Source of the DNA: Alphaproteobacteria bacterium
GTDB lineage: Bacteria; Pseudomonadota; Alphaproteobacteria; GCA-2731375
NCBI GenBank assembly: GCA_016776605.1
Contig: JADHTB010000001.1
Location: 124,001 to 188,000, forward strand
Direction: 5' to 3'
Length of the DNA: 64,000 nt
Shown piece after piece: positions 1 to 64,000 of this stretch; the stretch's first letter is position 1; each line of letters opens with the position of its first letter. The position numbers and the translations under genes were made by a program. The notes beneath the pieces are model-generated. The model did no database searches, had not been told where the DNA came from, and saw only the letters and a list, made by a program, of their open reading frames with translations.

Positions 1-507
1 CGGGCCGAACGGCGCAATACGGTCAAAGTGCTGTTGTTACTGGATGTGGGCGGCTCCATGGACGACCATATCCGCACCATGGAAGAATTGTTCTCGGCCA
101 CGCGGACGGAATTCAAGCATCTGGAATCCTACTATTTCCACAATTGCATGTACGAGAAGGTCTGGAAGGACAACCGCCGTCGTCATACCGAACACATCCC
201 AACCGCGCAGTTAATCAACACCTATGGCCCGGACTGGAAGCTGATATTCGTCGGCGATGCGACCATGAGCCCCTATGAAATCGTCTATCCGGGCGGCAGC
301 GTGGAGCATTGGAACGAAGAAGCCGGCCAGGTGTGGATGGAACGCATGCTGGATCATTTCAAACATTCCTGCTGGTTAAATCCAGTACCGGAACGGCATT
401 GGGAATACACCCCGTCCCTGCAGATGCTGCAACAGGTCATGGGGCAACGGATGTACGGATTGACCCTGGACGGCCTGGACAAGGGCATGCGCAGCCTGAA
501 CCGATAG
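1..507 (+). CDS. VWA domain protein, CoxE-like, C-terminal part (5' end outside window)
   Basis: The reading frame is open from base 1, so the gene begins upstream of the window. What remains is about 168 residues. A hydrophobic strand (VLLLLD) runs into DVGGSM, which is a MIDAS-type metal site of von Willebrand A domains in the DxGxS variant. Then come a conserved FHNC segment and a WKLIFVGDATMSPYEI segment, typical of CoxE-like VWA proteins usually encoded beside a MoxR ATPase. Such pairs are known to act in metalloenzyme or complex maturation. The partner gene is not visible here. The family call is firm; the client is unknown. Confidence 0.8.
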   Translation, partial: RAERRNTVKVLLLLDVGGSMDDHIRTMEELFSATRTEFKHLESYYFHNCMYEKVWKDNRRRHTEHIPTAQLINTYGPDWKLIFVGDATMSPYEIVYPGGSVEHWNEEAGQVWMERMLDHFKHSCWLNPVPERHWEYTPSLQMLQQVMGQRMYGLTLDGLDKGMRSLNR

Positions 508-509
508 GG

Positions 510-629
510 TCAAGACCGCTAAAGCGGGCCGCGGCCGAGCTGGCCCAGACGGATATCATCGCGGGCATTGTGCATCCCTTTGCTGGCCCCATCCGCGATC
601 AGATGGGTCTGGAAAAGCTGCCGAAATAG
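510..629 (+). pseudogene. Possible 3' remnant of a BMP-family (PnrA-like) substrate-binding protein
   Basis: Directly after the VWA stop, one frame reads AAAELAQTDIIAGIVHPFAG followed by PIRDQMG and stops at 629. This resembles the C-terminal end of basic membrane (BMP/PnrA) lipoproteins, in which a helix is followed by HPFxGPIKDQxG. There is no start codon or upstream domain in this frame beyond an overlap with the VWA gene, so it would be a decayed fragment. It may be chance; the match rests on recall of the family motif, not on an alignment. Confidence 0.35.
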
Positions 630-765
630 CTGTTAATTTTGCGATCCCCCCTCCCCGGCAGCAATTAATGGCGCCTGCCATCAAGCTTCGCCGGGGGAAG
701 GGCTTCCCAGTCAGAGCAACAGGGGTTAGATTTCCCACCTACGGCAAAACGGGAGGGAGCAGACC

Positions 766-1683
766 ATGGGCGTGCTAGACGGCAAGATAATTCTGATCAC
801 CGGGGCAGGCCGGGGGATCGGGCGCGAACATGCCCTGTTGGCAGCCCGCGAGGGCGCCAAGGTGGTGGTCAACGATTTGGGCGGCTCGATCTCGGGCGAT
901 GACGAGGGCGCGGTTGGCCCGGCCCAGGAAGTGGTCAACGAGATCAAGGCGGCGGGCGGCGAGGCCGTGGCCAATTCCGACAGCGTCGCCCTGATGTCCG
1001 GCGCCAAGGCGATGTTCGAACAGGCCATGGATACTTTCGGCGGCCTGCACGGCGTTATCTCACCCGCCGGCATCCTGCGCGACACCATGTTCCACAAAAT
1101 GTCCGAGGACGACTGGGATGCGGTGATCAACGTCCACCTAAAGGGCTCGTTCAACGTCACCCGCGCCACCATCAATCATTTCCGCGATCAGGAGGATGGT
1201 GCCTATGTGCTGTTTACCTCCACCTCCGGGCTGATCGGCAATATTGGCCAAACCAACTATGCCGCCGCCAAAATGGGCATTGTCGGCCTGTCCCGGGTCA
1301 TCGCCATGGAGAACGAGCGCAAGAACGTGCGCAGCAATATCCTCTCGCCATCGGCCTGGACCCGCATGATCGGCACCATCCCCATCAAGGACGAGGCCAC
1401 CGCCAAGCGCATGGAACTGACCAAGGCGCGCATGCGGCCCGACCAGATCGCCCCCCTGGGCGTGGCTCTGGTCGCGGACGGCGCCAAGGATCTGACCGGG
1501 CAGATTTTTTCGATCCGAGGCAATGAAGTCTATATCTGGAACCAGCCCCGGCCTATTCGCGGCATCGCCAATACCGAGGGCTGGACGCCATCAACGATGC
1601 TGGACAATGCCTTTCCCGCCTTCCGCTCGAACCTGACGGATCTGGGTAACGCGCGTACTGTTTTTACCTCGGAGCCGCTTTAG
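766..1683 (+). CDS. SDR family dehydrogenase, MFE-2-type (3R)-hydroxyacyl-CoA dehydrogenase-like
   Basis: This 305-aa short-chain dehydrogenase has the NAD-binding TGAGRGIG motif at residues 13-20, a VVNDLGG acidic turn, and a catalytic Ser/Tyr/Lys set (TSTSG at 151-155, Y165, K169). The GNIGQTNYAAAK stretch closely resembles the dehydrogenase domain of peroxisomal multifunctional enzyme 2. The predicted reaction is NAD-dependent oxidation of a (3R)-hydroxyacyl-CoA in the cytoplasm. A MaoC-type hydratase follows 38 bases later, which is the second MFE-2 activity, so the two probably act in sequence. GGGAGGGAGCAGACC precedes the ATG. It is the first gene of the long acyl-CoA operon. Confidence 0.85.
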   Translation: MGVLDGKIILITGAGRGIGREHALLAAREGAKVVVNDLGGSISGDDEGAVGPAQEVVNEIKAAGGEAVANSDSVALMSGAKAMFEQAMDTFGGLHGVISPAGILRDTMFHKMSEDDWDAVINVHLKGSFNVTRATINHFRDQEDGAYVLFTSTSGLIGNIGQTNYAAAKMGIVGLSRVIAMENERKNVRSNILSPSAWTRMIGTIPIKDEATAKRMELTKARMRPDQIAPLGVALVADGAKDLTGQIFSIRGNEVYIWNQPRPIRGIANTEGWTPSTMLDNAFPAFRSNLTDLGNARTVFTSEPL

Positions 1684-1721
1684 GCCGCGCATTTGTTGCA
1701 TTTATATAGGAGCCTTTGGCC

Positions 1722-2576
1722 ATGGCCATGAACTACGATCATCTGATGTCCTTGAAAGACGAAGGCAGGGAATTCTCCTATGGCGACCGGGAAACCATGC
1801 TGTACGCTCTGGGCGTCGGTTTCGGGCGGGACCCCTTGGATAACAAAGAGCTGGACTATGTCTTTGAACGCCAGCCGCTGAAGACCGTGGCGACCATGGC
1901 GGCGGTGCTGACCCGGGGCCGCCTGCTGGCCGACTGCGGCTGGGACTACACACAGGTTCTGCATGGCGAGCAGCGCCTGGAGTTATACCGCCCCCTGCCC
2001 CCCGAAGGCGAATTAATCGCCGATGCCAGGGTGGCGGAAGCCTATGACAAGGGCGAGGGCAAGGGTGCCATTGTACTGAGCGAGATTGATGTACGTCTGA
2101 AATCCGATGGCGAGCCCCTGTTCAAGGTTGGCAGCACCACCTTTGCCCGCGGCGACGGCGGCTTTGGCGGGCCCAAGGGTTCGGGCCCGGCACCGCATCC
2201 CACGCCGGACCGGACGCCGGATGCCAGCTGCGCGTTGGAGATCCGCGTCGACCAGGCCCTGCTGTACCGCCTGAACGGCGACCGCAATCCCCTGCATGCG
2301 GATCCTGCCTTGGCCAAAAGCGTTGGCTTTCCGGTCCCGATCCTGCACGGCCTATGCACCTATGGTACCGCGTGCCGGGCTGTTATCACGACCATTTGCG
2401 ATTATGATCACACCATGATCCGGGGCTTCGACGTGCGCTTTTCCGCGCCCGTCTATCCTGGCGAAACCATCATCACGGATATGTGGCGCAACGGTAACAT
2501 CGTCGCCTTCCAATGCCGCGTGAAGGAACGGGACTTGATGGTGATCCGTAACGGCAAATGCACCCTGGCTTCCTAG
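1722..2576 (+). CDS. MaoC-like enoyl-CoA hydratase 2 (R-specific)
   Basis: The 284-aa protein has two hot-dog folds, as in eukaryotic-type hydratase 2. The catalytic signature NGDRNPLHADP lies at residues 185-195 (D187, H192) and is followed by PILHGL, so the active site is intact. Predicted reaction: hydration of trans-2-enoyl-CoA to (3R)-hydroxyacyl-CoA, feeding the upstream SDR. The ATG at 1722 is preferred because AGGAG lies at 1708-1712; a TTG at 1716 and another ATG at 1728 are in frame. The preceding gap is short and includes an AT-rich stretch (atttatatagg). Confidence 0.85.
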   Translation: MAMNYDHLMSLKDEGREFSYGDRETMLYALGVGFGRDPLDNKELDYVFERQPLKTVATMAAVLTRGRLLADCGWDYTQVLHGEQRLELYRPLPPEGELIADARVAEAYDKGEGKGAIVLSEIDVRLKSDGEPLFKVGSTTFARGDGGFGGPKGSGPAPHPTPDRTPDASCALEIRVDQALLYRLNGDRNPLHADPALAKSVGFPVPILHGLCTYGTACRAVITTICDYDHTMIRGFDVRFSAPVYPGETIITDMWRNGNIVAFQCRVKERDLMVIRNGKCTLAS

Positions 2577-2602
2577 CTTTAGCTTTTTAGAGGACAATCA
2601 AA

Positions 2603-3397
2603 ATGACAAAAATTGGTGAATACGACGATATTGAAGTAACCATGGACGAGCATGTGGCGTTGATAGAAATTCAGCGCCCACCTCATAACTTTTTCGATCA
2701 TGCTCTGATCGGACAGTTGGCCGATGCTTGTGAAAGCCTGGATGGGAATGCGCAATGCCGTTCCATCGTTCTGGCCGCGCAAGGCAAATCGTTCTGCGCC
2801 GGGGCCAATTTCGGTGATGGTTCGGGGCAAAAAATTCTCGAAGATGCCAAGCCGAAGCCGACCAATCATCTGTACGAGGAAGCCGTACGTCTGTTCGGGA
2901 CGAAAAAACCTATTGTCGGCGCCATCCAGGGCGCGGCCATCGGTGGTGGCCTGGGCCTGGCCCTGGTGCCTGACTTTCGGGTGACCTGCCCGGAAGGACG
3001 CTTCGCCGCCAATTTCACCCGCCTGGGCTTCCATCCCGGCTTTGGCCTGACCCATACGCTGCCGGCCCTGATAGGTCAGCAATATGCCACCCTGATGATG
3101 TACACCGGGCGCCGCATCAAGGGCGAGGAAGCGGTTGCCATGGGTTTGGCCGATATGCTGGTGCCTTTGGATCAAGTGCGCAGCGCGGCCATGGAACTGG
3201 CCCAGGAAATTGCTATCTCCTCTCCCCTGGGCGTGTTGGAAACCCGCGCCACCATGCGGGCGGGCCTGGCAGACCGGGTCAAGGCGGCCACCGATCATGA
3301 ATTGAAAATCCAGAACCAACTGCGCCAGACTGCGGATTTCCAAGAAGGCATTGCAGCCACCTCCGAGCGGCGGCTACCCAACTTCCAGGGCAAATAA
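2603..3397 (+). CDS. Crotonase-superfamily protein lacking both hydratase glutamates
   Basis: The 264-aa protein has the crotonase fold signatures: an oxyanion-hole segment GKSFCAGANF (61-70) and GAAIGGGLGLAL (110-121). In the segment aligned to rat crotonase Glu144 the residue is F138 (NFTRLGFHPGFG), and the position of Glu164 is L164 (ATLMMYTG). Both catalytic acids of enoyl-CoA hydratase therefore appear to be missing. Hydration in this operon is more likely done by the MaoC protein, and this enzyme may isomerise, hydrolyse or cleave a CoA thioester. AGAGGA lies 10-15 bases before the ATG. It overlaps neither neighbour; the next ATG follows one base after its stop. Confidence 0.8.
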   Translation: MTKIGEYDDIEVTMDEHVALIEIQRPPHNFFDHALIGQLADACESLDGNAQCRSIVLAAQGKSFCAGANFGDGSGQKILEDAKPKPTNHLYEEAVRLFGTKKPIVGAIQGAAIGGGLGLALVPDFRVTCPEGRFAANFTRLGFHPGFGLTHTLPALIGQQYATLMMYTGRRIKGEEAVAMGLADMLVPLDQVRSAAMELAQEIAISSPLGVLETRATMRAGLADRVKAATDHELKIQNQLRQTADFQEGIAATSERRLPNFQGK

Positions 3398-3398
3398 A

Positions 3399-4466
3399 AT
3401 GGATGAAGCGCAAAGCCTGGTCGCCGATGCGGCGAGCCGGATATTCCGCGATCTCGGTGATCCGCAGACCATTAACAACGCCGAGGATGATAGCTGGCGG
3501 GCCCCACTGTGGTCCGCCCTGGAAGAAGCCGGGCTGACCAGCGCCTGGGTCTCCGATGAACTGGGTGGCGCGGGCGCCGGCATCGGGGCAGGTTTTGCCG
3601 TCCTGCGGGTGGCGGGTGAATTCGCCGCGCCGCTGCCGTTGGCGGAAACTTTGCTGGCGGGCTGGCTGTTGGGCATGGGTGGCATCGTCCTGCCGGGCGG
3701 GGCCATGTCCGTGGCGCCAACCCGGCGCGGTGATACCCTGACCCTGGGCGCGGACGGTGTGTTGTCGGGGGTCGCCCGCGCGGTGACCTTCGCGGCGGAG
3801 GTAGAGCATTTAGCGGTCCTGGCGCAGGGCAGCGGCGGCGCCGTGGTGGCGCTGGTCACTGTGGCCGACTGCGCCTGCCGGGACGGCCGCAACATGGCGG
3901 GCGAAGTACAGAACAGTGTTGATTTCACCGGCGTCACGCCGGTGCAATGGGCCGCTCTGCCCGACGGCATTGATGCCGGAACGCTGTTATTGATGGGCGC
4001 GGCGGCGCGATCCATGCAAATGGCCGGCGCCCTGCAAACCGTGCTGGAAATTGCCGTACAATATGCCGAGGAACGGGTCGCCTTCGGCAAGCCCATCGGC
4101 AAATTCCAGGCAGTGCAGCACAATCTGGCCCGTCTGGGTGAAGAAGCGGCCGCCGCCATCGCGATCGCCAATTCCGCCGCCTTTACCATCGAGCATATGG
4201 ACGGCTGGGATGGCAATGGCGTTTTCCTGGATGTTGCCTCGGCTAAAATCAGGGTTGGCGAGGCGGCCGGTCAAGGGAGCGCCATCGGTCATCAGGCCTT
4301 TGGCGCTATTGGCTTCACCCAGGAGCATATTCTGCACCGCTTTGTCCAGCGGCTATGGGCCTGGCGGGACGATTTCGACAACGAGGCAATTTGGGCCGCT
4401 GAACTGGGCCGCCGGGTCGCGGCCAAGGGCGGCGAGGGCCTGTGGCACAGCCTGACGGCAGCCTGA
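3399..4466 (+). CDS. Acyl-CoA dehydrogenase family protein, short partner subunit
   Basis: The 355-aa protein is shorter than the usual 380-400 residues. It has a compact N-terminal helical domain, a weakly conserved middle beta domain and a clearer C-terminal flavin domain (YAEERVAFGKPIGKFQAVQH, then an ending RLWAWRDDF). The start at 3399 follows the crotonase stop by one base, implying translational coupling. Next to it is a second, full-length acyl-CoA dehydrogenase. Such unequal pairs form alpha2beta2 enzymes in known steroid and branched-acid pathways, where only one subunit carries the catalytic glutamate. I infer a heteromeric enzyme here. Confidence 0.8.
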   Translation: MDEAQSLVADAASRIFRDLGDPQTINNAEDDSWRAPLWSALEEAGLTSAWVSDELGGAGAGIGAGFAVLRVAGEFAAPLPLAETLLAGWLLGMGGIVLPGGAMSVAPTRRGDTLTLGADGVLSGVARAVTFAAEVEHLAVLAQGSGGAVVALVTVADCACRDGRNMAGEVQNSVDFTGVTPVQWAALPDGIDAGTLLLMGAAARSMQMAGALQTVLEIAVQYAEERVAFGKPIGKFQAVQHNLARLGEEAAAAIAIANSAAFTIEHMDGWDGNGVFLDVASAKIRVGEAAGQGSAIGHQAFGAIGFTQEHILHRFVQRLWAWRDDFDNEAIWAAELGRRVAAKGGEGLWHSLTAA

Positions 4467-4488
4467 ACGAACAAGGATCAAGAACAAC

Positions 4489-5640
4489 ATGTCAGTTGCC
4501 ATACAATTCGATCCCATCCGCCTGCCGCCGGAGGCCGAAGCCCTGCGCGTGGAGGTCCGCGCCTTTTTGAAAGAGGAAATGGCCGCCGGCACATTCGACC
4601 CCCAGGCGGGGCGAAAGACCAACGAGGAATTTAGCCGCAAGGTCGGCGCCAAGGGCTGGATCGGCATCACCTGGCCCAAGCAATATGGCGGCCAGGAACG
4701 CAGCTTCCTGGAACGTTATGTCATCAACGAGGAATTCCTTTTTGCCCGCGCCCCGACCCGCAAGCATTTCACCGCCGACCGGCAAAGCGGTCCGGTGCTG
4801 TTGAAATACGCATCTGAAGCGATAAAGCAGGACATCCTGCCGCGCATTACCCGTGGCGAGGTATCGTTTTGCATCGGCATGAGCGAGCCGGATTCAGGCT
4901 CTGATCTGTTCGCCGCCAAAACCAAGGCGGAGCGCACCGACGACGGTTGGTTGATCAACGGCCGCAAGCTGTGGACCTCGCTGGCGCACGAATCCGATTA
5001 CATGATCGGCCTGTTCCGCACCTCGGCCCCGACCCAGGAAAACCGCCGCCACGGGTTGTCGCAATTTCTGGTCGACCTGAAGACGCCGGGCATCTCTACC
5101 CGGCCGGTGCTCCACCCCACCGGCAACCATGAATTCAACGAGGTTATTTTTGACGACGTGCTGTTGCCCCATGACAATCTGCTGGGCGAGGCGGACATGG
5201 CGTGGAAACAGGCGACCTCGGAACTGGCATATGAACGCAGCGGCTCGGAACGCTTCCTGGAAACCAACCAGGTCTTGTTCGAGCTGGTGGATTTCATCGG
5301 CGAAAACCCGGATGTACGCGAGGCAGAGGGTCTGGGCCGGCTGGTAGCCCAGTTGCATACCCTGCGGCGCATGTCGATCTCCGTCGCCGGCATGCTGCAC
5401 GCGGGCAAGGAACCGGTGCTGGAAGCATCCGTGGTCAAGGATCTGGGCACGGTCTGGGAACAGGCCCTGCCCTCCATTGCCCGCGAGCTGTCGGCATTCG
5501 TGGATCGCGACCCCGGCAATCGGCTGCGGTTCGAGGAAATCCTGGCCCACAACATTACCATCGCGCCAAAGCTGACCATCCAGGGCGGCACCACCGAAGT
5601 TCTGCGTGGCATCGTCGCCCGCGGCCTGGGATTACGTTAG
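4489..5640 (+). CDS. Acyl-CoA dehydrogenase
   Basis: The 383-aa FAD enzyme shows standard landmarks: ITWPKQYGG, the FAD/substrate loop SEPDSGSDLFAAKT with GRKLWTS after it, and a C-terminal QGGTTEVLRGIVARGLGL. It should introduce the alpha-beta double bond in an acyl-CoA and pass electrons to ETF. It lies 22 bases after the short acyl-CoA dehydrogenase and probably pairs with it. The ATG follows an AAGGA-containing leader (aacaaggatcaagaacaac). The substrate cannot be read from sequence. Confidence 0.88.
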   Translation: MSVAIQFDPIRLPPEAEALRVEVRAFLKEEMAAGTFDPQAGRKTNEEFSRKVGAKGWIGITWPKQYGGQERSFLERYVINEEFLFARAPTRKHFTADRQSGPVLLKYASEAIKQDILPRITRGEVSFCIGMSEPDSGSDLFAAKTKAERTDDGWLINGRKLWTSLAHESDYMIGLFRTSAPTQENRRHGLSQFLVDLKTPGISTRPVLHPTGNHEFNEVIFDDVLLPHDNLLGEADMAWKQATSELAYERSGSERFLETNQVLFELVDFIGENPDVREAEGLGRLVAQLHTLRRMSISVAGMLHAGKEPVLEASVVKDLGTVWEQALPSIARELSAFVDRDPGNRLRFEEILAHNITIAPKLTIQGGTTEVLRGIVARGLGLR

Positions 5641-5667
5641 CATCCGTTTACCAAGGACTCCTTAGAT

Positions 5668-7794
5668 ATGCCTGATCTGTCGGCCCTGTTGTGGCCAGAT
5701 GTTGTTGCCGTCATCGGGGCCTCGCCCGAGCCCCATATCCTGCGTGGCCGCATCATGGAAGTGATGCTCAGCCACGACTACAAAGGCACGGTTTATCCGA
5801 TCAGCCGCAGCCATGAGGAAATCCATGGCCGGCGCTGCTATAGCTCTGTCGACAAGGTGCCCGAACAGGTCGATCTGGCGATCCTGATCATTCCGGCGGA
5901 ATTCGTGCCCACCACCCTGGCGGCCTGTGGTGAAGCGGGTGTGCGGGCGGCGCAAATTCTGACCTCGGGCTTCTCGGAAGAATCCGGCGACGGCGGCGCA
6001 GCCCTGGAGGATGAAATCCGCGCCATCGCGAAACGCTATGACATGGCGGTGTTCGGTCCCAATTCCGAAGGCTTCGCCAACTCCCTGAACGCCTTGTGCC
6101 CCACCTTCAGCCCGGCCGTGGATAATACCGAACTACCCTTGCTGCCGCCCTGGCGCCAGGACGGCCACATCACCGTGGTGGCCCAAAGCGGCGGCATGGG
6201 CTTTGCCTTCTACGACCATGGCCGGCCGAAAGAACTGCCCTTTAATTATATCGTCACCACGGGCAACGAAGCCTGTTTGGGGACCCTGGACGTGGTCGAC
6301 TATCTACTGGATGAAGGCAAAACCGATGCCTTTATCCTGTTCATGGAAGATGTGAAGCATGGCGAACGTCTGATCCAGGTCGCGGAAAAAGCCTTGAAAG
6401 CCGGCAAACCGATCATACTGACCAAAATCGGCACATCCGATGCAGGCGCCCGGGCGGCGGCTTCGCATACGGCCTCCCTGGCTGGTTCCTATCAGGCCTA
6501 TCAAGGCGTCTTTCAACGCTATGGCATCATCGAGGGCGGCGATACGGAAGAGATGGTCGACATCGCCGCCGCCTTTTCCTATCACGGGCGAAATCTGCCC
6601 AAGGGGAAGCGGGTGGGCATTTGCACTGCCTCGGGCGGCGGCGGCGGTTGGATGGCCGATCTATGCGTCTCGGCCGGACTGGAAGTTCCCGAATTGGATG
6701 CCAAGACCCGCGCCACCATTGATGCCTACCTGCCGGCCTACGGCACCTCGCAAAACCCGATTGACGCCACGGCCCAGGCGGTCCGCGTCACGGGCTATGG
6801 TGGTCTGGCGCGCATGGCGGTGGCATCGGACGTATTGGATGCGATCATCACGGTCGCTTCCTGCCGCAACCCGGCCGTCCTGCAACGGGAACAGGACGAT
6901 CTGAATGCATTGGCGAAAGAAACCGACAAGCCGATCCTGTTTTGCTCCTACACCCAGCCGCATCCGGACTCGACCAGGATATTGAGCCAGGCCGGCTTCC
7001 CGCTGTTTGGCAACATGGCCAACTGCGCCCGCGCCATGGCCGAGATGGCCGACTATCGCCAGCTGCGCGAGCGTTTCCTGGCAGCACCCAAAATCCAAAG
7101 CAGCGATGCAGGCATCCAGGACAAGGTTGCCGCACAACTGGCGGCGGCCGGTCCGGTGTTGTGTGAATACGAAGTCAAACCGCTGTTGTCGGCCTATGGC
7201 ATTGCCACCGGAGACGAAGCCCTGGCCGCCAATTCCGATGAAGCCGTTGCCCTGGCGGCGAAAATCGCCGGCCCGGTTGCCCTGAAAATTCAGTCGCCCG
7301 ATATACTGCATAAGACCGAGGCCGGTGGCCTGGCGCTGAACCTGGTTGGTGCCGACGCCGTGCACGCCGCTTACGATCAGGTCATGGCGCCGGCCACGAA
7401 AGCAACGCGCGGCGTCCTGGTTCAGGCCATGGCGCCCAAGGGCCATGAAATGATCCTTGGGATCAATCACGATGCCACCTTTGGCCCCATGCTGATGCTG
7501 GGTTTCGGCGGCATTTATGTGGAGGTTAACCCCGATGTGGCGCTGTCTCCCGTGCCCTTGGACCGGGATGCCGCCGCTGGCTTGCTGGACCGCCTGCGCG
7601 GCCGGGCCCTGTTGGACGGGGTACGTGGCGAAGGGCCGGCGGACATCGAGGCCCTTGTCGATCTGGTCGTAAAGCTGTCTGTGTTCGCAGCCGATCATGG
7701 CGAGGTAATTGGCGAACTGGACCTTAACCCGGTTCTGGTCCATCCCGCCGGCCAGGGGGTCAGCGTGGTTGATGCCCTATTGATCAAACGCTAG
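5668..7794 (+). CDS. Acyl-CoA synthetase (NDP-forming), fused alpha-beta type
   Basis: The 708-aa protein has the order CoA-binding Rossmann domain (about 5-130), succinyl-CoA ligase-like domain (about 145-450) and ATP-grasp domain (about 480-708). ASHTASLAGS contains H267, the expected phosphohistidine of the ADP-forming acetyl-CoA synthetase family. HKTEAGGLALNL and EMILGINHDATFGPMLMLGFG are typical of the ATP-grasp half. It would activate or release a free acid with ATP or GTP and CoA. GGACTCCTTAG lies before the ATG. In this operon it is the obvious entry or exit step for an organic acid. Confidence 0.87.
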   Translation: MPDLSALLWPDVVAVIGASPEPHILRGRIMEVMLSHDYKGTVYPISRSHEEIHGRRCYSSVDKVPEQVDLAILIIPAEFVPTTLAACGEAGVRAAQILTSGFSEESGDGGAALEDEIRAIAKRYDMAVFGPNSEGFANSLNALCPTFSPAVDNTELPLLPPWRQDGHITVVAQSGGMGFAFYDHGRPKELPFNYIVTTGNEACLGTLDVVDYLLDEGKTDAFILFMEDVKHGERLIQVAEKALKAGKPIILTKIGTSDAGARAAASHTASLAGSYQAYQGVFQRYGIIEGGDTEEMVDIAAAFSYHGRNLPKGKRVGICTASGGGGGWMADLCVSAGLEVPELDAKTRATIDAYLPAYGTSQNPIDATAQAVRVTGYGGLARMAVASDVLDAIITVASCRNPAVLQREQDDLNALAKETDKPILFCSYTQPHPDSTRILSQAGFPLFGNMANCARAMAEMADYRQLRERFLAAPKIQSSDAGIQDKVAAQLAAAGPVLCEYEVKPLLSAYGIATGDEALAANSDEAVALAAKIAGPVALKIQSPDILHKTEAGGLALNLVGADAVHAAYDQVMAPATKATRGVLVQAMAPKGHEMILGINHDATFGPMLMLGFGGIYVEVNPDVALSPVPLDRDAAAGLLDRLRGRALLDGVRGEGPADIEALVDLVVKLSVFAADHGEVIGELDLNPVLVHPAGQGVSVVDALLIKR

Positions 7795-7807
7795 TGGTGA
7801 AAAGTTC

Positions 7808-8602
7808 ATGAGTGACCAAGATATCCATCTGCATTACGAAGCTCTCGAGGGCAATGGCCCCTATATCCTGATGCTGCACGGCATGCTGTCCTCGCGGGCA
7901 CAATGGTCCTTGAACATACCGGCCTTGCAGAAAGTTGCCCGTCCGGTGTTGGTGGAATTGCTGGCCCATGGCCGTTCCGCCGCGCCCGAGGAGGCGGAAC
8001 ATTATCACCCGGAGGCCTATGTGCGCTCCTTCGAGGCGATCCGTGAAAAACTAGGGATCGAACGTTGGTTCATTTGCGGGCAATCCTTTGGCGCCAGCCT
8101 GACCCTGCGCTACGCTCTGCGCCACCCAGAGCGCATCATGGCGCAGGTTTTCACCAATTCGTCCTCCGCCCTGGCCAGCGAAGAAACTTTAGTCACCTAT
8201 CGGAAAACTTCCGAAGCACGGGCCCAGGCGATGGAACAGGGCGGCCATGATGGTATCCGGGAACTGCCTATCTATCCCGGCAAGGCCCGGCGCCTGCCCG
8301 AGGCGGCACGCCTGGCCCTGGTCAAGGACGCCGAACTGCTGCAACCCAGGGGCCTGGCGCAATCGTTCCGCCATTCCTCGCCCTTTCTTTCGGTCCGCGA
8401 AGAGATCGCGAACACCAGCGTGCCAACCTTGTTGGTTTGCGGTGCCGCCGAGAAAAGGTTTCAGTCAAATTATGAGTATGCCGTGGCGAATATTCCCGGC
8501 CTGAAGGTGGTCGAGGCAGACGCCGGCCATGCGGTAAATATCGAAGCGGCGGATATTTTCAACGACGCCGTGACGGCGTGGATCCAACAGCATGGCGGAT
8601 AG
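7808..8602 (+). CDS. Alpha/beta hydrolase
   Basis: The 264-aa cytoplasmic hydrolase has an oxyanion region LHGMLSSRAQW (residues 23-33), nucleophile elbow GQSFG (S93) and a late DAGHAVNIE histidine motif. It resembles meta-cleavage product or lactone/ester hydrolases, but the substrate class cannot be decided. It starts 13 bases after the acyl-CoA synthetase, so it belongs to the operon. A thioesterase or lactonase step in the same pathway is plausible. Confidence 0.8.
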   Translation: MSDQDIHLHYEALEGNGPYILMLHGMLSSRAQWSLNIPALQKVARPVLVELLAHGRSAAPEEAEHYHPEAYVRSFEAIREKLGIERWFICGQSFGASLTLRYALRHPERIMAQVFTNSSSALASEETLVTYRKTSEARAQAMEQGGHDGIRELPIYPGKARRLPEAARLALVKDAELLQPRGLAQSFRHSSPFLSVREEIANTSVPTLLVCGAAEKRFQSNYEYAVANIPGLKVVEADAGHAVNIEAADIFNDAVTAWIQQHGG

Positions 8603-8607
8603 CCGCG

Positions 8608-10032
8608 ATGAGCGGAGCAACAACCCTATTCGATAAACTATGGCAGGCCCATGTGGTCCGTTCCTTGGGCGAAAACCTGGACCTGCTGCATGTGGATCGG
8701 CACCTGATCCATGATTTAAGCGGCGCCCGGGCGCTCACGGAATTGCAGGAACGCGGGCTTGCCGTCCGCAACCCCGAACTTTGCATGGCCATGCCGGATC
8801 ATAGTGTCTCCAGCCAGCCGGGCCGGACCCTGGCTTCCAGCCCGTTTGGCGAACGCCTGGGCGGTGGCCTGCGGAAAATGGCCGAGGCGGCGGGCATACC
8901 GTTCTTTGGCCTGGAACATCCCAACCAGGGCATCGTCCATGTGGTTGGCCCGGAAACCGGTTTTACCCTGCCCGGCAGCCTGCTGGTGTGCGGCGACAGC
9001 CATACCTCGACCCACGGCGCCCTGGGCGCCCTGGCCTGGGGCATCGGATCATCGGAAGTGGTGCATGTGCTGGCAACCCAGACCGTGCGCCAGCGCCGCC
9101 CCCAGAGCATGCGCATTACCATCAATGGAGAGCTGGGCGAAGGCGTCGAGGCCAAGGACGTGATCCTGCATATCATCGGCCAATTGGGCGTTGCCGCCGG
9201 TACCGGCCATGCGGTGGAATATGCCGGCACGACCATCGCCGCCCTGGGAATAGAGGCGCGCATGACGATCTGCAATCTATCCATCGAATTTGGCGCCCGC
9301 ATGGGCATGATCGCGCCGGACCAGACTACTTTCGAATATTTGCAGGGCCGCCCCCTCGCACCCAAAGGTGCGGCCTGGGACAGGGCGGTGGAATATTGGC
9401 GCGGTCTGCGTTCCGATGACGGTGCTGTCTTTGACCGTGAGGTTACCTTCGCGGCGGCGGAGATCGCACCCCAGGTCACCTGGGGCACCTCGCCCGGCCA
9501 AACCCTGGCTGTCACCGGCAGCATTCCAACGCCGGATAGTTTTGTCGAGGCGGAACAGAGGAACAACACCGAGGTCGCCCTGGAATATATGGGTCTGAGC
9601 GGTGGACAATCTATTGCCGGCACCAGGATAGACCGGGTTTTCATTGGTTCCTGCACCAACAGCCGCCTATCGGACCTGCGCCGTGCCGCGCGCGTGGCCC
9701 AGGGACGCAACGTGGCCAGCCACGTCACCGCCTGGGTGGTGCCCGGATCCGTCCAGGTCAAGCAGGCGGCAGAGGCCGAGGGGCTGGACGAAATATTCCT
9801 GGCCGCGGGATTTGAATGGCGCGAGCCGGGCTGCGCCCAATGCGTGGCAACCAATGGGGAAACGGTGGCGCCGGGCGAACGTTGCGTCTCTACCTCCAAC
9901 CGCAATTTCGTGGGCCGCCAGGGGCCAAAGGCCCGGACCCATCTGGCCGGTCCGGCCATGGCGGCGGCGGCGGCCATTGCCGGGGAAATAACCGACGTGC
10001 GAAGCTTTCCGCCATTAGGGGAGGCCCAGTAA
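8608..10032 (+). CDS. leuC: Aconitase-superfamily hydro-lyase large subunit (3-isopropylmalate dehydratase type)
   Basis: The 474-aa protein is LeuC-sized. [4Fe-4S] ligands are present: C349 in FIGSCTNSR, and C409 and C412 in PGCAQC, at spacing equal to LeuC. The N-terminus (LFDKLWQAHVV, HVDRHLIHD) is LeuC-like. The start at 8608 gives this canonical N-terminus and lies 5 bases after the hydrolase stop. It overlaps the small subunit by one base. The family catalyses isomerisation or hydration of isopropylmalate, citraconate, dimethylmaleate and similar acids. Its place in an acyl-CoA catabolic operon, without leuB or leuA nearby, argues for a catabolic substrate, so the symbol denotes family only. 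Confidence 0.8.
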   Translation: MSGATTLFDKLWQAHVVRSLGENLDLLHVDRHLIHDLSGARALTELQERGLAVRNPELCMAMPDHSVSSQPGRTLASSPFGERLGGGLRKMAEAAGIPFFGLEHPNQGIVHVVGPETGFTLPGSLLVCGDSHTSTHGALGALAWGIGSSEVVHVLATQTVRQRRPQSMRITINGELGEGVEAKDVILHIIGQLGVAAGTGHAVEYAGTTIAALGIEARMTICNLSIEFGARMGMIAPDQTTFEYLQGRPLAPKGAAWDRAVEYWRGLRSDDGAVFDREVTFAAAEIAPQVTWGTSPGQTLAVTGSIPTPDSFVEAEQRNNTEVALEYMGLSGGQSIAGTRIDRVFIGSCTNSRLSDLRRAARVAQGRNVASHVTAWVVPGSVQVKQAAEAEGLDEIFLAAGFEWREPGCAQCVATNGETVAPGERCVSTSNRNFVGRQGPKARTHLAGPAMAAAAAIAGEITDVRSFPPLGEAQ

Positions 10033-10661
10033 TGGAAAAATTACAGCTATTGCAGGGCGTGGCGGCCCCCCTACCCCGCGCCAATATCGACACCGACATC
10101 ATCACGCCGGCCAAGCGTCTGCTGGACGCCAACCGCGAAACCATGCACGAACACACCTTCGAACCTTTGCGGTTTCTAGCCGACGGCAGCGAGAACCCGG
10201 ATTTCATTTTGAACAAGCCCGGCTACCGCGACGCGGTGATCCTGATCACCGGCCGTAACTTCGGCTGCGGCAGTTCCCGCGAGACGGCGGTATGGGGCCT
10301 TCTTGGTCTGGGTATCCGTTGTGTCATCGCGGAAAGTTTTGGCGATATTTTCTTCAACAACTGTTTCCAAAATTCGGTCCTGCCGATCCGACTGCCAGCC
10401 GAGACCATCGCCGAATTGCTGGCGGAGGCCGGCGATGACCAGGGCAACATGCAATTTCAAGTCGATGTGGCCAGCCGCACCCTGACGACGCCATCGGGCC
10501 GCAGCATTACCTTTGATCTGACCGCGGACCGGCAAACCGCCTTGCTGGAAGGTCTGGACGAAGTCGGCCAGACCTTGAAGGAAGACGCCGCCACCACCGC
10601 ATTTCAGGCCCAGGACCGCACGGCGCGGCCCTGGATATATGACCTGGGCACCGTAGATTGA
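10032..10661 (+). CDS. leuD: Aconitase-superfamily hydro-lyase small subunit (3-isopropylmalate dehydratase type)
   Basis: The 209-aa LeuD-type swivel domain has DTDIITPAKRL near the start, the active-site segment FGCGSSRE, and FGDIFFNNCFQNSVLPIRL. LeuD proteins usually read SREHAPW after the arginine; here it is SRETAVW. The gene starts on the last base of the large subunit stop (TAATG), so translation is coupled. Together they form a heterodimer with an Fe-S cluster in the cytoplasm. The substrate is probably a branched or dicarboxylic hydroxy acid of the surrounding pathway rather than isopropylmalate, but that is inference. Confidence 0.8.
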   Translation: MEKLQLLQGVAAPLPRANIDTDIITPAKRLLDANRETMHEHTFEPLRFLADGSENPDFILNKPGYRDAVILITGRNFGCGSSRETAVWGLLGLGIRCVIAESFGDIFFNNCFQNSVLPIRLPAETIAELLAEAGDDQGNMQFQVDVASRTLTTPSGRSITFDLTADRQTALLEGLDEVGQTLKEDAATTAFQAQDRTARPWIYDLGTVD

Positions 10662-10668
10662 GGCAGCT

Positions 10669-11631
10669 ATGACACAGGTAACCGATCTAATCACCGGCAT
10701 GTCGTTGCCGGTCATCGCAGCGCCCATGTTTACGGTTTCCAACCCGGATATGGCCCTGGCCACCTGCGCCCAGGGCCTGATGGGCAGCTTTCCCGCCCAC
10801 ACCACCCGCAGCGCCGAAATGCTGGAAGACTGGCTGGCAAGCATGTCCGATGGCGTCGCGCGGCTTTCGACCGGGGGGGTGGAAACAGTTGGCCCCTATG
10901 GCGTCAACCTGGTGGTGGCGGCGGGAAATCAGCGCCTGGATCAAGACCTGGCACTTTGTATCAAGCACAAGGTACCAGTCATCCTCACGTCCAAGGGCGC
11001 ACCGGGCGAGGTGTTTGACGCGGTACATGCCTATGGCGGCCTGGTGTTTCACGACATAGGCGCGGCCCGGCATGCCGAGATCGCCCTGGCCGCCGGCGCG
11101 GACGGGCTGATTGCGGTCTGTGGCGGCGCGGGCGGTCATTGCGGCACCCTTAACCCCTTTGCCCTGGTCAACGAAGTCCGCCAGATGACGGACAAGGCGA
11201 TTATTCTGGCCGGCGCCATCACTACCGGGCGGGATGTTCTGGCGGCCCAGGTCATGGGCGCCGATCTGGTTTATATGGGCACACGCTTTATCAACACCAC
11301 AGAATCCGGTGCCGACGACGGCTACCGCCAGATGATCATTGAGGCCACCGCGACCGACATTTTTTTCGGCACCATCGCCGATGCCCCCTCCAATCTGCTG
11401 ACGCCCAGTTTGCTGCGGGCCGGTGTGAAACTGGATGATTTACGCCGGCAGGATCCAGACGCCATCATTGCGGTACAAGAGCGCAAAAAGCGCTGGAAGG
11501 ACGTCTGGTCCGCCGGTCATGGGGTGGGCTCCATTCACGATGTATTGAGTGTACGTGACCTGTGTGACCGCCTGAAATCCGAGTACGCAGCGGCGCGGGA
11601 CGATCTGCACCGCTTCCACGCCGCCGAATAA
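10669..11631 (+). CDS. Nitronate monooxygenase / 2-nitropropane dioxygenase-like flavoprotein
   Basis: The 320-aa FMN-dependent TIM-barrel protein has an N-terminal PVIAAPMFTVSNP strand, the conserved GGAGGHCG loop (histidine corresponding to the catalytic base of class I enzymes), AGAITTGRDV and GADLVYMGTRF phosphate-binding segments. It follows leuD by 7 bases. Members adjacent to acyl-CoA genes are common but their real substrate is mostly unknown. A second paralogue lies at 48202-49206. Confidence 0.82.
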   Translation: MTQVTDLITGMSLPVIAAPMFTVSNPDMALATCAQGLMGSFPAHTTRSAEMLEDWLASMSDGVARLSTGGVETVGPYGVNLVVAAGNQRLDQDLALCIKHKVPVILTSKGAPGEVFDAVHAYGGLVFHDIGAARHAEIALAAGADGLIAVCGGAGGHCGTLNPFALVNEVRQMTDKAIILAGAITTGRDVLAAQVMGADLVYMGTRFINTTESGADDGYRQMIIEATATDIFFGTIADAPSNLLTPSLLRAGVKLDDLRRQDPDAIIAVQERKKRWKDVWSAGHGVGSIHDVLSVRDLCDRLKSEYAAARDDLHRFHAAE

Positions 11632-11642
11632 AGGACGGGTCG

Positions 11643-13076
11643 TTGGCCGATCACCAGGACCCGGTGGCAAGCGGCTGGCGCGAAGTCACCCAGGGGCCCG
11701 GCCTGATCCGCCTGGCCCTGGTCATGGGCTGCGTTTCCCTGCACGCCATGGACATCTTTGTCATCGCCACAATTCTGCCCAGCGTGGTCGCGGATATTCA
11801 AGGCGTGGCCTTTTACGCCTGGCCGTCGGCGCTTTATGTCGTCGCCTCGATCATGGGTGCGGCCAGCGGCGGCATGCTGGGTTCAAACCTGGGCCTGCGC
11901 CGGGCGCTGACGATCGCGGCATCGGTCTATTTGCTGGGTGCCTTGATATGCGCCAGTGCGCCCATCATGGCGGTGTTCCTGGTTGGCCGCACCTTCCAGG
12001 GCCTTGGCGGCGGCCTGTTGGTTTCCCTGGCCTTCACCATGACCCGGCAATTGTTCGACGAGAGCCAACGCCCCCGCGTCTTTGCCTTTATGTCGGTGAT
12101 CTGGGGGGTCGCGGCGCTGGTAGGGCCCATCATGGCCGGCGTCTTCGCACAACTGGGTTTTTGGCGCGGGGTTTATTGGCTGACCGTGCCGATTTTCCTG
12201 ATTTTGCTGGCCCTGGCCCGGCGGGCGCTACCTGCTGAAACACCAACGGCCACGGGCGTCAAGCTACCTTGGGAACGGCTGCTGCTGTTGGGTGCGGCGG
12301 TGCTTTGCGTCACAATAAGCGGGCAGACCGCTAACATTGGCCTGCGTCTGACGTTGGTTCTGGGCGCCGTGCTGGGTCTCGCGGCCATGCTAAGGCTTGA
12401 CCATACTGCCGACAACCCGCTGTTGCCCAGCAGTCCGGTCTCGTTACGCCGGGTCGTTGGCACCGGGTATTGGGTTTTTTTCCTGCTGTCCTTCAGTTAC
12501 ACGCCCTTGAGTATATTTCTGCCACTAATGGCCCAGCGTTTGCACGAGGTGCCGCCATCGCTGGCAGGATATGTTTCAGCGGCCCTGTCCATTGGCTGGT
12601 CCACCGGCGCCTTTGCCACGGTCAGTGCCACGCCACGTTTGCAAGGTATCTTGATGGTGACCGGACCGTTGTGCTTGCTGGCTGGGATCGCCGGACAAAG
12701 TCTATTCGTTGTCAGCGGCCCACTCGCGGCCCTTGTCGCCATGGTTTTCCTGACGGGCCTTGGCATCGGCCAGTGCTACGCCCACATCTCCAACACGGCC
12801 ATGAGCCACGCCAAGCCGGGCGAAGAGGCCCTGACCGCCGGTGCCATACCCACCATGCAGACCCTTGGCATTGCCTTTGGCGCCGCCACCGCCGGTCTGC
12901 TGGCCAATATGGCCGGCCTGTCGGGCGGCATCACAGTCGCCACACTGACCGCCGTCACCGAATGGCTCTATGGTTTCGCGCTGATACCGGCCATTTGTAC
13001 CGTACTGGTGGCTCTGCGCCTGGTCTGGCTACTGCGGTCTGGAGCGCATTCGAAGAAAATGCGCTCAGATTCTTAA
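11643..13076 (+). CDS. MFS transporter, about 14 membrane segments
   Basis: The 477-aa membrane protein begins at TTG (11643), with AAGGA at 11631-11635; no better ATG retains the first membrane helix. Hydrophobic segments are spread across the chain, and GRTFQGLGGGLLVSLAF resembles motif C/D regions of drug:H+ antiporter-type MFS carriers. It ends the operon, 11 bases after the flavoprotein, and may export or import the pathway acid. Its last 11 residues (GAHSKKMRSDS) and its stop codon are encoded by the 105-bp element at 13039-13143, so the native C-terminus has been replaced. Confidence 0.85.
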   Translation: MADHQDPVASGWREVTQGPGLIRLALVMGCVSLHAMDIFVIATILPSVVADIQGVAFYAWPSALYVVASIMGAASGGMLGSNLGLRRALTIAASVYLLGALICASAPIMAVFLVGRTFQGLGGGLLVSLAFTMTRQLFDESQRPRVFAFMSVIWGVAALVGPIMAGVFAQLGFWRGVYWLTVPIFLILLALARRALPAETPTATGVKLPWERLLLLGAAVLCVTISGQTANIGLRLTLVLGAVLGLAAMLRLDHTADNPLLPSSPVSLRRVVGTGYWVFFLLSFSYTPLSIFLPLMAQRLHEVPPSLAGYVSAALSIGWSTGAFATVSATPRLQGILMVTGPLCLLAGIAGQSLFVVSGPLAALVAMVFLTGLGIGQCYAHISNTAMSHAKPGEEALTAGAIPTMQTLGIAFGAATAGLLANMAGLSGGITVATLTAVTEWLYGFALIPAICTVLVALRLVWLLRSGAHSKKMRSDS

Positions 13077-13143
13077 AAATAGAGCAATTGAACCAATCAC
13101 TTAAGTTGCTAACGCGACTCCAATTAATTGAAAATTGCTCTAG
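13039..13143 (-). mobile_element. 105-bp palindromic MITE-like element, copy A1
   Basis: Read on the minus strand it begins CTAGAGCAATTTTCAATTAA and ends ATGCGCTCCAG, and is nearly identical over its whole length to copy A2 at 33898-34002. It contains two hairpins: a long one closed by GAGCAATT/AATTGCTC with an inner AGTCGC arm, and a short one GAGCGCATT/AATGCGCTC. The left + strand border reads CTGG instead of CTAG, probably a point change in the TA duplication. It supplies the last 11 codons and stop of the MFS gene and the TAG stop of the convergent CoA-transferase gene. Confidence 0.8.
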
Positions 13144-14327
13144 TCCGACCAGGTCGTAATGACGCCCCGTTGCCGCAAATCGGCAATGGCGGCCGCGTCA
13201 TGGCCCAGTTCGCCCAGCACTTCGTCGTTATGCTGACCCGTGACCGGCGACGTACCGGTGCGGGTGCCGGCCTCGATCCTTGGAATGCCCGGCGGATTGG
13301 GAATGGGCAGCGGGCCTTCCAACCCAGCCAGGTCCAGCCAGGAAAACAATTCCGTCTCGGCCACTTGCGGGTGATCCAGAAATTGTTGGAAATCCTGCAA
13401 CATCTCGTTTTGCAAGCCGGCCTCGGTGAACATATCGCGCCAGTGTCTGGCCGGCTGGGTCAGCAAGATCCCGCCCACCCTTTCCAACAACATATCCGCC
13501 TGGGCCAGGCGTGCCTCATTACTCTGCAAGCTCGGGTCGGATTTCAAATCGTCCATCCCCAGCGCGTCGCAAAGCGTATGGAAATCCTTGTCCTGCAGGA
13601 TGACAAGCTGCAACCAGCCATCACTGGTATGAAAGACCCCGGACGGCGCGGTGCGCGGCGCGTTTTGCAGTTTGCCTTGCGAGGCGGCCATGATGCGTAT
13701 GGCACTGAGGTTGGCCGCGCCCCGCATCAGAGAGACATCGATAAAGCGGCCGTGGCCATCGTCCCGCTTGGCGTACAGCGCCGGGGACAGGGCCTGAAAC
13801 GCATACAGCGCCGTGGACATATCGTTGATAATTGTGTTGGCCCGGTGCGGGATGCCGTCATGCCCCTTGTTGTCCATCATGAAGCCGGTGAAGGCCTGTA
13901 GCACGGGATCCATGGCCGGCTTGCCGCGCAGGGGACCAGTCTGGCCAAAGCCGGAAATAGAGGCATAGATCAAGCCCGGATTTAGCGCCATCAGGCGTTC
14001 ATGGCCAAAGCCCAGACGATCGATAACGCCGGGACGGAAACCTTCCAGAAAAATATCCGCCTTGGCCACCAGGGCATCGATAATGGCGGGGGCCTCGTCG
14101 CTTTTCAGGTCAATGGCCAGGCTGCGTTTGCCCAGACTGCCCAGAAAGGAAAATTCCGTATGATTGGAAGTGGCGGTGCCCAGAACCCGGGCCCAGTCCC
14201 CTTGCAGCGGTTCCACCTTGATCACGTCGGCGCCGTGTTGGGCCAGCAACATGCCGCAATAGGGGCCGGCGATGCCCTGGCTTAAATCCACCACCTTGAT
14301 ACCCTCGTAGGGGCGCTCAAAACTCAT
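13140..14327 (-). CDS. CaiB/BaiF family III CoA-transferase
   Basis: The 395-aa protein has the typical start GIKVVDLSQGIAGPYCGMLL, ADVIKVEP, and catalytic D169 in INDMSTALYA, at the same number as in formyl-CoA transferase. It moves CoA between carboxylic acids without ATP. It is convergent with the MFS gene and its TAG stop at 13140-13142 lies in the terminal CTAG of element A1. Downstream on the same strand order it is preceded by the MBL, PrpD and GST genes, with a 12-base gap to the MBL gene. Confidence 0.88.
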   Translation of the reverse strand: MSFERPYEGIKVVDLSQGIAGPYCGMLLAQHGADVIKVEPLQGDWARVLGTATSNHTEFSFLGSLGKRSLAIDLKSDEAPAIIDALVAKADIFLEGFRPGVIDRLGFGHERLMALNPGLIYASISGFGQTGPLRGKPAMDPVLQAFTGFMMDNKGHDGIPHRANTIINDMSTALYAFQALSPALYAKRDDGHGRFIDVSLMRGAANLSAIRIMAASQGKLQNAPRTAPSGVFHTSDGWLQLVILQDKDFHTLCDALGMDDLKSDPSLQSNEARLAQADMLLERVGGILLTQPARHWRDMFTEAGLQNEMLQDFQQFLDHPQVAETELFSWLDLAGLEGPLPIPNPPGIPRIEAGTRTGTSPVTGQHNDEVLGELGHDAAAIADLRQRGVITTWSD

Positions 14328-14339
14328 GCGGAATATCCC

Positions 14340-15194
14340 CTATACGTCCAGGCGGTAAGCATCACCATCGCGGACCAAATGACCGGCGGTGGGGGTGGCG
14401 AAATGGGTCCCGATAATCAGGGTCGGGGTATCGGCATAGCGGGCAAACATTTCGTGCCGGGTGCGCCGCGACTGTACCGGATCGGAATCCACCGAGGCCG
14501 ACCATTCCGGATGGGCCATCTGACAGGGGTGATGGATGAAATCGCCCGTGATCAACGCCTCTTCGCCCTGGCTTTGGATCAAAACAGAGACATGGCCAGG
14601 GGTGTGGCCGACCGTGGGGATCAGGCTGACCTCGGCGCATAATCGATGCCGCGTATCAACCAGATCGACCAGCCCGGCGTCGAACACCGGCAACACGGAA
14701 TCCGCCATGATTTGCGCCGTGTCCGCCCGCTCCGAGGCGCGCCAATGATCGAACTCCACCTGGCCCATCAGATAGCGGGCCTTGGGAAAGGTGGGTTGCC
14801 ATTTGCCATCCACCAACATGGTGTTCCAACCCACATGATCCACATGCAAATGCGTACACAGCACGCAATCAATCTGATCGGTGGCAAAACCCGCCGCCGC
14901 CATATCCTGCAAAAAGCTGGTCTGCAGATGGTTCCAGGGCGGATTGCCCCGATCCTTGTCGTTGCCGACGCAGGTATCGACCACGATGGTGCGGTCCGGC
15001 GTCTCGATAATCAGGGCATGGATGGAGCCGCGCATACGGCCATTTTCGTCCGCGAAATGCGGATAGAGCCAGGGAATTTCCTTCAACTTATCCCTGGTGG
15101 CATCGGGCAAAATGGGGCTCATGCCACCGGTCGCCTCAATTTCCACCACCCGTGTGACGGTGACCTCGCCAATACGCCACTTACCCTGGTTCAT
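14340..15194 (-). CDS. MBL-fold metallo-hydrolase
   Basis: The 284-aa protein has the metal motif THLHVDHVGW (H115, H117, D119, H120), a second GHTPGH histidine motif and a TGDFIHHP aspartate, so the dinuclear zinc site is complete. This subgroup resembles lactonase-type or aryl-ester hydrolases. It sits 40 bases downstream of the PrpD gene and 12 upstream of the CoA-transferase gene, suggesting one minus-strand operon. A lactone or thioester hydrolysis role in the acid pathway is possible; the substrate is not known. Confidence 0.84.
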   Translation of the reverse strand: MNQGKWRIGEVTVTRVVEIEATGGMSPILPDATRDKLKEIPWLYPHFADENGRMRGSIHALIIETPDRTIVVDTCVGNDKDRGNPPWNHLQTSFLQDMAAAGFATDQIDCVLCTHLHVDHVGWNTMLVDGKWQPTFPKARYLMGQVEFDHWRASERADTAQIMADSVLPVFDAGLVDLVDTRHRLCAEVSLIPTVGHTPGHVSVLIQSQGEEALITGDFIHHPCQMAHPEWSASVDSDPVQSRRTRHEMFARYADTPTLIIGTHFATPTAGHLVRDGDAYRLDV

Positions 15195-15234
15195 CTATCC
15201 GTATCCCCCATCATTCAGTCTTTGGTTTGTTATG

Positions 15235-16620
15235 CTATGCGTCCGCGCCAACCTGCCAGGACGTCACGTGGGCCAGCAATTTGCCCGTATCGTCCACGTT
15301 TTCCAAAGCATGCAGATCAGCCAACAGCGCCGCCGCTACCGTCTCTCCCAACAGGGGCACGGCAAGGCTGCGGAATTTGGCGTCAATCTTCAGGCCCTGG
15401 GCCGCGACATCCTGGGCCGGCACGCCCACATCGAAACTGCGTTCCAGGGTCTGGCCGTCATGCAGGGTAATGCGCGCCGTAGCCAGGGTGCTGGGGCCGC
15501 CGTCGTCAACGATTGCAACCTTGCGCCGCAGGGCCACAAGTTCGGGCGCCAGGGCATTGGCATCCGAGTAACTCTCGATGCTGGCGGTGTCTGTTCCCGC
15601 CAGGGCAAAGGCGGCGGTATGGCGCAGGCTGAACTTTACCTCTAATCCGGTATCCGGTTCCTGAATATTGCAGACCTTCAAATGGCCGGGGTCCACCGAC
15701 AGGACGACGCTGTCTATCTGCTCGGGTGTGATCTGCCCTTCGTCCCGCAGATCGGCCAGGATTTCGATGGTGGAATGGGTCAGGTAACAGGCGGCGTGAT
15801 ACTTGAATAAATTCTCCCGCACATGAAAGCCGCGCCGGGGTGTCTGCAAGGCGCGCTCGTCGCGAAAGTCGTCACTTTGCGTATCAGCAAATCCCTGGGG
15901 CGCCTCCAGTATATCCGGGCGCGAGGTAAAACCGCGCCGGGCCAGCCGTGCCGCCAACAGGCCATTGCCGGCGGCCTTGCCCGCATGCAGCGGTTTGCAC
16001 ATGGTACCGAACTGCGCCTTTAAACCGGCGGCCTGGGTGCCCGCGATGCCCAGGGCCCGCGCCATGGCCTCCCCATCCAGGCCCAGCAGATGGCCGACCC
16101 CCGCCGCCGCGCCAAAGCTGCCGACCGTGGCCGTGACGTGGAAGCCTTTCTGGTAGTGGCTGGGCGCGACCAGATTACCAATACGGCATTCGGTCTCGTA
16201 ACCGGCCACGAAGGCGGTTAACAGATCGCGGCCCGTCGCACCCATGTCCTCGGCCACGGCCAGAACAGCCGCCCCCACCTGTGCCGTGGGATGTCCGCCC
16301 ATGGTGAGGTTGACGTCATCATAGTCCAGCGCGTGAGAGCCTGCCCCGTTGACCAGACAGGCCTGGGCCAGGGTACCCTTCGTCCCCGCCCCGATAAGGG
16401 TGGCGCGCGGTCGCCCGCCTTCCTCCGCCACCTCCGCCAGCAACAAAGCAGTCAAAGGTTCCTCGGCCCCGGCCAGGGTGACGGCGAACCAGTCGATCAA
16501 GCATTGTTTGGCAACCGCCAGACTGTCGGCATCAATATCTTCAAAACGCAGATTGGCGGCACCTTGCGCCAGGTTTTCAGTGATCGCGGGTGTCGCATCT
16601 GCAAGAGCGGGGCTGCTCAT
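15235..16620 (-). CDS. MmgE/PrpD family protein
   Basis: The 461-aa protein matches the 2-methylcitrate dehydratase / cis-aconitate decarboxylase superfamily, with CLIDWFAVTLAG near the start, GAGSHALDYDDVN, GHPTAQVGAAVLA and a C-terminal small lid domain. The family dehydrates or decarboxylates tricarboxylic or branched acids. With LeuC/LeuD and CoA-transferase genes nearby, a role on a dicarboxylic or tricarboxylic intermediate is a reasonable inference. The 5' leader contains one copy of a direct repeat (16626-16694). Confidence 0.85.
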   Translation of the reverse strand: MSSPALADATPAITENLAQGAANLRFEDIDADSLAVAKQCLIDWFAVTLAGAEEPLTALLLAEVAEEGGRPRATLIGAGTKGTLAQACLVNGAGSHALDYDDVNLTMGGHPTAQVGAAVLAVAEDMGATGRDLLTAFVAGYETECRIGNLVAPSHYQKGFHVTATVGSFGAAAGVGHLLGLDGEAMARALGIAGTQAAGLKAQFGTMCKPLHAGKAAGNGLLAARLARRGFTSRPDILEAPQGFADTQSDDFRDERALQTPRRGFHVRENLFKYHAACYLTHSTIEILADLRDEGQITPEQIDSVVLSVDPGHLKVCNIQEPDTGLEVKFSLRHTAAFALAGTDTASIESYSDANALAPELVALRRKVAIVDDGGPSTLATARITLHDGQTLERSFDVGVPAQDVAAQGLKIDAKFRSLAVPLLGETVAAALLADLHALENVDDTGKLLAHVTSWQVGADA

Positions 16621-16625
16621 TTTAT

Positions 16626-16694
16626 GATCCTCAATGGCCGTAATCCAGCTTGGCCCCAGAGTGTGTCCCCTTGCCGCCCATTCGTCCAGCCTGG
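16626..16694 (-). repeat. Direct repeat copy 1, upstream of the MmgE/PrpD gene
   Basis: About 68 bases here match 17482-17549 closely. Shared blocks include atcctc(a/g)atggcc, ctggcccca, gtgtgtccccttgc and gtccagcct. The two copies are in the same orientation about 856 bases apart, and each lies in the 5' leader of a minus-strand gene. Function is unknown; it may be a duplicated regulatory leader or the scar of a mobile element. Confidence 0.7.
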
Positions 16695-16790
16695 ATGTAA
16701 CGCAGGTTGGAATTCAGGCAATACAGCCAACCAGAAGATCCAGCGCCAATGTCGGCGCCCCGAAACCTTGCTCCAAACGTTCCCTGCGTT

Positions 16791-17396
16791 TCAGACCGTC
16801 CAGGCTTTTTGCATCGCCGGACGGGCGTTGCAGCGCTCGATATACGCTTCAACATTCGGCTTGTCGGCAACGTCCGCGCCAAGCCGCCTGGCCACGGTGC
16901 AGGCGTGGCCAGTCATTATATCGGCGCCCGAAAATTCACCCGCCAGGTATTCGCGCCCAGCCATATGCGTATCGACGGCACCCAGCATCCGGCCCAGCAG
17001 CTTCGTGGCCCGGTTTACATTTTCCTCGTTACGGCGTTCGGGCGGCAGCAGAATGGTCTCGACCACAATGATATTTACCGGCGGCATCAGCATACCCTCG
17101 GCATAATGCAGCCACTGCAAATACGCCGGAAACTCGGGCGCATCCACCGCCGGCCGCATCCGCCCCCCGCCATGGCGGGCCAGTACATACTCGACGATGG
17201 CGCCGCTTTCGAACAGCGTCACGTCGCCGTCCTCCAGCGCCGGCACACGGCCCATCGGGTGGACTTTCAGGTACGCGGGCGAACGCATCAATGGATCGCC
17301 CAGCTTGTACTGTTCCAACTCGTAGGGCAGGCCCAATTCCTCAAAAAGCCAGACGATGCGGACGGAACGGGTATTGGGGGCATGATGAATTTTCAT
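16791..17396 (-). CDS. Glutathione S-transferase family protein
   Basis: The 201-aa protein has a thioredoxin-like N-terminal domain (MKIHHAPNTRSVRIVWLFEE, then VPALEDGDVTLFESGAIVEY with the glutathione gamma-Glu-binding ES pair) and an all-helical C-terminal domain. The ATG at 17396 is chosen over an upstream in-frame ATG because CGAGGA lies just before it and the N-terminus is then canonical. It is bracketed by two copies of a direct repeat. Possible role: glutathione-dependent isomerisation or detoxification in the adjacent pathway. Confidence 0.85.
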   Translation of the reverse strand: MKIHHAPNTRSVRIVWLFEELGLPYELEQYKLGDPLMRSPAYLKVHPMGRVPALEDGDVTLFESGAIVEYVLARHGGGRMRPAVDAPEFPAYLQWLHYAEGMLMPPVNIIVVETILLPPERRNEENVNRATKLLGRMLGAVDTHMAGREYLAGEFSGADIMTGHACTVARRLGADVADKPNVEAYIERCNARPAMQKAWTV

Positions 17397-17481
17397 GTTC
17401 GGTAATCCTCGGCGTTGATAATGCAAAAACATCGCACAAAAGCGGCGCAAGGCAATCGATGGAGGCGGGACTGTTTTCTTT

Positions 17482-17549
17482 CATCCTCGATGGCCAATAT
17501 CCAACCTGGCCCCAAGTGTGTCCCCTTGCAGCACCTACGTCCAGCCTCG
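17482..17549 (-). repeat. Direct repeat copy 2, upstream of the GST gene
   Basis: Second copy of the repeat at 16626-16694, in the same orientation, in the leader of the GST gene. Outside the shared blocks the flanks do not match. The rest of 17397-17634 shows no gene on either strand that I can support; a start region for the next + strand gene must lie at its right end. Confidence 0.7.
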
Positions 17550-17634
17550 TCGCGGCTTCTAATTATGGGTTGACTTGACCCCGCGATCTTCCCGACCATG
17601 TTGGCGGAAAATATGAATCAAGCGGGAGGGTGTT

Positions 17635-18846
<1,212 letters not shown>

Positions 18847-18867
18847 GCCGCGCCTTTAGGGCGTAAC

Positions 18868-19860
18868 TCAGATGGTCAGGGCGGACAGCACGGCCGGCAG
18901 CCCGGTGGCAAGCGGGGTCCACTGGGCATCTTCACCGACGCGCCAAACCTCGCCGGTATCGGTGCCGATCACCACGCCGCCGGGGTTTTCCAGATCGGGG
19001 GTCAGCCCGTGGATGTTCGCCTGTGAAGGCGAATGCGCGGGATCGCACAGGGAGCGCCAGGTTTCGCCGCCGTCGTTCGAACGCAACAGCGCCGCCTGTG
19101 CCCCGCCGTCATCCTTGAAGGAGGAAAACGCGGTCGGCGCGCTGGCGACTGTCAGGCAGTATGGCGCGCGCGGATCGATGCACATGGGCCGCGAGTAACG
19201 CGGCGTGATGCCCTTCCAGGCATATTGCCAACTGGCGCCGTGATCGTCGGAGCGAAAGACCCCGGCATTGCCTTCGACCATTTCCGCGACGCTGTCTTTG
19301 CGGCCATAGCCGGTGGAGGCGTACAGGGTTTCAGGATTTTCCGGATGGGCGCACATCATGTGCAAATCCGGGTTTTCGCCCGGCAGGTTCAACTGCCATG
19401 TCTCGCCACCATCCTCGGTGGACATGATCCCGCCCACTTCAACGCCCACCCATATACGGCGCGGATCATCGCGGTCGATCACGATCGCCCGCGCGCGGCC
19501 CGGCAGCGGGGGATCAACCGGAATGCCCCATTCGGCGGCTTCGGGCACCTGGGCGAAGGCCGTAATTTCATGCCAGGTCGCGCCCCTGTCGTCGCTTCGG
19601 AACAGTCCGGCGGGTTGCGTGCCCGCGTACAGGACGCCGTTGCCCGCGCTGCGGATCTGCCAGACCTCGCGGTCCTCCATGCCGGCCAGGGACCAGGAAC
19701 CGCCGCCATCGTCGGACACATATACGCCGGCACCGGTGCCCGCGAACACCCGATCGTCATAGGTCACCAGATCACGCACGCCACGGCTTTCAAGTACCTG
19801 GCGGGCATCTTCACCCTCAATGGAAAATACGCCCTTGCTCGTACCCGCCAAAATTTTCAT
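18868..19860 (-). CDS. BNR/sialidase-like beta-propeller protein
   Basis: The 330-aa protein is built of repeated units of the form (S/T)xDxGxxW followed by a hydrophobic strand: SDDGGGSWS, SDDRGATWH, STEDGGETWQ, SDDHGASWQ, SNDGGETWR. This is the Asp-box signature of seven-bladed propellers such as photosystem-assembly Ycf48-like and exo-sialidase-like proteins. No signal peptide is seen, so it is probably cytoplasmic and not a secreted glycosidase. The ATG at 19860 gives the usual MKILAGTSKGVF start; another in-frame ATG lies at 19872. Molecular function unknown. Confidence 0.8.
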   Translation of the reverse strand: MKILAGTSKGVFSIEGEDARQVLESRGVRDLVTYDDRVFAGTGAGVYVSDDGGGSWSLAGMEDREVWQIRSAGNGVLYAGTQPAGLFRSDDRGATWHEITAFAQVPEAAEWGIPVDPPLPGRARAIVIDRDDPRRIWVGVEVGGIMSTEDGGETWQLNLPGENPDLHMMCAHPENPETLYASTGYGRKDSVAEMVEGNAGVFRSDDHGASWQYAWKGITPRYSRPMCIDPRAPYCLTVASAPTAFSSFKDDGGAQAALLRSNDGGETWRSLCDPAHSPSQANIHGLTPDLENPGGVVIGTDTGEVWRVGEDAQWTPLATGLPAVLSALTI

Positions 19861-20013
19861 CACGGCCCCCATTCAATGAATAGCAATGCATGCGTATCTT
19901 CGCTGCATAGGTGATGCTTGTGCAAGGGGTTAGGCGATGGCGACGATATAGCCTATTTTCCGCAACAGTCCCGATTGGGATCGAGCTGTCAGAAACCATA
20001 TTGGGATTTTTTA

Positions 20014-20748
20014 ATGGACCGGCGCATAGAACTCCAAGGCGTTACGAACTTTCGTGACCTGGGCGGATACCAAACCGATACCGGCGGCACCGTGAAGTGG
20101 CGGACTATATTCCGCTCGGATACCCTGTCATCGCTTACCGACGCCGATGTGGAAACGGTTTGCGGTTTGGGTGTTAATACGGCGGTCGACCTTCGTTATG
20201 GCGACGAGCGCCAGGTGGAGCCGTCCCGTTTTCTGGGCCATGATCAGGTCGAGGTGCTGGAGCTGGGCCTGAACGAACGGCCCAGCGCTTCATTCCTGGA
20301 TTCTTTCGAGGCGGCCCCCAATGCGGCGGAAACGGCGCGGTCTTATCTGATGGAAAATTATCGGAACTATCCGTTTCTCTATGCCAATGCATACGGCACA
20401 TTAATGCGCCGTCTGGCCGGCGGAGACCGGGTTATCGTGCATTGCACCGCCGGCAAGGATCGTGCGGGCACCGCCGCCGCCCTGGTATTGGTGGCGTTGG
20501 GCGTGCCACGCGAAACCGTGTTCGAGGATTATCTGCTCACCAACAATTATTGGGACCGGGCCGGCCGCGAACGTCCGGGCATGGACCCGGAAACCGTCGC
20601 CAGTATTTTTTCCGCCCGGGAAGAATATCTGCATGCGGCTTTTTCAGCGATAGAGGAGCGCTGCGGGACGGTGCAAATTTATCTGCAAGATGTTCTCGGG
20701 CTCGACGATCCAACGCTCCGCGCTTTGCGGGCCGCCTGCTTGGACTAA
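20014..20748 (+). CDS. Protein tyrosine/serine phosphatase (Y_phosphatase3 type)
   Basis: The 244-aa protein has the phosphatase loop HCTAGKDRAG (C144, R150), with NFRDLGGY near the N-terminus and a RSDTLSSLTDADV segment, all typical of the bacterial MptpB-like dual-specificity phosphatases. The ATG at 20014 places NFRDLGG at the usual distance from the N-terminus; no strong ribosome-binding site is visible in the AT-rich leader. It may act on phosphoproteins or phosphoinositides. Its 3' end faces the DUF427-cyclase gene, raising but not proving a signalling link. Confidence 0.85.
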   Translation: MDRRIELQGVTNFRDLGGYQTDTGGTVKWRTIFRSDTLSSLTDADVETVCGLGVNTAVDLRYGDERQVEPSRFLGHDQVEVLELGLNERPSASFLDSFEAAPNAAETARSYLMENYRNYPFLYANAYGTLMRRLAGGDRVIVHCTAGKDRAGTAAALVLVALGVPRETVFEDYLLTNNYWDRAGRERPGMDPETVASIFSAREEYLHAAFSAIEERCGTVQIYLQDVLGLDDPTLRALRAACLD

Positions 20749-20770
20749 CGGCAATGCGATAATTTGGATC

Positions 20771-22297
20771 TTAGGCGGCCGTCGTATAAATTTCCGTCGC
20801 CTCTGGAATATTGTGCAAGCTGTGTTGGCCCAATGCGATCATCCCCGTCGGCAGGGCCTGTTGCACGGCGCCTGAAAACAGTAAAGATTGGTCCAGCACC
20901 TTGCATTGATCCGACAGGCGGGCAGCCAGATTGGCGGCGCTGCCGATCACCGTGAAATCCAGCCGTTCCGGCGCGCCCACATTGCCAAAGGTGACCTCGC
21001 CCACATGCACGCCAATGGCGCAGCGCAGGGTTGGATTATCCGTCTGCGCCAGGCGCGCCACGATTTCCACCGCCGCATCACGGGCCAGGCCGCAGGCCTT
21101 GGCGCGATCATCGCCCTCAACCGGGAAAATAGCCAGGACCGCATCACCAATGAACTTCAAGACTTCGCCCCAACGGGACAGGATCGGCTCGGACACGGTT
21201 TCGAAGTAGTTATTCAACAGATCCAAATATGCGTCGCGCGGCAGAGCGGCCGCCAACTGGGTGGAATTGCGCAGATCGCAGTACAGTATGGCGGCGCGTA
21301 TTTCTTCCCCCGCCCCGCGTTGGGTCTCGCCATTCAGAACCCTGGTTCCCGAACGCTGGCCCAGATAGGTGGTCAACAGGGTGCGGGTGTTCTGGCGCAG
21401 GGTCATGGTTTCGTAAAACCGGCTGAGGCCGAAAACACATTGAAAGACGGCCCCTAGATCAGCCGTTGAAAAGCCCTGTGGATGGTCCGAGGTCAAGGTA
21501 AGGGTATTGAACTGCCCATCGGAAAACGGCAGGGGCATGGCAACATAATCGGTGCCGCCCTGGGCGCGCAGGTCATCCATTACGGGGAAGCGGAATTCCG
21601 TCTCGCCGGCCAGATCCAGGCGTTGACGCACACCGCCCAGGCCCTCGCTGACATGGCGCACGGGGCTATTCAGATAGGCCGGCTGTAACAGCATGCCCTG
21701 GGGCATACCCATCTCCTTCACGTCACCGCCACCACGCAGCCATCTATAGTTACGGCTGGCAAGTTGCGGATGCAGGGTTCGGATTCCCACGCTCAACCGC
21801 CATAGGGGAATGCCGCTGTCCACCATCTTTTGTCCGAATTGCTCCGTCAGCTCCTCCGGCGTCCGGCACATCCAGGCATCCCGCAACAGCCAGTCCACCA
21901 GGGGCCCGGACACCGCCACATTCTCGGCGGCAAGGCTTAAAGGTTGATCCAGGGCGTCGTCCAAAAAAGCGATGTGCCCGGCCACGGCGGCAACTTCGGG
22001 AAATGGCGTTTCGTAACTAAAGGCGGCGTTCTCGATCAGGCCGTCGGGCAAGGCCAGATGCCAATAACTGGCGGTACCCTTGAAGGGGCAAAAGGTGCGC
22101 CGGACCGATGGCTGCAACACACCTTGCACGACATCCGCGCGGGGAAAATAGTGGTACGACGGCAAACCGGTCTCGAACATCACCAACGTCCTGGCGCTTT
22201 CCGCCAGAACCAACCCGGCATGCAGGGCCCGAACCGGTTGCGCGGCGGCCTCGACCGTAATCTGGTAGACTGGGGCGGTGTTCATGGTCGATATCAT
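20771..22297 (-). CDS. DUF427 - class III adenylate cyclase fusion protein
   Basis: The 508-aa protein has two recognisable parts. Residues about 16-115 are a DUF427 domain (YHYFPRADV, TFCPFKGTASYW, FSYETPFPEVAAVAGHIAF). Residues about 330-505 are a class III cyclase homology domain: metal aspartates D341 (YCDLRNST) and D385 (KFIGDAV), adenine-specifying K381 and D447, and transition-state R460 (GSAANLAAR). The middle (SVGIRTLHPQLASRNYRW) is a sensor-like region seen in alphaproteobacterial cyclases. All catalytic residues for ATP use are present. No membrane segment. It is divergent from a second cyclase gene across 139 bases. An in-frame ATG at 22285 is an alternative start. Confidence 0.87.
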   Translation of the reverse strand: MISTMNTAPVYQITVEAAAQPVRALHAGLVLAESARTLVMFETGLPSYHYFPRADVVQGVLQPSVRRTFCPFKGTASYWHLALPDGLIENAAFSYETPFPEVAAVAGHIAFLDDALDQPLSLAAENVAVSGPLVDWLLRDAWMCRTPEELTEQFGQKMVDSGIPLWRLSVGIRTLHPQLASRNYRWLRGGGDVKEMGMPQGMLLQPAYLNSPVRHVSEGLGGVRQRLDLAGETEFRFPVMDDLRAQGGTDYVAMPLPFSDGQFNTLTLTSDHPQGFSTADLGAVFQCVFGLSRFYETMTLRQNTRTLLTTYLGQRSGTRVLNGETQRGAGEEIRAAILYCDLRNSTQLAAALPRDAYLDLLNNYFETVSEPILSRWGEVLKFIGDAVLAIFPVEGDDRAKACGLARDAAVEIVARLAQTDNPTLRCAIGVHVGEVTFGNVGAPERLDFTVIGSAANLAARLSDQCKVLDQSLLFSGAVQQALPTGMIALGQHSLHNIPEATEIYTTAA

Positions 22298-22436
22298 CTA
22301 TGAACGGAGGCCACGGTATTCAAGTGAACAGGAATAAAAATGGCCCTGAGCAAGCTGAATTCGGACGCTGGCCTGGAAAATCCGCCGAACCAAGCCTACC
22401 TTGCAAACATGGGAGTGAATATGGAGCACGGGCGGA

Positions 22437-23795
22437 ATGACGGTCAGTGAAGCCGCGATAGTCGTACCAGAGGCAGCAGCAGCGGCCACAACGGCGGCGG
22501 CAGGCACGGCCACGCGCCGGCCGTCGGACGCCGCCGATTGGGGCAAAATGGGCCGTCGGCTGGTTTTTGTGGACGATGCCCTGGAAGCGGATTTCCGCAC
22601 TGCCGAACGCAACAGAAATCTAGGCCAGGCGCGCTTTGTGCTGTGGCTGGCCCTGGCTATTCAGCTCGCTTTCGCGGCCATCGACCCCTGGGTGCTGCCG
22701 GCCGGCAGCCTGAACTTTATCCTGTTGCGTAGCGGCCTGTTGACCCTGTGCCTGTTATTACTGCTGGGCTTGACCTACGCGCCGTTTTTTCGCACCCGCT
22801 GGCCCATGCTGATGGTCATTGCCGTGCATGCCATGACCCTGGCGAACGGACTGACCAACGGGATGATAGAGGTACCGATCCTCTACCTGTCGGGCTTTAT
22901 GTTATTGGTGCTGGCCAGCTATCTGATCGTGCCGCTGATCTTCGTATATTGCATCGGCGTGGTGCTGACGGCCAGTCTGGTTTATCTGGGCCTTACCGCA
23001 CTTTCCGATGTGGCCGATGCACAATTGCTGGGCATGCTGGCCTCGCAATTGGTGGCGGCGAACGTGGTCGGCATCGCCGCCCTGCACCGGGCCGAGCGGT
23101 TGCGCCGGCTGGATCATTTGAATGCCCGGCGGCTGGACGACCAGCGGGCCCGCTATCATGAACTGTTGACCTCGATCCTGCCGGCCCCGGTCGCCGACCG
23201 CCTGCAGCGGGGCGAGACCGTGGTGGACGAATATACCGATGCCACCGTCCTGTTTGCCGATATCGTCGGCTTTACCGCCCTGACCGCCCGTTGCCGCCCG
23301 GATCAGACCCTGGCCCTGTTGAACCAGCTATTCACCAGCTTCGATGCCCTGACGGCGCAATATGGTTTGGAAAAGATCAAGACCATCGGCGATTCCTATA
23401 TGGTGGCGGGCGGCGTATCCAGTGATCGTACGGAACATGTGCCGGCCATGGCGGATCTAGCCCTGGCCATGCAACAGGCGGCCAGCCAAGTGCATGACCC
23501 TGATGGCCAGTCCGTGCACCTGCGCATCGGCATTCATGTCGGTGATCTGACGGCGGGGGTTATTGGCCGGCGGCGCTTCATGTATGATTTGTGGGGCGAT
23601 ACGGTAAATATCGCCTCGCGCATGCAGTCCCTGGGCGAGCCGGACCACATTCAGGTGTCCGATGCCATGCGGCAACGGCTGGATGCCCGCTATCAACTGG
23701 CCCCCCGCGGCGAGATCGCGGTCAAGGGCAAGGGCACCATGTCGACCTGGTATCTGCAGGGGCGCGCGCAGGATGTTGTTGGAGAGGAAACGTAA
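22437..23795 (+). CDS. Membrane-anchored class III adenylate cyclase
   Basis: The 452-aa protein has an Ala-rich N-terminus, about six membrane helices between residues 66 and 215, a short coiled linker ([20 protein letters not shown]) and a C-terminal cyclase domain. Catalytic residues are complete: D275 (FADIVGFT), D319 (KTIGDS), K315 and D384 for adenine, N391 and R395 ([11 protein letters not shown]). This pattern is close to mammalian-type class IIIa cyclases. The product is probably cAMP made at the inner membrane. Its stop overlaps the next ATG by one base, so it is co-translated with an esterase gene. Confidence 0.88.
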
Positions 23796-24739
23796 TGGGC
23801 TTGGACCCGCAATGCAGCGCTATTATCGAGGCAGCGGCCGCGGCAGGTGGATCGCCGTTGCAGGCAAGCGACCATCGCGTGGCGCGCCAGGCTTACGAGG
23901 CTTCAACCGCGGCCTACATTCACGCCACCGATGATCTTCATAGCGTCGAAGACCGCAGCATTGCCGGCGCCGATGGCAACGAGCTGGCCATCCGCATTTA
24001 CACACCAGTGTCCGCGGCCAGCGTCATGGGCGTGGCGATATTTTTCCATGGCGGCGGTTGGGTTATCGGCTCGCTGGAAAGCCACGATCATGTCTGCCGC
24101 CACCTGGCCCATGGGGCGGGTTGTATCGTCGTGGCGGTCGATTACCGACTGGCGCCGGAGCATAAATTTCCCGCCGGTCTGAATGATTGCCTCGCGGCGG
24201 CCCGCTGGGTGGCGGAAAACGCAGCGGCTATTGGCGGCGATCCGGCGCGCCTGGCGGTGGTTGGAGATTCTGCCGGCGGCAATCTGGCGGCATCCACCGC
24301 CCTGATCCTGCGCGACGAGGACAAAAGAATCCAATTGAGGCTACAGGCGCTGATTTATCCGGCGGTGGATTTTACCGCGGATACAGCATCCAAGGACGAC
24401 AATGGCGAAGGCTATCTGTTGACCCGCCAGGCGACAGAGCATTTCGCCGAGCTTTATCTGCCCGACCGTGCAACCCGGTCCGATCCCCGCGCCTCGCCCC
24501 AACTGGCCAGGCACCACACCGATTTGCCGCGTGCCTGGATCCAGACCGCCGAATTTGATCCCCTGCGCGACGAGGGCCGGATTTATGCCGAGACCCTGGC
24601 CAAGGCAGGCGTGGCGGTTGAATACAAGTGCTATGCCGGCATGGTGCATGGCTTTGCCCGCATGGGCGCCAAGATTGATCAGGGCGTGGTCGCCCTGGAT
24701 CATGTCGCCGGCGCCCTGCGTTCGGCGTTCGCGGGCTGA
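23795..24739 (+). CDS. Alpha/beta hydrolase, hormone-sensitive lipase-type esterase
   Basis: The 314-aa protein has the HSL/family IV esterase oxyanion motif HGGGWVIGS (85-93), nucleophile GDSAGGN (S159), a late FDPLRDEG aspartate and a MVHGF histidine, so the triad is complete. It is cytoplasmic; probable substrates are short acyl esters. It starts on the last base of the cyclase stop (TAATG) and its own TGA overlaps the dusA start, giving a three-gene coupled unit. Confidence 0.87.
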
Positions 24740-25740
24740 TGGCCAGCGAAATGCCAACAATCGATCGGCGCTTTTGCGTTGCACCGATGATGGAGTATAC
24801 TGACCGGCACGAACGCTCCTTCCTGCGTCTGATCAGCCGCCGGGCCCTGCTGTACACCGAAATGATCACGGCGGAGGCGGTCATTCAAGGCGATGTGCAG
24901 CGCCTTTTGGGCTTTTCGCCAGCAGAGCATCCCGTTGCCCTGCAATTGGGCGGCTCTGATCCCGAACGGATGGCCCGGGCCGCCGAAATAGGCCAGACAT
25001 TTGGCTACGACGAGATCAATATCAATGTCGGCTGTCCCAGCGACCGGGTGCAGTCGGGCCGCTTTGGCGCCTGTCTGATGGCCGAAGCCGATCTGGTCGC
25101 GGCCTGTGTCACGGCCATGCGGGCGGCCACGGACCTGCCCATTACCGTCAAATCGCGGATCGGCATCGACGATCAGGACAGCTACGATTTTCTGCGCCAA
25201 TTTATCGAAACGGTGGCCGCGGCGGGCTGTGGCAGTTTTATCGTGCATGCCCGCAAGGCCATTCTGGCGGGGCTGAGCCCGAAGCAGAACCGCGAAATAC
25301 CGCCGCTGGACTATGACCGGGTCTATCGCCTGAAGGCGGATTGCCCGGAACTCGAAGTCATCATCAACGGCGGCATAAACAGTTTGCAGGAATGTCAGGA
25401 CCATCTGAACCATGTGGATGGCGTGATGCTAGGCCGGGCCGCCTATCAGGAACCTTATTTACTGGCAGCCGTTGACAGGTCTTTATTTGGCGATACGGAC
25501 CCCATGCCCAGCCGTGCGGATCTGGTCCGGGCCATGCAGCCCTATATCGCCGAGCAGATGGGCCGGGGCGTGCGCCTGAATGCGATCACCCGGCATATGC
25601 TGGGCCTGTTCCATGGCCAGCCAGGCGCCAGGGCCTGGCGGCGCTATATCAGCGAACGAAGCTACCTACCCGACGCCGATGGCAGCCTGTTGGATGGCGC
25701 TTTGGCGCAACTGCCCGGTCAGTTGGAACCCCAGTATTAG
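24739..25740 (+). CDS. dusA: tRNA-dihydrouridine(20/20a) synthase DusA
   Basis: The 333-aa FMN enzyme begins FCVAPMMEYTDRHERSFLR, the standard Dus start, and carries the catalytic C99 in INVGCPSDRV, the K in ITVKSRIGID, HARKA for tRNA binding and GGI/GRAAYQEP phosphate loops. It reduces U20/U20a of tRNA with NADPH. Length matches DusA. Translation is coupled to the upstream esterase by a TGATG overlap. A DusA assignment rather than DusB or DusC rests on overall motif order. Confidence 0.9.
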   Translation: MASEMPTIDRRFCVAPMMEYTDRHERSFLRLISRRALLYTEMITAEAVIQGDVQRLLGFSPAEHPVALQLGGSDPERMARAAEIGQTFGYDEININVGCPSDRVQSGRFGACLMAEADLVAACVTAMRAATDLPITVKSRIGIDDQDSYDFLRQFIETVAAAGCGSFIVHARKAILAGLSPKQNREIPPLDYDRVYRLKADCPELEVIINGGINSLQECQDHLNHVDGVMLGRAAYQEPYLLAAVDRSLFGDTDPMPSRADLVRAMQPYIAEQMGRGVRLNAITRHMLGLFHGQPGARAWRRYISERSYLPDADGSLLDGALAQLPGQLEPQY

Positions 25741-25747
25741 TTGAGTA

Positions 25748-26800
25748 TTAGTTGACCAGAACGTAGCGGCCGACGGCCTTGCCAGCACGCAGATCGGCGA
25801 TGGCCTGGCCGGCTTCGCGCAAGGGGCGCGGCGTGGTTGGCACCGCCTTCACCTTGCCCGCCTTCACCAGGGCCATCAATTCGTGCATCTCTTCCAGGCT
25901 GCCGACATAGCTGCCGATCAGACGCATCATTTTCAGGGGCAGACTGGCTACCGGCAGGGGCAAGGCGCCACCGAACAGGCCGACGACAACGACCGTGCCG
26001 CCACGGGCCAGGGCCTGCATGGCAAAGCCGGTGGTGGCTGGCGCGCCGACGAAATCGATGGCCGCATCGACACCGCCGCCCGTGCTTTCCAATAACTGGG
26101 CCACGGCGCCGGCGTCACTGTTATCGATGACAATGTCCGCACCGGCGGCAATGGCCGCGGCGCGCTTGGCCGGGTCGATATCGGCGACGATCAATTTTGC
26201 GTCGCACACGGCCTTGGCCATGCCGATGCCGGCCAGGCCAACGCCACCCGCCCCGATGATCATCAGGTGCTCGTCCTTGCTCAGGAAATTGACTTTCTTC
26301 AAGGCGCTGTAGGCCGTCACGCCGGAACAGGCGCAGGTCGCGGCGTGCGGCTCATCCGTACCTTCGAAAGGCACCAGATATTTCGCATGCGGGGCGATGC
26401 AATATTCCGCATAACCGCCGGCATAACGGGTGCCCACGGTGCGGGGCGCCAGACACAACAGCTCGTCACCGCGTTCACAGACCGCGCAGGCGCCACAACC
26501 AATCCAGGGGAAAACAATGCGGCGGTCGCCCACTTCAACGCCCGAGGCATCCGGTCCCAGGGCGGCAACTTCGCCCAACACTTCATGGCCCATGGTGAAG
26601 GGCAATTTCAGGCCGCGGTCTTCCAGGCTCAGCTTGTTGTCGCCGCCCATGTCGAAATAGCCATCCCAGATATGAATGTCGCTGTGACAGATACCGGACG
26701 CGGTGACCCGGATCAAAACTTCGGTCCCTTTTGGTTCCGGCATGGGCACTTCACGCTCTTCCAGCGGCTCGCCCCATTTCACGATCTGATATGCACGCAT
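25748..26800 (-). CDS. Zinc-dependent alcohol dehydrogenase
   Basis: The 350-aa medium-chain dehydrogenase has catalytic zinc ligands C38 (GICHSD) and H72 (MGHEVLGEV), a structural zinc cluster GCGACAVCERGDELLC, and the dinucleotide motif GAGGVGLAG followed by an acidic VADID for NAD. It oxidises an alcohol or hydroxyacyl group; the substrate is unknown. It ends 8 bases from the dusA stop, convergent with it. It lies downstream of the CoA-transferase gene on the same strand with a 93-base gap. Confidence 0.87.
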   Translation of the reverse strand: MRAYQIVKWGEPLEEREVPMPEPKGTEVLIRVTASGICHSDIHIWDGYFDMGGDNKLSLEDRGLKLPFTMGHEVLGEVAALGPDASGVEVGDRRIVFPWIGCGACAVCERGDELLCLAPRTVGTRYAGGYAEYCIAPHAKYLVPFEGTDEPHAATCACSGVTAYSALKKVNFLSKDEHLMIIGAGGVGLAGIGMAKAVCDAKLIVADIDPAKRAAAIAAGADIVIDNSDAGAVAQLLESTGGGVDAAIDFVGAPATTGFAMQALARGGTVVVVGLFGGALPLPVASLPLKMMRLIGSYVGSLEEMHELMALVKAGKVKAVPTTPRPLREAGQAIADLRAGKAVGRYVLVN

Positions 26801-26893
26801 GTCTCAACCTCCCAGCCGGATTTTTTTCAATCAATATGTTGCCGCCAACCTATGACAGCCGCTCTATCTGGTCCAGTACCTAACGCTTAAAGC

Positions 26894-28108
26894 TTATACC
26901 GGCGGTTTGGCCCGTTCCGTGAAGGCAACGCCATCCGCAATCAGGCCGTCCACCTGGCCACGGTCATAGCCCAGGCTAGCCAGGACATCGCGGGTCGCGC
27001 TGCCGTAGTGGGGCGGCGTGGTACGGACCGAGCCTGGCGTGCGGCCCATTTTGATGGGAATGCCGGTGCCGCGATAGTCATCCAATTGCACCACCATTTC
27101 GCGGTGCCTGGTATGGGGGTGTTCAGCCACTTCGGGAATGGTCAGCACCGCCCCCGCCGGGGCGCCCTTGGACAGCAGAGCCGAAGAGACCGCCTCCGCC
27201 GTATGGGCGCACAGGGCCTCGATGATCAGCGCGTTCAAATCGCCCCGATGCTCCACCCGATCGGCGTTGTGCAGAAAGCGCGGATCGGTGGCCCATTCGG
27301 GCTGCCCCAGGACCTCCGCCAGCAAACGGAATTGGCGGTCGTTGCCAATGGCCAGAAACAGCCGCCCCTGCTTGGTCTGATATTGTTCATAGGGCGAAAT
27401 ATTAGGATGGGAATTGCCGGTCAGAACGGGCGTCTTGCCGGACATGAAATAATTCGCCGCATGGGGATGCAAAAGCGACACCCCGGTATCGAACAGGCTG
27501 GCATCCACCCGTTGCCCCTGCCCGGAACGATGGCGTTCCTGCGCCGCCATCAAAATACCGATGGAGGCATACAGCCCGGTCGCCAGATCAATGATTGGTA
27601 CGCCGATGCGGGTGGGCCCTGTCTCGGGCGAACCGTTGACGGAAATCTGCCCGGACAATGCCTGCGCCACGGCGTCGTAGCCGGGAAAGCCACCAAAGGG
27701 GCCGTCGGCGCCAAAGCCGGTGATGGAACAATAGATCAGCGCGGGGAAACGTTTCGACAGAACATCCTCATAGCCGATGCCCCATTTTTCCAGGCTGCCG
27801 GATTTGAAATTATCGATCATCACGTCCGCGCCCTCCAACAGCTGGAACAGAATCTCCTGCCCCTGTTCCGTACGCAGATCCAGGCCGATGGAGCGTTTGT
27901 TGCGGTTGACGCCAGAGAAATAGGCCGACAGGCCGTCCTTGAATGGTGGGCCCCAATCGCGCACTTCATCGCCCTGGGGCGGCTCCACCTTGATCACTTC
28001 GGCGCCATGGTCCGACAGCAATTGGGTGCAAAAGGGCCCGCCCAATACACGGGTCAAATCGATCACACGAAATCCGGCCAGGGCGCCGCCGGTCTTTGAA
28101 TCTGTCAT
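26894..28108 (-). CDS. CaiB/BaiF family III CoA-transferase
   Basis: The 404-aa protein starts GFRVIDLTRVLGGPFCTQLLSD and carries the catalytic D174 in VPIIDLATGLYA plus late VTIPEVAEHPHTRHRE-type region (here LTIPEVAEHPHTRHREMV). It transfers CoA to a free acid. It is divergent from the AtuA-like gene over 66 bases containing a palindrome. Functional coupling with the AtuA pair and TRAP importer (import an acid, activate it, degrade it) is a reasonable inference. Confidence 0.88.
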   Translation of the reverse strand: MTDSKTGGALAGFRVIDLTRVLGGPFCTQLLSDHGAEVIKVEPPQGDEVRDWGPPFKDGLSAYFSGVNRNKRSIGLDLRTEQGQEILFQLLEGADVMIDNFKSGSLEKWGIGYEDVLSKRFPALIYCSITGFGADGPFGGFPGYDAVAQALSGQISVNGSPETGPTRIGVPIIDLATGLYASIGILMAAQERHRSGQGQRVDASLFDTGVSLLHPHAANYFMSGKTPVLTGNSHPNISPYEQYQTKQGRLFLAIGNDRQFRLLAEVLGQPEWATDPRFLHNADRVEHRGDLNALIIEALCAHTAEAVSSALLSKGAPAGAVLTIPEVAEHPHTRHREMVVQLDDYRGTGIPIKMGRTPGSVRTTPPHYGSATRDVLASLGYDRGQVDGLIADGVAFTERAKPPV

Positions 28109-28144
28109 GGGAATTCCATTTTGAAGCTACACAGATGGTGACTT

Positions 28145-28164
28145 TAGCACAGACCACCGTGCTA
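28145..28164. promoter_or_regulatory. Palindrome in the divergent CoA-transferase/AtuA promoter
   Basis: TAGCAC (28145-28150) and GTGCTA (28159-28164) form a perfect 6-bp inverted repeat with an 8-base spacer. It lies 10 bases before the AtuA-like start and inside the only divergent promoter of this cluster. It may be a repressor site; no regulator gene is adjacent. Short enough to be chance. Confidence 0.35.
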
Positions 28165-28174
28165 GAATGCCGCC

Positions 28175-29518
28175 ATGGATACACAAAATACATTTCGCAT
28201 CGGAACGGGCGCGGGTTTTTCCTCGGACCGGTTGGAACCCGCCCTGGATTTGATCCGCCTTGGCCGCTTGGATGCCATCGTCTTTGAATGCGTCGGCGAA
28301 CGCACCCTGGCTTTTGGCCACCGCGACCGCAGGGCCGATCCAAAGCGGGGCTACAACCCATTATTGGAACGGCGCATGCGGGCCGTGTTGCCCTTGGCCC
28401 AGGCGGCAGGCACCCGGGTCATTACCAACATGGGCGTGGCCAACCCCCTAGCGGCGGCCCAACGCACGGTCGAAATAGCGGCCGAGTTAGGCCTGAAGGG
28501 CCTGAAAGTGGCAGCTGTCACAGGGGACGAGATCAGCCACCTGATCGGCCCCGATACGCGATTGCTGGAACCGGGCTGCCGGCTGTCTGAAACCGGGCGG
28601 GAAATGCTGGCCGCCAATGCCTACCTAGGCATCGACGCCATCCTGCCGGCGATCGAGGCCGGCGCGGACGTAATCATCACCGGGCGGGTCGCCGATCCAT
28701 CCCTGTTCCTGGCCCCCATGGCGCACCATTTTTCCTGGCAGTTGGATGATTGGCACACCTTGGGCGCCGGCACGGCTGTAGGGCATCTATTGGAATGTGC
28801 GGCTCAGGTCACGGGCGGCTATTTCGCCGACCCAGGGCACAAGGACGTCCCCGACCTGGCCTATGTCGGATTTCCCCTGGCCGAGGTGACCGCCGACGGC
28901 GGCGCCGTCATTACCAAATTGGAACAAAGCGGCGGCCTGGTCAGCCAACGCACCGTGAAGGAACAATTGCTCTATGAAGTGCATGATCCCAGCGCCTATC
29001 TGACCCCGGATGTCAGCGCCAATTTCTCCCAGGTCCATTTGACCGATGACGGCCAGGACCGGGTTCGGGTCAATCAGGCGGACGGCGCCGCCAGGCCGAA
29101 ACAGTTGAAAGTCACGATTGCCTTTGACGGCGGCTTCCTGGCCGAGGCTGAAATCTCGTACGCTGGCCCCGGCGCCGCCGAGCGGGCCCGCCTGGCCGGC
29201 GACATAGTGGCGGAACGCATGGACAAGCTGCATGGCAGCAACGCGCCGATCCGGATCGACCTGATCGGGGTCTCCGCCCTGCACGCCTCGGCGGTGGATT
29301 ATCCCGCGACGGCCCAGGATGTACGCCTGCGCTGCGCCATGCGGGCCTCGTCGGAAGCGGAGGCGGAGATGTTGCTGTGGGAGGTCGAGGCGCTGCTGTG
29401 TTGCGGCCCGGCGGCGGGGGGCGGCTATCGCGGCCATGTCACGCCTTCGGTCATGACCTATTCCGCATTTGTTGACCGCGGCGATGTCCAGCCCCACTTG
29501 GAGATCTTGTCAACATGA
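28175..29518 (+). CDS. AtuA-like acyclic terpene utilization protein (DUF1446)
   Basis: The 447-aa protein has the DUF1446/AtuA hallmarks: RIGTGAGFSSDRLEPALDLI, FECVGERTLAFG, a central ITGRVADPSLFLAPM and a C-terminal MRASSEAEAEMLLWE region. AtuA in Pseudomonas is needed for citronellol/geraniol growth, but its chemistry is poorly known. The ATG at 28175 lacks a strong ribosome-binding site. It overlaps the next gene by four bases (ATGA). Confidence 0.85.
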   Translation: MDTQNTFRIGTGAGFSSDRLEPALDLIRLGRLDAIVFECVGERTLAFGHRDRRADPKRGYNPLLERRMRAVLPLAQAAGTRVITNMGVANPLAAAQRTVEIAAELGLKGLKVAAVTGDEISHLIGPDTRLLEPGCRLSETGREMLAANAYLGIDAILPAIEAGADVIITGRVADPSLFLAPMAHHFSWQLDDWHTLGAGTAVGHLLECAAQVTGGYFADPGHKDVPDLAYVGFPLAEVTADGGAVITKLEQSGGLVSQRTVKEQLLYEVHDPSAYLTPDVSANFSQVHLTDDGQDRVRVNQADGAARPKQLKVTIAFDGGFLAEAEISYAGPGAAERARLAGDIVAERMDKLHGSNAPIRIDLIGVSALHASAVDYPATAQDVRLRCAMRASSEAEAEMLLWEVEALLCCGPAAGGGYRGHVTPSVMTYSAFVDRGDVQPHLEILST

Positions 29519-29844
29519 GCATACGGGTACCTTTACGGCAAATTGCCCACGCCAGATCGGGCGACAAGGGCAACCGCTCCAACCTGGCGATTTTCGTCTA
29601 TGCGCCGGAACATTACGAAGCACTGCGCCAGCAGGTGACGCCGGAACGATTACAGACAAACTTTGGCGGCGTGCTGCGCGGCCCAATCAAATGCTATGAG
29701 TTGCCCAATTTGCACGGCCTGAATTTCGTCATGGACCAGGCCTTGGAAGGCGGGGTCAACGAATCCCTCAATCTCGATGGACACGGCAAATCATGGAGCG
29801 CCATGATTTTGGCTTTGGAAATCGATTTGGCCGGAATAACATAA
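29515..29844 (+). CDS. AtuA C-terminal-like small protein
   Basis: The 109-aa protein matches the domain that in many genomes is fused to the end of AtuA: LRQIAHARSGDKGNRSNLAI and a Gly-rich GVNESLNLDGHGKS segment. Here it is a separate gene overlapping the AtuA-like gene by ATGA, which supports a two-subunit complex. The downstream TRAP genes follow after 94 bases. Confidence 0.83.
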   Translation: MSIRVPLRQIAHARSGDKGNRSNLAIFVYAPEHYEALRQQVTPERLQTNFGGVLRGPIKCYELPNLHGLNFVMDQALEGGVNESLNLDGHGKSWSAMILALEIDLAGIT

Positions 29845-29938
29845 TAGACAGCGCCTTTTCTTTGACCGCCCTGAGCGCCTATGCTAAGAGAAAAGAAAAC
29901 AAGCACCAGAGTTCATCCTAACAGGGGAGTATCCTTAA

Positions 29939-30976
29939 GTGGCAAAATCTATCCTTAAATCAACAGCAACCGTGGCAACCGCTGCGTTTGTCGCATTGAG
30001 TTTCGGCGCCATATCCACGGCGCAGGCTGAGAAATCCGTTTGGAATTTCAACATGTGGGGCGGCAAGCGCGCCTTCACGGCTGGCCTTGAATCAATAAAG
30101 GTCGACCTGGAAAAGGCCGGCGGCGGCGATTTCGAGCTCAAAATCAATTACGGCGACGCCTTGGGCCCGCGCCGGCAAAACCCGGAAAACATCCGCGTCG
30201 GCGCCTTCGAGGCCGGGCAAATCTGTGTCGGCTACTATCCAAATAAATTCCCTCTTTTGTCAGTGATGGAATTGCCCTTCCTTGCCCCCCGCAATTTGGC
30301 GCAACGGGCCAAGGTGGAAATGGAAGTTCATAAACATCCGGCTATCATCGCGGAACTGTCCAAGCGCTGGAACATGCGGTTCTTTGGCCCCGCCTTCCTG
30401 CCGGCCTATGAATTCATGGGCAACAAGCGGATCGAGACCACGGCCGACATGAAGGGCGTGAAGATGCGCATTTCCGGCCTGAACGCCAAGGCGTTGCAGG
30501 TCTTCGGCGCCGTGCCGACCATGGTGACCGCGCCCGACGGCTACAATGCCCTGGATCGTGGCACCATCGACAGCTTCGGCTTCCCCTACAGCTACGCCTT
30601 TGGCGCCTACAAGCTGTACGAGGTATCCAAGTACGTGACCGAGGGCCTGGGCATGAGCGGTTTCATGTGCCTGCAAACGGTGAACAATGATGCCTGGAAC
30701 GCGACCCCGGATGCCGTCAAGAAGGCCATGCCGGCGGCACAGCAAACTGCCATCAAGAACATGATCACGGCCTATACCGAAGCGGACAAGAAATGGATCC
30801 CGCTGTTCCACAAGAGACTGGAAGTGGTAAAGGTCGACCCCTCGGTTCGGGCTGAACTGGCCTCGGGCGCTGGCAAGATCTGGGCTGAATGGGCCACCGA
30901 GCAAGACGGCAAGGGCCGCCCCGGCACCGAGATGTTGAACTTCGTCAAATCCCTCGTCGCCAAGCATGGTAAATAA
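29939..30976 (+). CDS. dctP: TRAP transporter substrate-binding protein, DctP family
   Basis: The 345-aa periplasmic protein starts at GTG with GGGGAG 9 bases upstream. A signal peptide covers residues 1-29 (hydrophobic VATAAFVALSFGAIS, cleavage after TAQA). The mature part has the DctP features KGVKMRISGLNAKALQVFGA and the arginine that usually binds the carboxylate group of the ligand (KMRIS). It delivers an organic acid to the DctQM permease encoded next. Confidence 0.87.
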   Translation: MAKSILKSTATVATAAFVALSFGAISTAQAEKSVWNFNMWGGKRAFTAGLESIKVDLEKAGGGDFELKINYGDALGPRRQNPENIRVGAFEAGQICVGYYPNKFPLLSVMELPFLAPRNLAQRAKVEMEVHKHPAIIAELSKRWNMRFFGPAFLPAYEFMGNKRIETTADMKGVKMRISGLNAKALQVFGAVPTMVTAPDGYNALDRGTIDSFGFPYSYAFGAYKLYEVSKYVTEGLGMSGFMCLQTVNNDAWNATPDAVKKAMPAAQQTAIKNMITAYTEADKKWIPLFHKRLEVVKVDPSVRAELASGAGKIWAEWATEQDGKGRPGTEMLNFVKSLVAKHGK

Positions 30977-31003
30977 GAATCGCTTGGCACTAGAGTTAGC
31001 GTA

Positions 31004-31597
31004 ATGGCGGAACTGCTGTACGTTATCGTTACCGTCCTGGTCGTGTTTGGCGCATTGGCGCTGATCACGGTCAGGGCGGAACTTTTCATGCGCGATGTCG
31101 AGGATATTCTGACCTATTGTTCGGTCGCTCTCATCCTCGGGGTAATGTTTTGGGTGGTCGCGGAAGTGATCGGCCGATACGTCTTTAATTCACCTCTTCC
31201 GGGACATTTGGAAGGCGCGGAATTATTGCTGCCCATGATGGTATTTTTCGGCGTTTCCTATGTTCAGGCGCGGGATGGACATGTGGGCATGACCTTCGTG
31301 GTCGATGCCCTGCCGAAAAAAGTCCGCAGGGTGACGGATATCCTCTCGCTGATCGTCTCTGCCCTGACTTGCGCGGCCCTGGCCTATTTCAGCTCCAAGA
31401 CAGCCTGGCTGGCCTGGATTTATGACGATGTTACCATGACGCCACCGTATTGGCCGGTATGGCCATCGGCGGCGGTGATCCCATTGGGTTACGGCATGCT
31501 TGCGGTTCGGATGGAATTGCAAATTCTGCAAAAACTTATGCCGAACCGTTTCCCCCCTCCCATCGTTGAACTTTCCGATTTGCACGTGACTGAATAG
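31004..31597 (+). CDS. dctQ: TRAP transporter small permease, DctQ family
   Basis: The 197-aa membrane protein has four main hydrophobic segments, the first preceding an E-rich loop (VRAELFMRDVEDI), then VMFWVVAEVIGRYVFNSPLPG, the typical DctQ helix-1/2 motif, and ELLLPMMVFFGVSYVQARDGHVGM. It pairs with DctM in the inner membrane. It starts 27 bases after dctP. Confidence 0.87.
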   Translation: MAELLYVIVTVLVVFGALALITVRAELFMRDVEDILTYCSVALILGVMFWVVAEVIGRYVFNSPLPGHLEGAELLLPMMVFFGVSYVQARDGHVGMTFVVDALPKKVRRVTDILSLIVSALTCAALAYFSSKTAWLAWIYDDVTMTPPYWPVWPSAAVIPLGYGMLAVRMELQILQKLMPNRFPPPIVELSDLHVTE

Positions 31598-31645
31598 CCG
31601 CTGTGCGGATCATGTGGAATTATTGAGTAGGATAATCGAGTCGTC

Positions 31646-32944
31646 ATGGATCCTATTTCCCTTGGCATATTAGCCCTTGTCGCCCTTACCGTGATGCTGA
31701 TGTCCGGTATCCGCATCGCCTTTGCCACGGCGATCACCGGTTTTATCGGTTTGTGGGTGTTGCGTGGCTATGTCCCCGCCGCATCCCTGGCGTCAACCAT
31801 TCCTCAGGGCCATTTATCGTCCTACACCCTATTGGTCCTGCCGCTGTTCATCATGATGGGCTTCTTTGCCTTTTATGCCGGCATTACCCGGGATTTGTAC
31901 TGGGCGGCGCGGCAATGGGTGGGCCACCTGCCGGGCGGTTTGGCCATCGCCACGATTTTCGGCTCCGCCGGCTTTGCCGCCGCCTCCGGCGCCTCCACCG
32001 CATCCGCCGCGGTGATGGGGCGGATCGCCTTGCCGGAACTGAAGAAATACGGCTACGACGACAAGGTCGCCACAGGCTGCGTTGCCGCCGGCGGCACCCT
32101 GGCAACCATGATCCCGCCGTCGGTTTTAATGGTGGTCTATGGCTTCATCGCCGAAGAATCCATTGGTGCGTTACTACTCGCCGGCATTCTGCCCGGTCTG
32201 TTGGAGGCATTCAGCTATTCCCTAATGCTGATCATACGCTTCAAGATCAATCCGGAATTGGGCCCACCCATCAAGGGCATTACCTGGAATGACCGCTTTA
32301 AATCCATCAAGGGCGTCTGGGGCATGGTGGTTCTGGTCATCCTGGTCATGGGTACCATTTACACAGGCATCGCGACACCGACCGAGGCCGCCGCCGTGGG
32401 CGCCATGGGTGCCTTGCTTTTGGCTTTGCCGGGCCTGAATTTCAAAAAATTCCGCGATGCCATGGTCGAAACCGCACGCTCCACGGCGATGATTTTCGCC
32501 ATTGTCGCCGGCGTCTTGATCTTCGTGCATTTCCTGGGCTTCACCGGCATGCCGGCGGCGGTATCGGAGAACATTCTCAGCCTGGATGTGCATCCGACCC
32601 TGGTCCTGATCGCAATTCTGGCCATGTATTTGGTCCTGGGCATGTTCCTCGACGGCATTGGCATGCTGCTGTTGACCGTGCCGATCATCCTGCCGACCAT
32701 CAAGGAGCTGGGGATCGACCCCATCGTGTTTGGCGTCCTGGTGGTTAGAATGGTGGAAATTGGCCTGATCACGCCCCCCGTCGGCCTGAACGTCTATATC
32801 CTGAAAGGCGTGGCGCCGGGCGTGAAGATGGGAGATATGTTCAAGGGCTGTGGCTGGTTCGTCTTTGTCGATCTGATCAACGTGGCGATCCTGATCGCGT
32901 TCCCCGCGATCATCCTGCTAATTCCCAATACGATGATACAATAG
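31646..32944 (+). CDS. dctM: TRAP transporter large permease, DctM family
   Basis: The 432-aa protein has about twelve membrane segments and the DctM landmarks GSAGFAAASGASTASAAVMG, a reentrant VAAGGTLATMIPPSVLMVVYG and the repeated C-terminal LGMFLDGIGMLLLTVPI with NVYILKGVAPGV. It completes a DctPQM Na+-coupled uptake system. The gene lies 48 bases after dctQ. Confidence 0.9.
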   Translation: MDPISLGILALVALTVMLMSGIRIAFATAITGFIGLWVLRGYVPAASLASTIPQGHLSSYTLLVLPLFIMMGFFAFYAGITRDLYWAARQWVGHLPGGLAIATIFGSAGFAAASGASTASAAVMGRIALPELKKYGYDDKVATGCVAAGGTLATMIPPSVLMVVYGFIAEESIGALLLAGILPGLLEAFSYSLMLIIRFKINPELGPPIKGITWNDRFKSIKGVWGMVVLVILVMGTIYTGIATPTEAAAVGAMGALLLALPGLNFKKFRDAMVETARSTAMIFAIVAGVLIFVHFLGFTGMPAAVSENILSLDVHPTLVLIAILAMYLVLGMFLDGIGMLLLTVPIILPTIKELGIDPIVFGVLVVRMVEIGLITPPVGLNVYILKGVAPGVKMGDMFKGCGWFVFVDLINVAILIAFPAIILLIPNTMIQ

Positions 32945-32992
32945 CTGACGTTTTTCGAGATTTTTCAAAACAAGCCCATAACGGCGCGTGCG

Positions 32993-33157
32993 TCAAGACG
33001 GCTCGACCTTCGAAAGATCGATCTTCGGTAAGAAGCCAGCGGTCCGCGCAGGCGTTTCCGTGGTGCCTTTCATGCGTCCCACAAAGCCGCGATGATCCAG
33101 GCCCACGGGCCGATTATCGCTGCCATTGGCAACCTCTACCCGTAAAATTAGGCCAAT
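32993..33157 (-). pseudogene. Truncated coding remnant without a usable start
   Basis: A minus-strand frame reads VEVANGSDNRPVGLDHRGFV followed by GRMKGTTETPARTAG and KIDLSKVEPS, then TGA. Codon choice and composition look like real protein, but the frame is closed by a stop at 33158 and has no ATG before residue position 33073, leaving only 26 codons if started there. It sits between dctM and the tRNA gene, a common place for insertions and decay. I do not recognise the family. Confidence 0.35.
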
Positions 33158-33218
33158 TCATGAAATGGATTGCTGCCAGCCGCGCCCATCCAAAGGGCCT
33201 GCCGTGACTGAAAAAGAA

Positions 33219-33307
33219 TGGCGGAGGGAGGGGGACTCGAACCCCCGCAACGCTATTACGCGTTGACGGATTAGCAATCCGTTGCATTACCGCTCTGCCA
33301 TCCCTCC
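33219..33307 (-). tRNA. tRNA-Ser(GCT)
   Basis: On the minus strand an 89-base cloverleaf is visible: acceptor GGAGGGA (33301-33307) pairs with TCCCTCC (33223-33229), discriminator G, and an encoded CCA (33219-33221). The anticodon stem-loop is CGGATTGCTAATCCG with anticodon GCT, the long variable arm expected of serine tRNA is present (AACGCGTAATAGCGTT), and the T loop is GTTCGAGTC. It reads AGC/AGU codons. Confidence 0.96.
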
Positions 33308-33586
33308 AGCACGCAGCGAATGCATCTTCTAACCAGCGCTCCAATAGCTGTCAATTGATATCGGTGGCAGAAGCGTCATGAGTTTGATCTGGGTTGCACC
33401 CTGAATAGAGTTGTCATTAACCTTTCAGTAATCATCCGGAAATACCAAGGATATACTGGGTTTTTGACCGTGATATGACTGTAATTGCACATTTTCTTAT
33501 TTGCCATAATTCATAATTTATTAATGGCGATAATCTATATTTTTAATCAAAGGCGAAGAACCGCTTCAACGATAAAGGATATGGAC

Positions 33587-33901
33587 ATGTTTCGTCCCTT
33601 AATCGCACTGACGGCCATGGCAACTGGTTTGCTGTTTTCTTCATATGCCTCGGCGCAACAGGTTCCAGCCGGCACGGTCTGCGGGGAAAGGGCAAAATTC
33701 CTAAAACATTTAGGCAAAACTCATAAAGAATCCCCTACCGCCATGGGTGTCACCGCATCCGGCCGGGTATTGGAGGTATTGACCTCGTCAGATGGCACCT
33801 GGACCATTCTCATCACCCACCCCAACGGCGTCACCTGCATGATCACCGCCGGACAGGCTTGGGAAAATGTTGAACGCATTGCCCTGGGGCCAAGCACCTA
33901 G
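33587..33901 (+). CDS. Small exported protein of unknown function
   Basis: The 104-aa protein starts with a clear signal peptide (MFRPLIALTAMATGLLFSSYASA, cleavage before QQ). The mature 80 residues hold two cysteines (GTVCGERA and HPNGVTCMI), which may form a disulfide, and an RVLEVLTSSDGTWTILITHP beta segment. The ATG at 33587 is chosen for AAGGA at 33575-33579. It is preceded by an AT-rich leader (33308-33586) with no other gene. Its TAG stop lies in the left CTAG border of element A2. Family not recognised. Confidence 0.8.
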   Translation: MFRPLIALTAMATGLLFSSYASAQQVPAGTVCGERAKFLKHLGKTHKESPTAMGVTASGRVLEVLTSSDGTWTILITHPNGVTCMITAGQAWENVERIALGPST

Positions 33902-34002
33902 AGCGATTTTCAATTAGTTGGAGTCGCTATCGCGACTTAAGTGATTGGTTCAATTGCTCTATCTTTAAGAGTCAGAGCGCATTTTCTTCGAATGCGCTCT
34001 AG
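33898..34002 (+). mobile_element. 105-bp palindromic MITE-like element, copy A2
   Basis: Bounded by CTAG on both sides (33898-33901 and 33999-34002). Hairpin 1 is closed by GAGCGATT (33901-33908) and AATTGCTC (33952-33959) with inner arms AGTCGC/GCGACT (33922-33927, 33932-33937). Hairpin 2 is GAGCGCATT/AATGCGCTC (33975-33983, 33991-33999). It is nearly identical, in opposite genome orientation, to copy A1. Its left CTAG includes the TAG stop of the exported protein gene. Confidence 0.82.
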
Positions 34003-34097
34003 AGCCGTTCCGGTATATTCCGCGAATCCGTTACAAAACAGGATCGTCGCGATTCAAGGTGCCGTAATTCAAAATTTGGGGAAAATATCGATCAAAG

Positions 34098-34123
34098 CCG
34101 GCTTTCTTGTGCCGGTATTTTTT
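34098..34123 (+). terminator. Possible rho-independent terminator
   Basis: CCGGC (34098-34102) and GCCGG (34111-34115) form a 5-bp stem with an 8-base loop, followed by TA and six T (34118-34123). It lies in the spacer between elements A2 and B1 and could end the transcript of the exported protein gene. The stem is short. Confidence 0.35.
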
Positions 34124-34126
34124 AGG

Positions 34127-34231
34127 CTAGAGCAATTCCGAATTGATGAGAATCGCGAAGCGATTCTAAGTGATTGGAAAAATTGCTCTAAATCTAAAGA
34201 TCTGAGCATTTTCAGAATGAAAATGCTCTAG
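34127..34231 (+). mobile_element. 105-bp palindromic MITE-like element, copy B1
   Basis: Bounded by CTAG at 34127-34130 and 34228-34231. Hairpin 1: GAGCAATT (34130-34137) with AATTGCTC (34181-34188), inner 8-bp stem AGAATCGC/GCGATTCT with loop GAA (34149-34167). Hairpin 2: perfect 10-bp stem GAGCATTTTC/GAAAATGCTC (34204-34213, 34219-34228). Same length and architecture as copies A1/A2 but different stem sequences, and nearly the same sequence as B2. Confidence 0.82.
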
Positions 34232-34310
34232 GCAGGCAGCGACAATGTAACATGGCAGGTTCTGGACCATACCGGGCCGGAGCGCATTCAATGAGCGCAA
34301 ACGAGGCCCA

Positions 34311-34359
34311 CGGGACCCTAATTTAACGCCAGCCACTGATGGCTGGGATACGGGTCCCG
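34311..34359. terminator. Nested hairpin 3' of the Sel1 gene
   Basis: An outer 8-bp stem CGGGACCC/GGGTCCCG (34311-34318, 34352-34359) encloses a perfect inner 7-bp stem CCAGCCA/TGGCTGG (34329-34335, 34340-34346, loop CTGA). It lies 11 bases beyond the stop of the minus-strand Sel1 gene. No T-run follows on either strand, so it may be an mRNA 3' stabiliser or a factor-dependent end rather than a classical terminator. Confidence 0.5.
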
Positions 34360-34369
34360 ATATTCCAAA

Positions 34370-34642
34370 TTAATGCGTCGATACCCATTCGCGGGCTTGC
34401 CGCTGCGCTTCGGAAATTTCCTCCCGGCTCATGACACCGGCCAGTTCCGTCCGCAATAACTTGGCTTCATCGCTGCCACGTACCGCCGCCAGGTTCAGCC
34501 ACTTGTGCGCCGTCACATAATCCAGCGGCACGCCTTTCTGACCGGTTGAATACAACAGACCAAGCTGTAGCTGGGCGACACTTTCCCCTGCCTCGGCCAA
34601 TTGCAGGTAATCGTCGGTATAAGCCTTCATGGACCTTGCCAT
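34370..34642 (-). CDS. Small Sel1-repeat protein
   Basis: The 90-aa protein contains one Sel1-like unit (AEAGESVAQLQLGLLYSTGQ followed by DYVTAHKWLNLAA) and a C-terminal helix with REEISEAQRQAREW. It has no signal peptide. The ATG at 34642 is preferred to one at 34663 because GGAGGA lies 4 bases upstream of it. Sel1 repeats mediate protein contacts; the partner is unknown. The C-terminal tail resembles that of the exported Sel1 protein at 47636. The upstream stretch 34643-34861 is AT-rich and shows no gene. Confidence 0.78.
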   Translation of the reverse strand: MARSMKAYTDDYLQLAEAGESVAQLQLGLLYSTGQKGVPLDYVTAHKWLNLAAVRGSDEAKLLRTELAGVMSREEISEAQRQAREWVSTH

Positions 34643-34861
34643 CGTTTCCTCCATTCGTTTCACATCGTTTACACGAGATCGTCGCTGGAAAAATCATGAC
34701 CCGAAATAGTTAACGGCAAGTATATGATTAATGTTGTTTATGACAAAATACTAATTTTTTTTGCCAAACGGAACGCAACCGGCCAAATCCACTTGCCTAA
34801 AGCGCAAAAAAAAATCGATCGGGGCCCCCACTCGCCCGACACCGTTGGAGGCCGTTTGTGG

Positions 34862-35479
34862 TTAAGCGGGAATATCCATGCCGCGCGCCAGGGCTGGCCG
34901 GGCCATCAGACCGTCGTACCACCGCTGGACGTTGGGAAAATCGGCTAGATCTATTTCCTGCCAGTCAAAGCGGAAGACCCATGGCAGGGTCGCGAAATCG
35001 GCAATGGATAAATCGCCCGCCAGATATTCACGCCCCGCCAACCGTTCATCCAGAACGCCATAGAGACGGCGGCATTCGGTATAGTATCTGTTGATGGCGT
35101 AGGGCACCTGTTCCTTGGCCGCCCGTTTGAAATGATGCACCTGGCCAAAAATCGGACCGATACCGCCCATTTGAAACATCAGCCATTGGATCACTTCATA
35201 ACGCGCCGCCATTTCCGTCGGCATGAACTTTCCGGTCTTCTCGGCGAGGTACATGAGAATGGCGCCGGATTCAAAGACCGTATAAGGCTGGCCGCCAGGG
35301 CCATCCTGATCGATGATCGCGGGTATCTTGCCGTTCGGATTGATCGCCAAATATTCCGGCGTGAACTGATCATCCTGGCCGATATTGATCGGATGAATAT
35401 TATAATCCAGGGCGCATTCCTCCAACATGATGGAGGCTTTTTTGCCATTTGAAGTTTTCCAACTGTATAGATCGATCAT
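34862..35479 (-). CDS. Glutathione S-transferase, Nu-class-like
   Basis: The 205-aa protein starts IDLYSWKTSNGKKASIMLEE, with the TxNGxK motif of YfcG/YghU Nu-class enzymes, then NPNGKIPAIIDQDGPGG, FESGAILMYLAEKTG and a C-terminal all-helical domain ending PNVQRWYDGLMARPAL. Nu-class enzymes act mainly as glutathione-dependent disulfide or peroxide reductases. It lies upstream of nothing on its own strand within 220 bases and downstream of the PLP gene by 48 bases, so the two may be co-transcribed. Confidence 0.88.
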   Translation of the reverse strand: MIDLYSWKTSNGKKASIMLEECALDYNIHPINIGQDDQFTPEYLAINPNGKIPAIIDQDGPGGQPYTVFESGAILMYLAEKTGKFMPTEMAARYEVIQWLMFQMGGIGPIFGQVHHFKRAAKEQVPYAINRYYTECRRLYGVLDERLAGREYLAGDLSIADFATLPWVFRFDWQEIDLADFPNVQRWYDGLMARPALARGMDIPA

Positions 35480-35527
35480 GATCGGTGGTGTTCCCTGTAT
35501 GCTGATGTGCCGCCCCGAGGGGTTAAC

Positions 35528-36676
35528 TTACGCGCTTCGTAGCGCTGTTTCCAGATCGGAGATCAGATCTTCCGCCGCTTCGATACCGCATGAGAGGCGC
35601 AGAAGATCCGCCGGCACCGGCGTGCCCGGCCCCTCGATGCTGGCGCGGTGTTCGATCAGGCTTTCCACCCCGCCCAGAGAGGTGGCGCGGGACCATAATT
35701 TCACCTTGGCCGCGGCCGCCACCGCGTGCCGCTCTCCCCCCTTCAGCCGCAATGACAACATGCCGCCAAAGCCGCCCCGCATCTGCCGCGCGGCCAGGGC
35801 ATGATCGGGCGCACTGGGCAGACCGGGATACAAAACCTGCGCAACTTCCCCATGGCCTTCAAAATGCTGTGCCACGGCAAGGGCATTGCGGCAGGCCACC
35901 TCGACCCGTGGATACAAAGTGCGCATACCGCGCAGCAGCAGCCAGGCCTCGAAAGCCCCCAAGATCGCGCCGCCGTCATGGCGGATATCAGCCAGTCCCT
36001 GCCAGAAATCGTCCTTGCGGGCCGTGATCAGGGCGCCAGCGACCATGTCCGAATGGCCATTCAGATACTTGGTCGCCGAATGCATCACGATGTCGGCACC
36101 CAAATTCAAGGGCTGACACAGAACCGGCGTGGCGACCGTGCTGTCCACCGCCACCAAGGCGCCGGCGGCATGGGCCAGTTTAGCGATGGCCGCGATGTCG
36201 GAGATTCCCCACAATGGGTTGGCCGGCGTTTCCAGCCAGATCAGTCGGGTTTGTCCTGGACGCACGGCGGCGGCAATCGCCGCCAGATCCCCCATCTCGA
36301 CAAGATCGACCTGCAATCCCCACGGTGTGGCGAATTCCATGAGCCATTTGCGCAAGCCCCAATACATTACCCGTGGCGCCAGCACATGATCGCCGGGGCG
36401 CAGGTTCAGAAAGACCGCGCCCGCCGCCGCCATGCCCGACGCGAACAGCATGGCCGCCGCGCCGCCCTCTAATTCGCAAAGCAAGGCTTCGGCCTGATCA
36501 TAGGTTGGATTGTTGTCGCGGGCGTAGCTGTAGCCGCTGCGGAATTGGTTATCGGAATCGCGCAGGAAGGTCGAGGACGGCTGAATGGAGGGTGTCACCG
36601 CGCCGGTTCTTTGATCGATCCAGCCCAACGCCCGCGCCGCCTGGCTGCGCGGCGACCAATTTTCCCCTGCCGACAT
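35528..36676 (-). CDS. Cys/Met-metabolism PLP-dependent enzyme (cystathionine gamma-synthase/lyase family)
   Basis: The 382-aa protein has YARDNNPTYDQAEALLCELE for cofactor-phosphate and neighbour-subunit contact, FASGMAA, and the Schiff-base lysine K203 in HSATKYLNGHSD, all family signatures. The C-terminal SLGGVESLIEHRAS is also standard. It forms or cleaves a C-S bond; which direction and substrate cannot be decided from sequence. The leader (36677-36780) holds a degenerate fragment of an A-type element hairpin. Confidence 0.87.
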   Translation of the reverse strand: MSAGENWSPRSQAARALGWIDQRTGAVTPSIQPSSTFLRDSDNQFRSGYSYARDNNPTYDQAEALLCELEGGAAAMLFASGMAAAGAVFLNLRPGDHVLAPRVMYWGLRKWLMEFATPWGLQVDLVEMGDLAAIAAAVRPGQTRLIWLETPANPLWGISDIAAIAKLAHAAGALVAVDSTVATPVLCQPLNLGADIVMHSATKYLNGHSDMVAGALITARKDDFWQGLADIRHDGGAILGAFEAWLLLRGMRTLYPRVEVACRNALAVAQHFEGHGEVAQVLYPGLPSAPDHALAARQMRGGFGGMLSLRLKGGERHAVAAAAKVKLWSRATSLGGVESLIEHRASIEGPGTPVPADLLRLSCGIEAAEDLISDLETALRSA

Positions 36677-36748
36677 ACCGAAAACTTCCCATCAGATGTG
36701 ATTACAGGTCTCGAATCGAATTCAATCCGCCAGAGCGCATTCACCTGG

Positions 36749-36765
36749 GCGCATTCGAAGAAAAT
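36749..36765. repeat. Degenerate fragment of the A-type 105-bp element
   Basis: The 17 bases GCGCATTCGAAGAAAAT match exactly the short-hairpin arm and loop of copy A1 (about 13044-13060). The other arm is not conserved (ACCCTAACG instead of GCGCTC). A second partial GAGCGCATTC lies just upstream at 36733-36742. It may be a decayed element in the PLP gene leader. Confidence 0.45.
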
Positions 36766-36814
36766 ACCCTAACGTAGGCACCAACCCTGAAAATTATAAC
36801 AGAAGACAGCGGGT

Positions 36815-36994
36815 CTAGAAGAATAGATAGACCAAAGCCAAAATTGGCACCCAGCAGGCAATGCCGGCAAGCAAAAAGGCCAATAGCTGGGCGCGATGGC
36901 GATTTCCCGAGACTTCATCACCATCATTGGCGGCAGACATCAGCAACCCATCTCGACGTGAGCCTGTCAAAGCCTCGTTGATATCGTGAACCAT
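36815..36994 (-). CDS. Small single-pass membrane protein
   Basis: The 59-aa protein has a polar N-terminal half (VHDINEALTGSRRDG, NDGDEVSGNRHRAQ) and one C-terminal membrane helix (LLAFLLAGIACWVPILALVYLFF). ATG 36994 has GGGGAGGG 7 bases upstream, a strong ribosome-binding site, which argues that it is translated. No homologue is recalled. It stands alone between the PLP gene and element B2. Confidence 0.65.
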   Translation of the reverse strand: MVHDINEALTGSRRDGLLMSAANDGDEVSGNRHRAQLLAFLLAGIACWVPILALVYLFF

Positions 36995-37135
36995 GATGTG
37001 CCCTCCCCATGATGCATTTATCCAACCTGTACGCAAATCAGCTTAACCATGATTAAAGCAAGCGTCACGCCAATATTATTATATTTCGCGCCTTGAAGTA
37101 TTATTCCATGGGTCAAATTGGATCGTCGTCCGAAA

Positions 37136-37240
37136 CTAGAGCAATTCCGAATTAATGAGAATCGCGAAACGATTCTAAGTTATTGGAAAAATTGCTCTAA
37201 TTCTAAAGATCTGAGTATTTTCAGAATAAAGATGCTCTAG
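37136..37240 (+). mobile_element. 105-bp palindromic MITE-like element, copy B2
   Basis: Bounded by CTAG at 37136-37139 and 37237-37240. Sequence is about 90% the same as B1, with the inner stem GAATCG/CGATTC preserved and the short hairpin (GAGTATTTTC/AAAGATGCTC) partly decayed to G-T pairs and one mismatch. The right CTAG contains the TAG stop (37237-37239, minus strand) of the CinA-N gene. Confidence 0.8.
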
Positions 37241-38001
37241 GCATCCGCTTCGATAGGTTCGCCATCCAGATCACGCATCAACCGGCGAATGTCTTCCGCC
37301 GCCGCCGTCAATCTGTCCGGCTTCTGGCTGCGGGCAACGATAGAGGCGCCAAAGCGGCCGTCGCGATAGAAAGGGTATGAGCCCATGCTCACGTCGGGAT
37401 ATTTATCCTGCAGGGCGCTCAATCCATTGGCCAGGGTGCCTTCCGCCAAATGGACCGCGATGGAGATCGAATGCACCGGGTCTCCACCGGCCAGTTCGTG
37501 CTTCAGGCTGTGGAACATTGCCTGGCAGACGGCCGGAATGCCCGCCATGACATAAACATTCTCGACCCGGAAACCGGGCGCCTTGCTGACTGGGTTTTCG
37601 ATCAGGGAAGCACCGGCCGGGGTGCGGGCCATGCGCATGCGGGCCTGGTTCAATTCGGCGCCCGTATGGGCGTAATGCGCCTTCAGGATCGCCACGGCCT
37701 CCGGGTTGTGATCCACTGGCAGACCAAAGGCCGCGCCGATGCTGTCGGCGGTAATATCATCATGGGTGGGGCCAATGCCGCCAGTGGTAAAGACATAGTC
37801 AAAGCGGGCCCGCAGGTCGTTGACCGCGGCCACGATCTCCGCCTTGACATCCGCGACCACGCGGCATTCATGCAACTGCACACCGACCTCGTTCAAATTT
37901 TCAGCCAGAAAACTTAAATTCTGATCCTTGGTCCGGCCCGATAAAATCTCGTCACCAATGATGATAACGGCCGCGGTTACGGTCTTTGGCTGATCGGACA
38001 T
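37237..38001 (-). CDS. CinA N-terminal / molybdopterin-binding domain protein
   Basis: The 254-aa protein has the MoCF_biosynth fold: AAVIIIGDEILSGRTKDQN, the loop TTGGIGPTHDDITADS and SYPFYRDGR. It corresponds to the N-terminal COG1058 half of competence/damage-inducible CinA; the C-terminal deamidase domain is absent, as is usual for alphaproteobacterial members. Related proteins act on ADP-ribose or NMN-type substrates. It is divergent from sfsA. Its stop TAG lies in element B2. Confidence 0.87.
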   Translation of the reverse strand: MSDQPKTVTAAVIIIGDEILSGRTKDQNLSFLAENLNEVGVQLHECRVVADVKAEIVAAVNDLRARFDYVFTTGGIGPTHDDITADSIGAAFGLPVDHNPEAVAILKAHYAHTGAELNQARMRMARTPAGASLIENPVSKAPGFRVENVYVMAGIPAVCQAMFHSLKHELAGGDPVHSISIAVHLAEGTLANGLSALQDKYPDVSMGSYPFYRDGRFGASIVARSQKPDRLTAAAEDIRRLMRDLDGEPIEADA

Positions 38002-38101
38002 CGGATGCGAACTTTCACGGTTGCCGTTTGTCTCTGAGTTATAGCACTTTTGATGTGGAACGGCGATTGCGCCGCGCCTGGTGCCCGGCTATTTTGCAAC
38101 C

Positions 38102-38803
38102 ATGCAATTTCCCGACCCCTTGATACACGGCACCCTGCTACGCCGTTATAAACGCTTTCTGGCCGATATTAAGTTGGACGATGGTCAGGAGGTGACGGCT
38201 CATTGCGCCAATCCGGGCGCCATGCTTGGCCTGAAGGACGCCGGAGCCGAAGTCTGGCTGTCGCCCTCGCGCAATCCCAAGCGAAAGCTGCAATACAGTT
38301 GGGAACTGATGCACGCCGACGGCGGTCTGGTCGGTATCAATACCGCCCTCCCCAACGGCATTGCCGCCGAGGCGATCCAGGCCGGCCTGATCGCCCCGTT
38401 GCACGGCTATGAAAATCTGCGGCGCGAGGTTAAATACGGGCAAAATTCCCGTATCGATTTATTGCTGGAGCAATCGGGCCGGCCCATTTGCTATGTGGAA
38501 ATTAAGAATGTGCACTTGATGCGGCAACCGGGCCTGGCGGAGTTTCCCGATTCCGTCACCGCGCGGGGCGCCAAGCATCTGGTGGAGCTGGGCGATATGG
38601 TCGAGGCTGGACACCGGGCGGTAATGTTCTATCTGGTACAAAGGACTGATTGCGACCGCTTTACCATTGCAGCGGATATCGATCCGACGTATGCCAGGGA
38701 ACTGCACAGGGCCATGGGGCGTGGGGTCGAGGCGATCTGTTATGATTGCAGCATCGAAACCACGGGCATTCAGGTGCGGCGTCAAATTGCGCTCGCGTTT
38801 TAG
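38102..38803 (+). CDS. sfsA: SfsA family DNA/RNA nuclease
   Basis: The 233-aa protein has [23 protein letters not shown] near the start, an SRIDLLLE active-site aspartate and VEIKNVHL (E and K of a PD-(D/E)xK core), then [16 protein letters not shown] at 38102 gives the usual MxFPxPL start; a GTG or other start at 38081 would add seven residues. Known as sugar fermentation stimulation protein, now regarded as a nucleic-acid-binding nuclease. Followed 20 bases later by the MetAP gene. Confidence 0.9.
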
Positions 38804-38823
38804 GATCTGGGGAAGTAGGGCAA

Positions 38824-39645
38824 ATGAACTATGTGGCCGCCGAAGAGGCACCGGCTGAAAATACCGGTCTGATCAAAATTTATGCGCGGGAGGATTTTGA
38901 CTCCATGGCCCGCGCCGGCCTGCTGGCCGCCGAATGTCTGGATATGATTGGCCCCTATGTGAAGCCAGGGGTCACGACCGATTCCCTGGACAAAATCTGC
39001 CACGATTTCATCGTCGACAACAACGCCTACCCATCCCCCTTGAACTATCGCGGCTTTCCCAAATCAGTCTGCATTTCCATCAATCACGTGGTCTGCCACG
39101 GTATTCCGGGCGACCGCATCCTGAAGGACGGCGACATCATGAATATCGATGTCACCGTTACCTTGGACGGCTGGTACGGCGATAGTTCACGGATGTATTT
39201 CGCCGGCAAGCCAAAGCTGAAGTCCCGGCGCTTATGCGATATCACCTATGAAGCCATGATGCGCGGCATCGCCGTGGTCAAACCAGGCGCCACACTGGGC
39301 GATATCGGCCACGCCATTCAAACCTATGCCGAGGACGAGCGTTGTTCCGTGGTGCGGGATTTCTGCGGCCACGGGCTGGGCCGGGTCTTTCACGACGCCC
39401 CCAACGTGCTGCATTACGGGGCAAAGGGCAAAGGCCTGCAATTGCGCGAAGGCATGTTCTTCACCATCGAACCGATGATCAACCTGGGCGGCTGGGAAGT
39501 GAAGATGAGGGACGACGGCTGGACGGCGGTGACCAGGGATAAATCCCTCTCGGCCCAGTTCGAGCATTCCCTGGGTGTCACGGCGGATGGGGTGCAAATC
39601 TTTACCACCTCACCCAAGGGGCTGCACAAGCCGCCCTATGATTGA
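38824..39645 (+). CDS. map: Type I methionine aminopeptidase
   Basis: The 273-aa enzyme removes the initiator methionine. Visible metal ligands and substrate residues: NIDVTVTLDGWYGDSSRMY (two aspartates), GHGLGRVFHDAPNVLHYG (histidine) and GMFFTIEPM (glutamate) with a late QFEHSLGVT glutamate. The ATG at 38824 follows a GGGGAAG-type site. It is the middle of sfsA-map-radC, a common alphaproteobacterial order. Confidence 0.93.
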   Translation: MNYVAAEEAPAENTGLIKIYAREDFDSMARAGLLAAECLDMIGPYVKPGVTTDSLDKICHDFIVDNNAYPSPLNYRGFPKSVCISINHVVCHGIPGDRILKDGDIMNIDVTVTLDGWYGDSSRMYFAGKPKLKSRRLCDITYEAMMRGIAVVKPGATLGDIGHAIQTYAEDERCSVVRDFCGHGLGRVFHDAPNVLHYGAKGKGLQLREGMFFTIEPMINLGGWEVKMRDDGWTAVTRDKSLSAQFEHSLGVTADGVQIFTTSPKGLHKPPYD

Positions 39646-39677
39646 CGACTGGATTGATTCCGGGCGCGGGTTCCCAA

Positions 39678-40364
39678 ATGGCGGATAAGTCGGGCAAGCC
39701 GCATTATCATGGCCACCGCCAGCGCCTGCGGGAGCGCTTTCTGAAAGGCGGTCCCGATAGCCTGCCGGAATACGAATTACTTGAACTGATACTGTTCGGC
39801 GCCATTCGCCAAGGTGATGTCAAACCCTTGGCAAAACGGCTGATCGATCAATTTGACGGCTTCGCGGGCGTATTATCGGCCGAGGTGGAGGCGCTGCAAG
39901 GCGCCGGCCTGGGCGAGAGCACCATCGCGACGCTGAAAACCTCCCAGGCGGCGGCCCTGCATTTAAGCCGGGCGCGATTGCTGGAGCAGCCCATCGTCAG
40001 TTCCTGGCAGGCCCTGTTGGATTATTGCCGGGCCGCCATGGGGCATGACAAGACGGAGGCTTTCCGCATCATCTTCCTGGACCGCAAAAACCGCCTGATC
40101 ACGGACGAGGTGCAACAGCGCGGTACCATAGATCACACCCCGGTCTATCCGCGTGAAGTGGTCAAACGGGCCTTGGAACTGGGCGCAACGGCGTTGATCC
40201 TGGTGCATAATCACCCCTCGGGCGATGCCACCCCCAGCAAGGCCGATATTGATATGACGAAACAGATCGCCGCCGCCGCCGAACCCCTCGGCATCGTGCT
40301 GCACGATCACCTGATCATGACCCGCAGCGAAGAAGCCTCTTTTCGCGCCCTGGGTTTGTTGTAG
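39678..40364 (+). CDS. radC: RadC/JAB-domain DNA repair protein
   Basis: The 228-aa protein has an N-terminal helix-hairpin region (GHRQRLRERFLKGG, LPEYELLELIL) and a C-terminal JAB/MPN domain with H177-N-H179-PSGDATPSKAD as the metal motif. It is named for DNA repair, but the biochemical role remains unclear. The ATG at 39678 gives the family start; a TTG at 39642 that overlaps the map stop is also in frame and could couple translation. Confidence 0.88.
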   Translation: MADKSGKPHYHGHRQRLRERFLKGGPDSLPEYELLELILFGAIRQGDVKPLAKRLIDQFDGFAGVLSAEVEALQGAGLGESTIATLKTSQAAALHLSRARLLEQPIVSSWQALLDYCRAAMGHDKTEAFRIIFLDRKNRLITDEVQQRGTIDHTPVYPREVVKRALELGATALILVHNHPSGDATPSKADIDMTKQIAAAAEPLGIVLHDHLIMTRSEEASFRALGLL

Positions 40365-40414
40365 TCAACGAAAGACCGGGTGGCAGAGCGGTCCACGCCA
40401 AAGTTCATTGAAAA

Positions 40415-42148
40415 TTACGGGTTGGGCTCACGCTGCCGCCGGCATGTGTCGGTCGCCGCCAGGTCCGGTTCAAAGCCATCCGGCAACAGAATTACGCCGA
40501 AATTCTCTTTGGCAAAGGCGCGGGAGATTTTCTCGTCCGCCACATCCTGCCCGACGGCTGCAGGGTCCCGGCGCAGGGGATCACCGTAACCGCCGCCGCC
40601 AGCCTGCTCGTGGCGTATTACCTCGCCGGCATGCATGATGCGGGTCAGTTTGCCCGGCAATGCCTCGGCCCGGCCGTCGGGATCCAGGATATTGCGGCTG
40701 GGCGCCGCCCGGCCACCGCCGAACAAGCCATAGGGGGCAATTTTGGCCCGGTCCGCCCGCAATTGCAGCACCGCTTCATCGGCCAACAGACGATACTGCC
40801 GCACCAGGCCCAAACCGCCGCGGTGTTCCCCCGGCCCGCAGGAATCCTGACGCAGGGCATAGGCCTCGATGCGGATGGGATAACGGGCTTCCAGGGTTTC
40901 TACCGGCATGTTCGACATATTCTGCGAGGGGTTGGTCACCCCTTCGATACCATCCTTGCCGGCCCGGCCGCCCCAGGCGCCATTGATCATATCCACCAGA
41001 ATAAAAGGTGTTTGGCTGTCGCCTTCATAGCCGCCGATACAAACCACCGTATTGCCCCCCTCGCCGGCCGCCATGACCCGCTCCGGCGCGATCGCGGCCA
41101 AGGCGCCCAGCACCGCATCCACCACCCGGTAACCGGTCAGGGCGCGGGCCGCCACCGCCGCCGGCATGCGGGGGTTCAGGATCGAACCTTCCGCCGCCGT
41201 AACGGTGATACAGCGGTAAACGCCGGCATTGTTCGGCACCTCCCGCCCCAGGGCGCAGCGGATGCCCAGATAGGTGGATGATTTGGTATAGGACAGGGTG
41301 CAATTGATGGCGCCCCTGACCTGTGGCGAGGAGCCTGCGAAATCCACCTCCAGATGATCGTCCCGCACCTCGATGGCGCAGACGATGGGGATCGGGCCGC
41401 GCCCAAAGCCGTCATCGTCGATATAGTCGGTGAAGCAGTAACGGCCATTGGGCCAGGCGCGAATGGCCTGCCGGGTCAGCCGCTCGCCATAATCCAGCAA
41501 GGCATCAAAATAATAATGCAGGGTCTCACCGCCATGCTTCTTGAGCAGATTGATAAAGGCCCGCTCGCCCACGTTACAAGTCGCCAGTTGGGCCTGCAAA
41601 TCGCCGATCAGCATATCGGGCAGGCGCACGTTTTTCCTGAGCAAGGCGAACAAGGAACGGTCCGCCCGGCCGGCGGCATACAATTTCAAGGGCGGGATAC
41701 GCAGGCCTTCCTGGAAAATTTCGGTTGAATCAGAGGCATTCGATCCCGGCACCCGGCCCCCGACATCGGAATGGTGGGCGATGACAACGGTGAAACCCTG
41801 CAAGGCATCGCCATGAAAGATCGGCTTGAACATAAAGATATCCGGCAGATGCATGCCGCCCGCATAGGGATCGTTCAGGATGATGACATCGCCCGGGTCC
41901 AGATCATCGCCATATTCATCCAGCACCACGGCGATGGCGTCAGGCACTGCGCCCAGATGCAATGCGACGGTTTTAGCCTGGGCCAAAATGCGGCCCTGGG
42001 CATCACAGATGGTCGTGGAATAGTCCAGCACATCCCGCACAATGGGCGAGCGCGCCGTGCGCATCACCGTATAGGCCATGTCATCGACGATGGTATCCAG
42101 GCCATTCTTGATTACCGCAAAGGTGATGGGATCAATTTCCACGGCCAT
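40415..42148 (-). CDS. Hydantoinase B / oxoprolinase family subunit
   Basis: The 577-aa protein has IDPITFAVIKNGLDTIVDDMA, DILNDPYAGGMHLPDIF (here IILNDPYAGGMHLPD), HSDVGGRVPGSNASDSTEIF and GGGGYGDPLRRDPAAV, all HyuB landmarks. With HyuA it forms an ATP-dependent enzyme that opens or carboxylates cyclic imides or ketones (5-oxoprolinase, N-methylhydantoinase, acetone or acetophenone carboxylase families). It shares one base with the HyuA stop. A paralogous pair lies at 59572-63448. Confidence 0.88.
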   Translation of the reverse strand: MAVEIDPITFAVIKNGLDTIVDDMAYTVMRTARSPIVRDVLDYSTTICDAQGRILAQAKTVALHLGAVPDAIAVVLDEYGDDLDPGDVIILNDPYAGGMHLPDIFMFKPIFHGDALQGFTVVIAHHSDVGGRVPGSNASDSTEIFQEGLRIPPLKLYAAGRADRSLFALLRKNVRLPDMLIGDLQAQLATCNVGERAFINLLKKHGGETLHYYFDALLDYGERLTRQAIRAWPNGRYCFTDYIDDDGFGRGPIPIVCAIEVRDDHLEVDFAGSSPQVRGAINCTLSYTKSSTYLGIRCALGREVPNNAGVYRCITVTAAEGSILNPRMPAAVAARALTGYRVVDAVLGALAAIAPERVMAAGEGGNTVVCIGGYEGDSQTPFILVDMINGAWGGRAGKDGIEGVTNPSQNMSNMPVETLEARYPIRIEAYALRQDSCGPGEHRGGLGLVRQYRLLADEAVLQLRADRAKIAPYGLFGGGRAAPSRNILDPDGRAEALPGKLTRIMHAGEVIRHEQAGGGGYGDPLRRDPAAVGQDVADEKISRAFAKENFGVILLPDGFEPDLAATDTCRRQREPNP

Positions 42149-44250
42149 TATCCAACGCCCTCCGTCAGGTCGATTAACAGGTTGCCCAAACTGTCGCCCG
42201 TCACCCGGCCCTCGGGCGGCACCACCACCGTACTATCCGCGCTTTCAAGGATCATCGGGCCGGCCGCCGTGCCGCTAAAGGCGCGGCGATCCAGAACCGC
42301 CGTTTGCAACCAGCCATGGTCGCGGCCGAAATAGACCTGACGCACGCTGGCGGCCCGCGGCGGCGCGGCCGTATCGGAGATGCTCAAATCACGAAAATCC
42401 AGCTTGCCCGGACGCACGCCCCGGGACAAAAGCCGCAGGTTCACCACCTCAACCGCATCGTCGGCGGCATATTGATAGATCGCCTCATAAGCGGCTAGAA
42501 ATTGCTGCCGCAGCCAGCTTACGTTGATCTGTTCCACGGCGGCGGGCAACAACACGGGCAGTTCGGAATCCTGGCCCTCGAAACGCAATTCCAGGCTGAA
42601 GGCGAACAGCATCTGTTCGGCGGTGAAGTTTTCCTCACGCAAGGCCGCTGCCGCCTGCCCCCGCAACGCCGCCACGGCAGCCGCCAGCCCGGCCATATCC
42701 AGATCCTTCAACAGCCCCGGCATGGCGGTCAGGAAGTGCCGCTCCACATCTCCCGTCAGCATCCCCAGGGCGGTAAAGACCCCTGGCATCATGGGCAACA
42801 TCACCCTGGTGATATCCAGACTGCGGGCCAGATCACAGGCATGTACCGGTCCGCTGCCGCCAAATGCGGCAAGGGTGAAATCACGGGGATCGATGCCGCG
42901 TTCCACGCTGACGGCACGGATCGCCCGGGCCATGTTGGCGTTGGCCACCTCCCGCACGCCATAGGCCGCGGCTTCCACTGATAGTTTCAGGGGCAGCGCC
43001 AAATCCCGTTCAATCACCGCCCGCGCCTTATCAATATCCAGGCGCAGGCCGCCGCCGGCCAGATCATCAGGCAAATAGCCCAGCACGACGTTGGCATCGC
43101 TGACCGTGGGCCGTTCGCCGCCCAGGCCATAGCAGGCCGGTCCCGGATCGGCGCCGGCGGAAACCGGGCCCACGTGCAGCAGACCGCCGTCATCGATCCA
43201 GGCGATGGAACCGCCGCCGCTGCCGACCTCGGCCACATCGACGGTGGGTACCCGCATCATATAGCCGCCCGCTTTGATGAAACGGGCGGGGGTGGAAATG
43301 CCGGCGCGGAATTCATACTCATTGGCGCGGGATATCTCACCCCCCTGCACCAATGAGGCCGAGGCGGTAGTCCCGCCCATATCGAACACCACGATATCTT
43401 CCTCCCCCGCCACCCGGCCCAGGCGGGCGGCGCCCACCACACCGGCGGAACGGCCCGAGGAGATGAAAAACACCGGCTTTTCCTGGGCCGTGCGGGCGGC
43501 GGCCAGACCGCCATTGGAATCGCTGACCAATAGGGGCGCCTGAATGCCAATATCCAGCAAACCATCGCCCAACCGCTGCAAATAGGATTGCAGTATGGGC
43601 AGCACATAGGCATTCACCACCGCCGTGGAGGTCCGTTCGTATTCGCGCATTTCGGCAAGTACCGAGACCGAGGCGGTAATGGCCAGGTTGGGGAAGGCCT
43701 GGCGCAGCACCGCATCGGCGCGGCGTTCATGATCGGGGTTGCGATAGCTGTTGATGAAACAGATGGCAATGGATTCCACCCCTGCCGCCAGCAGGTCCGC
43801 GCCGATGGCGCATAATTCCGCTTCATCCAGAGGCAGCACGACACTGCCGTCGGCGGCGATCCGTTCCGTCACCTCGCGGCGCAGCCGGCGGGGGACCAGG
43901 GGCGCCGGTTTGTCCCATTGCAAATCGAACATGTCGGGCGTGCGCACACGGCCAATCTCCAGCACATCGCGAAAGCCCTTGGTGGTGATCAGCCCCGTAC
44001 GGGCGCCGCTCTGTTGCAATAGAGTGTTGGAGCCGACGGTGGTGCCGTGCAGAATTTCGACCAGATCATCGGGCCGCAGACCGGCGCGCTGCAATATATC
44101 AACGATGCCAGACAGCACCGCCCGCTCTGGCTGGGCCGGGGTGGAGGCGCGTTTATCGAACCAGGTCCGCCCGGCACCATCGCTCAACACCAAATCCGTA
44201 AAAGTCCCACCAATATCGACGCCAATACGCGCGCCGCGTCCCGTCTCCAT
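42148..44250 (-). CDS. Hydantoinase A / oxoprolinase family subunit
   Basis: The 700-aa protein starts IGVDIGGTFTDLVLSDGAGR, the ATPase phosphate-1 motif of the acetate-kinase/HSP70-like fold, and contains LHGTTVGSNTLLQ, YERTSTAVVNAYV and FDMGGTTASASLV. The start at 44250 is preferred to one at 44265 because GGAG lies 7 bases before it. Its stop overlaps the HyuB start by one base (TAATG). Divergent from the CoxL-like gene, so a shared promoter region 44251-44388 is likely. Confidence 0.88.
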   Translation of the reverse strand: METGRGARIGVDIGGTFTDLVLSDGAGRTWFDKRASTPAQPERAVLSGIVDILQRAGLRPDDLVEILHGTTVGSNTLLQQSGARTGLITTKGFRDVLEIGRVRTPDMFDLQWDKPAPLVPRRLRREVTERIAADGSVVLPLDEAELCAIGADLLAAGVESIAICFINSYRNPDHERRADAVLRQAFPNLAITASVSVLAEMREYERTSTAVVNAYVLPILQSYLQRLGDGLLDIGIQAPLLVSDSNGGLAAARTAQEKPVFFISSGRSAGVVGAARLGRVAGEEDIVVFDMGGTTASASLVQGGEISRANEYEFRAGISTPARFIKAGGYMMRVPTVDVAEVGSGGGSIAWIDDGGLLHVGPVSAGADPGPACYGLGGERPTVSDANVVLGYLPDDLAGGGLRLDIDKARAVIERDLALPLKLSVEAAAYGVREVANANMARAIRAVSVERGIDPRDFTLAAFGGSGPVHACDLARSLDITRVMLPMMPGVFTALGMLTGDVERHFLTAMPGLLKDLDMAGLAAAVAALRGQAAAALREENFTAEQMLFAFSLELRFEGQDSELPVLLPAAVEQINVSWLRQQFLAAYEAIYQYAADDAVEVVNLRLLSRGVRPGKLDFRDLSISDTAAPPRAASVRQVYFGRDHGWLQTAVLDRRAFSGTAAGPMILESADSTVVVPPEGRVTGDSLGNLLIDLTEGVG

Positions 44251-44388
44251 GCACAACTCCGTCATTCCAAAATATCAGCGGCTAGATTCTACCTTGCCAG
44301 GGTAGCAGAATTTCAGCCATGGTTTTGAATCGTGCTATGAATCTGCCCGGGGAATTGACCCGGCGTGAATTTTTGGGGAACCAACCGT

Positions 44389-46704
44389 ATGCAAATCGTG
44401 ACCGATAAACAGGCCGTGGGCCAGTCCGTCTCGCGCACGGAAGATCCGCGTTTGCTGCGGGGCGAGGGGCGCTACACCGACGATATCAATCTACCGGGTC
44501 AGGCGCATGCCTTTGTCCTGCGTTCGCCCCACGCCCACGGCATTATCCGGTCCATAGACTTGGTTGCCGCCCTGGCCATGCCCGGTGTTCTGGCGATCTA
44601 TACAGGTGCTGATCTGCAGGCGGCGGGCTACGGCCCCCTACCCTGTATGGTGGCCTTGAAAAGCCACGATGGAAGCCCGCTGATCGCACCCGAGAACCCT
44701 GCCCTGGCGGTTGACCGGGTACGTTATCTGGGCCATCCCGTGGCCGCCGTGATCGCGGAAAGCATTACCCAGGCCAAAGACGCGGCAGAGGCGATCGGTC
44801 TTGATATCGAGGAACTGCCGGCGGTGGACAACGTCGCAGCCGCGGCCGTGCCGAACGCGCCCCAGGTTTGGCCTGATATCCCCGGCAATCAATGTCTGGA
44901 CTATCACGCCGGTGACTTTGCTGCGGTCGAGGCCGCATTCGCCAAGGCGGCCCATGTCAGCCGCCTGAAATTTTTTAATAACCGTCTGGTCGTGGCCGCC
45001 CTGGAACCCCGTGCGGCGGTGGCTGCATATGGCGTCGAGGATCAGCGTTTCACCCTGCACATAGGCTGCCAGGGCACCTTCGCCGCAAAGAATGTGCTGG
45101 CCAACAGAATATTGAAAATACCGCCCGAACAGGTACGGGTGCGGACCTTTGATGTGGGCGGATCGTTCGGTATGAAATCATCGGTCTATCCCGAATATGT
45201 CGCCATTCTTCATGGCGCGCGCGAATTGAGCCGGCCGGTGAAATGGTGTGACGAGCGCTCGGGCAGTTTCCTCTCGGACCAACAAGGCCGGGATTCCGTG
45301 GTCGAGGCGGCCCTGGCCCTGGACGAGGACGGTAAATTCCTCGCCGCCCGGGTCGATGGTCTGGCCAATATGGGTGCCTTTCTCTCCACCGTTGGACCCA
45401 ACGTACAGGCCGGCAATATCTTCAAGAATTTGCCCGGCGTGTACAAAACCCCGGCCATCGCCGTGACCACCAAATGCCTGTTTACCAACACCACACCAAT
45501 CGGTGCCTATCGCGGCGCGGGCCGGCCCGAGGCCAATTATTATATGGAGCGCCTGGTGGACCTGGCGGCGCGGGAAACCGGGCGCGACCCGATCGCGCTG
45601 CGCCGCGCCAATATGATCCCGGGATCCGCCATGCCCTTTACCTCCGCCTCGGGGCAACCCTATGACAGTGGCGATTTTCCCGCATTGCTGGAGCAATGCC
45701 TGGAGTTGGCGGATTGGCATGGTTTCGCGGCACGGCAAGCCGCCAGCCGGGCCAATGGCATGCTACGGGGCCGTGGCATTGCCTGCTATTTGGAGGTTAC
45801 CGCGCCCGCGGGCAAGGAAATGGGCGGCGTGCATTTCGAGTCAGACGGCACCGTCAGCCTGATTACCGGCACCCAGAATTATGGCCAGGGCCATGCCTCG
45901 GCCTTTGCCCAAGTGCTGGCCGATCAACTGGGCCTGCCGTTCGACAGTATTCGCCTGATGCAGGGTGACAGCGATCAATTGCTGGTGGGCGGTGGCACGG
46001 GCGGTTCGCGCTCGATCATGGCAAGCGGGGCGGCCATTGTCGCGGTCAGCGCCCAGGTGATCGAAAAGGCCCGCCATCTGGCGGCCCAGAAGCTGGAGAC
46101 GGCGGTCGAGGATATCCAGTTCGCCGCCGGGCAATTCAGCGTGGTGGGCACGGACCGCGGTATTGCTTTACAGGAACTGGCCCAATCGCCCGAGGGGCTG
46201 GCCGGCGCGTTGAACAGCGCCCTGGCCATCGACACCCCGCCATCGACTTATCCCAACGGGGTGCATACCTGCGAGGTCGAGATCGACCCGGAAACCGGCA
46301 CCACTCGACTGGACCGCTATATCCTGGTGGATGATTTCGGCACTTTGGTAAATCCCCTGCTGGTCGCCGGCCAGGTCCATGGCGGCATTGCGCAAGGTAT
46401 TGGCCAGGCCCTGATGGAACACGCCATATTTGACGGCCAGGGCCAATTACTCTCGGGCTCGTTCATGGACTACGCCATGCCCAGGGCCGATCAGGTGCCT
46501 AATATCCAGTTCGAAGATCACCCCGTACCCGCCACCACCAACCCCCTCGGCGTCAAAGGCTGTGGCGAAGCCGGCACTACGGGGGCCCTGCCAGCCGTCA
46601 TGAACGCCGTGGTCGATGCCTTGTCGGAATACGGCATCACCCACATGGACATGCCCGCGACGCCGGAAAAGATCTGGAAAGCTATAAAGTCTGCGGACCA
46701 CTAG
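44389..46704 (+). CDS. Xanthine dehydrogenase-family molybdopterin-binding subunit, form II CoxL-like
   Basis: The 771-aa protein is the large subunit of a molybdenum hydroxylase. AYRGAGR at residues 373-379 is the form II signature (true CO dehydrogenase has a different, Cys-containing loop). [10 protein letters not shown] with E727 is the catalytic glutamate. [20 protein letters not shown] and [19 protein letters not shown] are standard. It would oxidise an aldehyde or N-heterocycle. The FAD and [2Fe-2S] subunits normally encoded beside it are absent here. Its neighbour is a divergent hydantoinase pair, so a heterocycle-degradation role is conceivable. ATG 44389 preferred to a GTG at 44365. 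Confidence 0.87.
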
Positions 46705-46716
46705 CCCACATTCGGC

Positions 46717-47490
46717 CTATTCGGCGGACATCCGACTGGGCGTTTTCTCCCCATCGGGCTTCGCGCCGGGTAAAACGGCGATTTCGGCAGCTTCCTCCGG
46801 CGGAATGACGCCGATGGAAATGACATATTTGGCCGCGTCTTCTACCGGCATATTCAAAAAGATCAAATCCCGCCGGGGCACCATCAACAGGAAGCCCGAG
46901 GTCGGGTTCGGCGTGGTGGGGACATAAATATTGACCATGTCGTCGTCCAGTCGATCGGCCATCTCGCCATCCGTATCGCCGGTGACGAAGGCCACGGTCC
47001 AGATGCCGCGACGGGGATATTCCACCAGCACGGCCTGGCGAAAGGAATTCGACGATTGGCTCAAGACCGTTTCCAGAACCTGCTTCAGGGCGCCATATAC
47101 GGTGCGCACAACCGGCATGCGATTGACCAGACGCTCGCCGGTTTTCAACAGGGTGCGGCCAAAAATATTAGCGGTAAGAAAACCGACGAAGGTCAGAAGA
47201 ACGACCATCATCACAAGGCCCATCCCTGGCAAGGAAAAGGGTAGATAACTTTCCGGATTGTACTTTGCCGGCAGCAGGGGGACGGCCTTGCTGTCCACCC
47301 AGTGAACGAACTGCCAGGTCAAGTATATGGTCAAGGCTATGGGCGCGGTAACGATAATCCCGGTCAAAAAATAAATGCGCAGACGGGATAAAATACTCGG
47401 CCGCTGGCGCGGCGTAATCAGGACAGGCTTTTCCTCGTCATGCCCTTCGGATTCGGCGGACTGCTTAGAATCTGGCGGCGTCTCTGACAT
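46717..47490 (-). CDS. DUF502 membrane protein
   Basis: The 257-aa protein has two membrane helices (YFLTGIIVTAPIALTIYLTW and GLVMMVVLLTFVGFLTANIFG) and a C-terminal soluble part with VRTVYGALKQVLETV and VYVPTTPNPTSGFLLMVPR (here IYVPTTPNPTSG), the DUF502 signature. A polar KQSAESEGHDEEK N-terminus precedes. Role unknown; plant relatives (LCV/COV) affect patterning by membrane traffic. Convergent with the CoxL-like gene, 13 bases away. Confidence 0.87.
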   Translation of the reverse strand: MSETPPDSKQSAESEGHDEEKPVLITPRQRPSILSRLRIYFLTGIIVTAPIALTIYLTWQFVHWVDSKAVPLLPAKYNPESYLPFSLPGMGLVMMVVLLTFVGFLTANIFGRTLLKTGERLVNRMPVVRTVYGALKQVLETVLSQSSNSFRQAVLVEYPRRGIWTVAFVTGDTDGEMADRLDDDMVNIYVPTTPNPTSGFLLMVPRRDLIFLNMPVEDAAKYVISIGVIPPEEAAEIAVLPGAKPDGEKTPSRMSAE

Positions 47491-47635
47491 CGATTGATAA
47501 ATTCCTGATATTTATAGGTCGCAGGGCCCACTTAGTGCCGAAAACCCAAACTGTCCATCTAATTCGCCTTTCCGGGTACGCTGCTATATATTGGCTGCTA
47601 CACCATAAACAACAACTCTAAACCAATAAATTTTT

Positions 47636-48151
47636 ATGCGGCGTCCTGACTTTATAACCTTGATAATTGGCCTGTTCCTCTGGCCGGTCTGCCTGTGGCC
47701 TTCGCCCGTGCGGGCTGATTTCGCCAATGCTGTCGTCGCTTATGACCAAGGCAAATTCAACCCCGCACGCACAGAGTTTCGCGGCCTGGCGCAGCGCGGC
47801 CATGCGGGCGCGGAATTCATGCTCGGCGCGATGTATTTCTACGGCAAAGGTGTGCAACGGAACGATGCCCTCGCCGCCATCTGGTTCCACAAGGCGGCGA
47901 TCAAGGGCAACCCTTCCGGACAACTGGCCTTTGGTTCGCTGCATATTCGGGGTCTGGGGGTGCGCCAGGATCTGGTTAAGGCCTATGGCTGGCTGACCGT
48001 GGCCGCCAATCACGCCATTCCGGGTCTGCAACAACAGGCCATAGTGCTGCGCGATGAAGCCGCGCGCCTGATGCAGCCAGACGAGATCGCGGATGCGCAA
48101 CGCTGGGCCAGCAGCTTCAAAGCCAGGGCGTCCGGTCTAATCCGGGAATAA
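47636..48151 (+). CDS. Exported Sel1-repeat protein
   Basis: The 171-aa protein begins with a signal peptide (PDFITLIIGLFLWPVCLWPS, cleavage near RADF). The mature part has two to three Sel1 units (AQRGHAGAEFMLGAMYFYGK, AIKGNPSGQLAFGSLHIRG) and a helical tail ADAQRWASSF similar to that of the 90-aa Sel1 protein at 34370. Sel1 repeats bind other proteins, probably in the periplasm. No adjacent partner. Confidence 0.83.
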   Translation: MRRPDFITLIIGLFLWPVCLWPSPVRADFANAVVAYDQGKFNPARTEFRGLAQRGHAGAEFMLGAMYFYGKGVQRNDALAAIWFHKAAIKGNPSGQLAFGSLHIRGLGVRQDLVKAYGWLTVAANHAIPGLQQQAIVLRDEAARLMQPDEIADAQRWASSFKARASGLIRE

Positions 48152-48201
48152 GCAGCGTCCGCCGGTCTAATCCAGACCTAAAATCCGCCCTAAAGTCCCC
48201 C

Positions 48202-49206
48202 CTAAAGTCCCATTCGGGCCAGCACCGCGCCGGCCTCGTCAATGATGTCGTTAACCACCTCCTCCGCGCTTTTTACGCCATGGATCAGGCCCGCGCTTTG
48301 TCCCGCCGGAAGCACCCCATTGGCCACGTCGCCCTGGTGCCGGCCCAGGACGGATGCGGGATTACCGACCTGCATCACCTGCAGGGGAAAGGGCTGAATT
48401 TCATCTTCGTGGGCGGCCCAATGATTGGTGAAATCATTGCGGATCAGGCGGCAGGGCTTGCCGCTATGGGCCCGCGTGACCACGGTACCAGCGGTATCCG
48501 TTTCGACAATTGAGCGCTTGTAATTGTCATGCGCCGTAGCCTCGGCCGTGGCGATAAAGCGCGTGCCCATCCAAACCCCTTCGGCGCCAAGGGCCAGGGC
48601 GGCGACCAGGCCCCGGCCATCGGCCAGGCCACCGCCCGCCAACAGGGGCACATCAACCGCATCCCGCACGGCGGGCACCAGGGCGGCGGTGCCGATCTGG
48701 CCCACATGACCGCCGCCATCGCTGCCTGTAGCGATAACCGCATCTACCCCATCGGCCACCGCACGCTTGGCATGGCGCACCGCGCCGACCACGGACATGA
48801 CAAAGATGCCCCGGTCATGGGCCTCCTTGATCACCGCGCCGGGGCTACCCAGGCCCGAGATCAGAACCGGGACCTTTTCTTCCAACACCACTGCGACCAT
48901 CTCTTTCACGGCATCGGTGTATTGGACCGCCTGGTCGCCCGAGGCGGCCATGGTGGCAAATAGAATATCGACGCCAAAGGGCCGGTCCGTGATTGCCCGC
49001 ACCGCGCGGATATCGGCCCGCATGTCGGCCCCTGACAGGGAAGAACCGGCGCCGATCACCCCCAGTCCGCCGGCCGCCGATACCGCCGCGGCCAGCGGCG
49101 CGCGGGCCACGAAGCCCATGCCGGCCTGAAATATGGGGACCTCGATGCCAAGCCGCCGGCAGAGCGGGCTGCACAGCCGGGCCTTTAAATTCTCTCGATT
49201 ATTCAT
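48202..49206 (-). CDS. Nitronate monooxygenase-like flavoprotein
   Basis: The 334-aa protein has the family start LGIEVPIFQAGMGFVARAPL, ATGSDGGGHVGQIGT (Gly-rich FMN loop with histidine), PLLAGGGLADGRG and GAEGVWMGTRFIAT. It is closer to class II NMO/2-nitropropane dioxygenase than the paralogue at 10669. Convergent with the Sel1 gene, divergent from the SDR at 49359. Substrate unknown. Confidence 0.85.
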   Translation of the reverse strand: MNNRENLKARLCSPLCRRLGIEVPIFQAGMGFVARAPLAAAVSAAGGLGVIGAGSSLSGADMRADIRAVRAITDRPFGVDILFATMAASGDQAVQYTDAVKEMVAVVLEEKVPVLISGLGSPGAVIKEAHDRGIFVMSVVGAVRHAKRAVADGVDAVIATGSDGGGHVGQIGTAALVPAVRDAVDVPLLAGGGLADGRGLVAALALGAEGVWMGTRFIATAEATAHDNYKRSIVETDTAGTVVTRAHSGKPCRLIRNDFTNHWAAHEDEIQPFPLQVMQVGNPASVLGRHQGDVANGVLPAGQSAGLIHGVKSAEEVVNDIIDEAGAVLARMGL

Positions 49207-49358
49207 CTCACTGTCCCTAACTCAAATGGCCAAACCCGCCGTCATCCTGTCAAAGCCGCGCCGATAGGGCAAATAGTCCCTGATCGGCGAATTCACACGC
49301 GCCCGGCGCTCTGTTTGCCCTTAGACTATGGCAAATTTTCAATGATGGAGATATTGCG

Positions 49359-50117
49359 ATGCGGTTACAGGACAAAGTTGCCATCGTTACCGGCGCGGGT
49401 GCGGGCTTTGGCGGTGGCATTGCCCGGCGCTTTGCGGAAGAGGGCGCCAAGGTCATTGTCAATGATATCAATGGGGAAAATGGCGAAAGCGTGGCCGCCG
49501 CCATTCGGGCGGCGGGCGGCGTCGCGGATTATGTGGCGGGTAATGTCTCGTCCAGCGCCGACGTCGCGGCCCTGGTCGGCCGCGCCGTGTCTCTGCATGG
49601 CGGCCTGGATATCATGGTCAACAACGCCGGCGTGCCACAACGCAACATGCCCATGACGGAGGTCGGCGAAGACGCCTTTGATCTAATTTTCGCCGTCAAC
49701 GTGAAAAGCATCTATTGGTCAGCCATCCATGCGATCCCGGAAATGCGCAAACGTGGCGGTGGCGCCTTCGTCAACACCTCTTCCACCGCCGCGCTTAGTC
49801 CCCGGCCAGGGCTGATCTGGTACAATGGCTCCAAGGGTGCGGTAAATAATATCACCAAAGGTATGGCGATCGAACTGGCGCCCGAACAGATTCGCGTCAA
49901 TGCGGTCTGTCCGGTGGCCGGCGAGACCCAAATGCTGGCGGAATTCGCCGGCGGCGAGGTCACGCCCGAAAAACGCGAAATGTTCCTGAAATCAATTCCC
50001 CTGGGTCGATTTAGCCAACCCTTGGATATCGCCAATGCCGCGCTGTTCCTGGCCTCGGACGAAGCATCGATGATTACCGGCGTCTGCATGGAAGTGGATG
50101 GCGGGCGCTGTATCTAG
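49359..50117 (+). CDS. SDR family oxidoreductase
   Basis: The 252-aa protein is a classical short-chain dehydrogenase: TGAGAGFGGGIA cofactor motif, VNDIN acidic turn (NAD preference), NNAG, catalytic S (TSSTAAL) with YNGSKGAV (Tyr and Lys), and a C-terminal EVDGGRCI. It resembles glucose 1-dehydrogenase/3-oxoacyl reductase-type members. It is followed by 214 bases before carB with no other gene in between. Confidence 0.87.
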   Translation: MRLQDKVAIVTGAGAGFGGGIARRFAEEGAKVIVNDINGENGESVAAAIRAAGGVADYVAGNVSSSADVAALVGRAVSLHGGLDIMVNNAGVPQRNMPMTEVGEDAFDLIFAVNVKSIYWSAIHAIPEMRKRGGGAFVNTSSTAALSPRPGLIWYNGSKGAVNNITKGMAIELAPEQIRVNAVCPVAGETQMLAEFAGGEVTPEKREMFLKSIPLGRFSQPLDIANAALFLASDEASMITGVCMEVDGGRCI

Positions 50118-50331
50118 GGCCATATACAAGCCCGAAAATTCTTCTGCGCCAAAGTCTCTAAATCTCGTAGCCCCAGGCGGAGCGAGAGGCTATATTGCGC
50201 CCGCTTGGCGATGCGCCGTGGGGTCATCATCCACTGGTGCCAGCCGCGCATTGATCTAACAACCCCCTAATTCAGGCCCGCCTTATGACGGGGCAGGTGC
50301 CGGGGAAGGCATGTCGTGAGGAAGCCACCAA

Positions 50332-53300
50332 GTGCCTAAACGCACAGACATTAAGAGTATTATGATCATCGGCGCCGGGCCCATCGTTATTGGTCAAGCG
50401 TGCGAGTTCGACTATTCCGGCACCCAGGCGTGCAAGGCCCTGAAAGAAGAGGGTTTCCGGGTGATTTTGGTCAATTCCAATCCGGCCACTATTATGACGG
50501 ATCCGGAATTCGCCGATGCCACTTACATCGAACCTATTACGCCGGATATCGTCCGCAAGATCATCGCCAAGGAGCGGCCCGACGCAATCCTGCCAACCAT
50601 GGGCGGGCAGACCGCGTTGAATACGGCGATGGCGTTGCATGCGAACGGTACGCTGGATGAATTCGGCGTTGAACTGATTGGCGCCAAGCCCGACGCCATC
50701 AACATGGCGGAAGATCGCAGCCTGTTTCGCGAGGCCATGGCGCGCATTGGCTTGGCCACCCCGAAAGCGGGCATCGCCCACAATTTAGATGAAGCCTGGG
50801 AAGCGTTGGAGCTGGTCGGCCTACCCACGATCATCCGGCCATCCTTTACCATGGGCGGCACGGGCGGCGGCATCGCCTATAACCGGGAAGAATTTCTGGC
50901 CATTGTCACCACGGGCCTGGACGCCTCGCCCACTGACGAAGTGCTGATTGAAGAATCCGTGCTGGGCTGGAAAGAGTACGAAATGGAGGTGGTGCGCGAT
51001 CATGCCGACAACTGCATCATCATCTGTTCCATCGAAAACGTGGACCCCATGGGCATCCATACCGGTGATAGCGTCACCGTGGCTCCGGCCCTGACCCTGA
51101 CGGATAAGGAATATCAGATCCTGCGCAACGCCTCGATCGCATGCCTGCGCGAGATCGGCGTGGATACCGGTGGCTCCAACGTGCAATTCGCCCTTAACCC
51201 GGAGAATGGCCATCTGGTGGTGATCGAGATGAATCCGCGGGTCTCGCGCTCCTCCGCCCTTGCATCAAAAGCGACGGGCTTTCCCATCGCCAAGGTCGCC
51301 GCCCGGCTGGCCGTGGGCTATACCCTGGACGAGTTGGACAACGATATCACCGGCGGCGTCATCCCCGCCTCTTTCGAACCAACCATTGACTATGTGGTGA
51401 CCAAAATCCCACGCTTCACGTTCGAAAAATTTCCCGGTACTGAAGCGCTTTTGACCACTTCCATGAAATCAGTGGGCGAGGCGATGTCCGTGGGCCGCAC
51501 CTTTGCCGAAAGTCTGCAAAAGGCCCTGCGTTCCACGGAAACCGAGCTATCGGGACTGGATGAAATCATTATCCCCGGCATTGAAGCGGACCCGGTGGAT
51601 GCGTTGCGGGCGGCCTTGGCCAGGCCGGCCCCGGATCGGTTGCTGGTCGTTGCCCAGGCACTGCGGCACGGCATGGCGCGGCAGGAGATCGCGCGCATCA
51701 CCCGCATCGACCCCTGGTTTGTGGACCAGGTCGCCGAGCTGGTCCTGACGGAGGCCGATGTGCGCGTCGATGGCTTGCCCGGCGGCGCACGGCAAATGCG
51801 GGCCTTGAAGGCGCAAGGGTTTTCCGATCAAAGGCTGGGGCAATTGACCGGACAGAGCACGGCGGCGGTTACCGCCCACCGGCAATCCCTGGACGTGCAC
51901 CCGGTGTACAAGCGGATAGATACCTGTGCCGCTGAATTTGAAAGTCATACGCCTTATATGTACTCCACCTACGAAGGCTTGGACGAGCCGGGTGAATGCG
52001 AGGCGCGGCCCAGCGATCGGGAAAAAATAATCATCCTGGGCGGGGGTCCGAACCGTATCGGCCAGGGCATCGAGTTTGATTATTGCTGTGTCCATGCCGT
52101 CTTTGCCCTGCGCGAAGCAGGCTATGAAGCGATCATGGTGAATTGTAATCCCGAAACCGTATCCACGGATTATGACACCTCGGACCGCCTGTATTTCGAA
52201 CCCTTGACCGCCGAGGACGTCCTGGAAATCGTGCGCCTGGAACAAAGCGCCGGCAGCCTGAAAGGCGTAATCGTGCAGTTCGGCGGGCAGACCCCGTTAA
52301 AGCTGGCCGCCGAATTAGAGGCAGCGGGCGTGCCCATTCTTGGCACCAGCCCCGATTCCATTGATCTGGCCGAGGACCGGCACCGCTTTCAGGAACTGCT
52401 GCAGCGGCTGAAACTGAAACAGCCGCCCAACGGCATGGCAACGTCGAGCGAAGAAGCGAGGGCGGTGGCCGCGCGGATTGGCTTTCCCGTGGTGGTGCGG
52501 CCCTCCTACGTCCTGGGCGGCCGCGCCATGGAAATCGTTCATGATATGGAACGGTTGGAGCGCTATATGCGCGAGGTGGTCAAGGTCTCGGGTGATGCAC
52601 CGGTGCTGGTCGATGGCTATCTGCAAGACGCCATAGAGGTCGACCTGGACGCTCTGGCGGATGGCCATGACGTGGTGGTGGCCGGGATCATGGAACATAT
52701 CGAGGAAGCCGGCATCCATTCCGGTGATTCGGCCTGCTCGCTCCCGCCATACTCCCTGAGCGATGAAATCGTCAGCGAAATCGGCCGCCAGGCCGATGCC
52801 CTGGCCCGGGGTCTTTCGGTAATCGGCCTGATGAACGTGCAGTTCGCCGTGCGCCAGAACGAGATCTTTATTCTAGAGGTCAACCCAAGGGCCTCGCGGA
52901 CCGTGCCCTTTGTTGCCAAGGCCATTGGCCAGCCCATCGCCAAGCTGGCGGCGCGCATCATGGCGGGGGAAAAGCTGGCTGATTTTAATTTGAAGTTAGG
53001 CCGGCAAAAGCATGTGGCAGTGAAGGAGGCAGTCTTTCCTTTCGCCCGTTTTGCCGGCGTCGATGTGCTTTTAGGACCGGAAATGAAGTCCACCGGCGAG
53101 GTCATGGGCCTGGACACATCATTCGCAGCAGCCTTTGCAAAATCGCAGATTGCCGCGGGTACCGAGCTGCCCAGTGAAGGTAAGGTATTTGTTTCAGTCA
53201 AGGACCGGGACAAACCGGCGGCGGCAAAACTGGCCCGGGAATTATCGCGGCTCGGCTTTGCAATCGTCGCCACGTCGGGCACGGCGGCATATTTGCAGAC

Positions 53301-53568
53301 GCAGGGCATCGCGGTTCTTCACGTCAACAAAGTGTTGGAAGGCCGCCCCCATATTGTCGATGACATCACCAACGGCGCCATCGCCCTGATCTTTAATACG
53401 ACGGAAGGGGCCAAGGCAATTGCCGATAGTTTCACGCTGCGCCGAGCTGCCTTAACGCACCGCATCCCTTATTACACGACAATTTCGGGAGCCAGATCAG
53501 CAATATTGGCGATCGAACTTTTAAAGCAGCGCGGCCTTGATGTTGCCCCGTTGCAATCTTACTTCTAA
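50332..53568 (+). CDS. carB: Carbamoyl-phosphate synthase large chain
   Basis: The 1078-aa protein starts at GTG with GAGGAAG upstream. It contains two ATP-grasp halves (about residues 128-320 and 670-860: [17 protein letters not shown] and [19 protein letters not shown]), the [21 protein letters not shown] start, and a C-terminal allosteric MGS domain ([13 protein letters not shown]). It makes carbamoyl phosphate for arginine and pyrimidines with CarA glutaminase. carA is not directly upstream; an SDR gene is. Confidence 0.96.
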
Positions 53569-53636
53569 CCTTCTCGATGAGGTCGGTGCTCACGCGCCGA
53601 CCTGCACGGCACTGACTTAATAAGGCGGACGACCAA

Positions 53637-54113
53637 GTGATAGAAAAGGTACCCATGACCCGGACGGGTTTCACCCGGATGGAAGTTGAATTGAAGCGCT
53701 TGAAGGGCGTGGAACGTCCGTCGGTCATCCAGGCGCTGGAAGAGGCGCGCGCCCATGGAGACCTGTCTGAAAACGCCGAGTATCACGCGGCCAAGGAACG
53801 TCAGGCATTTATCGAAAGCCGGATCGCTGACCTGGGAAGCAAGGTCAGCAGGGCGCAGATCATCGATACGTCATCCCTGGCGGGAAAAACCGTAAAATTC
53901 GGCGCCACGGTAACGGTCGTGGACGAGGACGACAACGCGACCCTGGAATTTCAAATCGTCGGCGAGGATGAGGCGGATATCAAGGAACGGCGCCTGTCCG
54001 TGCAATCCCCCCTGGCCCGTGCCCTGATTGGCAAATCAGTCGGCGATGAGGTTGAAGTCCCCACCCCCTCGGGCGGCAAATTCTACGAACTGCTGAAAGT
54101 GCGGTTTATATAG
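53637..54113 (+). CDS. greA: Transcription elongation factor GreA
   Basis: The 158-aa protein starts at GTG ([10 protein letters not shown]), with GGCGGA upstream, the alphaproteobacterial GreA start. The coiled-coil hairpin is [20 protein letters not shown], whose tip carries the acidic D and E that stimulate RNA cleavage. The C-terminal domain ends [18 protein letters not shown]. It rescues backtracked RNA polymerase. It lies 68 bases after carB. Confidence 0.95.
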
Positions 54114-54146
54114 CCGGTTATATAGCCGGTGGACGCCTGGTCCGTG

Positions 54147-54566
54147 TCATGCCCGCGGCCAGCCGGGCCGGGAGGCAATCCAGATAGCGACCGGGACCAG
54201 GGTGGCGCCGACCAGGGCGGGTATGATCCAGTTATCGTTGAGGGTCATGGCCACGTAGGCGAATGACCCGGCCATCATGGTGATCGCCACGACCTTGGCC
54301 CGCACCGGGATCACGCCGTACAAGTGCCACTCGCGGATCGTCCGGCCAAAGCGGGGATGCTGGAACAGCCACAGGTGCAACCGCTCCGATGATCGGGAAA
54401 ATGCCCAGGCTGCAATCAACAAAAATACCGTGCCCGGCATGACGGGCAGAATGATGCCGATAATGCCCAAGGCCGTGCACACCAGCCCCAACGCCAGCAT
54501 CAGGCGGCGCATGGATGTGGATGGGACCCGGGGTTGAACCTCGGCAATTGGTTGATCCGCTCTCAT
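54147..54566 (-). CDS. YbaN family (DUF454) membrane protein
   Basis: The 139-aa protein has LGLVCTALGIIGIILPVMPG (family motif LPxxPTTPF-type region as LPVMPGTVFLL), WAFSRSSERLHLWLFQHPRF, and two further helices. It is an inner-membrane protein of unknown role. Convergent with greA, 33 bases apart. Confidence 0.82.
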   Translation of the reverse strand: MRADQPIAEVQPRVPSTSMRRLMLALGLVCTALGIIGIILPVMPGTVFLLIAAWAFSRSSERLHLWLFQHPRFGRTIREWHLYGVIPVRAKVVAITMMAGSFAYVAMTLNDNWIIPALVGATLVPVAIWIASRPGWPRA

Positions 54567-54688
54567 GGCCGCAATGATCCGCTATGGTCATGAACAAAGG
54601 GTTGATCGCGCCAAATTCCTGTTTGGCTTAGTTTCCCTGAATATCCGATAATACGCACTGGATGTATGCGCCGTTGGGGAGAGATGCA

Positions 54689-55393
54689 ATGACATTTGAA
54701 AACAAGACGATCGTCGTCACGGGCGCGGCGGGAAATTTGGGGCGGGCGGTCGCCGGTAATTTTCATGCGGCGGGCGCGCGGGTTGTCCTGGTGGATGCGA
54801 AGCGGGAATTTCTCGACAGTCATTTTCCGGGCGAGGATCCTGGGTATGTGAAAACAGCGGTCAATTTATTGGACCAAAATGCGGTTGCGGCATCATTTGC
54901 CGGCGTCCAGGCCGAATACGGCGGAATTGACGGGTTGTGCGCAATTGCCGGCGGTTTCCATATGGGAGAGCCGGTGCATGACACGCCCACCAATAATTGG
55001 GATCTGATGTATGACCTAAATGTTCGAACCCTTTTGCATTCCGTCCAGGCCATTGTGCCCCATATGATGGAACGCGGTTCAGGCAAGATCGTGACCATTG
55101 GCGCCAATGCCGCGCTGAAGGGGGTGCCGGGCATGGGCAGCTATTGCGCGGCGAAGAGCACGGTCATGCGTCTCACGGAATCGATGGCCGGAGAACTCCG
55201 CGACAACTCCATCAACGTCAATTGTGTGCTGCCCTCGATCATTGATACACCGATCAACCGCGCCGATATGCCCGATACCGACCCCGCGCTTTGGGTGACG
55301 CCCTCGGATCTGGCCTCGGTCATCATGTTTTTGTGTTCACCTCAGGCCAAGGCCATTCACGGGGCCCTGATCCCCGTCGTTGGATTATCCTGA
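54689..55393 (+). CDS. SDR family protein lacking the usual catalytic serine
   Basis: The 234-aa protein has the NAD-binding TGAAGNLGRAVA motif and a YCAAKS pair (Y152, K156). In the beta5 strand, IGANAALKG occupies the place where the active-site serine usually stands, about 12-13 residues before the tyrosine (A139/N140). NVNCVLPSIIDTPINRADMP is typical of a subfamily that keeps this pattern. It may have an altered activity or use a neighbouring residue. ATG 54689 has GGGGAGAG upstream; an in-frame ATG at 54662 is less likely. Confidence 0.8.
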   Translation: MTFENKTIVVTGAAGNLGRAVAGNFHAAGARVVLVDAKREFLDSHFPGEDPGYVKTAVNLLDQNAVAASFAGVQAEYGGIDGLCAIAGGFHMGEPVHDTPTNNWDLMYDLNVRTLLHSVQAIVPHMMERGSGKIVTIGANAALKGVPGMGSYCAAKSTVMRLTESMAGELRDNSINVNCVLPSIIDTPINRADMPDTDPALWVTPSDLASVIMFLCSPQAKAIHGALIPVVGLS

Positions 55394-55461
55394 TATGTCT
55401 CGCTGAAAATTGCCGCTTATACCAACCGGTGCTGATAGGGGCCTATCAACGCCAGCTGGTA

Positions 55462-55965
55462 TTAGTTCCCGCCGACGCCATCCAATGGCACGCCAAATTC
55501 GATTTTTGAGCGTCTGAGCACAGGCGCGGTTTTGACCGAGGCAACGTTGGGGGCGGCAATCAGTTCAGTCGTGAGAAAATTTTGCCAGCCATCCCAATCC
55601 TTGGCCACGACTTTCAGAATGAAATCCGCCTCGCCTGTCAGCATGTGGCATTCCCGGATCATGGGCAGTTTTGCCATGCGACGTTCAAAGGCGGACAGGT
55701 CGTCTTCATGCTGACTGTCCAGGCCAATCCAGACGAACACCGACAGGCCGTAACCCAGATCCTCGCCATTCAGATCCGCATGATAGCCCCGGATTAAACC
55801 CGCTTGTTCCAAGGCCCGCACCCGGCGTAAACAGGGGGGGGCCGAGATGCCGACACGGCGGGCCAGTTCCACATTGGTGATGCGGCCGTTATCGCGCAAC
55901 TGCTCCAATATGTGGCGGTCGATGGCGTCCAGCTTTACCTTTGACACGGGGGCGATATCCTTCAT
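55462..55965 (-). CDS. Lrp/AsnC family transcriptional regulator
   Basis: The 167-aa protein has an N-terminal helix-turn-helix (LDAIDRHILEQLRDNGRITN, then ELARRVGISAPPCLRRVRAL) and a RAM ligand-sensing domain (CHMLTGEADFILKVVAKDW). The ATG at 55965 gives normal Lrp length; a longer frame to 56061 would collide with the divergent ELM1 start and cover its promoter. Divergent with the ELM1 gene. Two direct repeats in the shared promoter are candidate autoregulatory sites. Confidence 0.85.
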   Translation of the reverse strand: MKDIAPVSKVKLDAIDRHILEQLRDNGRITNVELARRVGISAPPCLRRVRALEQAGLIRGYHADLNGEDLGYGLSVFVWIGLDSQHEDDLSAFERRMAKLPMIRECHMLTGEADFILKVVAKDWDGWQNFLTTELIAAPNVASVKTAPVLRRSKIEFGVPLDGVGGN

Positions 55966-55996
55966 CAAGGCCGTTGGTGGTTTCAGGCCGGCCTGC

Positions 55997-56024
55997 GCAA
56001 TAATATTACTCACGCAATAATATT
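55997..56024. promoter_or_regulatory. Direct repeats in the lrp-ELM1 promoter
   Basis: GCAATAATATT occurs twice, at 55997-56007 and 56014-56024, 17 bases centre to centre. It is the only AT-rich pair in a GC-rich stretch and lies 32-59 bases upstream of the Lrp start. Lrp-type regulators often bind several phased sites in their own promoter, so autoregulation and control of the divergent ELM1 gene is a plausible inference. Confidence 0.5.
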
Positions 56025-56059
56025 TCACAACCAGTTCCAAGGTGTCATAGAACAAGAGC

Positions 56060-57073
56060 ATGACAACAAAGGCGATAAACGCAGACGCGGGCCCTGATCA
56101 AAACTGCTGGGTTCTGACCCCGGGCCACGCCGGCATGGAGAACCAGGCCATTGCCCTGGCCGAGGCCGTGGGCCTGCCTCGTACGGTCAAACGGGTGCGT
56201 CCCCGCCCACCCTGGACCTGGCTGCCGCCTGGCATCTGGCCCTGGCCCCTGGCCGCCCTGGGTGATGATAGCGACAAAATCGCGGCGCCCTGGCCGGATT
56301 TGTTGATTTCCTGCGGCCGCCGGGCCGTGCCCTACGCCCTGTTGGCAAAACGCCAAAGTGGCGGAACGACCACGATTGTCCATATTCAGAACCCGCAAAC
56401 CAGCCTGGCCCGCTTCGATCTGGTGGTCCCGCCCCGTCACGACCATTTACGTGGCGCCAACGTGATCGAGACCGCGGCCTCGCTGCACCGCATCACCCCG
56501 GCGCGCCTGGCGCCGGCGGCGGCGGCCTTTGCCCCCCAACTGGCCCACCTGCCCCGGCCCCTGGTGGCGGTGCTGATTGGCGGCAGCAATGCCTGCTATC
56601 GCCTGACGCCAGAGATCATTGCAACCTTGGCCGGGCAACTCCGCGCGCTCTGTCTGGAGCACGGCGTGGGTCTGGCGGTCACCCCGTCCCGGCGCACCGG
56701 CGCCGACAATATCAAGGCCCTGCGCCAGGCATTGGCGGGGCTGCCGGCGGTGATCTGGGACTTCGATGGCGACAACCCTTACTTCGGCTACCTGGGCCTG
56801 GCGGATGCCATCATCGTTACCTGCGATTCGGTAAATATGGTCAGCGAGGCCTGCGCCACCGGCAAACCGGTGCACGTGGTGCATTTGGCGGGCGGCAACC
56901 GTAAATTCAATGAATTCCATGCCAGCATGCAGGCCGCCGGCTATACCCGGCCATTCCAAGGCAAGCTGGAACAATGGCAATACCTGCCAGCCGACGACAT
57001 GGGAAAAGTGACCGCGAGGGTACACGAATTACTGGCGCGGAAGGCCAGCCGGCCAGGCTGCCCGTCGCACTGA
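56060..57073 (+). CDS. Mitochondrial fission ELM1-family protein
   Basis: The 337-aa protein matches the ELM1/DUF1022 family: CWVLTPGHAGMENQAIALAE, DLLISCGRRAVPYAL, VHIQNPQTSLARFDLVVPPR and ITCDSVNMVSEACATGKPV (here VTCDSVNMVSEA). The fold resembles a glycosyltransferase-B type. Plant ELM1 recruits dynamin to mitochondria; bacterial members have unknown function and are frequent in alphaproteobacteria. The ATG has an AACAAGAG leader and lies in the lrp divergent promoter. Confidence 0.87.
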   Translation: MTTKAINADAGPDQNCWVLTPGHAGMENQAIALAEAVGLPRTVKRVRPRPPWTWLPPGIWPWPLAALGDDSDKIAAPWPDLLISCGRRAVPYALLAKRQSGGTTTIVHIQNPQTSLARFDLVVPPRHDHLRGANVIETAASLHRITPARLAPAAAAFAPQLAHLPRPLVAVLIGGSNACYRLTPEIIATLAGQLRALCLEHGVGLAVTPSRRTGADNIKALRQALAGLPAVIWDFDGDNPYFGYLGLADAIIVTCDSVNMVSEACATGKPVHVVHLAGGNRKFNEFHASMQAAGYTRPFQGKLEQWQYLPADDMGKVTARVHELLARKASRPGCPSH

Positions 57074-57154
57074 CTTGAAGCCGGACGGGAGGCACTATAC
57101 ATAGACTCCAGATAAATAGACTCCATGGCGTTCCGCTGACAGGATCGCTTAAGC

Positions 57155-57196
57155 CATTCGTTTTTCAGGCGTTCGTTTTTTAGGCGTTCGTTTTGG
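57155..57196 (+). repeat. Short tandem repeat upstream of trxB
   Basis: A 15-base unit (CGTTCGTTTTTTAGG and variants) occurs about 2.8 times: 57155-57169, 57170-57184 and partly 57185-57196. It lies 24-65 bases before the trxB start. Such a tract could vary in copy number and change promoter spacing. A second small direct repeat (atagactcca, two copies 14 bases apart) lies near 57102-57125. Confidence 0.7.
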
Positions 57197-57219
57197 TTGC
57201 CAGACATTAGGAGTGCGCG

Positions 57220-58188
57220 ATGCCGCAGACCCATCATAGCCGCGTGATAATTCTTGGTTCCGGCCCCGCCGGCTGTACCGCCGCCATCTACGCCGCGCGC
57301 GCGGGTCTGAAGCCGATGATGATTCACGGCTTGCAACCGGGCGGACAGATGACCATCACCACGGATGTGGAAAACTATCCCGGCTTTGCCGAGGTCATAC
57401 AGGGCCCCTGGTTGATGCAGCAGATGGAAGAACAGGCAAAGGCCGTCGGCACCAATATCATTAACGACATAATTGTCTATATGGACCTGACGACCCGGCC
57501 GTTTCGTTGCAGCGGTGATAGCGGCGATACCTATACGGCGGACGCTCTGGTAATCGCCACGGGCGCCCAGGCCAGCTGGTTGGGCTTGGAATCGGAACAG
57601 CGTTTTCAAGGTTTTGGCGTGTCGGCCTGTGCCACCTGCGATGGCTTTTTCTACCGCGAAAAGCAGGTCTGCGTGATCGGTGGCGGCAACACGGCAGTGG
57701 AAGAGGCGCTGTATCTGACCAATTTCGCCGCCAAGGTTACCTTGATCCATCGCCGGGGCAGCCTGCGGGCCGAAAAAATCCTGCAGGAAAGATTGTTGCG
57801 CCACGAAAAGATCGAGGTTTTGTGGGACCACGTGTTGGAGGAGGTCCTGGGCGATGACCAGCCGCCCGGTGTAACGGGCGCACGGGTGCGCAACGTAAAA
57901 ACCGACGCCCTGACCGATTTGCCGGTGGATGGCGTTTTCGTCGCCATTGGCCATGTCCCCCAGACCGAGTTGTTCAAGGGCAAACTGGCCATGGATGACG
58001 AAGGCTACCTGACAACCGAACCCGACAGCACCGCGACCCAAATACCCGGCGTGTTTGCCGCCGGCGACGTGCAGGACAAAATTTATCGCCAGGCCGTAAC
58101 GGCGGCGGGAACCGGCTGCATGGCAGCCTTGGAAGTAGAACGTTACCTGGGCGCGCTGGATGATAGGGCCACCGAGGCCGCGGAATAA
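57220..58188 (+). CDS. trxB: Thioredoxin-disulfide reductase
   Basis: The 322-aa flavoenzyme has the FAD motif ILGSGPAGCTAAIYAARAGL, redox-active C137-A-T-C140, the NADPH motif GGGNTAVEEALYL and the C-terminal FAAGDVQDKIYRQAVTAAGTGC. It reduces thioredoxin with NADPH. AGGAG lies 9 bases before the ATG. The LysR gene starts 3 bases after its stop, so the two are co-transcribed. Confidence 0.95.
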   Translation: MPQTHHSRVIILGSGPAGCTAAIYAARAGLKPMMIHGLQPGGQMTITTDVENYPGFAEVIQGPWLMQQMEEQAKAVGTNIINDIIVYMDLTTRPFRCSGDSGDTYTADALVIATGAQASWLGLESEQRFQGFGVSACATCDGFFYREKQVCVIGGGNTAVEEALYLTNFAAKVTLIHRRGSLRAEKILQERLLRHEKIEVLWDHVLEEVLGDDQPPGVTGARVRNVKTDALTDLPVDGVFVAIGHVPQTELFKGKLAMDDEGYLTTEPDSTATQIPGVFAAGDVQDKIYRQAVTAAGTGCMAALEVERYLGALDDRATEAAE

Positions 58189-58191
58189 AGC

Positions 58192-59085
58192 ATGGATTGG
58201 GACAAGTTGCGGGTCTTTCACGCGGTCGCCCTGGCGGGCAGCTTTACCCATGCGGGCGAGGACCTAAATCTCAGTCAATCGGCCGTTAGCCGGCAAATTT
58301 CAGCGCTGGAAGAAGAGCTTGGCGTGCAATTGTTCCACCGCCACGCCCGCGGGCTGGAGCCGACCGAACACGGTGATCTGCTCTATCGTACGGCCCACGA
58401 GATACTGGACAAGCTGGCGGCGGTGCGGGCCCGGCTGACCGAGAACAAGAACGTGCCGGCCGGTGATCTAAGGGTTACCACCACCGTCGGTCTGGGCTCC
58501 ACCTGGCTGACGCCACGAACCCATGATTTCCTCACACTCTATCCCGATATCCGTCTTTCCATCATTTGCGATGATCGAGAGCTGGATCTGGGCATGCGGG
58601 AGGCGGATGTGGCGATCCGCATCACCGAACCGCGGCAACCCAATTTAATCAAAAAGCGGTTGTTCACGGTGCATTCTCATCTTTACGCCTCGCGGGATTA
58701 CCTCCAACGCCACGGCGCGCCACACAGTATTGATGATCTTGATGATTGTCCGTTAATCGCCTACGGCGACCATGCCCCCAATACCCTGCGCAACGTCAAC
58801 TGGCCAGTTACCTTCGGTGCGAAACCCCATGGCCGCCGACGCAGCACAATTCTGCAGGTTAACAATATTTATGGCCTGCTATTGGCGATCGAAAGCGGCC
58901 TTGGCATTGGCGCTTTGCCCGACTACATGATTACCCCCGACAGACCCTTGCAGCGAATACTGCCGGAGGTGGATGGACCGACAACGGATGCCTATTTTGT
59001 TTATCCGGAAGAATTGCGAAACACTAAAAGAATTGGGGTGTTCCGAGATTTTCTTGAAGAGCAGGTTCGGGCTTGGCAGTTTTGA
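58192..59085 (+). CDS. LysR family transcriptional regulator
   Basis: The 297-aa protein has a standard N-terminal helix-turn-helix (LRVFHAVALAGSFTHAGEDLN, then LSQSAVSRQISALEEELGV) and a periplasmic-binding-like effector domain. It follows trxB by 3 bases, which is an order seen in many alphaproteobacteria. The ending is not followed by a gene for 486 bases. Target unknown; possible redox or trxB-linked control. Confidence 0.9.
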   Translation: MDWDKLRVFHAVALAGSFTHAGEDLNLSQSAVSRQISALEEELGVQLFHRHARGLEPTEHGDLLYRTAHEILDKLAAVRARLTENKNVPAGDLRVTTTVGLGSTWLTPRTHDFLTLYPDIRLSIICDDRELDLGMREADVAIRITEPRQPNLIKKRLFTVHSHLYASRDYLQRHGAPHSIDDLDDCPLIAYGDHAPNTLRNVNWPVTFGAKPHGRRRSTILQVNNIYGLLLAIESGLGIGALPDYMITPDRPLQRILPEVDGPTTDAYFVYPEELRNTKRIGVFRDFLEEQVRAWQF

Positions 59086-59164
59086 ACAAGCTATGCGTTT
59101 AACACATACCTAGCATGCATAATTTTCAATAGCGAAAACGATTACCAATCCTTAAGTTTTATAA

Positions 59165-59301
59165 CAGAATGTTGCGATGCAGCATTACAGGTGAGCCCTC
59201 TCACACCCCCCGTGTTGAGCCGGTTCACCTAGCGTCTCCCAAGACGTGAAGCCTCCCTGTTAGACTGGCCCGGAAATCTACGATTTCCGGGCCCTTTTTT
59301 T
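59165..59301 (+). ncRNA. Candidate trans-acting small RNA
   Basis: The region has three successive stem-loops and no coding frame. SL1 (59189-59230): outer arm AGGTGAGCC/GGTTCACCT, inner arms CTC/GAG and ACAC/GTGT with a five-C loop. SL2 (59233-59246): CGTCT/AGACG with loop CCCA. Then CCTCCC in an unpaired stretch. SL3 is the terminator. A TATAAC box lies at about 59159-59164. Exposed C-rich loops that can pair with Shine-Dalgarno sequences plus a strong terminator recall the alphaproteobacterial alpha-r14/CcsR type, though sequence identity is not claimed. 59302-59521 shows no further feature. Confidence 0.6.
59267..59301 (+). terminator. Strong rho-independent terminator
   Basis: GGCCCGGAAATC (59267-59278) and GATTTCCGGGCC (59282-59293) form a perfect 12-bp stem with a TAC loop, followed by C and seven T (59295-59301). 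It is the 3' end of the candidate small RNA and also blocks read-through from the lysR gene. Confidence 0.9.
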
Positions 59302-59521
59302 GCCAAAAACGCCACTTGCGCGCATTGGGGGGCAGTCATTAGGATCAGCCGTGGCGTTTTGTGCCAGCAGACCGTTTCACCGGTTAACCATACTGATTCG
59401 GATGTTATGTCGCTTTTAACTGTTCCAAAATTGAAACATGCAAGTGTTTTTCGACATATTTATCATCCCGGAGAAAGAAAAATCAAGTTCTGCGAGCCCT
59501 CCAGCGCCGCGTGCAACCGGG

Positions 59522-59551
59522 CAACAAATCGTCTATAAATTTAATTTGTTG
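59522..59551. promoter_or_regulatory. Palindromic operator candidate before the hydantoinase pair
   Basis: CAACAAAT (59522-59529) and ATTTGTTG (59544-59551) are perfect inverted repeats separated by 14 bases that include TATAAAT (59534-59540), a possible -10 box. The site lies 20 bases before the HyuA start, where a bound repressor would block transcription. The regulator is not identified. Confidence 0.5.
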
Positions 59552-59571
59552 TGGAACATGGTGCAGTAGGC

Positions 59572-61665
59572 ATGAATTATCGGGTTGGCATCGACATTGG
59601 CGGCACCTTCACCGACATGGTGTTTCTGACCAACGATGGCAGCGCGTTGACGTTAAAGGTGCCTTCGACACCCGATGACTACAGCCGCGGCATCGCCGAG
59701 GGACTGGCGCAGGTATTCAAGGGCGGCATTATCGCTGCCGGAGCCATCGCCGAGGTGATCCACGGCACCACCATCGCCACCAATGCGATACTGGAACACC
59801 GGGGCGTTAAGACCGGGCTTATCACCACGCACGGCTTCCGCGATGTGTTGGAGATCCGCCGCCTTCGGATGCCAACATTATACGATTTGACCTGGGAAAA
59901 ACCGCAGCCGCTGGCCAGCCGCGCCAACCGGGCCGAGGTTATCGGGCGCATCGACCATCAAGGCGGTGTGCTGACCCCCCTTGACGAGGATTCGGCGGTG
60001 GCGGCCATAGAAAAACTACTCGGCAATGGGGTCGAGGCCATCGCGGTTTGTCTCATCAACGCCTATGCCAACGGCGCCCACGAACGGCGCATTGGCGAGT
60101 TGATCGCGGCCCGCGCGCCGGAGCTTCCCGTCTGCCTGTCATCCGAAATTTTGCCCGAGATCAAGGAATATGAACGCACCTCCACCGCCGTCGTCAACGC
60201 CTACATCCTGCCCGTTGTCGCCCGATACCTGACCGCGCTGTCCGCCTCGCTGGAACGCCTGGGCGTCACCGCGCCGCTTCTCGTCATGCAGTCGAGCGGT
60301 GGCGCCATGGGGGTACAGGCGGCCTGTCTCCGACCCATCCATATCATCGAGTCGGGCCCCGCCGCCGGTGTCGTTGGCGGCGCCGAAGTCGCCGCCAAGC
60401 TGGGTTTCAAAGATGTGCTGACCTTTGATATGGGCGGCACCACGGCGAAAGCAGCGATCATCGAGGACGGTGCCTTTGACCGCGTTGGCGAACTGGACGT
60501 AGGCGCCGGTATCAATTACGCGGCCCGACTTTTGAAAGGCGGCGGCCATCACGTCGGCGTGCCGGCGATTGACATCGCCGAGGTAGGGGCCGGTGGCGGC
60601 AGTCTGGTGCGGATTGACGCCGGCGGCGCGCTTGCCGTCGGACCCGATAGCGCCGGCGCGGTGCCGGGCCCGATCTGCTACCGCCAGGGCGGCACAATTC
60701 CCACCGTGACCGATGCCAACGTCGTGCTGGGCTTCGTTAATCCGGATTATCTGGTCGGCGGCGAGTTGACGCTTGACGCCCGGGCAGCGGCCCAGGCCAT
60801 CAAAACGCAAATTGCCGATCCGCTGGGTGTTTCGGTGGACGAGGCCGCCTTTGGCATTCACCGGGTCGCCAACGCGGCCATGACCCGGGCCTTGCGCTCG
60901 GTCTCCTCCGAACGCGGCCGCGACCCCCGGCGTTTCGCGCTGATGGCCTTCGGCGGCAATGGTCCGGTACACGCGGCGACCTTGGCCCGTTCCCTCGACA
61001 TCCACACCATCCTGATACCGCCAACGGCCGGCGTCTTCAGCGCCCTGGGACTGCTGTTTCCCGCCACCGAGCACCATTATGTCAAGACCTTGAAACGCGA
61101 AATTCAGGACCTTGATGGGGCGGAGGTGGCCGCGGCATACAGCGTGCTGGAAGCCGACGGCCGGCGGGAACTGGCCAGCGAGGGCTATGGCGCGGACCAG
61201 GTGGCGTTCGAGCGTTTCGCCGACCTGCGCTATCGCGGCGAAAACACCGAATTAACAATCCCACTTACCGACGGCGACGGCATCGGCGAGGCAACAATCC
61301 GCGCCTTTGGCGACGAGCACGAGCGCACCAACGGCTATCAAAGCGCGGACGAGGTGGTGGTTCTGGTTAATCTGCGTCTGATCGCCCGTGGCCTGAGCGG
61401 AGAAACCCGGGTGCCGGAGAGCTTGCTGGTGACAACCCAGGCCGGCGGTGCCGTCACGCGGCGGCCGCGCAGCGTCTACTTCGGGCCCAAATACGGCCGG
61501 CTCGACACGGCAGTGGTTGACCGAGGCGATATTTCCGAATCCGGACTGGATGGCCCCCTCATCGTCGAGGAGTACGACAGCACCACGGTGGTACCGCCCG
61601 GCTGCCGGATACGGCGGGACCAATGGCAGGTTCTAAGGCTGGATATCGGCGCCGAACAGGAGTGA
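59572..61665 (+). CDS. Hydantoinase A / oxoprolinase family subunit
   Basis: The 697-aa protein starts YRVGIDIGGTFTDMVFLT and carries the HyuA motifs IHGTTIATNAILE, YERTSTAVVNAYILP and FDMGGTTAKAAI. The ATG at 59572 gives the usual N-terminus; a GTG at 59551 is in frame. It is paralogous to 42148-44250, but differs at many positions, suggesting a different substrate. Next gene begins 8 bases later. Confidence 0.88.
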   Translation: MNYRVGIDIGGTFTDMVFLTNDGSALTLKVPSTPDDYSRGIAEGLAQVFKGGIIAAGAIAEVIHGTTIATNAILEHRGVKTGLITTHGFRDVLEIRRLRMPTLYDLTWEKPQPLASRANRAEVIGRIDHQGGVLTPLDEDSAVAAIEKLLGNGVEAIAVCLINAYANGAHERRIGELIAARAPELPVCLSSEILPEIKEYERTSTAVVNAYILPVVARYLTALSASLERLGVTAPLLVMQSSGGAMGVQAACLRPIHIIESGPAAGVVGGAEVAAKLGFKDVLTFDMGGTTAKAAIIEDGAFDRVGELDVGAGINYAARLLKGGGHHVGVPAIDIAEVGAGGGSLVRIDAGGALAVGPDSAGAVPGPICYRQGGTIPTVTDANVVLGFVNPDYLVGGELTLDARAAAQAIKTQIADPLGVSVDEAAFGIHRVANAAMTRALRSVSSERGRDPRRFALMAFGGNGPVHAATLARSLDIHTILIPPTAGVFSALGLLFPATEHHYVKTLKREIQDLDGAEVAAAYSVLEADGRRELASEGYGADQVAFERFADLRYRGENTELTIPLTDGDGIGEATIRAFGDEHERTNGYQSADEVVVLVNLRLIARGLSGETRVPESLLVTTQAGGAVTRRPRSVYFGPKYGRLDTAVVDRGDISESGLDGPLIVEEYDSTTVVPPGCRIRRDQWQVLRLDIGAEQE

Positions 61666-61672
61666 TGCAAAC

Positions 61673-63448
61673 ATGACTGAAGCTTTTGCCAGTGCCCAGG
61701 ACGCAAGCCCGAAATACGAAAGCGCACGCGATCCCTTCACCCTTGAGGTCATCAAGAATGCGCTGGCCGCCGTCGCCGACGAAATGGCGGGCACGGTGCA
61801 GCGCACGGCGCGCTCGTTCGTGGTCAAGGAGGCCCTCGACTTTTCCACCGCCCTATTCGACGCTGACGGCACCATGATCGCGCAAGGCACCTGTCTGCCC
61901 CTGCACATGGGCGCCATGCCCTATTCCATCCTGGCTGCACAGCGGGCTTTCGATGGTGAAATGCGGCCAGGCGATATCTATGTCATGAACGACCCCTGGG
62001 ATGGCAGCACGCATCTGCCGGATGTGGTTTGCGTCAAGCCGATCTTTCTGGGTGAGAGTCTGGTCGGCTATGCCGCGACCCTGGCGCACCAGACCGACAT
62101 CGGTGGCCGGGTGGCGGGGGGCAATGCCTCCGATTCAACCGAAATCTATCAAGAGGGCCTGCGCCTGCCCCCGGTCCGGCTGTACGATGGGGGGGAGCCG
62201 TGCGTATCGATCTTCCGCATCATCGAGCGCAACGTCCGGGTGCCCGAGACGGTCCTGGGCGACATCCGCTCCCAGATCGCGGCCTGCACCATCGGCGAAC
62301 GCCAGCTGTTGGAATTGATCGAAAAATATGGCCTGGTGGATTTCGAGGCCTATTGCGTCGAATTGCTGGATTACACCGAGCGTTTCACCCGCAGCGAGAT
62401 CACCAAGCTGCCGGACGGCGAATACGATTTCACCGACTATATCGACAACGACGGCATCGACCCCGGGCCAATTATTTTTAAGGTCAAGATCACCATCGCG
62501 GGCGATGGCATGGTGGTGGACTTCGCCGGCACCTCGCCCCAGGTCAGGGGCGCCATTAACTCGGTCTATCCCTTCACCGCCTCGGCCGCCTGGGCCTGTG
62601 TGCGCTCGATCCTGGATCGGGGCATTCCAAACAACGCTGGCTATTTCCGCGCGATCAAGGTGCTGACGCCGGAACGCTCCATTGTTAATTGCGCGCCCCC
62701 CTCGCCGGTGGCGGCCAGGGGATTGGCCGGCTTTCGCATCGCCGATACGGTGCTGGGGGCACTGGCGCAAATTGTGCCCCACCTGGTACCGGCCAGCGGC
62801 GGCAGTTCGCCCGACGCCGGCGTCAGCCTTGGTGGTTACCATGCGGACGGCAAACCGTTTGTGTATCTGGAATTCCTGGTTGGGTCCTGGGGCGGCGGGC
62901 CCTGGCGTGACGGTATGGACGCCTGCACCGGCATTATCGTCAACTATTCCAACACCCCGGTCGAGCTGTTGGAAAGCGAACAACCGCTGTTGGTGGAGCG
63001 CTACGGCTTTATTGAAGATACCGGCGGAGCCGGTGAATATCGAGGCGGCCTGACGCTGGAGCGGCACCTGCGGTTTCTGGGCGACGAAGGCACCATTCAG
63101 GTCCGCTCGGACCGCCGCGAAATCCCACCCTATGGCCTGGACGGCGGGGCGCCGGGCACGCCGTCGAATGTGCGCATACGCCGCGCCGGCGGCGAGATCG
63201 AGACGCAACCGTCCAAGTTCCTGACGACCCTGCGCCGCGACGACGTGTTAGAAGTGCGTCTGGCCAGCGGCGGTGGCTATGGCGACGCCCTGGCCCGCGA
63301 TCCAGCGCGAGTGCTGGGCGATGTGCGCGAGGAAAAAATCACCCTTCGCCATGCGGCGGAAGCCTATGGCGTCATCATCGGCGGCACCCCGCCGGCCATC
63401 GATGCCGCCGCAACCGAAAAGCTTCGCGCCCAGCGGCGGGGGCCATAG
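61673..63448 (+). CDS. Hydantoinase B / oxoprolinase family subunit
   Basis: The 591-aa protein has DPFTLEVIKNALAAVADEMA, YVMNDPWDGSTHLPDV, HQTDIGGRVAGGNASDSTEIY and GGGYGDALARDPARVLGDVREE, the HyuB landmarks. With the preceding HyuA it forms an ATP-dependent amidohydrolase or carboxylase. The pair has its own candidate operator at 59522-59551. It is convergent with the PhoB-like gene. Confidence 0.88.
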   Translation: MTEAFASAQDASPKYESARDPFTLEVIKNALAAVADEMAGTVQRTARSFVVKEALDFSTALFDADGTMIAQGTCLPLHMGAMPYSILAAQRAFDGEMRPGDIYVMNDPWDGSTHLPDVVCVKPIFLGESLVGYAATLAHQTDIGGRVAGGNASDSTEIYQEGLRLPPVRLYDGGEPCVSIFRIIERNVRVPETVLGDIRSQIAACTIGERQLLELIEKYGLVDFEAYCVELLDYTERFTRSEITKLPDGEYDFTDYIDNDGIDPGPIIFKVKITIAGDGMVVDFAGTSPQVRGAINSVYPFTASAAWACVRSILDRGIPNNAGYFRAIKVLTPERSIVNCAPPSPVAARGLAGFRIADTVLGALAQIVPHLVPASGGSSPDAGVSLGGYHADGKPFVYLEFLVGSWGGGPWRDGMDACTGIIVNYSNTPVELLESEQPLLVERYGFIEDTGGAGEYRGGLTLERHLRFLGDEGTIQVRSDRREIPPYGLDGGAPGTPSNVRIRRAGGEIETQPSKFLTTLRRDDVLEVRLASGGGYGDALARDPARVLGDVREEKITLRHAAEAYGVIIGGTPPAIDAAATEKLRAQRRGP

Positions 63449-63513
63449 ATACCGCAATGGAGGCGGTCATTCGGCGCTGACGGGCCGGGCGGGCGCGGCA
63501 TAACTTACCGCTG

Positions 63514-64000
63514 TCAATTTTCCATATCGAGTGCGTACCCGGCACCACGAACGGTGCGGATAGGATCCAAGGTGTCCGGCAGGTCGAGGGCCTTTCGCAG
63601 GCGGCGGATATGGACGTCGACGGAGCGGTCCTCGATATCCACGTCCCGGCCCCAGACCAGATCCAGGATCTGGGCCCGGGACAGGACCCGGCGCGGGCGT
63701 TCCATCAGGGTTAACAGCAGCCGGTATTCCGTCGGCCCCAAATGTATCGGTTGGCCCGCGCGCGTCACCTTGCGCTGTGCCAAATCCATGCTGATGCCAC
63801 CATATTCAAGCGTCTCGTCCGCCAAGCCGGGGCGGCTGCGCCGTAACAGGGCGCCGACCCGCGCCACCATTTCCGCCGGTGAATAGGGCTTAACGACGTA
63901 GTCGTCCGCCCCGGTTTCCAAACCCCGAACCCGGTCCCCCTCTTCGCCCCGGGCGGTCAGCATTATGATAGGTACGCGCCTGGTTTCTGGCCTTGCCCTG
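63514..64000 (-). CDS. PhoB/OmpR-type response regulator, C-terminal part (5' end outside window)
   Basis: About 161 residues remain of a response regulator. The receiver part keeps VPIIMLTARGEEGDRVRGLE (the conserved Thr) and DDYVVKPYSP (the conserved Lys), and the C-terminal winged-helix DNA-binding domain ends VDVHIRRLRKALDLPDTLDP and IRTVRGAGYALD. The GLETGADDYVVKPYSP wording is close to PhoB, phosphate-starvation control, but the phospho-acceptor aspartate and the partner kinase are outside the window, so PhoB identity is likely but not proven. Confidence 0.87.
   Translation of the reverse strand, partial: RARPETRRVPIIMLTARGEEGDRVRGLETGADDYVVKPYSPAEMVARVGALLRRSRPGLADETLEYGGISMDLAQRKVTRAGQPIHLGPTEYRLLLTLMERPRRVLSRAQILDLVWGRDVDIEDRSVDVHIRRLRKALDLPDTLDPIRTVRGAGYALDMEN

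What the first reader, a model, noticed from the sequence alone, without database searches (positions are those of the whole stretch)
33898..34231. Family of 105-bp intergenic elements with two covarying hairpins and CTAG borders
Four copies (13039-13143 reversed, 33898-34002, 34127-34231, 37136-37240) are each exactly 105 bp from CTAG to CTAG. All have the same plan: a long hairpin closed by GAGC(A/G)ATT/AATTGCTC with an inner stem, then a short hairpin. Subfamily A (13039, 33898) and B (34127, 37136) have different stem sequences that keep pairing: AGTCGC/GCGACT versus GAATCGC/GCGATTC, and GAGCGCATT/AATGCGCTC versus GAGCATTTTC/GAAAATGCTC. Such compensatory change implies selection on the fold. 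The CTAG target with duplicated TA is known for IS630/Tc1-mariner elements, so these look like non-autonomous MITEs of that type, possibly moved by a transposase elsewhere in the genome.
Basis: partly seen in the sequence, partly recalled or inferred. Interest (0 to 1): 0.85.

Follow-up and report, generated by a model that had tools for sequence, protein, structure and literature searches.

The report
Jumping hairpin repeats at stop codons
The repeats are tiny DNA parasites without genes, present in an estimated 240 to 260 copies in an uncultured, probably marine bacterium; they appear to be moved by an IS630-type jumping gene and often land exactly on the stop signals of genes, where they should do little harm.

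Summary
Four 105-bp two-hairpin elements lie at the stated places; three run CTAG to CTAG, the 13039 copy has CTGG on one side. In the own genome 150 of 150 scored candidates match the family model (capped), and 26 copies in 464 kb suggest about 257 in all. The family is in all 11 held genomes of the genus and in 0 of 30 genomes of other genera.

Evidence for an IS630-type MITE: borders are YTAR, with TA on both sides in 57 of 72 copies. One of 14 inspected sites is a gapless empty site with a single TA in a congener. A 1048-bp IS630 element in congener G009 shares its terminal 12 bases with two of three MITEs read in that genome. All 18 IS630 ends that I delimited follow CTA or TTA. In the own genome only an IS630 stub at a contig end was found.

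Added here: 36 of 77 full-length copies lie exactly on a called stop codon.

The two-arm plan with GANTC sites matches published descriptions of alphaproteobacterial CIR repeats; Bru-RS and RIME look alike. This is a new member of a known kind with an unusually clear mobiliser.

The parts
33898..34002 (+). Full-length element, subfamily A (hairpin 1 about 33899-33961, linker about 33962-33974 with GAGTC, hairpin 2 about 33975-33999)
34127..34231 (+). Full-length element, subfamily B (hairpin 1 about 34128-34190, linker about 34191-34203, hairpin 2 about 34204-34228)
37136..37240 (+). Full-length element, subfamily B; not seen at this place in 10 of 10 congeners (130 bp next to the gene examined)
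13039..13143 (-). Full-length element, subfamily A; window-left border CTGG instead of CTAG
33485..33901 (+). ORF (138 aa, no Pfam match) whose TAG stop is the left CTAG of the 33898 element
37237..38001 (-). Gene with molybdopterin-binding and FAD-synthase-middle domains (PF00994, PF24102; CinA-like is my reading) whose TAG stop is the right CTAG of the 37136 element
13140..14327 (-). CoA-transferase family III gene (PF02515) whose TAG stop is the border CTAG of the 13039 element
11643..13076 (+). MFS transporter ORF (PF07690) that runs into the 13039 element and ends inside it

Best explanation
[quoted passage not shown] Proposed working: the transposase binds the outer ends (GAGCAATTCC or GAGCAATTTT on the left; GAGCATTTCC, GAGCATTTTC or GAGCGCATTC on the right), cuts the element out and pastes it into the TA of a YTAR site, best CTAG, which duplicates TA. 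CTAG is about 6.5-fold rarer than base composition predicts in the sampled DNA, and a good part of the CTAG sites outside genes are TAG stop codons. Insertion there restores the stop on the gene side, so copies collect at gene ends and are lost from gene interiors. Shown here: copy number, ends, target, one clean empty site, an IS630 with identical 12-bp end in a congener that carries the MITEs, stop-codon positions, no orientation bias. Inferred: transposase binding, cut-and-paste in trans, and neutrality of stop-codon insertion.
For: Ends and target: of 72 full-length A or B copies, 57 have TA on both sides; flanking letters are C..G in 44, T..G in 14, C..A in 7, A..G in 5, C..T in 2. Clean empty site: L076:13126 against congener G007, no gap after removing element plus one TA. 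IS630 partner: L158 in G009 is 1048 bp, with an HTH ORF (PF13518, PF01710) overlapping a DDE ORF (PF13358, NF033545) and ends GAGCATTTCCGAC / GAGCGTTTCCGAC after TA. Of three MITEs read in the same genome two end in exactly GAGCATTTCCGA; the third is altered at its border. Of 43 MITEs read in relatives 22 have that right end (38 of the 43 come from loci fetched by a pattern that fixed the left end, not the right). 18 of 18 delimited IS630 ends follow CTA (15) or TTA (3). Own genome: IS630 stub at the end of contig C27, starting TA|GAGCGTGTTC, at the TAG stop of a lipid A acyltransferase gene. History: B copies are a median 3% and A copies 6% from consensus; a B copy lies nested in a partial A copy, and two B copies are in tandem sharing one CTAG. 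Stop codons: 36 of 77 full-length copies on a called stop, 34 intergenic, 6 entered by a gene, 1 inside a gene. With strict CTAG borders only, CTAG occupancy is 20 of 70 at stops, 11 of 142 intergenic, 0 of 186 in genes (stop against intergenic p=0.0001). Orientation to the stopped gene 21 against 20 (5 copies count twice).
Against: No IS630 with exactly matching ends was found in the own genome; the one stub matches own ends at best 10 of 12. Only 1 of 14 inspected sites gave a fully clean empty site; L074:4462 against L213 is gap-free but reads AAAG where the TA site is expected, and most others have diverged or carry indels at the junction. Two old A-type copies are shared with G007 at the same place (L077:3129, L062:10579), so some copies are inherited. 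Three A copies in tandem are joined by AG and two (one partial) by AC instead of TA, not explained by simple insertion. Paired sites vary about half as much as unpaired ones, and in A 19 of 34 single stem changes keep a G-T pair, which leaves room for some constraint on the fold. In the contig C1 part of the sample the stop excess is weak (10/39 against 13/90 for all copies, p=0.14; 7/36 against 5/82 for strict CTAG borders, p=0.04).
Confidence: 0.85

Rival explanations
1. The elements are MITEs moved by a different TA-duplicating transposase, the IS5/IS427 type (that of Brucella IS711; the grouping is recalled), which also inserts at YTAR.
For: PF13340 transposases occur in 7 of 11 genus genomes (6 over the cut-off), and the delimited copies sit at CTAG, CTAA or TTAA. 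A published IS711 insertion duplicated TA at YTAR (passages of PMC3163539).
Against: Ends could be delimited at 4 of 11 loci; they read GGGTCTGTGGACA, GGGCCTGTTGACA, GGGYCTGTTGAGA and AGTGTCCGTCCCG, unlike GAGCAATTCC, whereas an IS630 matches 12 of 12. MITE-like ends of 10 or 11 of 12 occur in three of the loci, outside the delimited element in two (L233, L241); the third (L242) was not delimited. No match in the own genome.
Confidence: 0.05
2. Structured functional RNA or DNA elements (3' UTR hairpins, terminators, or CcrM methylation sites) kept at gene ends by selection on each copy, with mobility secondary.
For: Strong folds; covariation between subfamilies; 36 of 77 copies on stop codons; GANTC at 1.7-2.0 per element against 0.35-0.43 in base shuffles; paired sites vary less than unpaired, and in A most single stem changes keep a G-T pair.
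Against: No orientation preference relative to the gene (21 against 20). 36 of 50 single stem changes in B copies break the pair. Many sites lack the element in congeners. The linker GANTC is absent in 45 of 47 B copies.
Confidence: 0.07
3. REP/BIME-type repeats moved by a RAYT (Y1) transposase, or palindromes spread by recombination without a transposase.
For: Hairpins in extragenic places, A/B hybrids (4 of 84 copies) and tandem arrays.
Against: Defined ends with TA on both sides and an IS630 with the same end. No RAYT search was made. Hybrids and tandems can arise by recombination among existing copies.
Confidence: 0.03

Closest known systems
RUP, the 107-bp repeat unit of pneumococcus, thought to be moved by IS630-Spn1
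   Same: About 105 bp, no gene, ends similar to an IS630-family element, TA at the insertion site, 108 intergenic copies reported (passages of PMC2229807 and PMC3049150).
   Different: Different phylum; RUP is reported to favour insertion sequences, whereas these often sit on TAG stop codons and have two hairpins with a linker.
CIR, Caulobacter CcrM-associated intergenic repeats (Chen and Shapiro 2003)
   Same: About 110 bp, intergenic, TA at the ends, two arms joined by a linker, GANTC near the tip of one arm, Alphaproteobacteria (section 7 and Table 1 passage of PMC2229807).
   Different: Sequence relation could not be tested (original paper not held). The review says more information is needed on the mobility of CIR; here an IS630 partner is identified.
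Bru-RS1 and Bru-RS2 of Brucella
   Same: Two related palindromic repeats of 103 and 106 bp, found between genes (passages of PMC3163539 and PMC10800456).
   Different: Sequences not compared here; in the passages seen they appear as insertion sites of IS711 and as recombination points.
RIME, Rhizobium-specific intergenic mosaic elements (Osteras 1995)
   Same: A CTAGAGC two-hairpin-like element with GAATC between the hairpins was found on S. meliloti pSymB at 30045 (the fold was read by eye), and A/B mosaics occur here.
   Different: Only the citation of the RIME paper was seen; that the pSymB element is RIME is recalled, not tested. Stem sequences differ.
Correia/NEMIS elements of Neisseria
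   Same: MITEs of about 107 bp (and 155 bp) with TA at the ends (passages of PMC2229807).
   Different: 24-bp terminal repeats pairing end to end; here two separate hairpins.

Membership tests
IS630-mobilised MITE | Short, no transposase gene, many near-identical copies | tested here: met
   105 bp; 84 non-redundant copies in 859 kb; 150 of 150 scored candidates genome-wide
IS630-mobilised MITE | Target TA duplicated on insertion | tested here: met
   TA on both sides in 57 of 72 copies; one gapless empty site with a single TA among 14 inspected; tandem B copies with period 101 sharing one CTAG
IS630-mobilised MITE | Ends shared with an IS630-family transposon | tested here: met
   12 of 12 terminal bases shared between the L158 IS630 and two of three MITEs read in the same congener genome; in the own genome only a partly matching stub
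IS630-mobilised MITE | Moved by that transposase in trans | not testable with these tools
   needs an assay
[quoted passage not shown]
   1 of 77 copies inside a called gene, 6 entered by one
[quoted passage not shown]
   GANTC 1.68 (A), 1.98 (B), 1.95 (relatives) per element against 0.37, 0.35, 0.43 in base shuffles; copies are not independent. The apex stem reads AATCGC/GCGATT in 37 of 47 B copies
[quoted passage not shown]
   the 2003 paper is not held; the genus model matched only 2 class genomes outside the genus, weakly, among 240 searched
Bru-RS1/Bru-RS2 | 103 and 106 bp related palindromic repeats; sequence identity | not tested
   lengths compared from paper passages only
RIME | Two palindromes in a mosaic intergenic element | tested here: inconclusive
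   one similar-plan element on pSymB; identity with RIME not verified
IS5/IS427-mobilised MITE | Ends shared with an IS427-type element | tested here: not met
   ends GGGYCTGT or AGTGTCCGTC at the 4 of 11 genus loci that could be delimited

The most novel reading that the evidence does not exclude
The two-arm, GANTC-bearing intergenic repeats scattered through Alphaproteobacteria (CIR, Bru-RS, RIME and this family) are one architecture, repeatedly re-sequenced in each genus but always an IS630-driven MITE that uses TAG stop codons as harmless landing sites. The conserved GANTC would be kept because methylation state times or gates transposition.
Probability: 0.3. Interest if true: 0.65.

Novelty: new member of a known kind. 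Interest (0 to 1): 0.46.

Why it matters
A review says that more information is needed on how CIR repeats move (PMC2229807). This genus offers MITEs and an IS630 with an identical end in one genome, together with target, an empty site and age classes, so the question becomes testable. The stop-codon landing pattern gives a simple reason why such repeats sit at gene ends without any regulatory function: CTAG is rare, and outside genes it is often a stop codon. If the GANTC sites matter, they would tie transposition to the cell-cycle methylase.

Tried and rejected
Rfam search of the window at gathering threshold gave only a tRNA. BLAST of the B element against plasmids gave nothing at E 0.01. 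DDE_3 search in the own genome gave no match and first suggested an orphan family; this was corrected when a profile of congener transposases hit 38 residues at the very end of contig C27. Several congener hits also end contigs, so multi-copy insertion sequences are probably collapsed there and transposase counts from these draft genomes are likely too low.

RNAalifold on alignment A2 placed the inner helix in another register, because the A and B loops differ by one base; pair counts were therefore made only on the outer helix and hairpin 2, and model R1 lacks the apex helix that single copies fold.

The idea that stop-codon positions reflect a directional terminator was tested by orientation (21 against 20) and dropped. 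Whether stop codons are favoured beyond CTAG is open: for all 77 copies against empty CTAG p=0.0006, in the C1 part p=0.14 (here the occupied sites include TTAG and others while the empty ones are CTAG only); for copies with strict CTAG borders p=0.0001, in the C1 part p=0.04. A test on ORFs of 200 codons or more gave 28 of 60 copies against 56 of 367 empty CTAG. Genes came from a simple ORF and codon-usage script of mine, not a standard gene finder.

Counts: one search listed 118 matches. I kept the 83 of 51.8 bits or more and added one tandem copy known, which makes 84; the 35 dropped are opposite-strand shadows and weak hits, some of which may be decayed copies. 77 of the 84 are 100-108 bp; 5 unclassed ones were left out. 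L060-L079 were chosen because they hold copies. Of the C1 part (window plus L040-L059), L059 was also chosen with copies known: without it 23 copies in 444 kb scale to about 238, with it 26 in 464 kb to about 257. The IS630 ends are those that I could delimit by eye with a TA; the right end of L090 (first base altered) was left out, and several ends are copies of one element in G002 and G005.

Papers: passages only of PMC2267715, PMC3049150, PMC2170065, PMC10969869, PMC2873474, PMC3163539 and PMC10800456; one named section plus passages of PMC2229807; Chen and Shapiro 2003 was asked for and not held; Halling and Bricker 1994, Osteras 1995 and Tenzen and Ohtsubo 1991 seen only as citations. A search for IS630 with 'TAG stop codon' found 0 papers, and one for Bru-RS, RIME, CIR, IS630 and Ochrobactrum (three of five) found 0; wider searches were seen as listings, with passages read from three of the 20 papers listed.

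Full report
Observation. The four elements are present at the stated places, each 105 bp long. Three run CTAG to CTAG; the 13039 copy has CTGG at one border. Each folds into a long hairpin (with an inner apex stem), a linker of about 13 bases and a short hairpin; the four MFE z-scores are -5.2, -7.1, -6.3 and -5.0, with 0 of 200 shuffles as stable.

Copy number. A covariance model from 19 copies matched 150 of 150 scored candidates in the own genome at 94-123 bits, with 1634 first-look candidates. In 859 kb of own sequence listed 118 matches, from which I kept 83, plus one tandem copy: 84 in all. The C1 part (window plus L040-L059, 464 kb) holds 26, which scales to about 257 in 4.6 Mb; leaving out L059, which was chosen with copies known, 23 in 444 kb scale to about 238. 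Subfamily B copies are a median 3% from their consensus (43 copies of exactly 105 bp), A copies 6% (19 copies), so B probably spread more recently. Four of the 84 look like A/B hybrids (L059:8456, L069:12217, L063:15772, L075:13297; read by eye).

Who carries them. All 11 held genomes of the genus have the family, and 0 of 30 genomes of other genera do at E 0.001. In 240 genomes drawn from the class only 4 match the model: own, one congener, and two genomes with a single weak hit each (38.6 and 33.8 bits). An exact-pattern scan of the public species genomes gave 32 stretches from seven metagenome-assembled genomes called Rhodospirillaceae or Alphaproteobacteria, with isolate names such as Arabian10_MAG_24, ANT-29 and SI072_bin164; that these are marine samples is my reading of the names. 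The host is therefore an uncultured, probably marine, alphaproteobacterial genus.

Ends and target. In 72 full-length copies classed A or B, both borders hold TA in 57, and the outer letters are C..G in 44, T..G in 14, C..A in 7, A..G in 5 and C..T in 2. The target is thus YTAR with CTAG preferred, although CTAG occurs at only 0.15 of the rate that base composition predicts in the 859 kb (477 sites, those in the elements included). Two B copies stand in tandem with period 101 and one shared CTAG, as expected if one inserted into the end of the other. A B copy lies inside a partial A copy (L023:1361-1466), and an A copy carries a fragment like a B end, apparently at the same inner TA (L060:9036). 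Three A copies in tandem (L034) are joined by AG, and one full and one partial copy (L036) by AC, where TA would be expected; this is unexplained.

Empty sites. I searched joined flanks of 27 own copies in six congeners and aligned 14 sites that gave matches at the junction. One is fully clean: removing the element and one TA of L076:13126 gives a gapless alignment with G007 through CTAG/CTAA. At L078:16103 the congener G002 has the TTAG stop unoccupied, with one flank conserved. At the gene end L044:17618, which I read as a sigma factor gene (no family search made), G002 and G007 keep an unoccupied CTAG at the stop, with the far flank diverged. L074:4462 against L213 is gap-free but has AAAG in place of the TA site. 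The rest have diverged or carry indels at the junction. At the 37136 site none of 10 congeners shows an element in the 130 bp next to the gene. Two older A-type copies (L077:3129, L062:10579) have an A-type sequence at the same place in G007, so these were inherited.

The mobiliser. IS630-type DDE domains (PF13358) are over threshold in 9 of 11 genus genomes. The best, L158 in G009, is 1048 bp with an HTH ORF (PF13518 and PF01710 over cut-off) overlapping a DDE ORF (PF13358; NF033545 IS630 family transposase). Its ends, after TA, read GAGCATTTCCGAC and GAGCGTTTCCGAC. Of three MITEs read in the same genome, two end in exactly GAGCATTTCCGA and the third is altered at its border. Of 43 MITEs read in relatives 22 have that right end and 31 have GAGCAATTCCGA at the left; 38 of the 43 lie in loci fetched by a pattern containing the left end, so only the right-end count is free of that choice. 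For scale, among 21,122 TA-adjacent 12-mers in 400 kb of own sequence 15 reach 12 of 12, and I take these to be MITE ends themselves (not checked one by one). The 18 IS630 ends that I could delimit all follow CTA (15) or TTA (3); ends were recognised with the help of a TA, so the informative part is the pyrimidine before it. The in vitro precedent is ISY100, an IS630-family element that cuts at its 3' ends and duplicates a target TA (abstract and passages of PMC2170065).

The own genome first seemed to lack IS630. A profile from three congener transposases then hit 38 residues at bases 12175-12288 of contig C27, which is 12288 long. The stub begins TA|GAGCGTGTTC and sits at the TAG stop of a lipid A acyltransferase gene (PF03279). 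Similar stubs lie at contig ends in G002, G005 and others, as multi-copy elements do in short-read assemblies. No own IS630 with exactly matching ends was seen; the stub's best match to a MITE end is 10 of 12.

A rival mobiliser was tested. PF13340 (IS427-type) elements occur in 7 of 11 genus genomes, not in the own one; IS711 of Brucella is reported to use YTAR (PMC3163539). The 4 of 11 loci that I could delimit sit at CTAG, CTAA or TTAA with ends GGGYCTGT or AGTGTCCGTC, which do not match the MITE. MITE-like ends (10 or 11 of 12) occur elsewhere in loci L233 and L241, and in L242, which was not delimited.

Stop codons. Three of the four window copies share a border with the TAG stop of an ORF (ORF ends 33901, 37237, 13140). 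With a simple gene caller, 36 of 77 full-length copies lie exactly on a gene stop, 34 are intergenic, 6 are entered by a gene and 1 is inside one. Against empty CTAG sites (50 stop, 131 intergenic, 186 genic) stop versus intergenic gives p=0.0006 overall and p=0.14 in the C1 part. Restricting to the 33 copies with CTAG at both borders, occupancy is 20 of 70 at stops, 11 of 142 intergenic and 0 of 186 in genes (p=0.0001; C1 part 7 of 36 against 5 of 82, p=0.04). Genes meet the long or the short hairpin first in 21 and 20 cases, five copies counting on both sides, so no directional 3'-end function is visible. The simplest account is a CTAG-preferring transposase plus removal of insertions inside genes; insertion into a TAG stop rebuilds the stop.

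The fold. Between subfamilies the stems covary: 5 of 20 tested pairs change on both sides, and the covariation score is 0.240 against 0.135 in shuffles, while the number of pair types does not exceed shuffles. Inside B, 50 cells have one side changed, of which 36 break the pair and 14 remain as G-T; six have both sides changed, four of them still paired. Inside A, 34 cells have one side changed, of which 15 break and 19 remain as G-T; three have both sides changed, two still paired. Paired sites vary at 0.027 against 0.045 for unpaired sites in B, and 0.042 against 0.089 in A (all). So the palindromes are kept in the lineages that spread, with a modest sign of upkeep in individual copies, stronger in A than in B; some of the variation is shared by descent and not independent.

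Comparison with what is known. The plan (about 110 bp, intergenic, two arms, a linker, GANTC near one tip) is that given for CIR of Caulobacter and Brucella in a review (PMC2229807 section 7), which adds that their mobility needs more information. GANTC is 4.5 to 5.7 times commoner in these elements than in base shuffles, though 45 of 47 B copies lack the linker site. [quoted passage not shown] The two weak class hits (G048, G070) and a pSymB element of S. meliloti show, by eye, the same plan with other stem sequences. The closest functional precedent is RUP with IS630-Spn1. I file the family as an IS630-type MITE, a new member of a known kind, that looks like and may belong with CIR, Bru-RS and RIME; sequence membership in those could not be tested.

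Noticed in passing
L034:1001-1306 and L036:1001-1158 (own contigs C31, C25): Tandem A copies with period about 101 are joined by AG or AC in place of TA; the same AG junction occurs twice, as if a minicircle or unequal exchange made the array.
   Followed up: partly
L085:2087-2193: A 107-bp element with the same two-hairpin plan but different stems (CTAGAGCAACCC...), perhaps a third family in the genus.
   Followed up: no
L236:1404-2249, L239:958-1818, L241:970-1815: IS427-type insertion sequences of 843-858 bp in congeners with ends GGGYCTGT, inserted at CTAG (one border CTAA), the same target as the IS630 elements.
   Followed up: partly
L062, about 15537-15571: A 35-bp sequence TTAGAGCAGTTC...GAGCTGCTCTAG with short inverted ends adjoins a B copy, possibly a still shorter non-autonomous element.
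   Followed up: no
window 33999-34013 and right flank of L061:5871-5975: Directly after A copies the host sequence reads CTAGAGCCGTTCCGG or CTAGAGCATTTCCGG, like a further IS630-type end.
   Followed up: no
L103, L105, L109, L120, L130 and others: In relatives the apex of hairpin 1 is often extended by about 10-12 bases (elements of 115-117 bp), while the outer parts stay constant.
   Followed up: no
L073:7049-7152: An A copy sits between two units of a 16-bp tandem repeat (GGTGGCCCGCAGGTTA), so the neighbouring unit shows the empty TTAG target.
   Followed up: partly
window 33219-33307: tRNA-Ser (GCT) gene, about 600 bp from the first of the two neighbouring elements.
   Followed up: no
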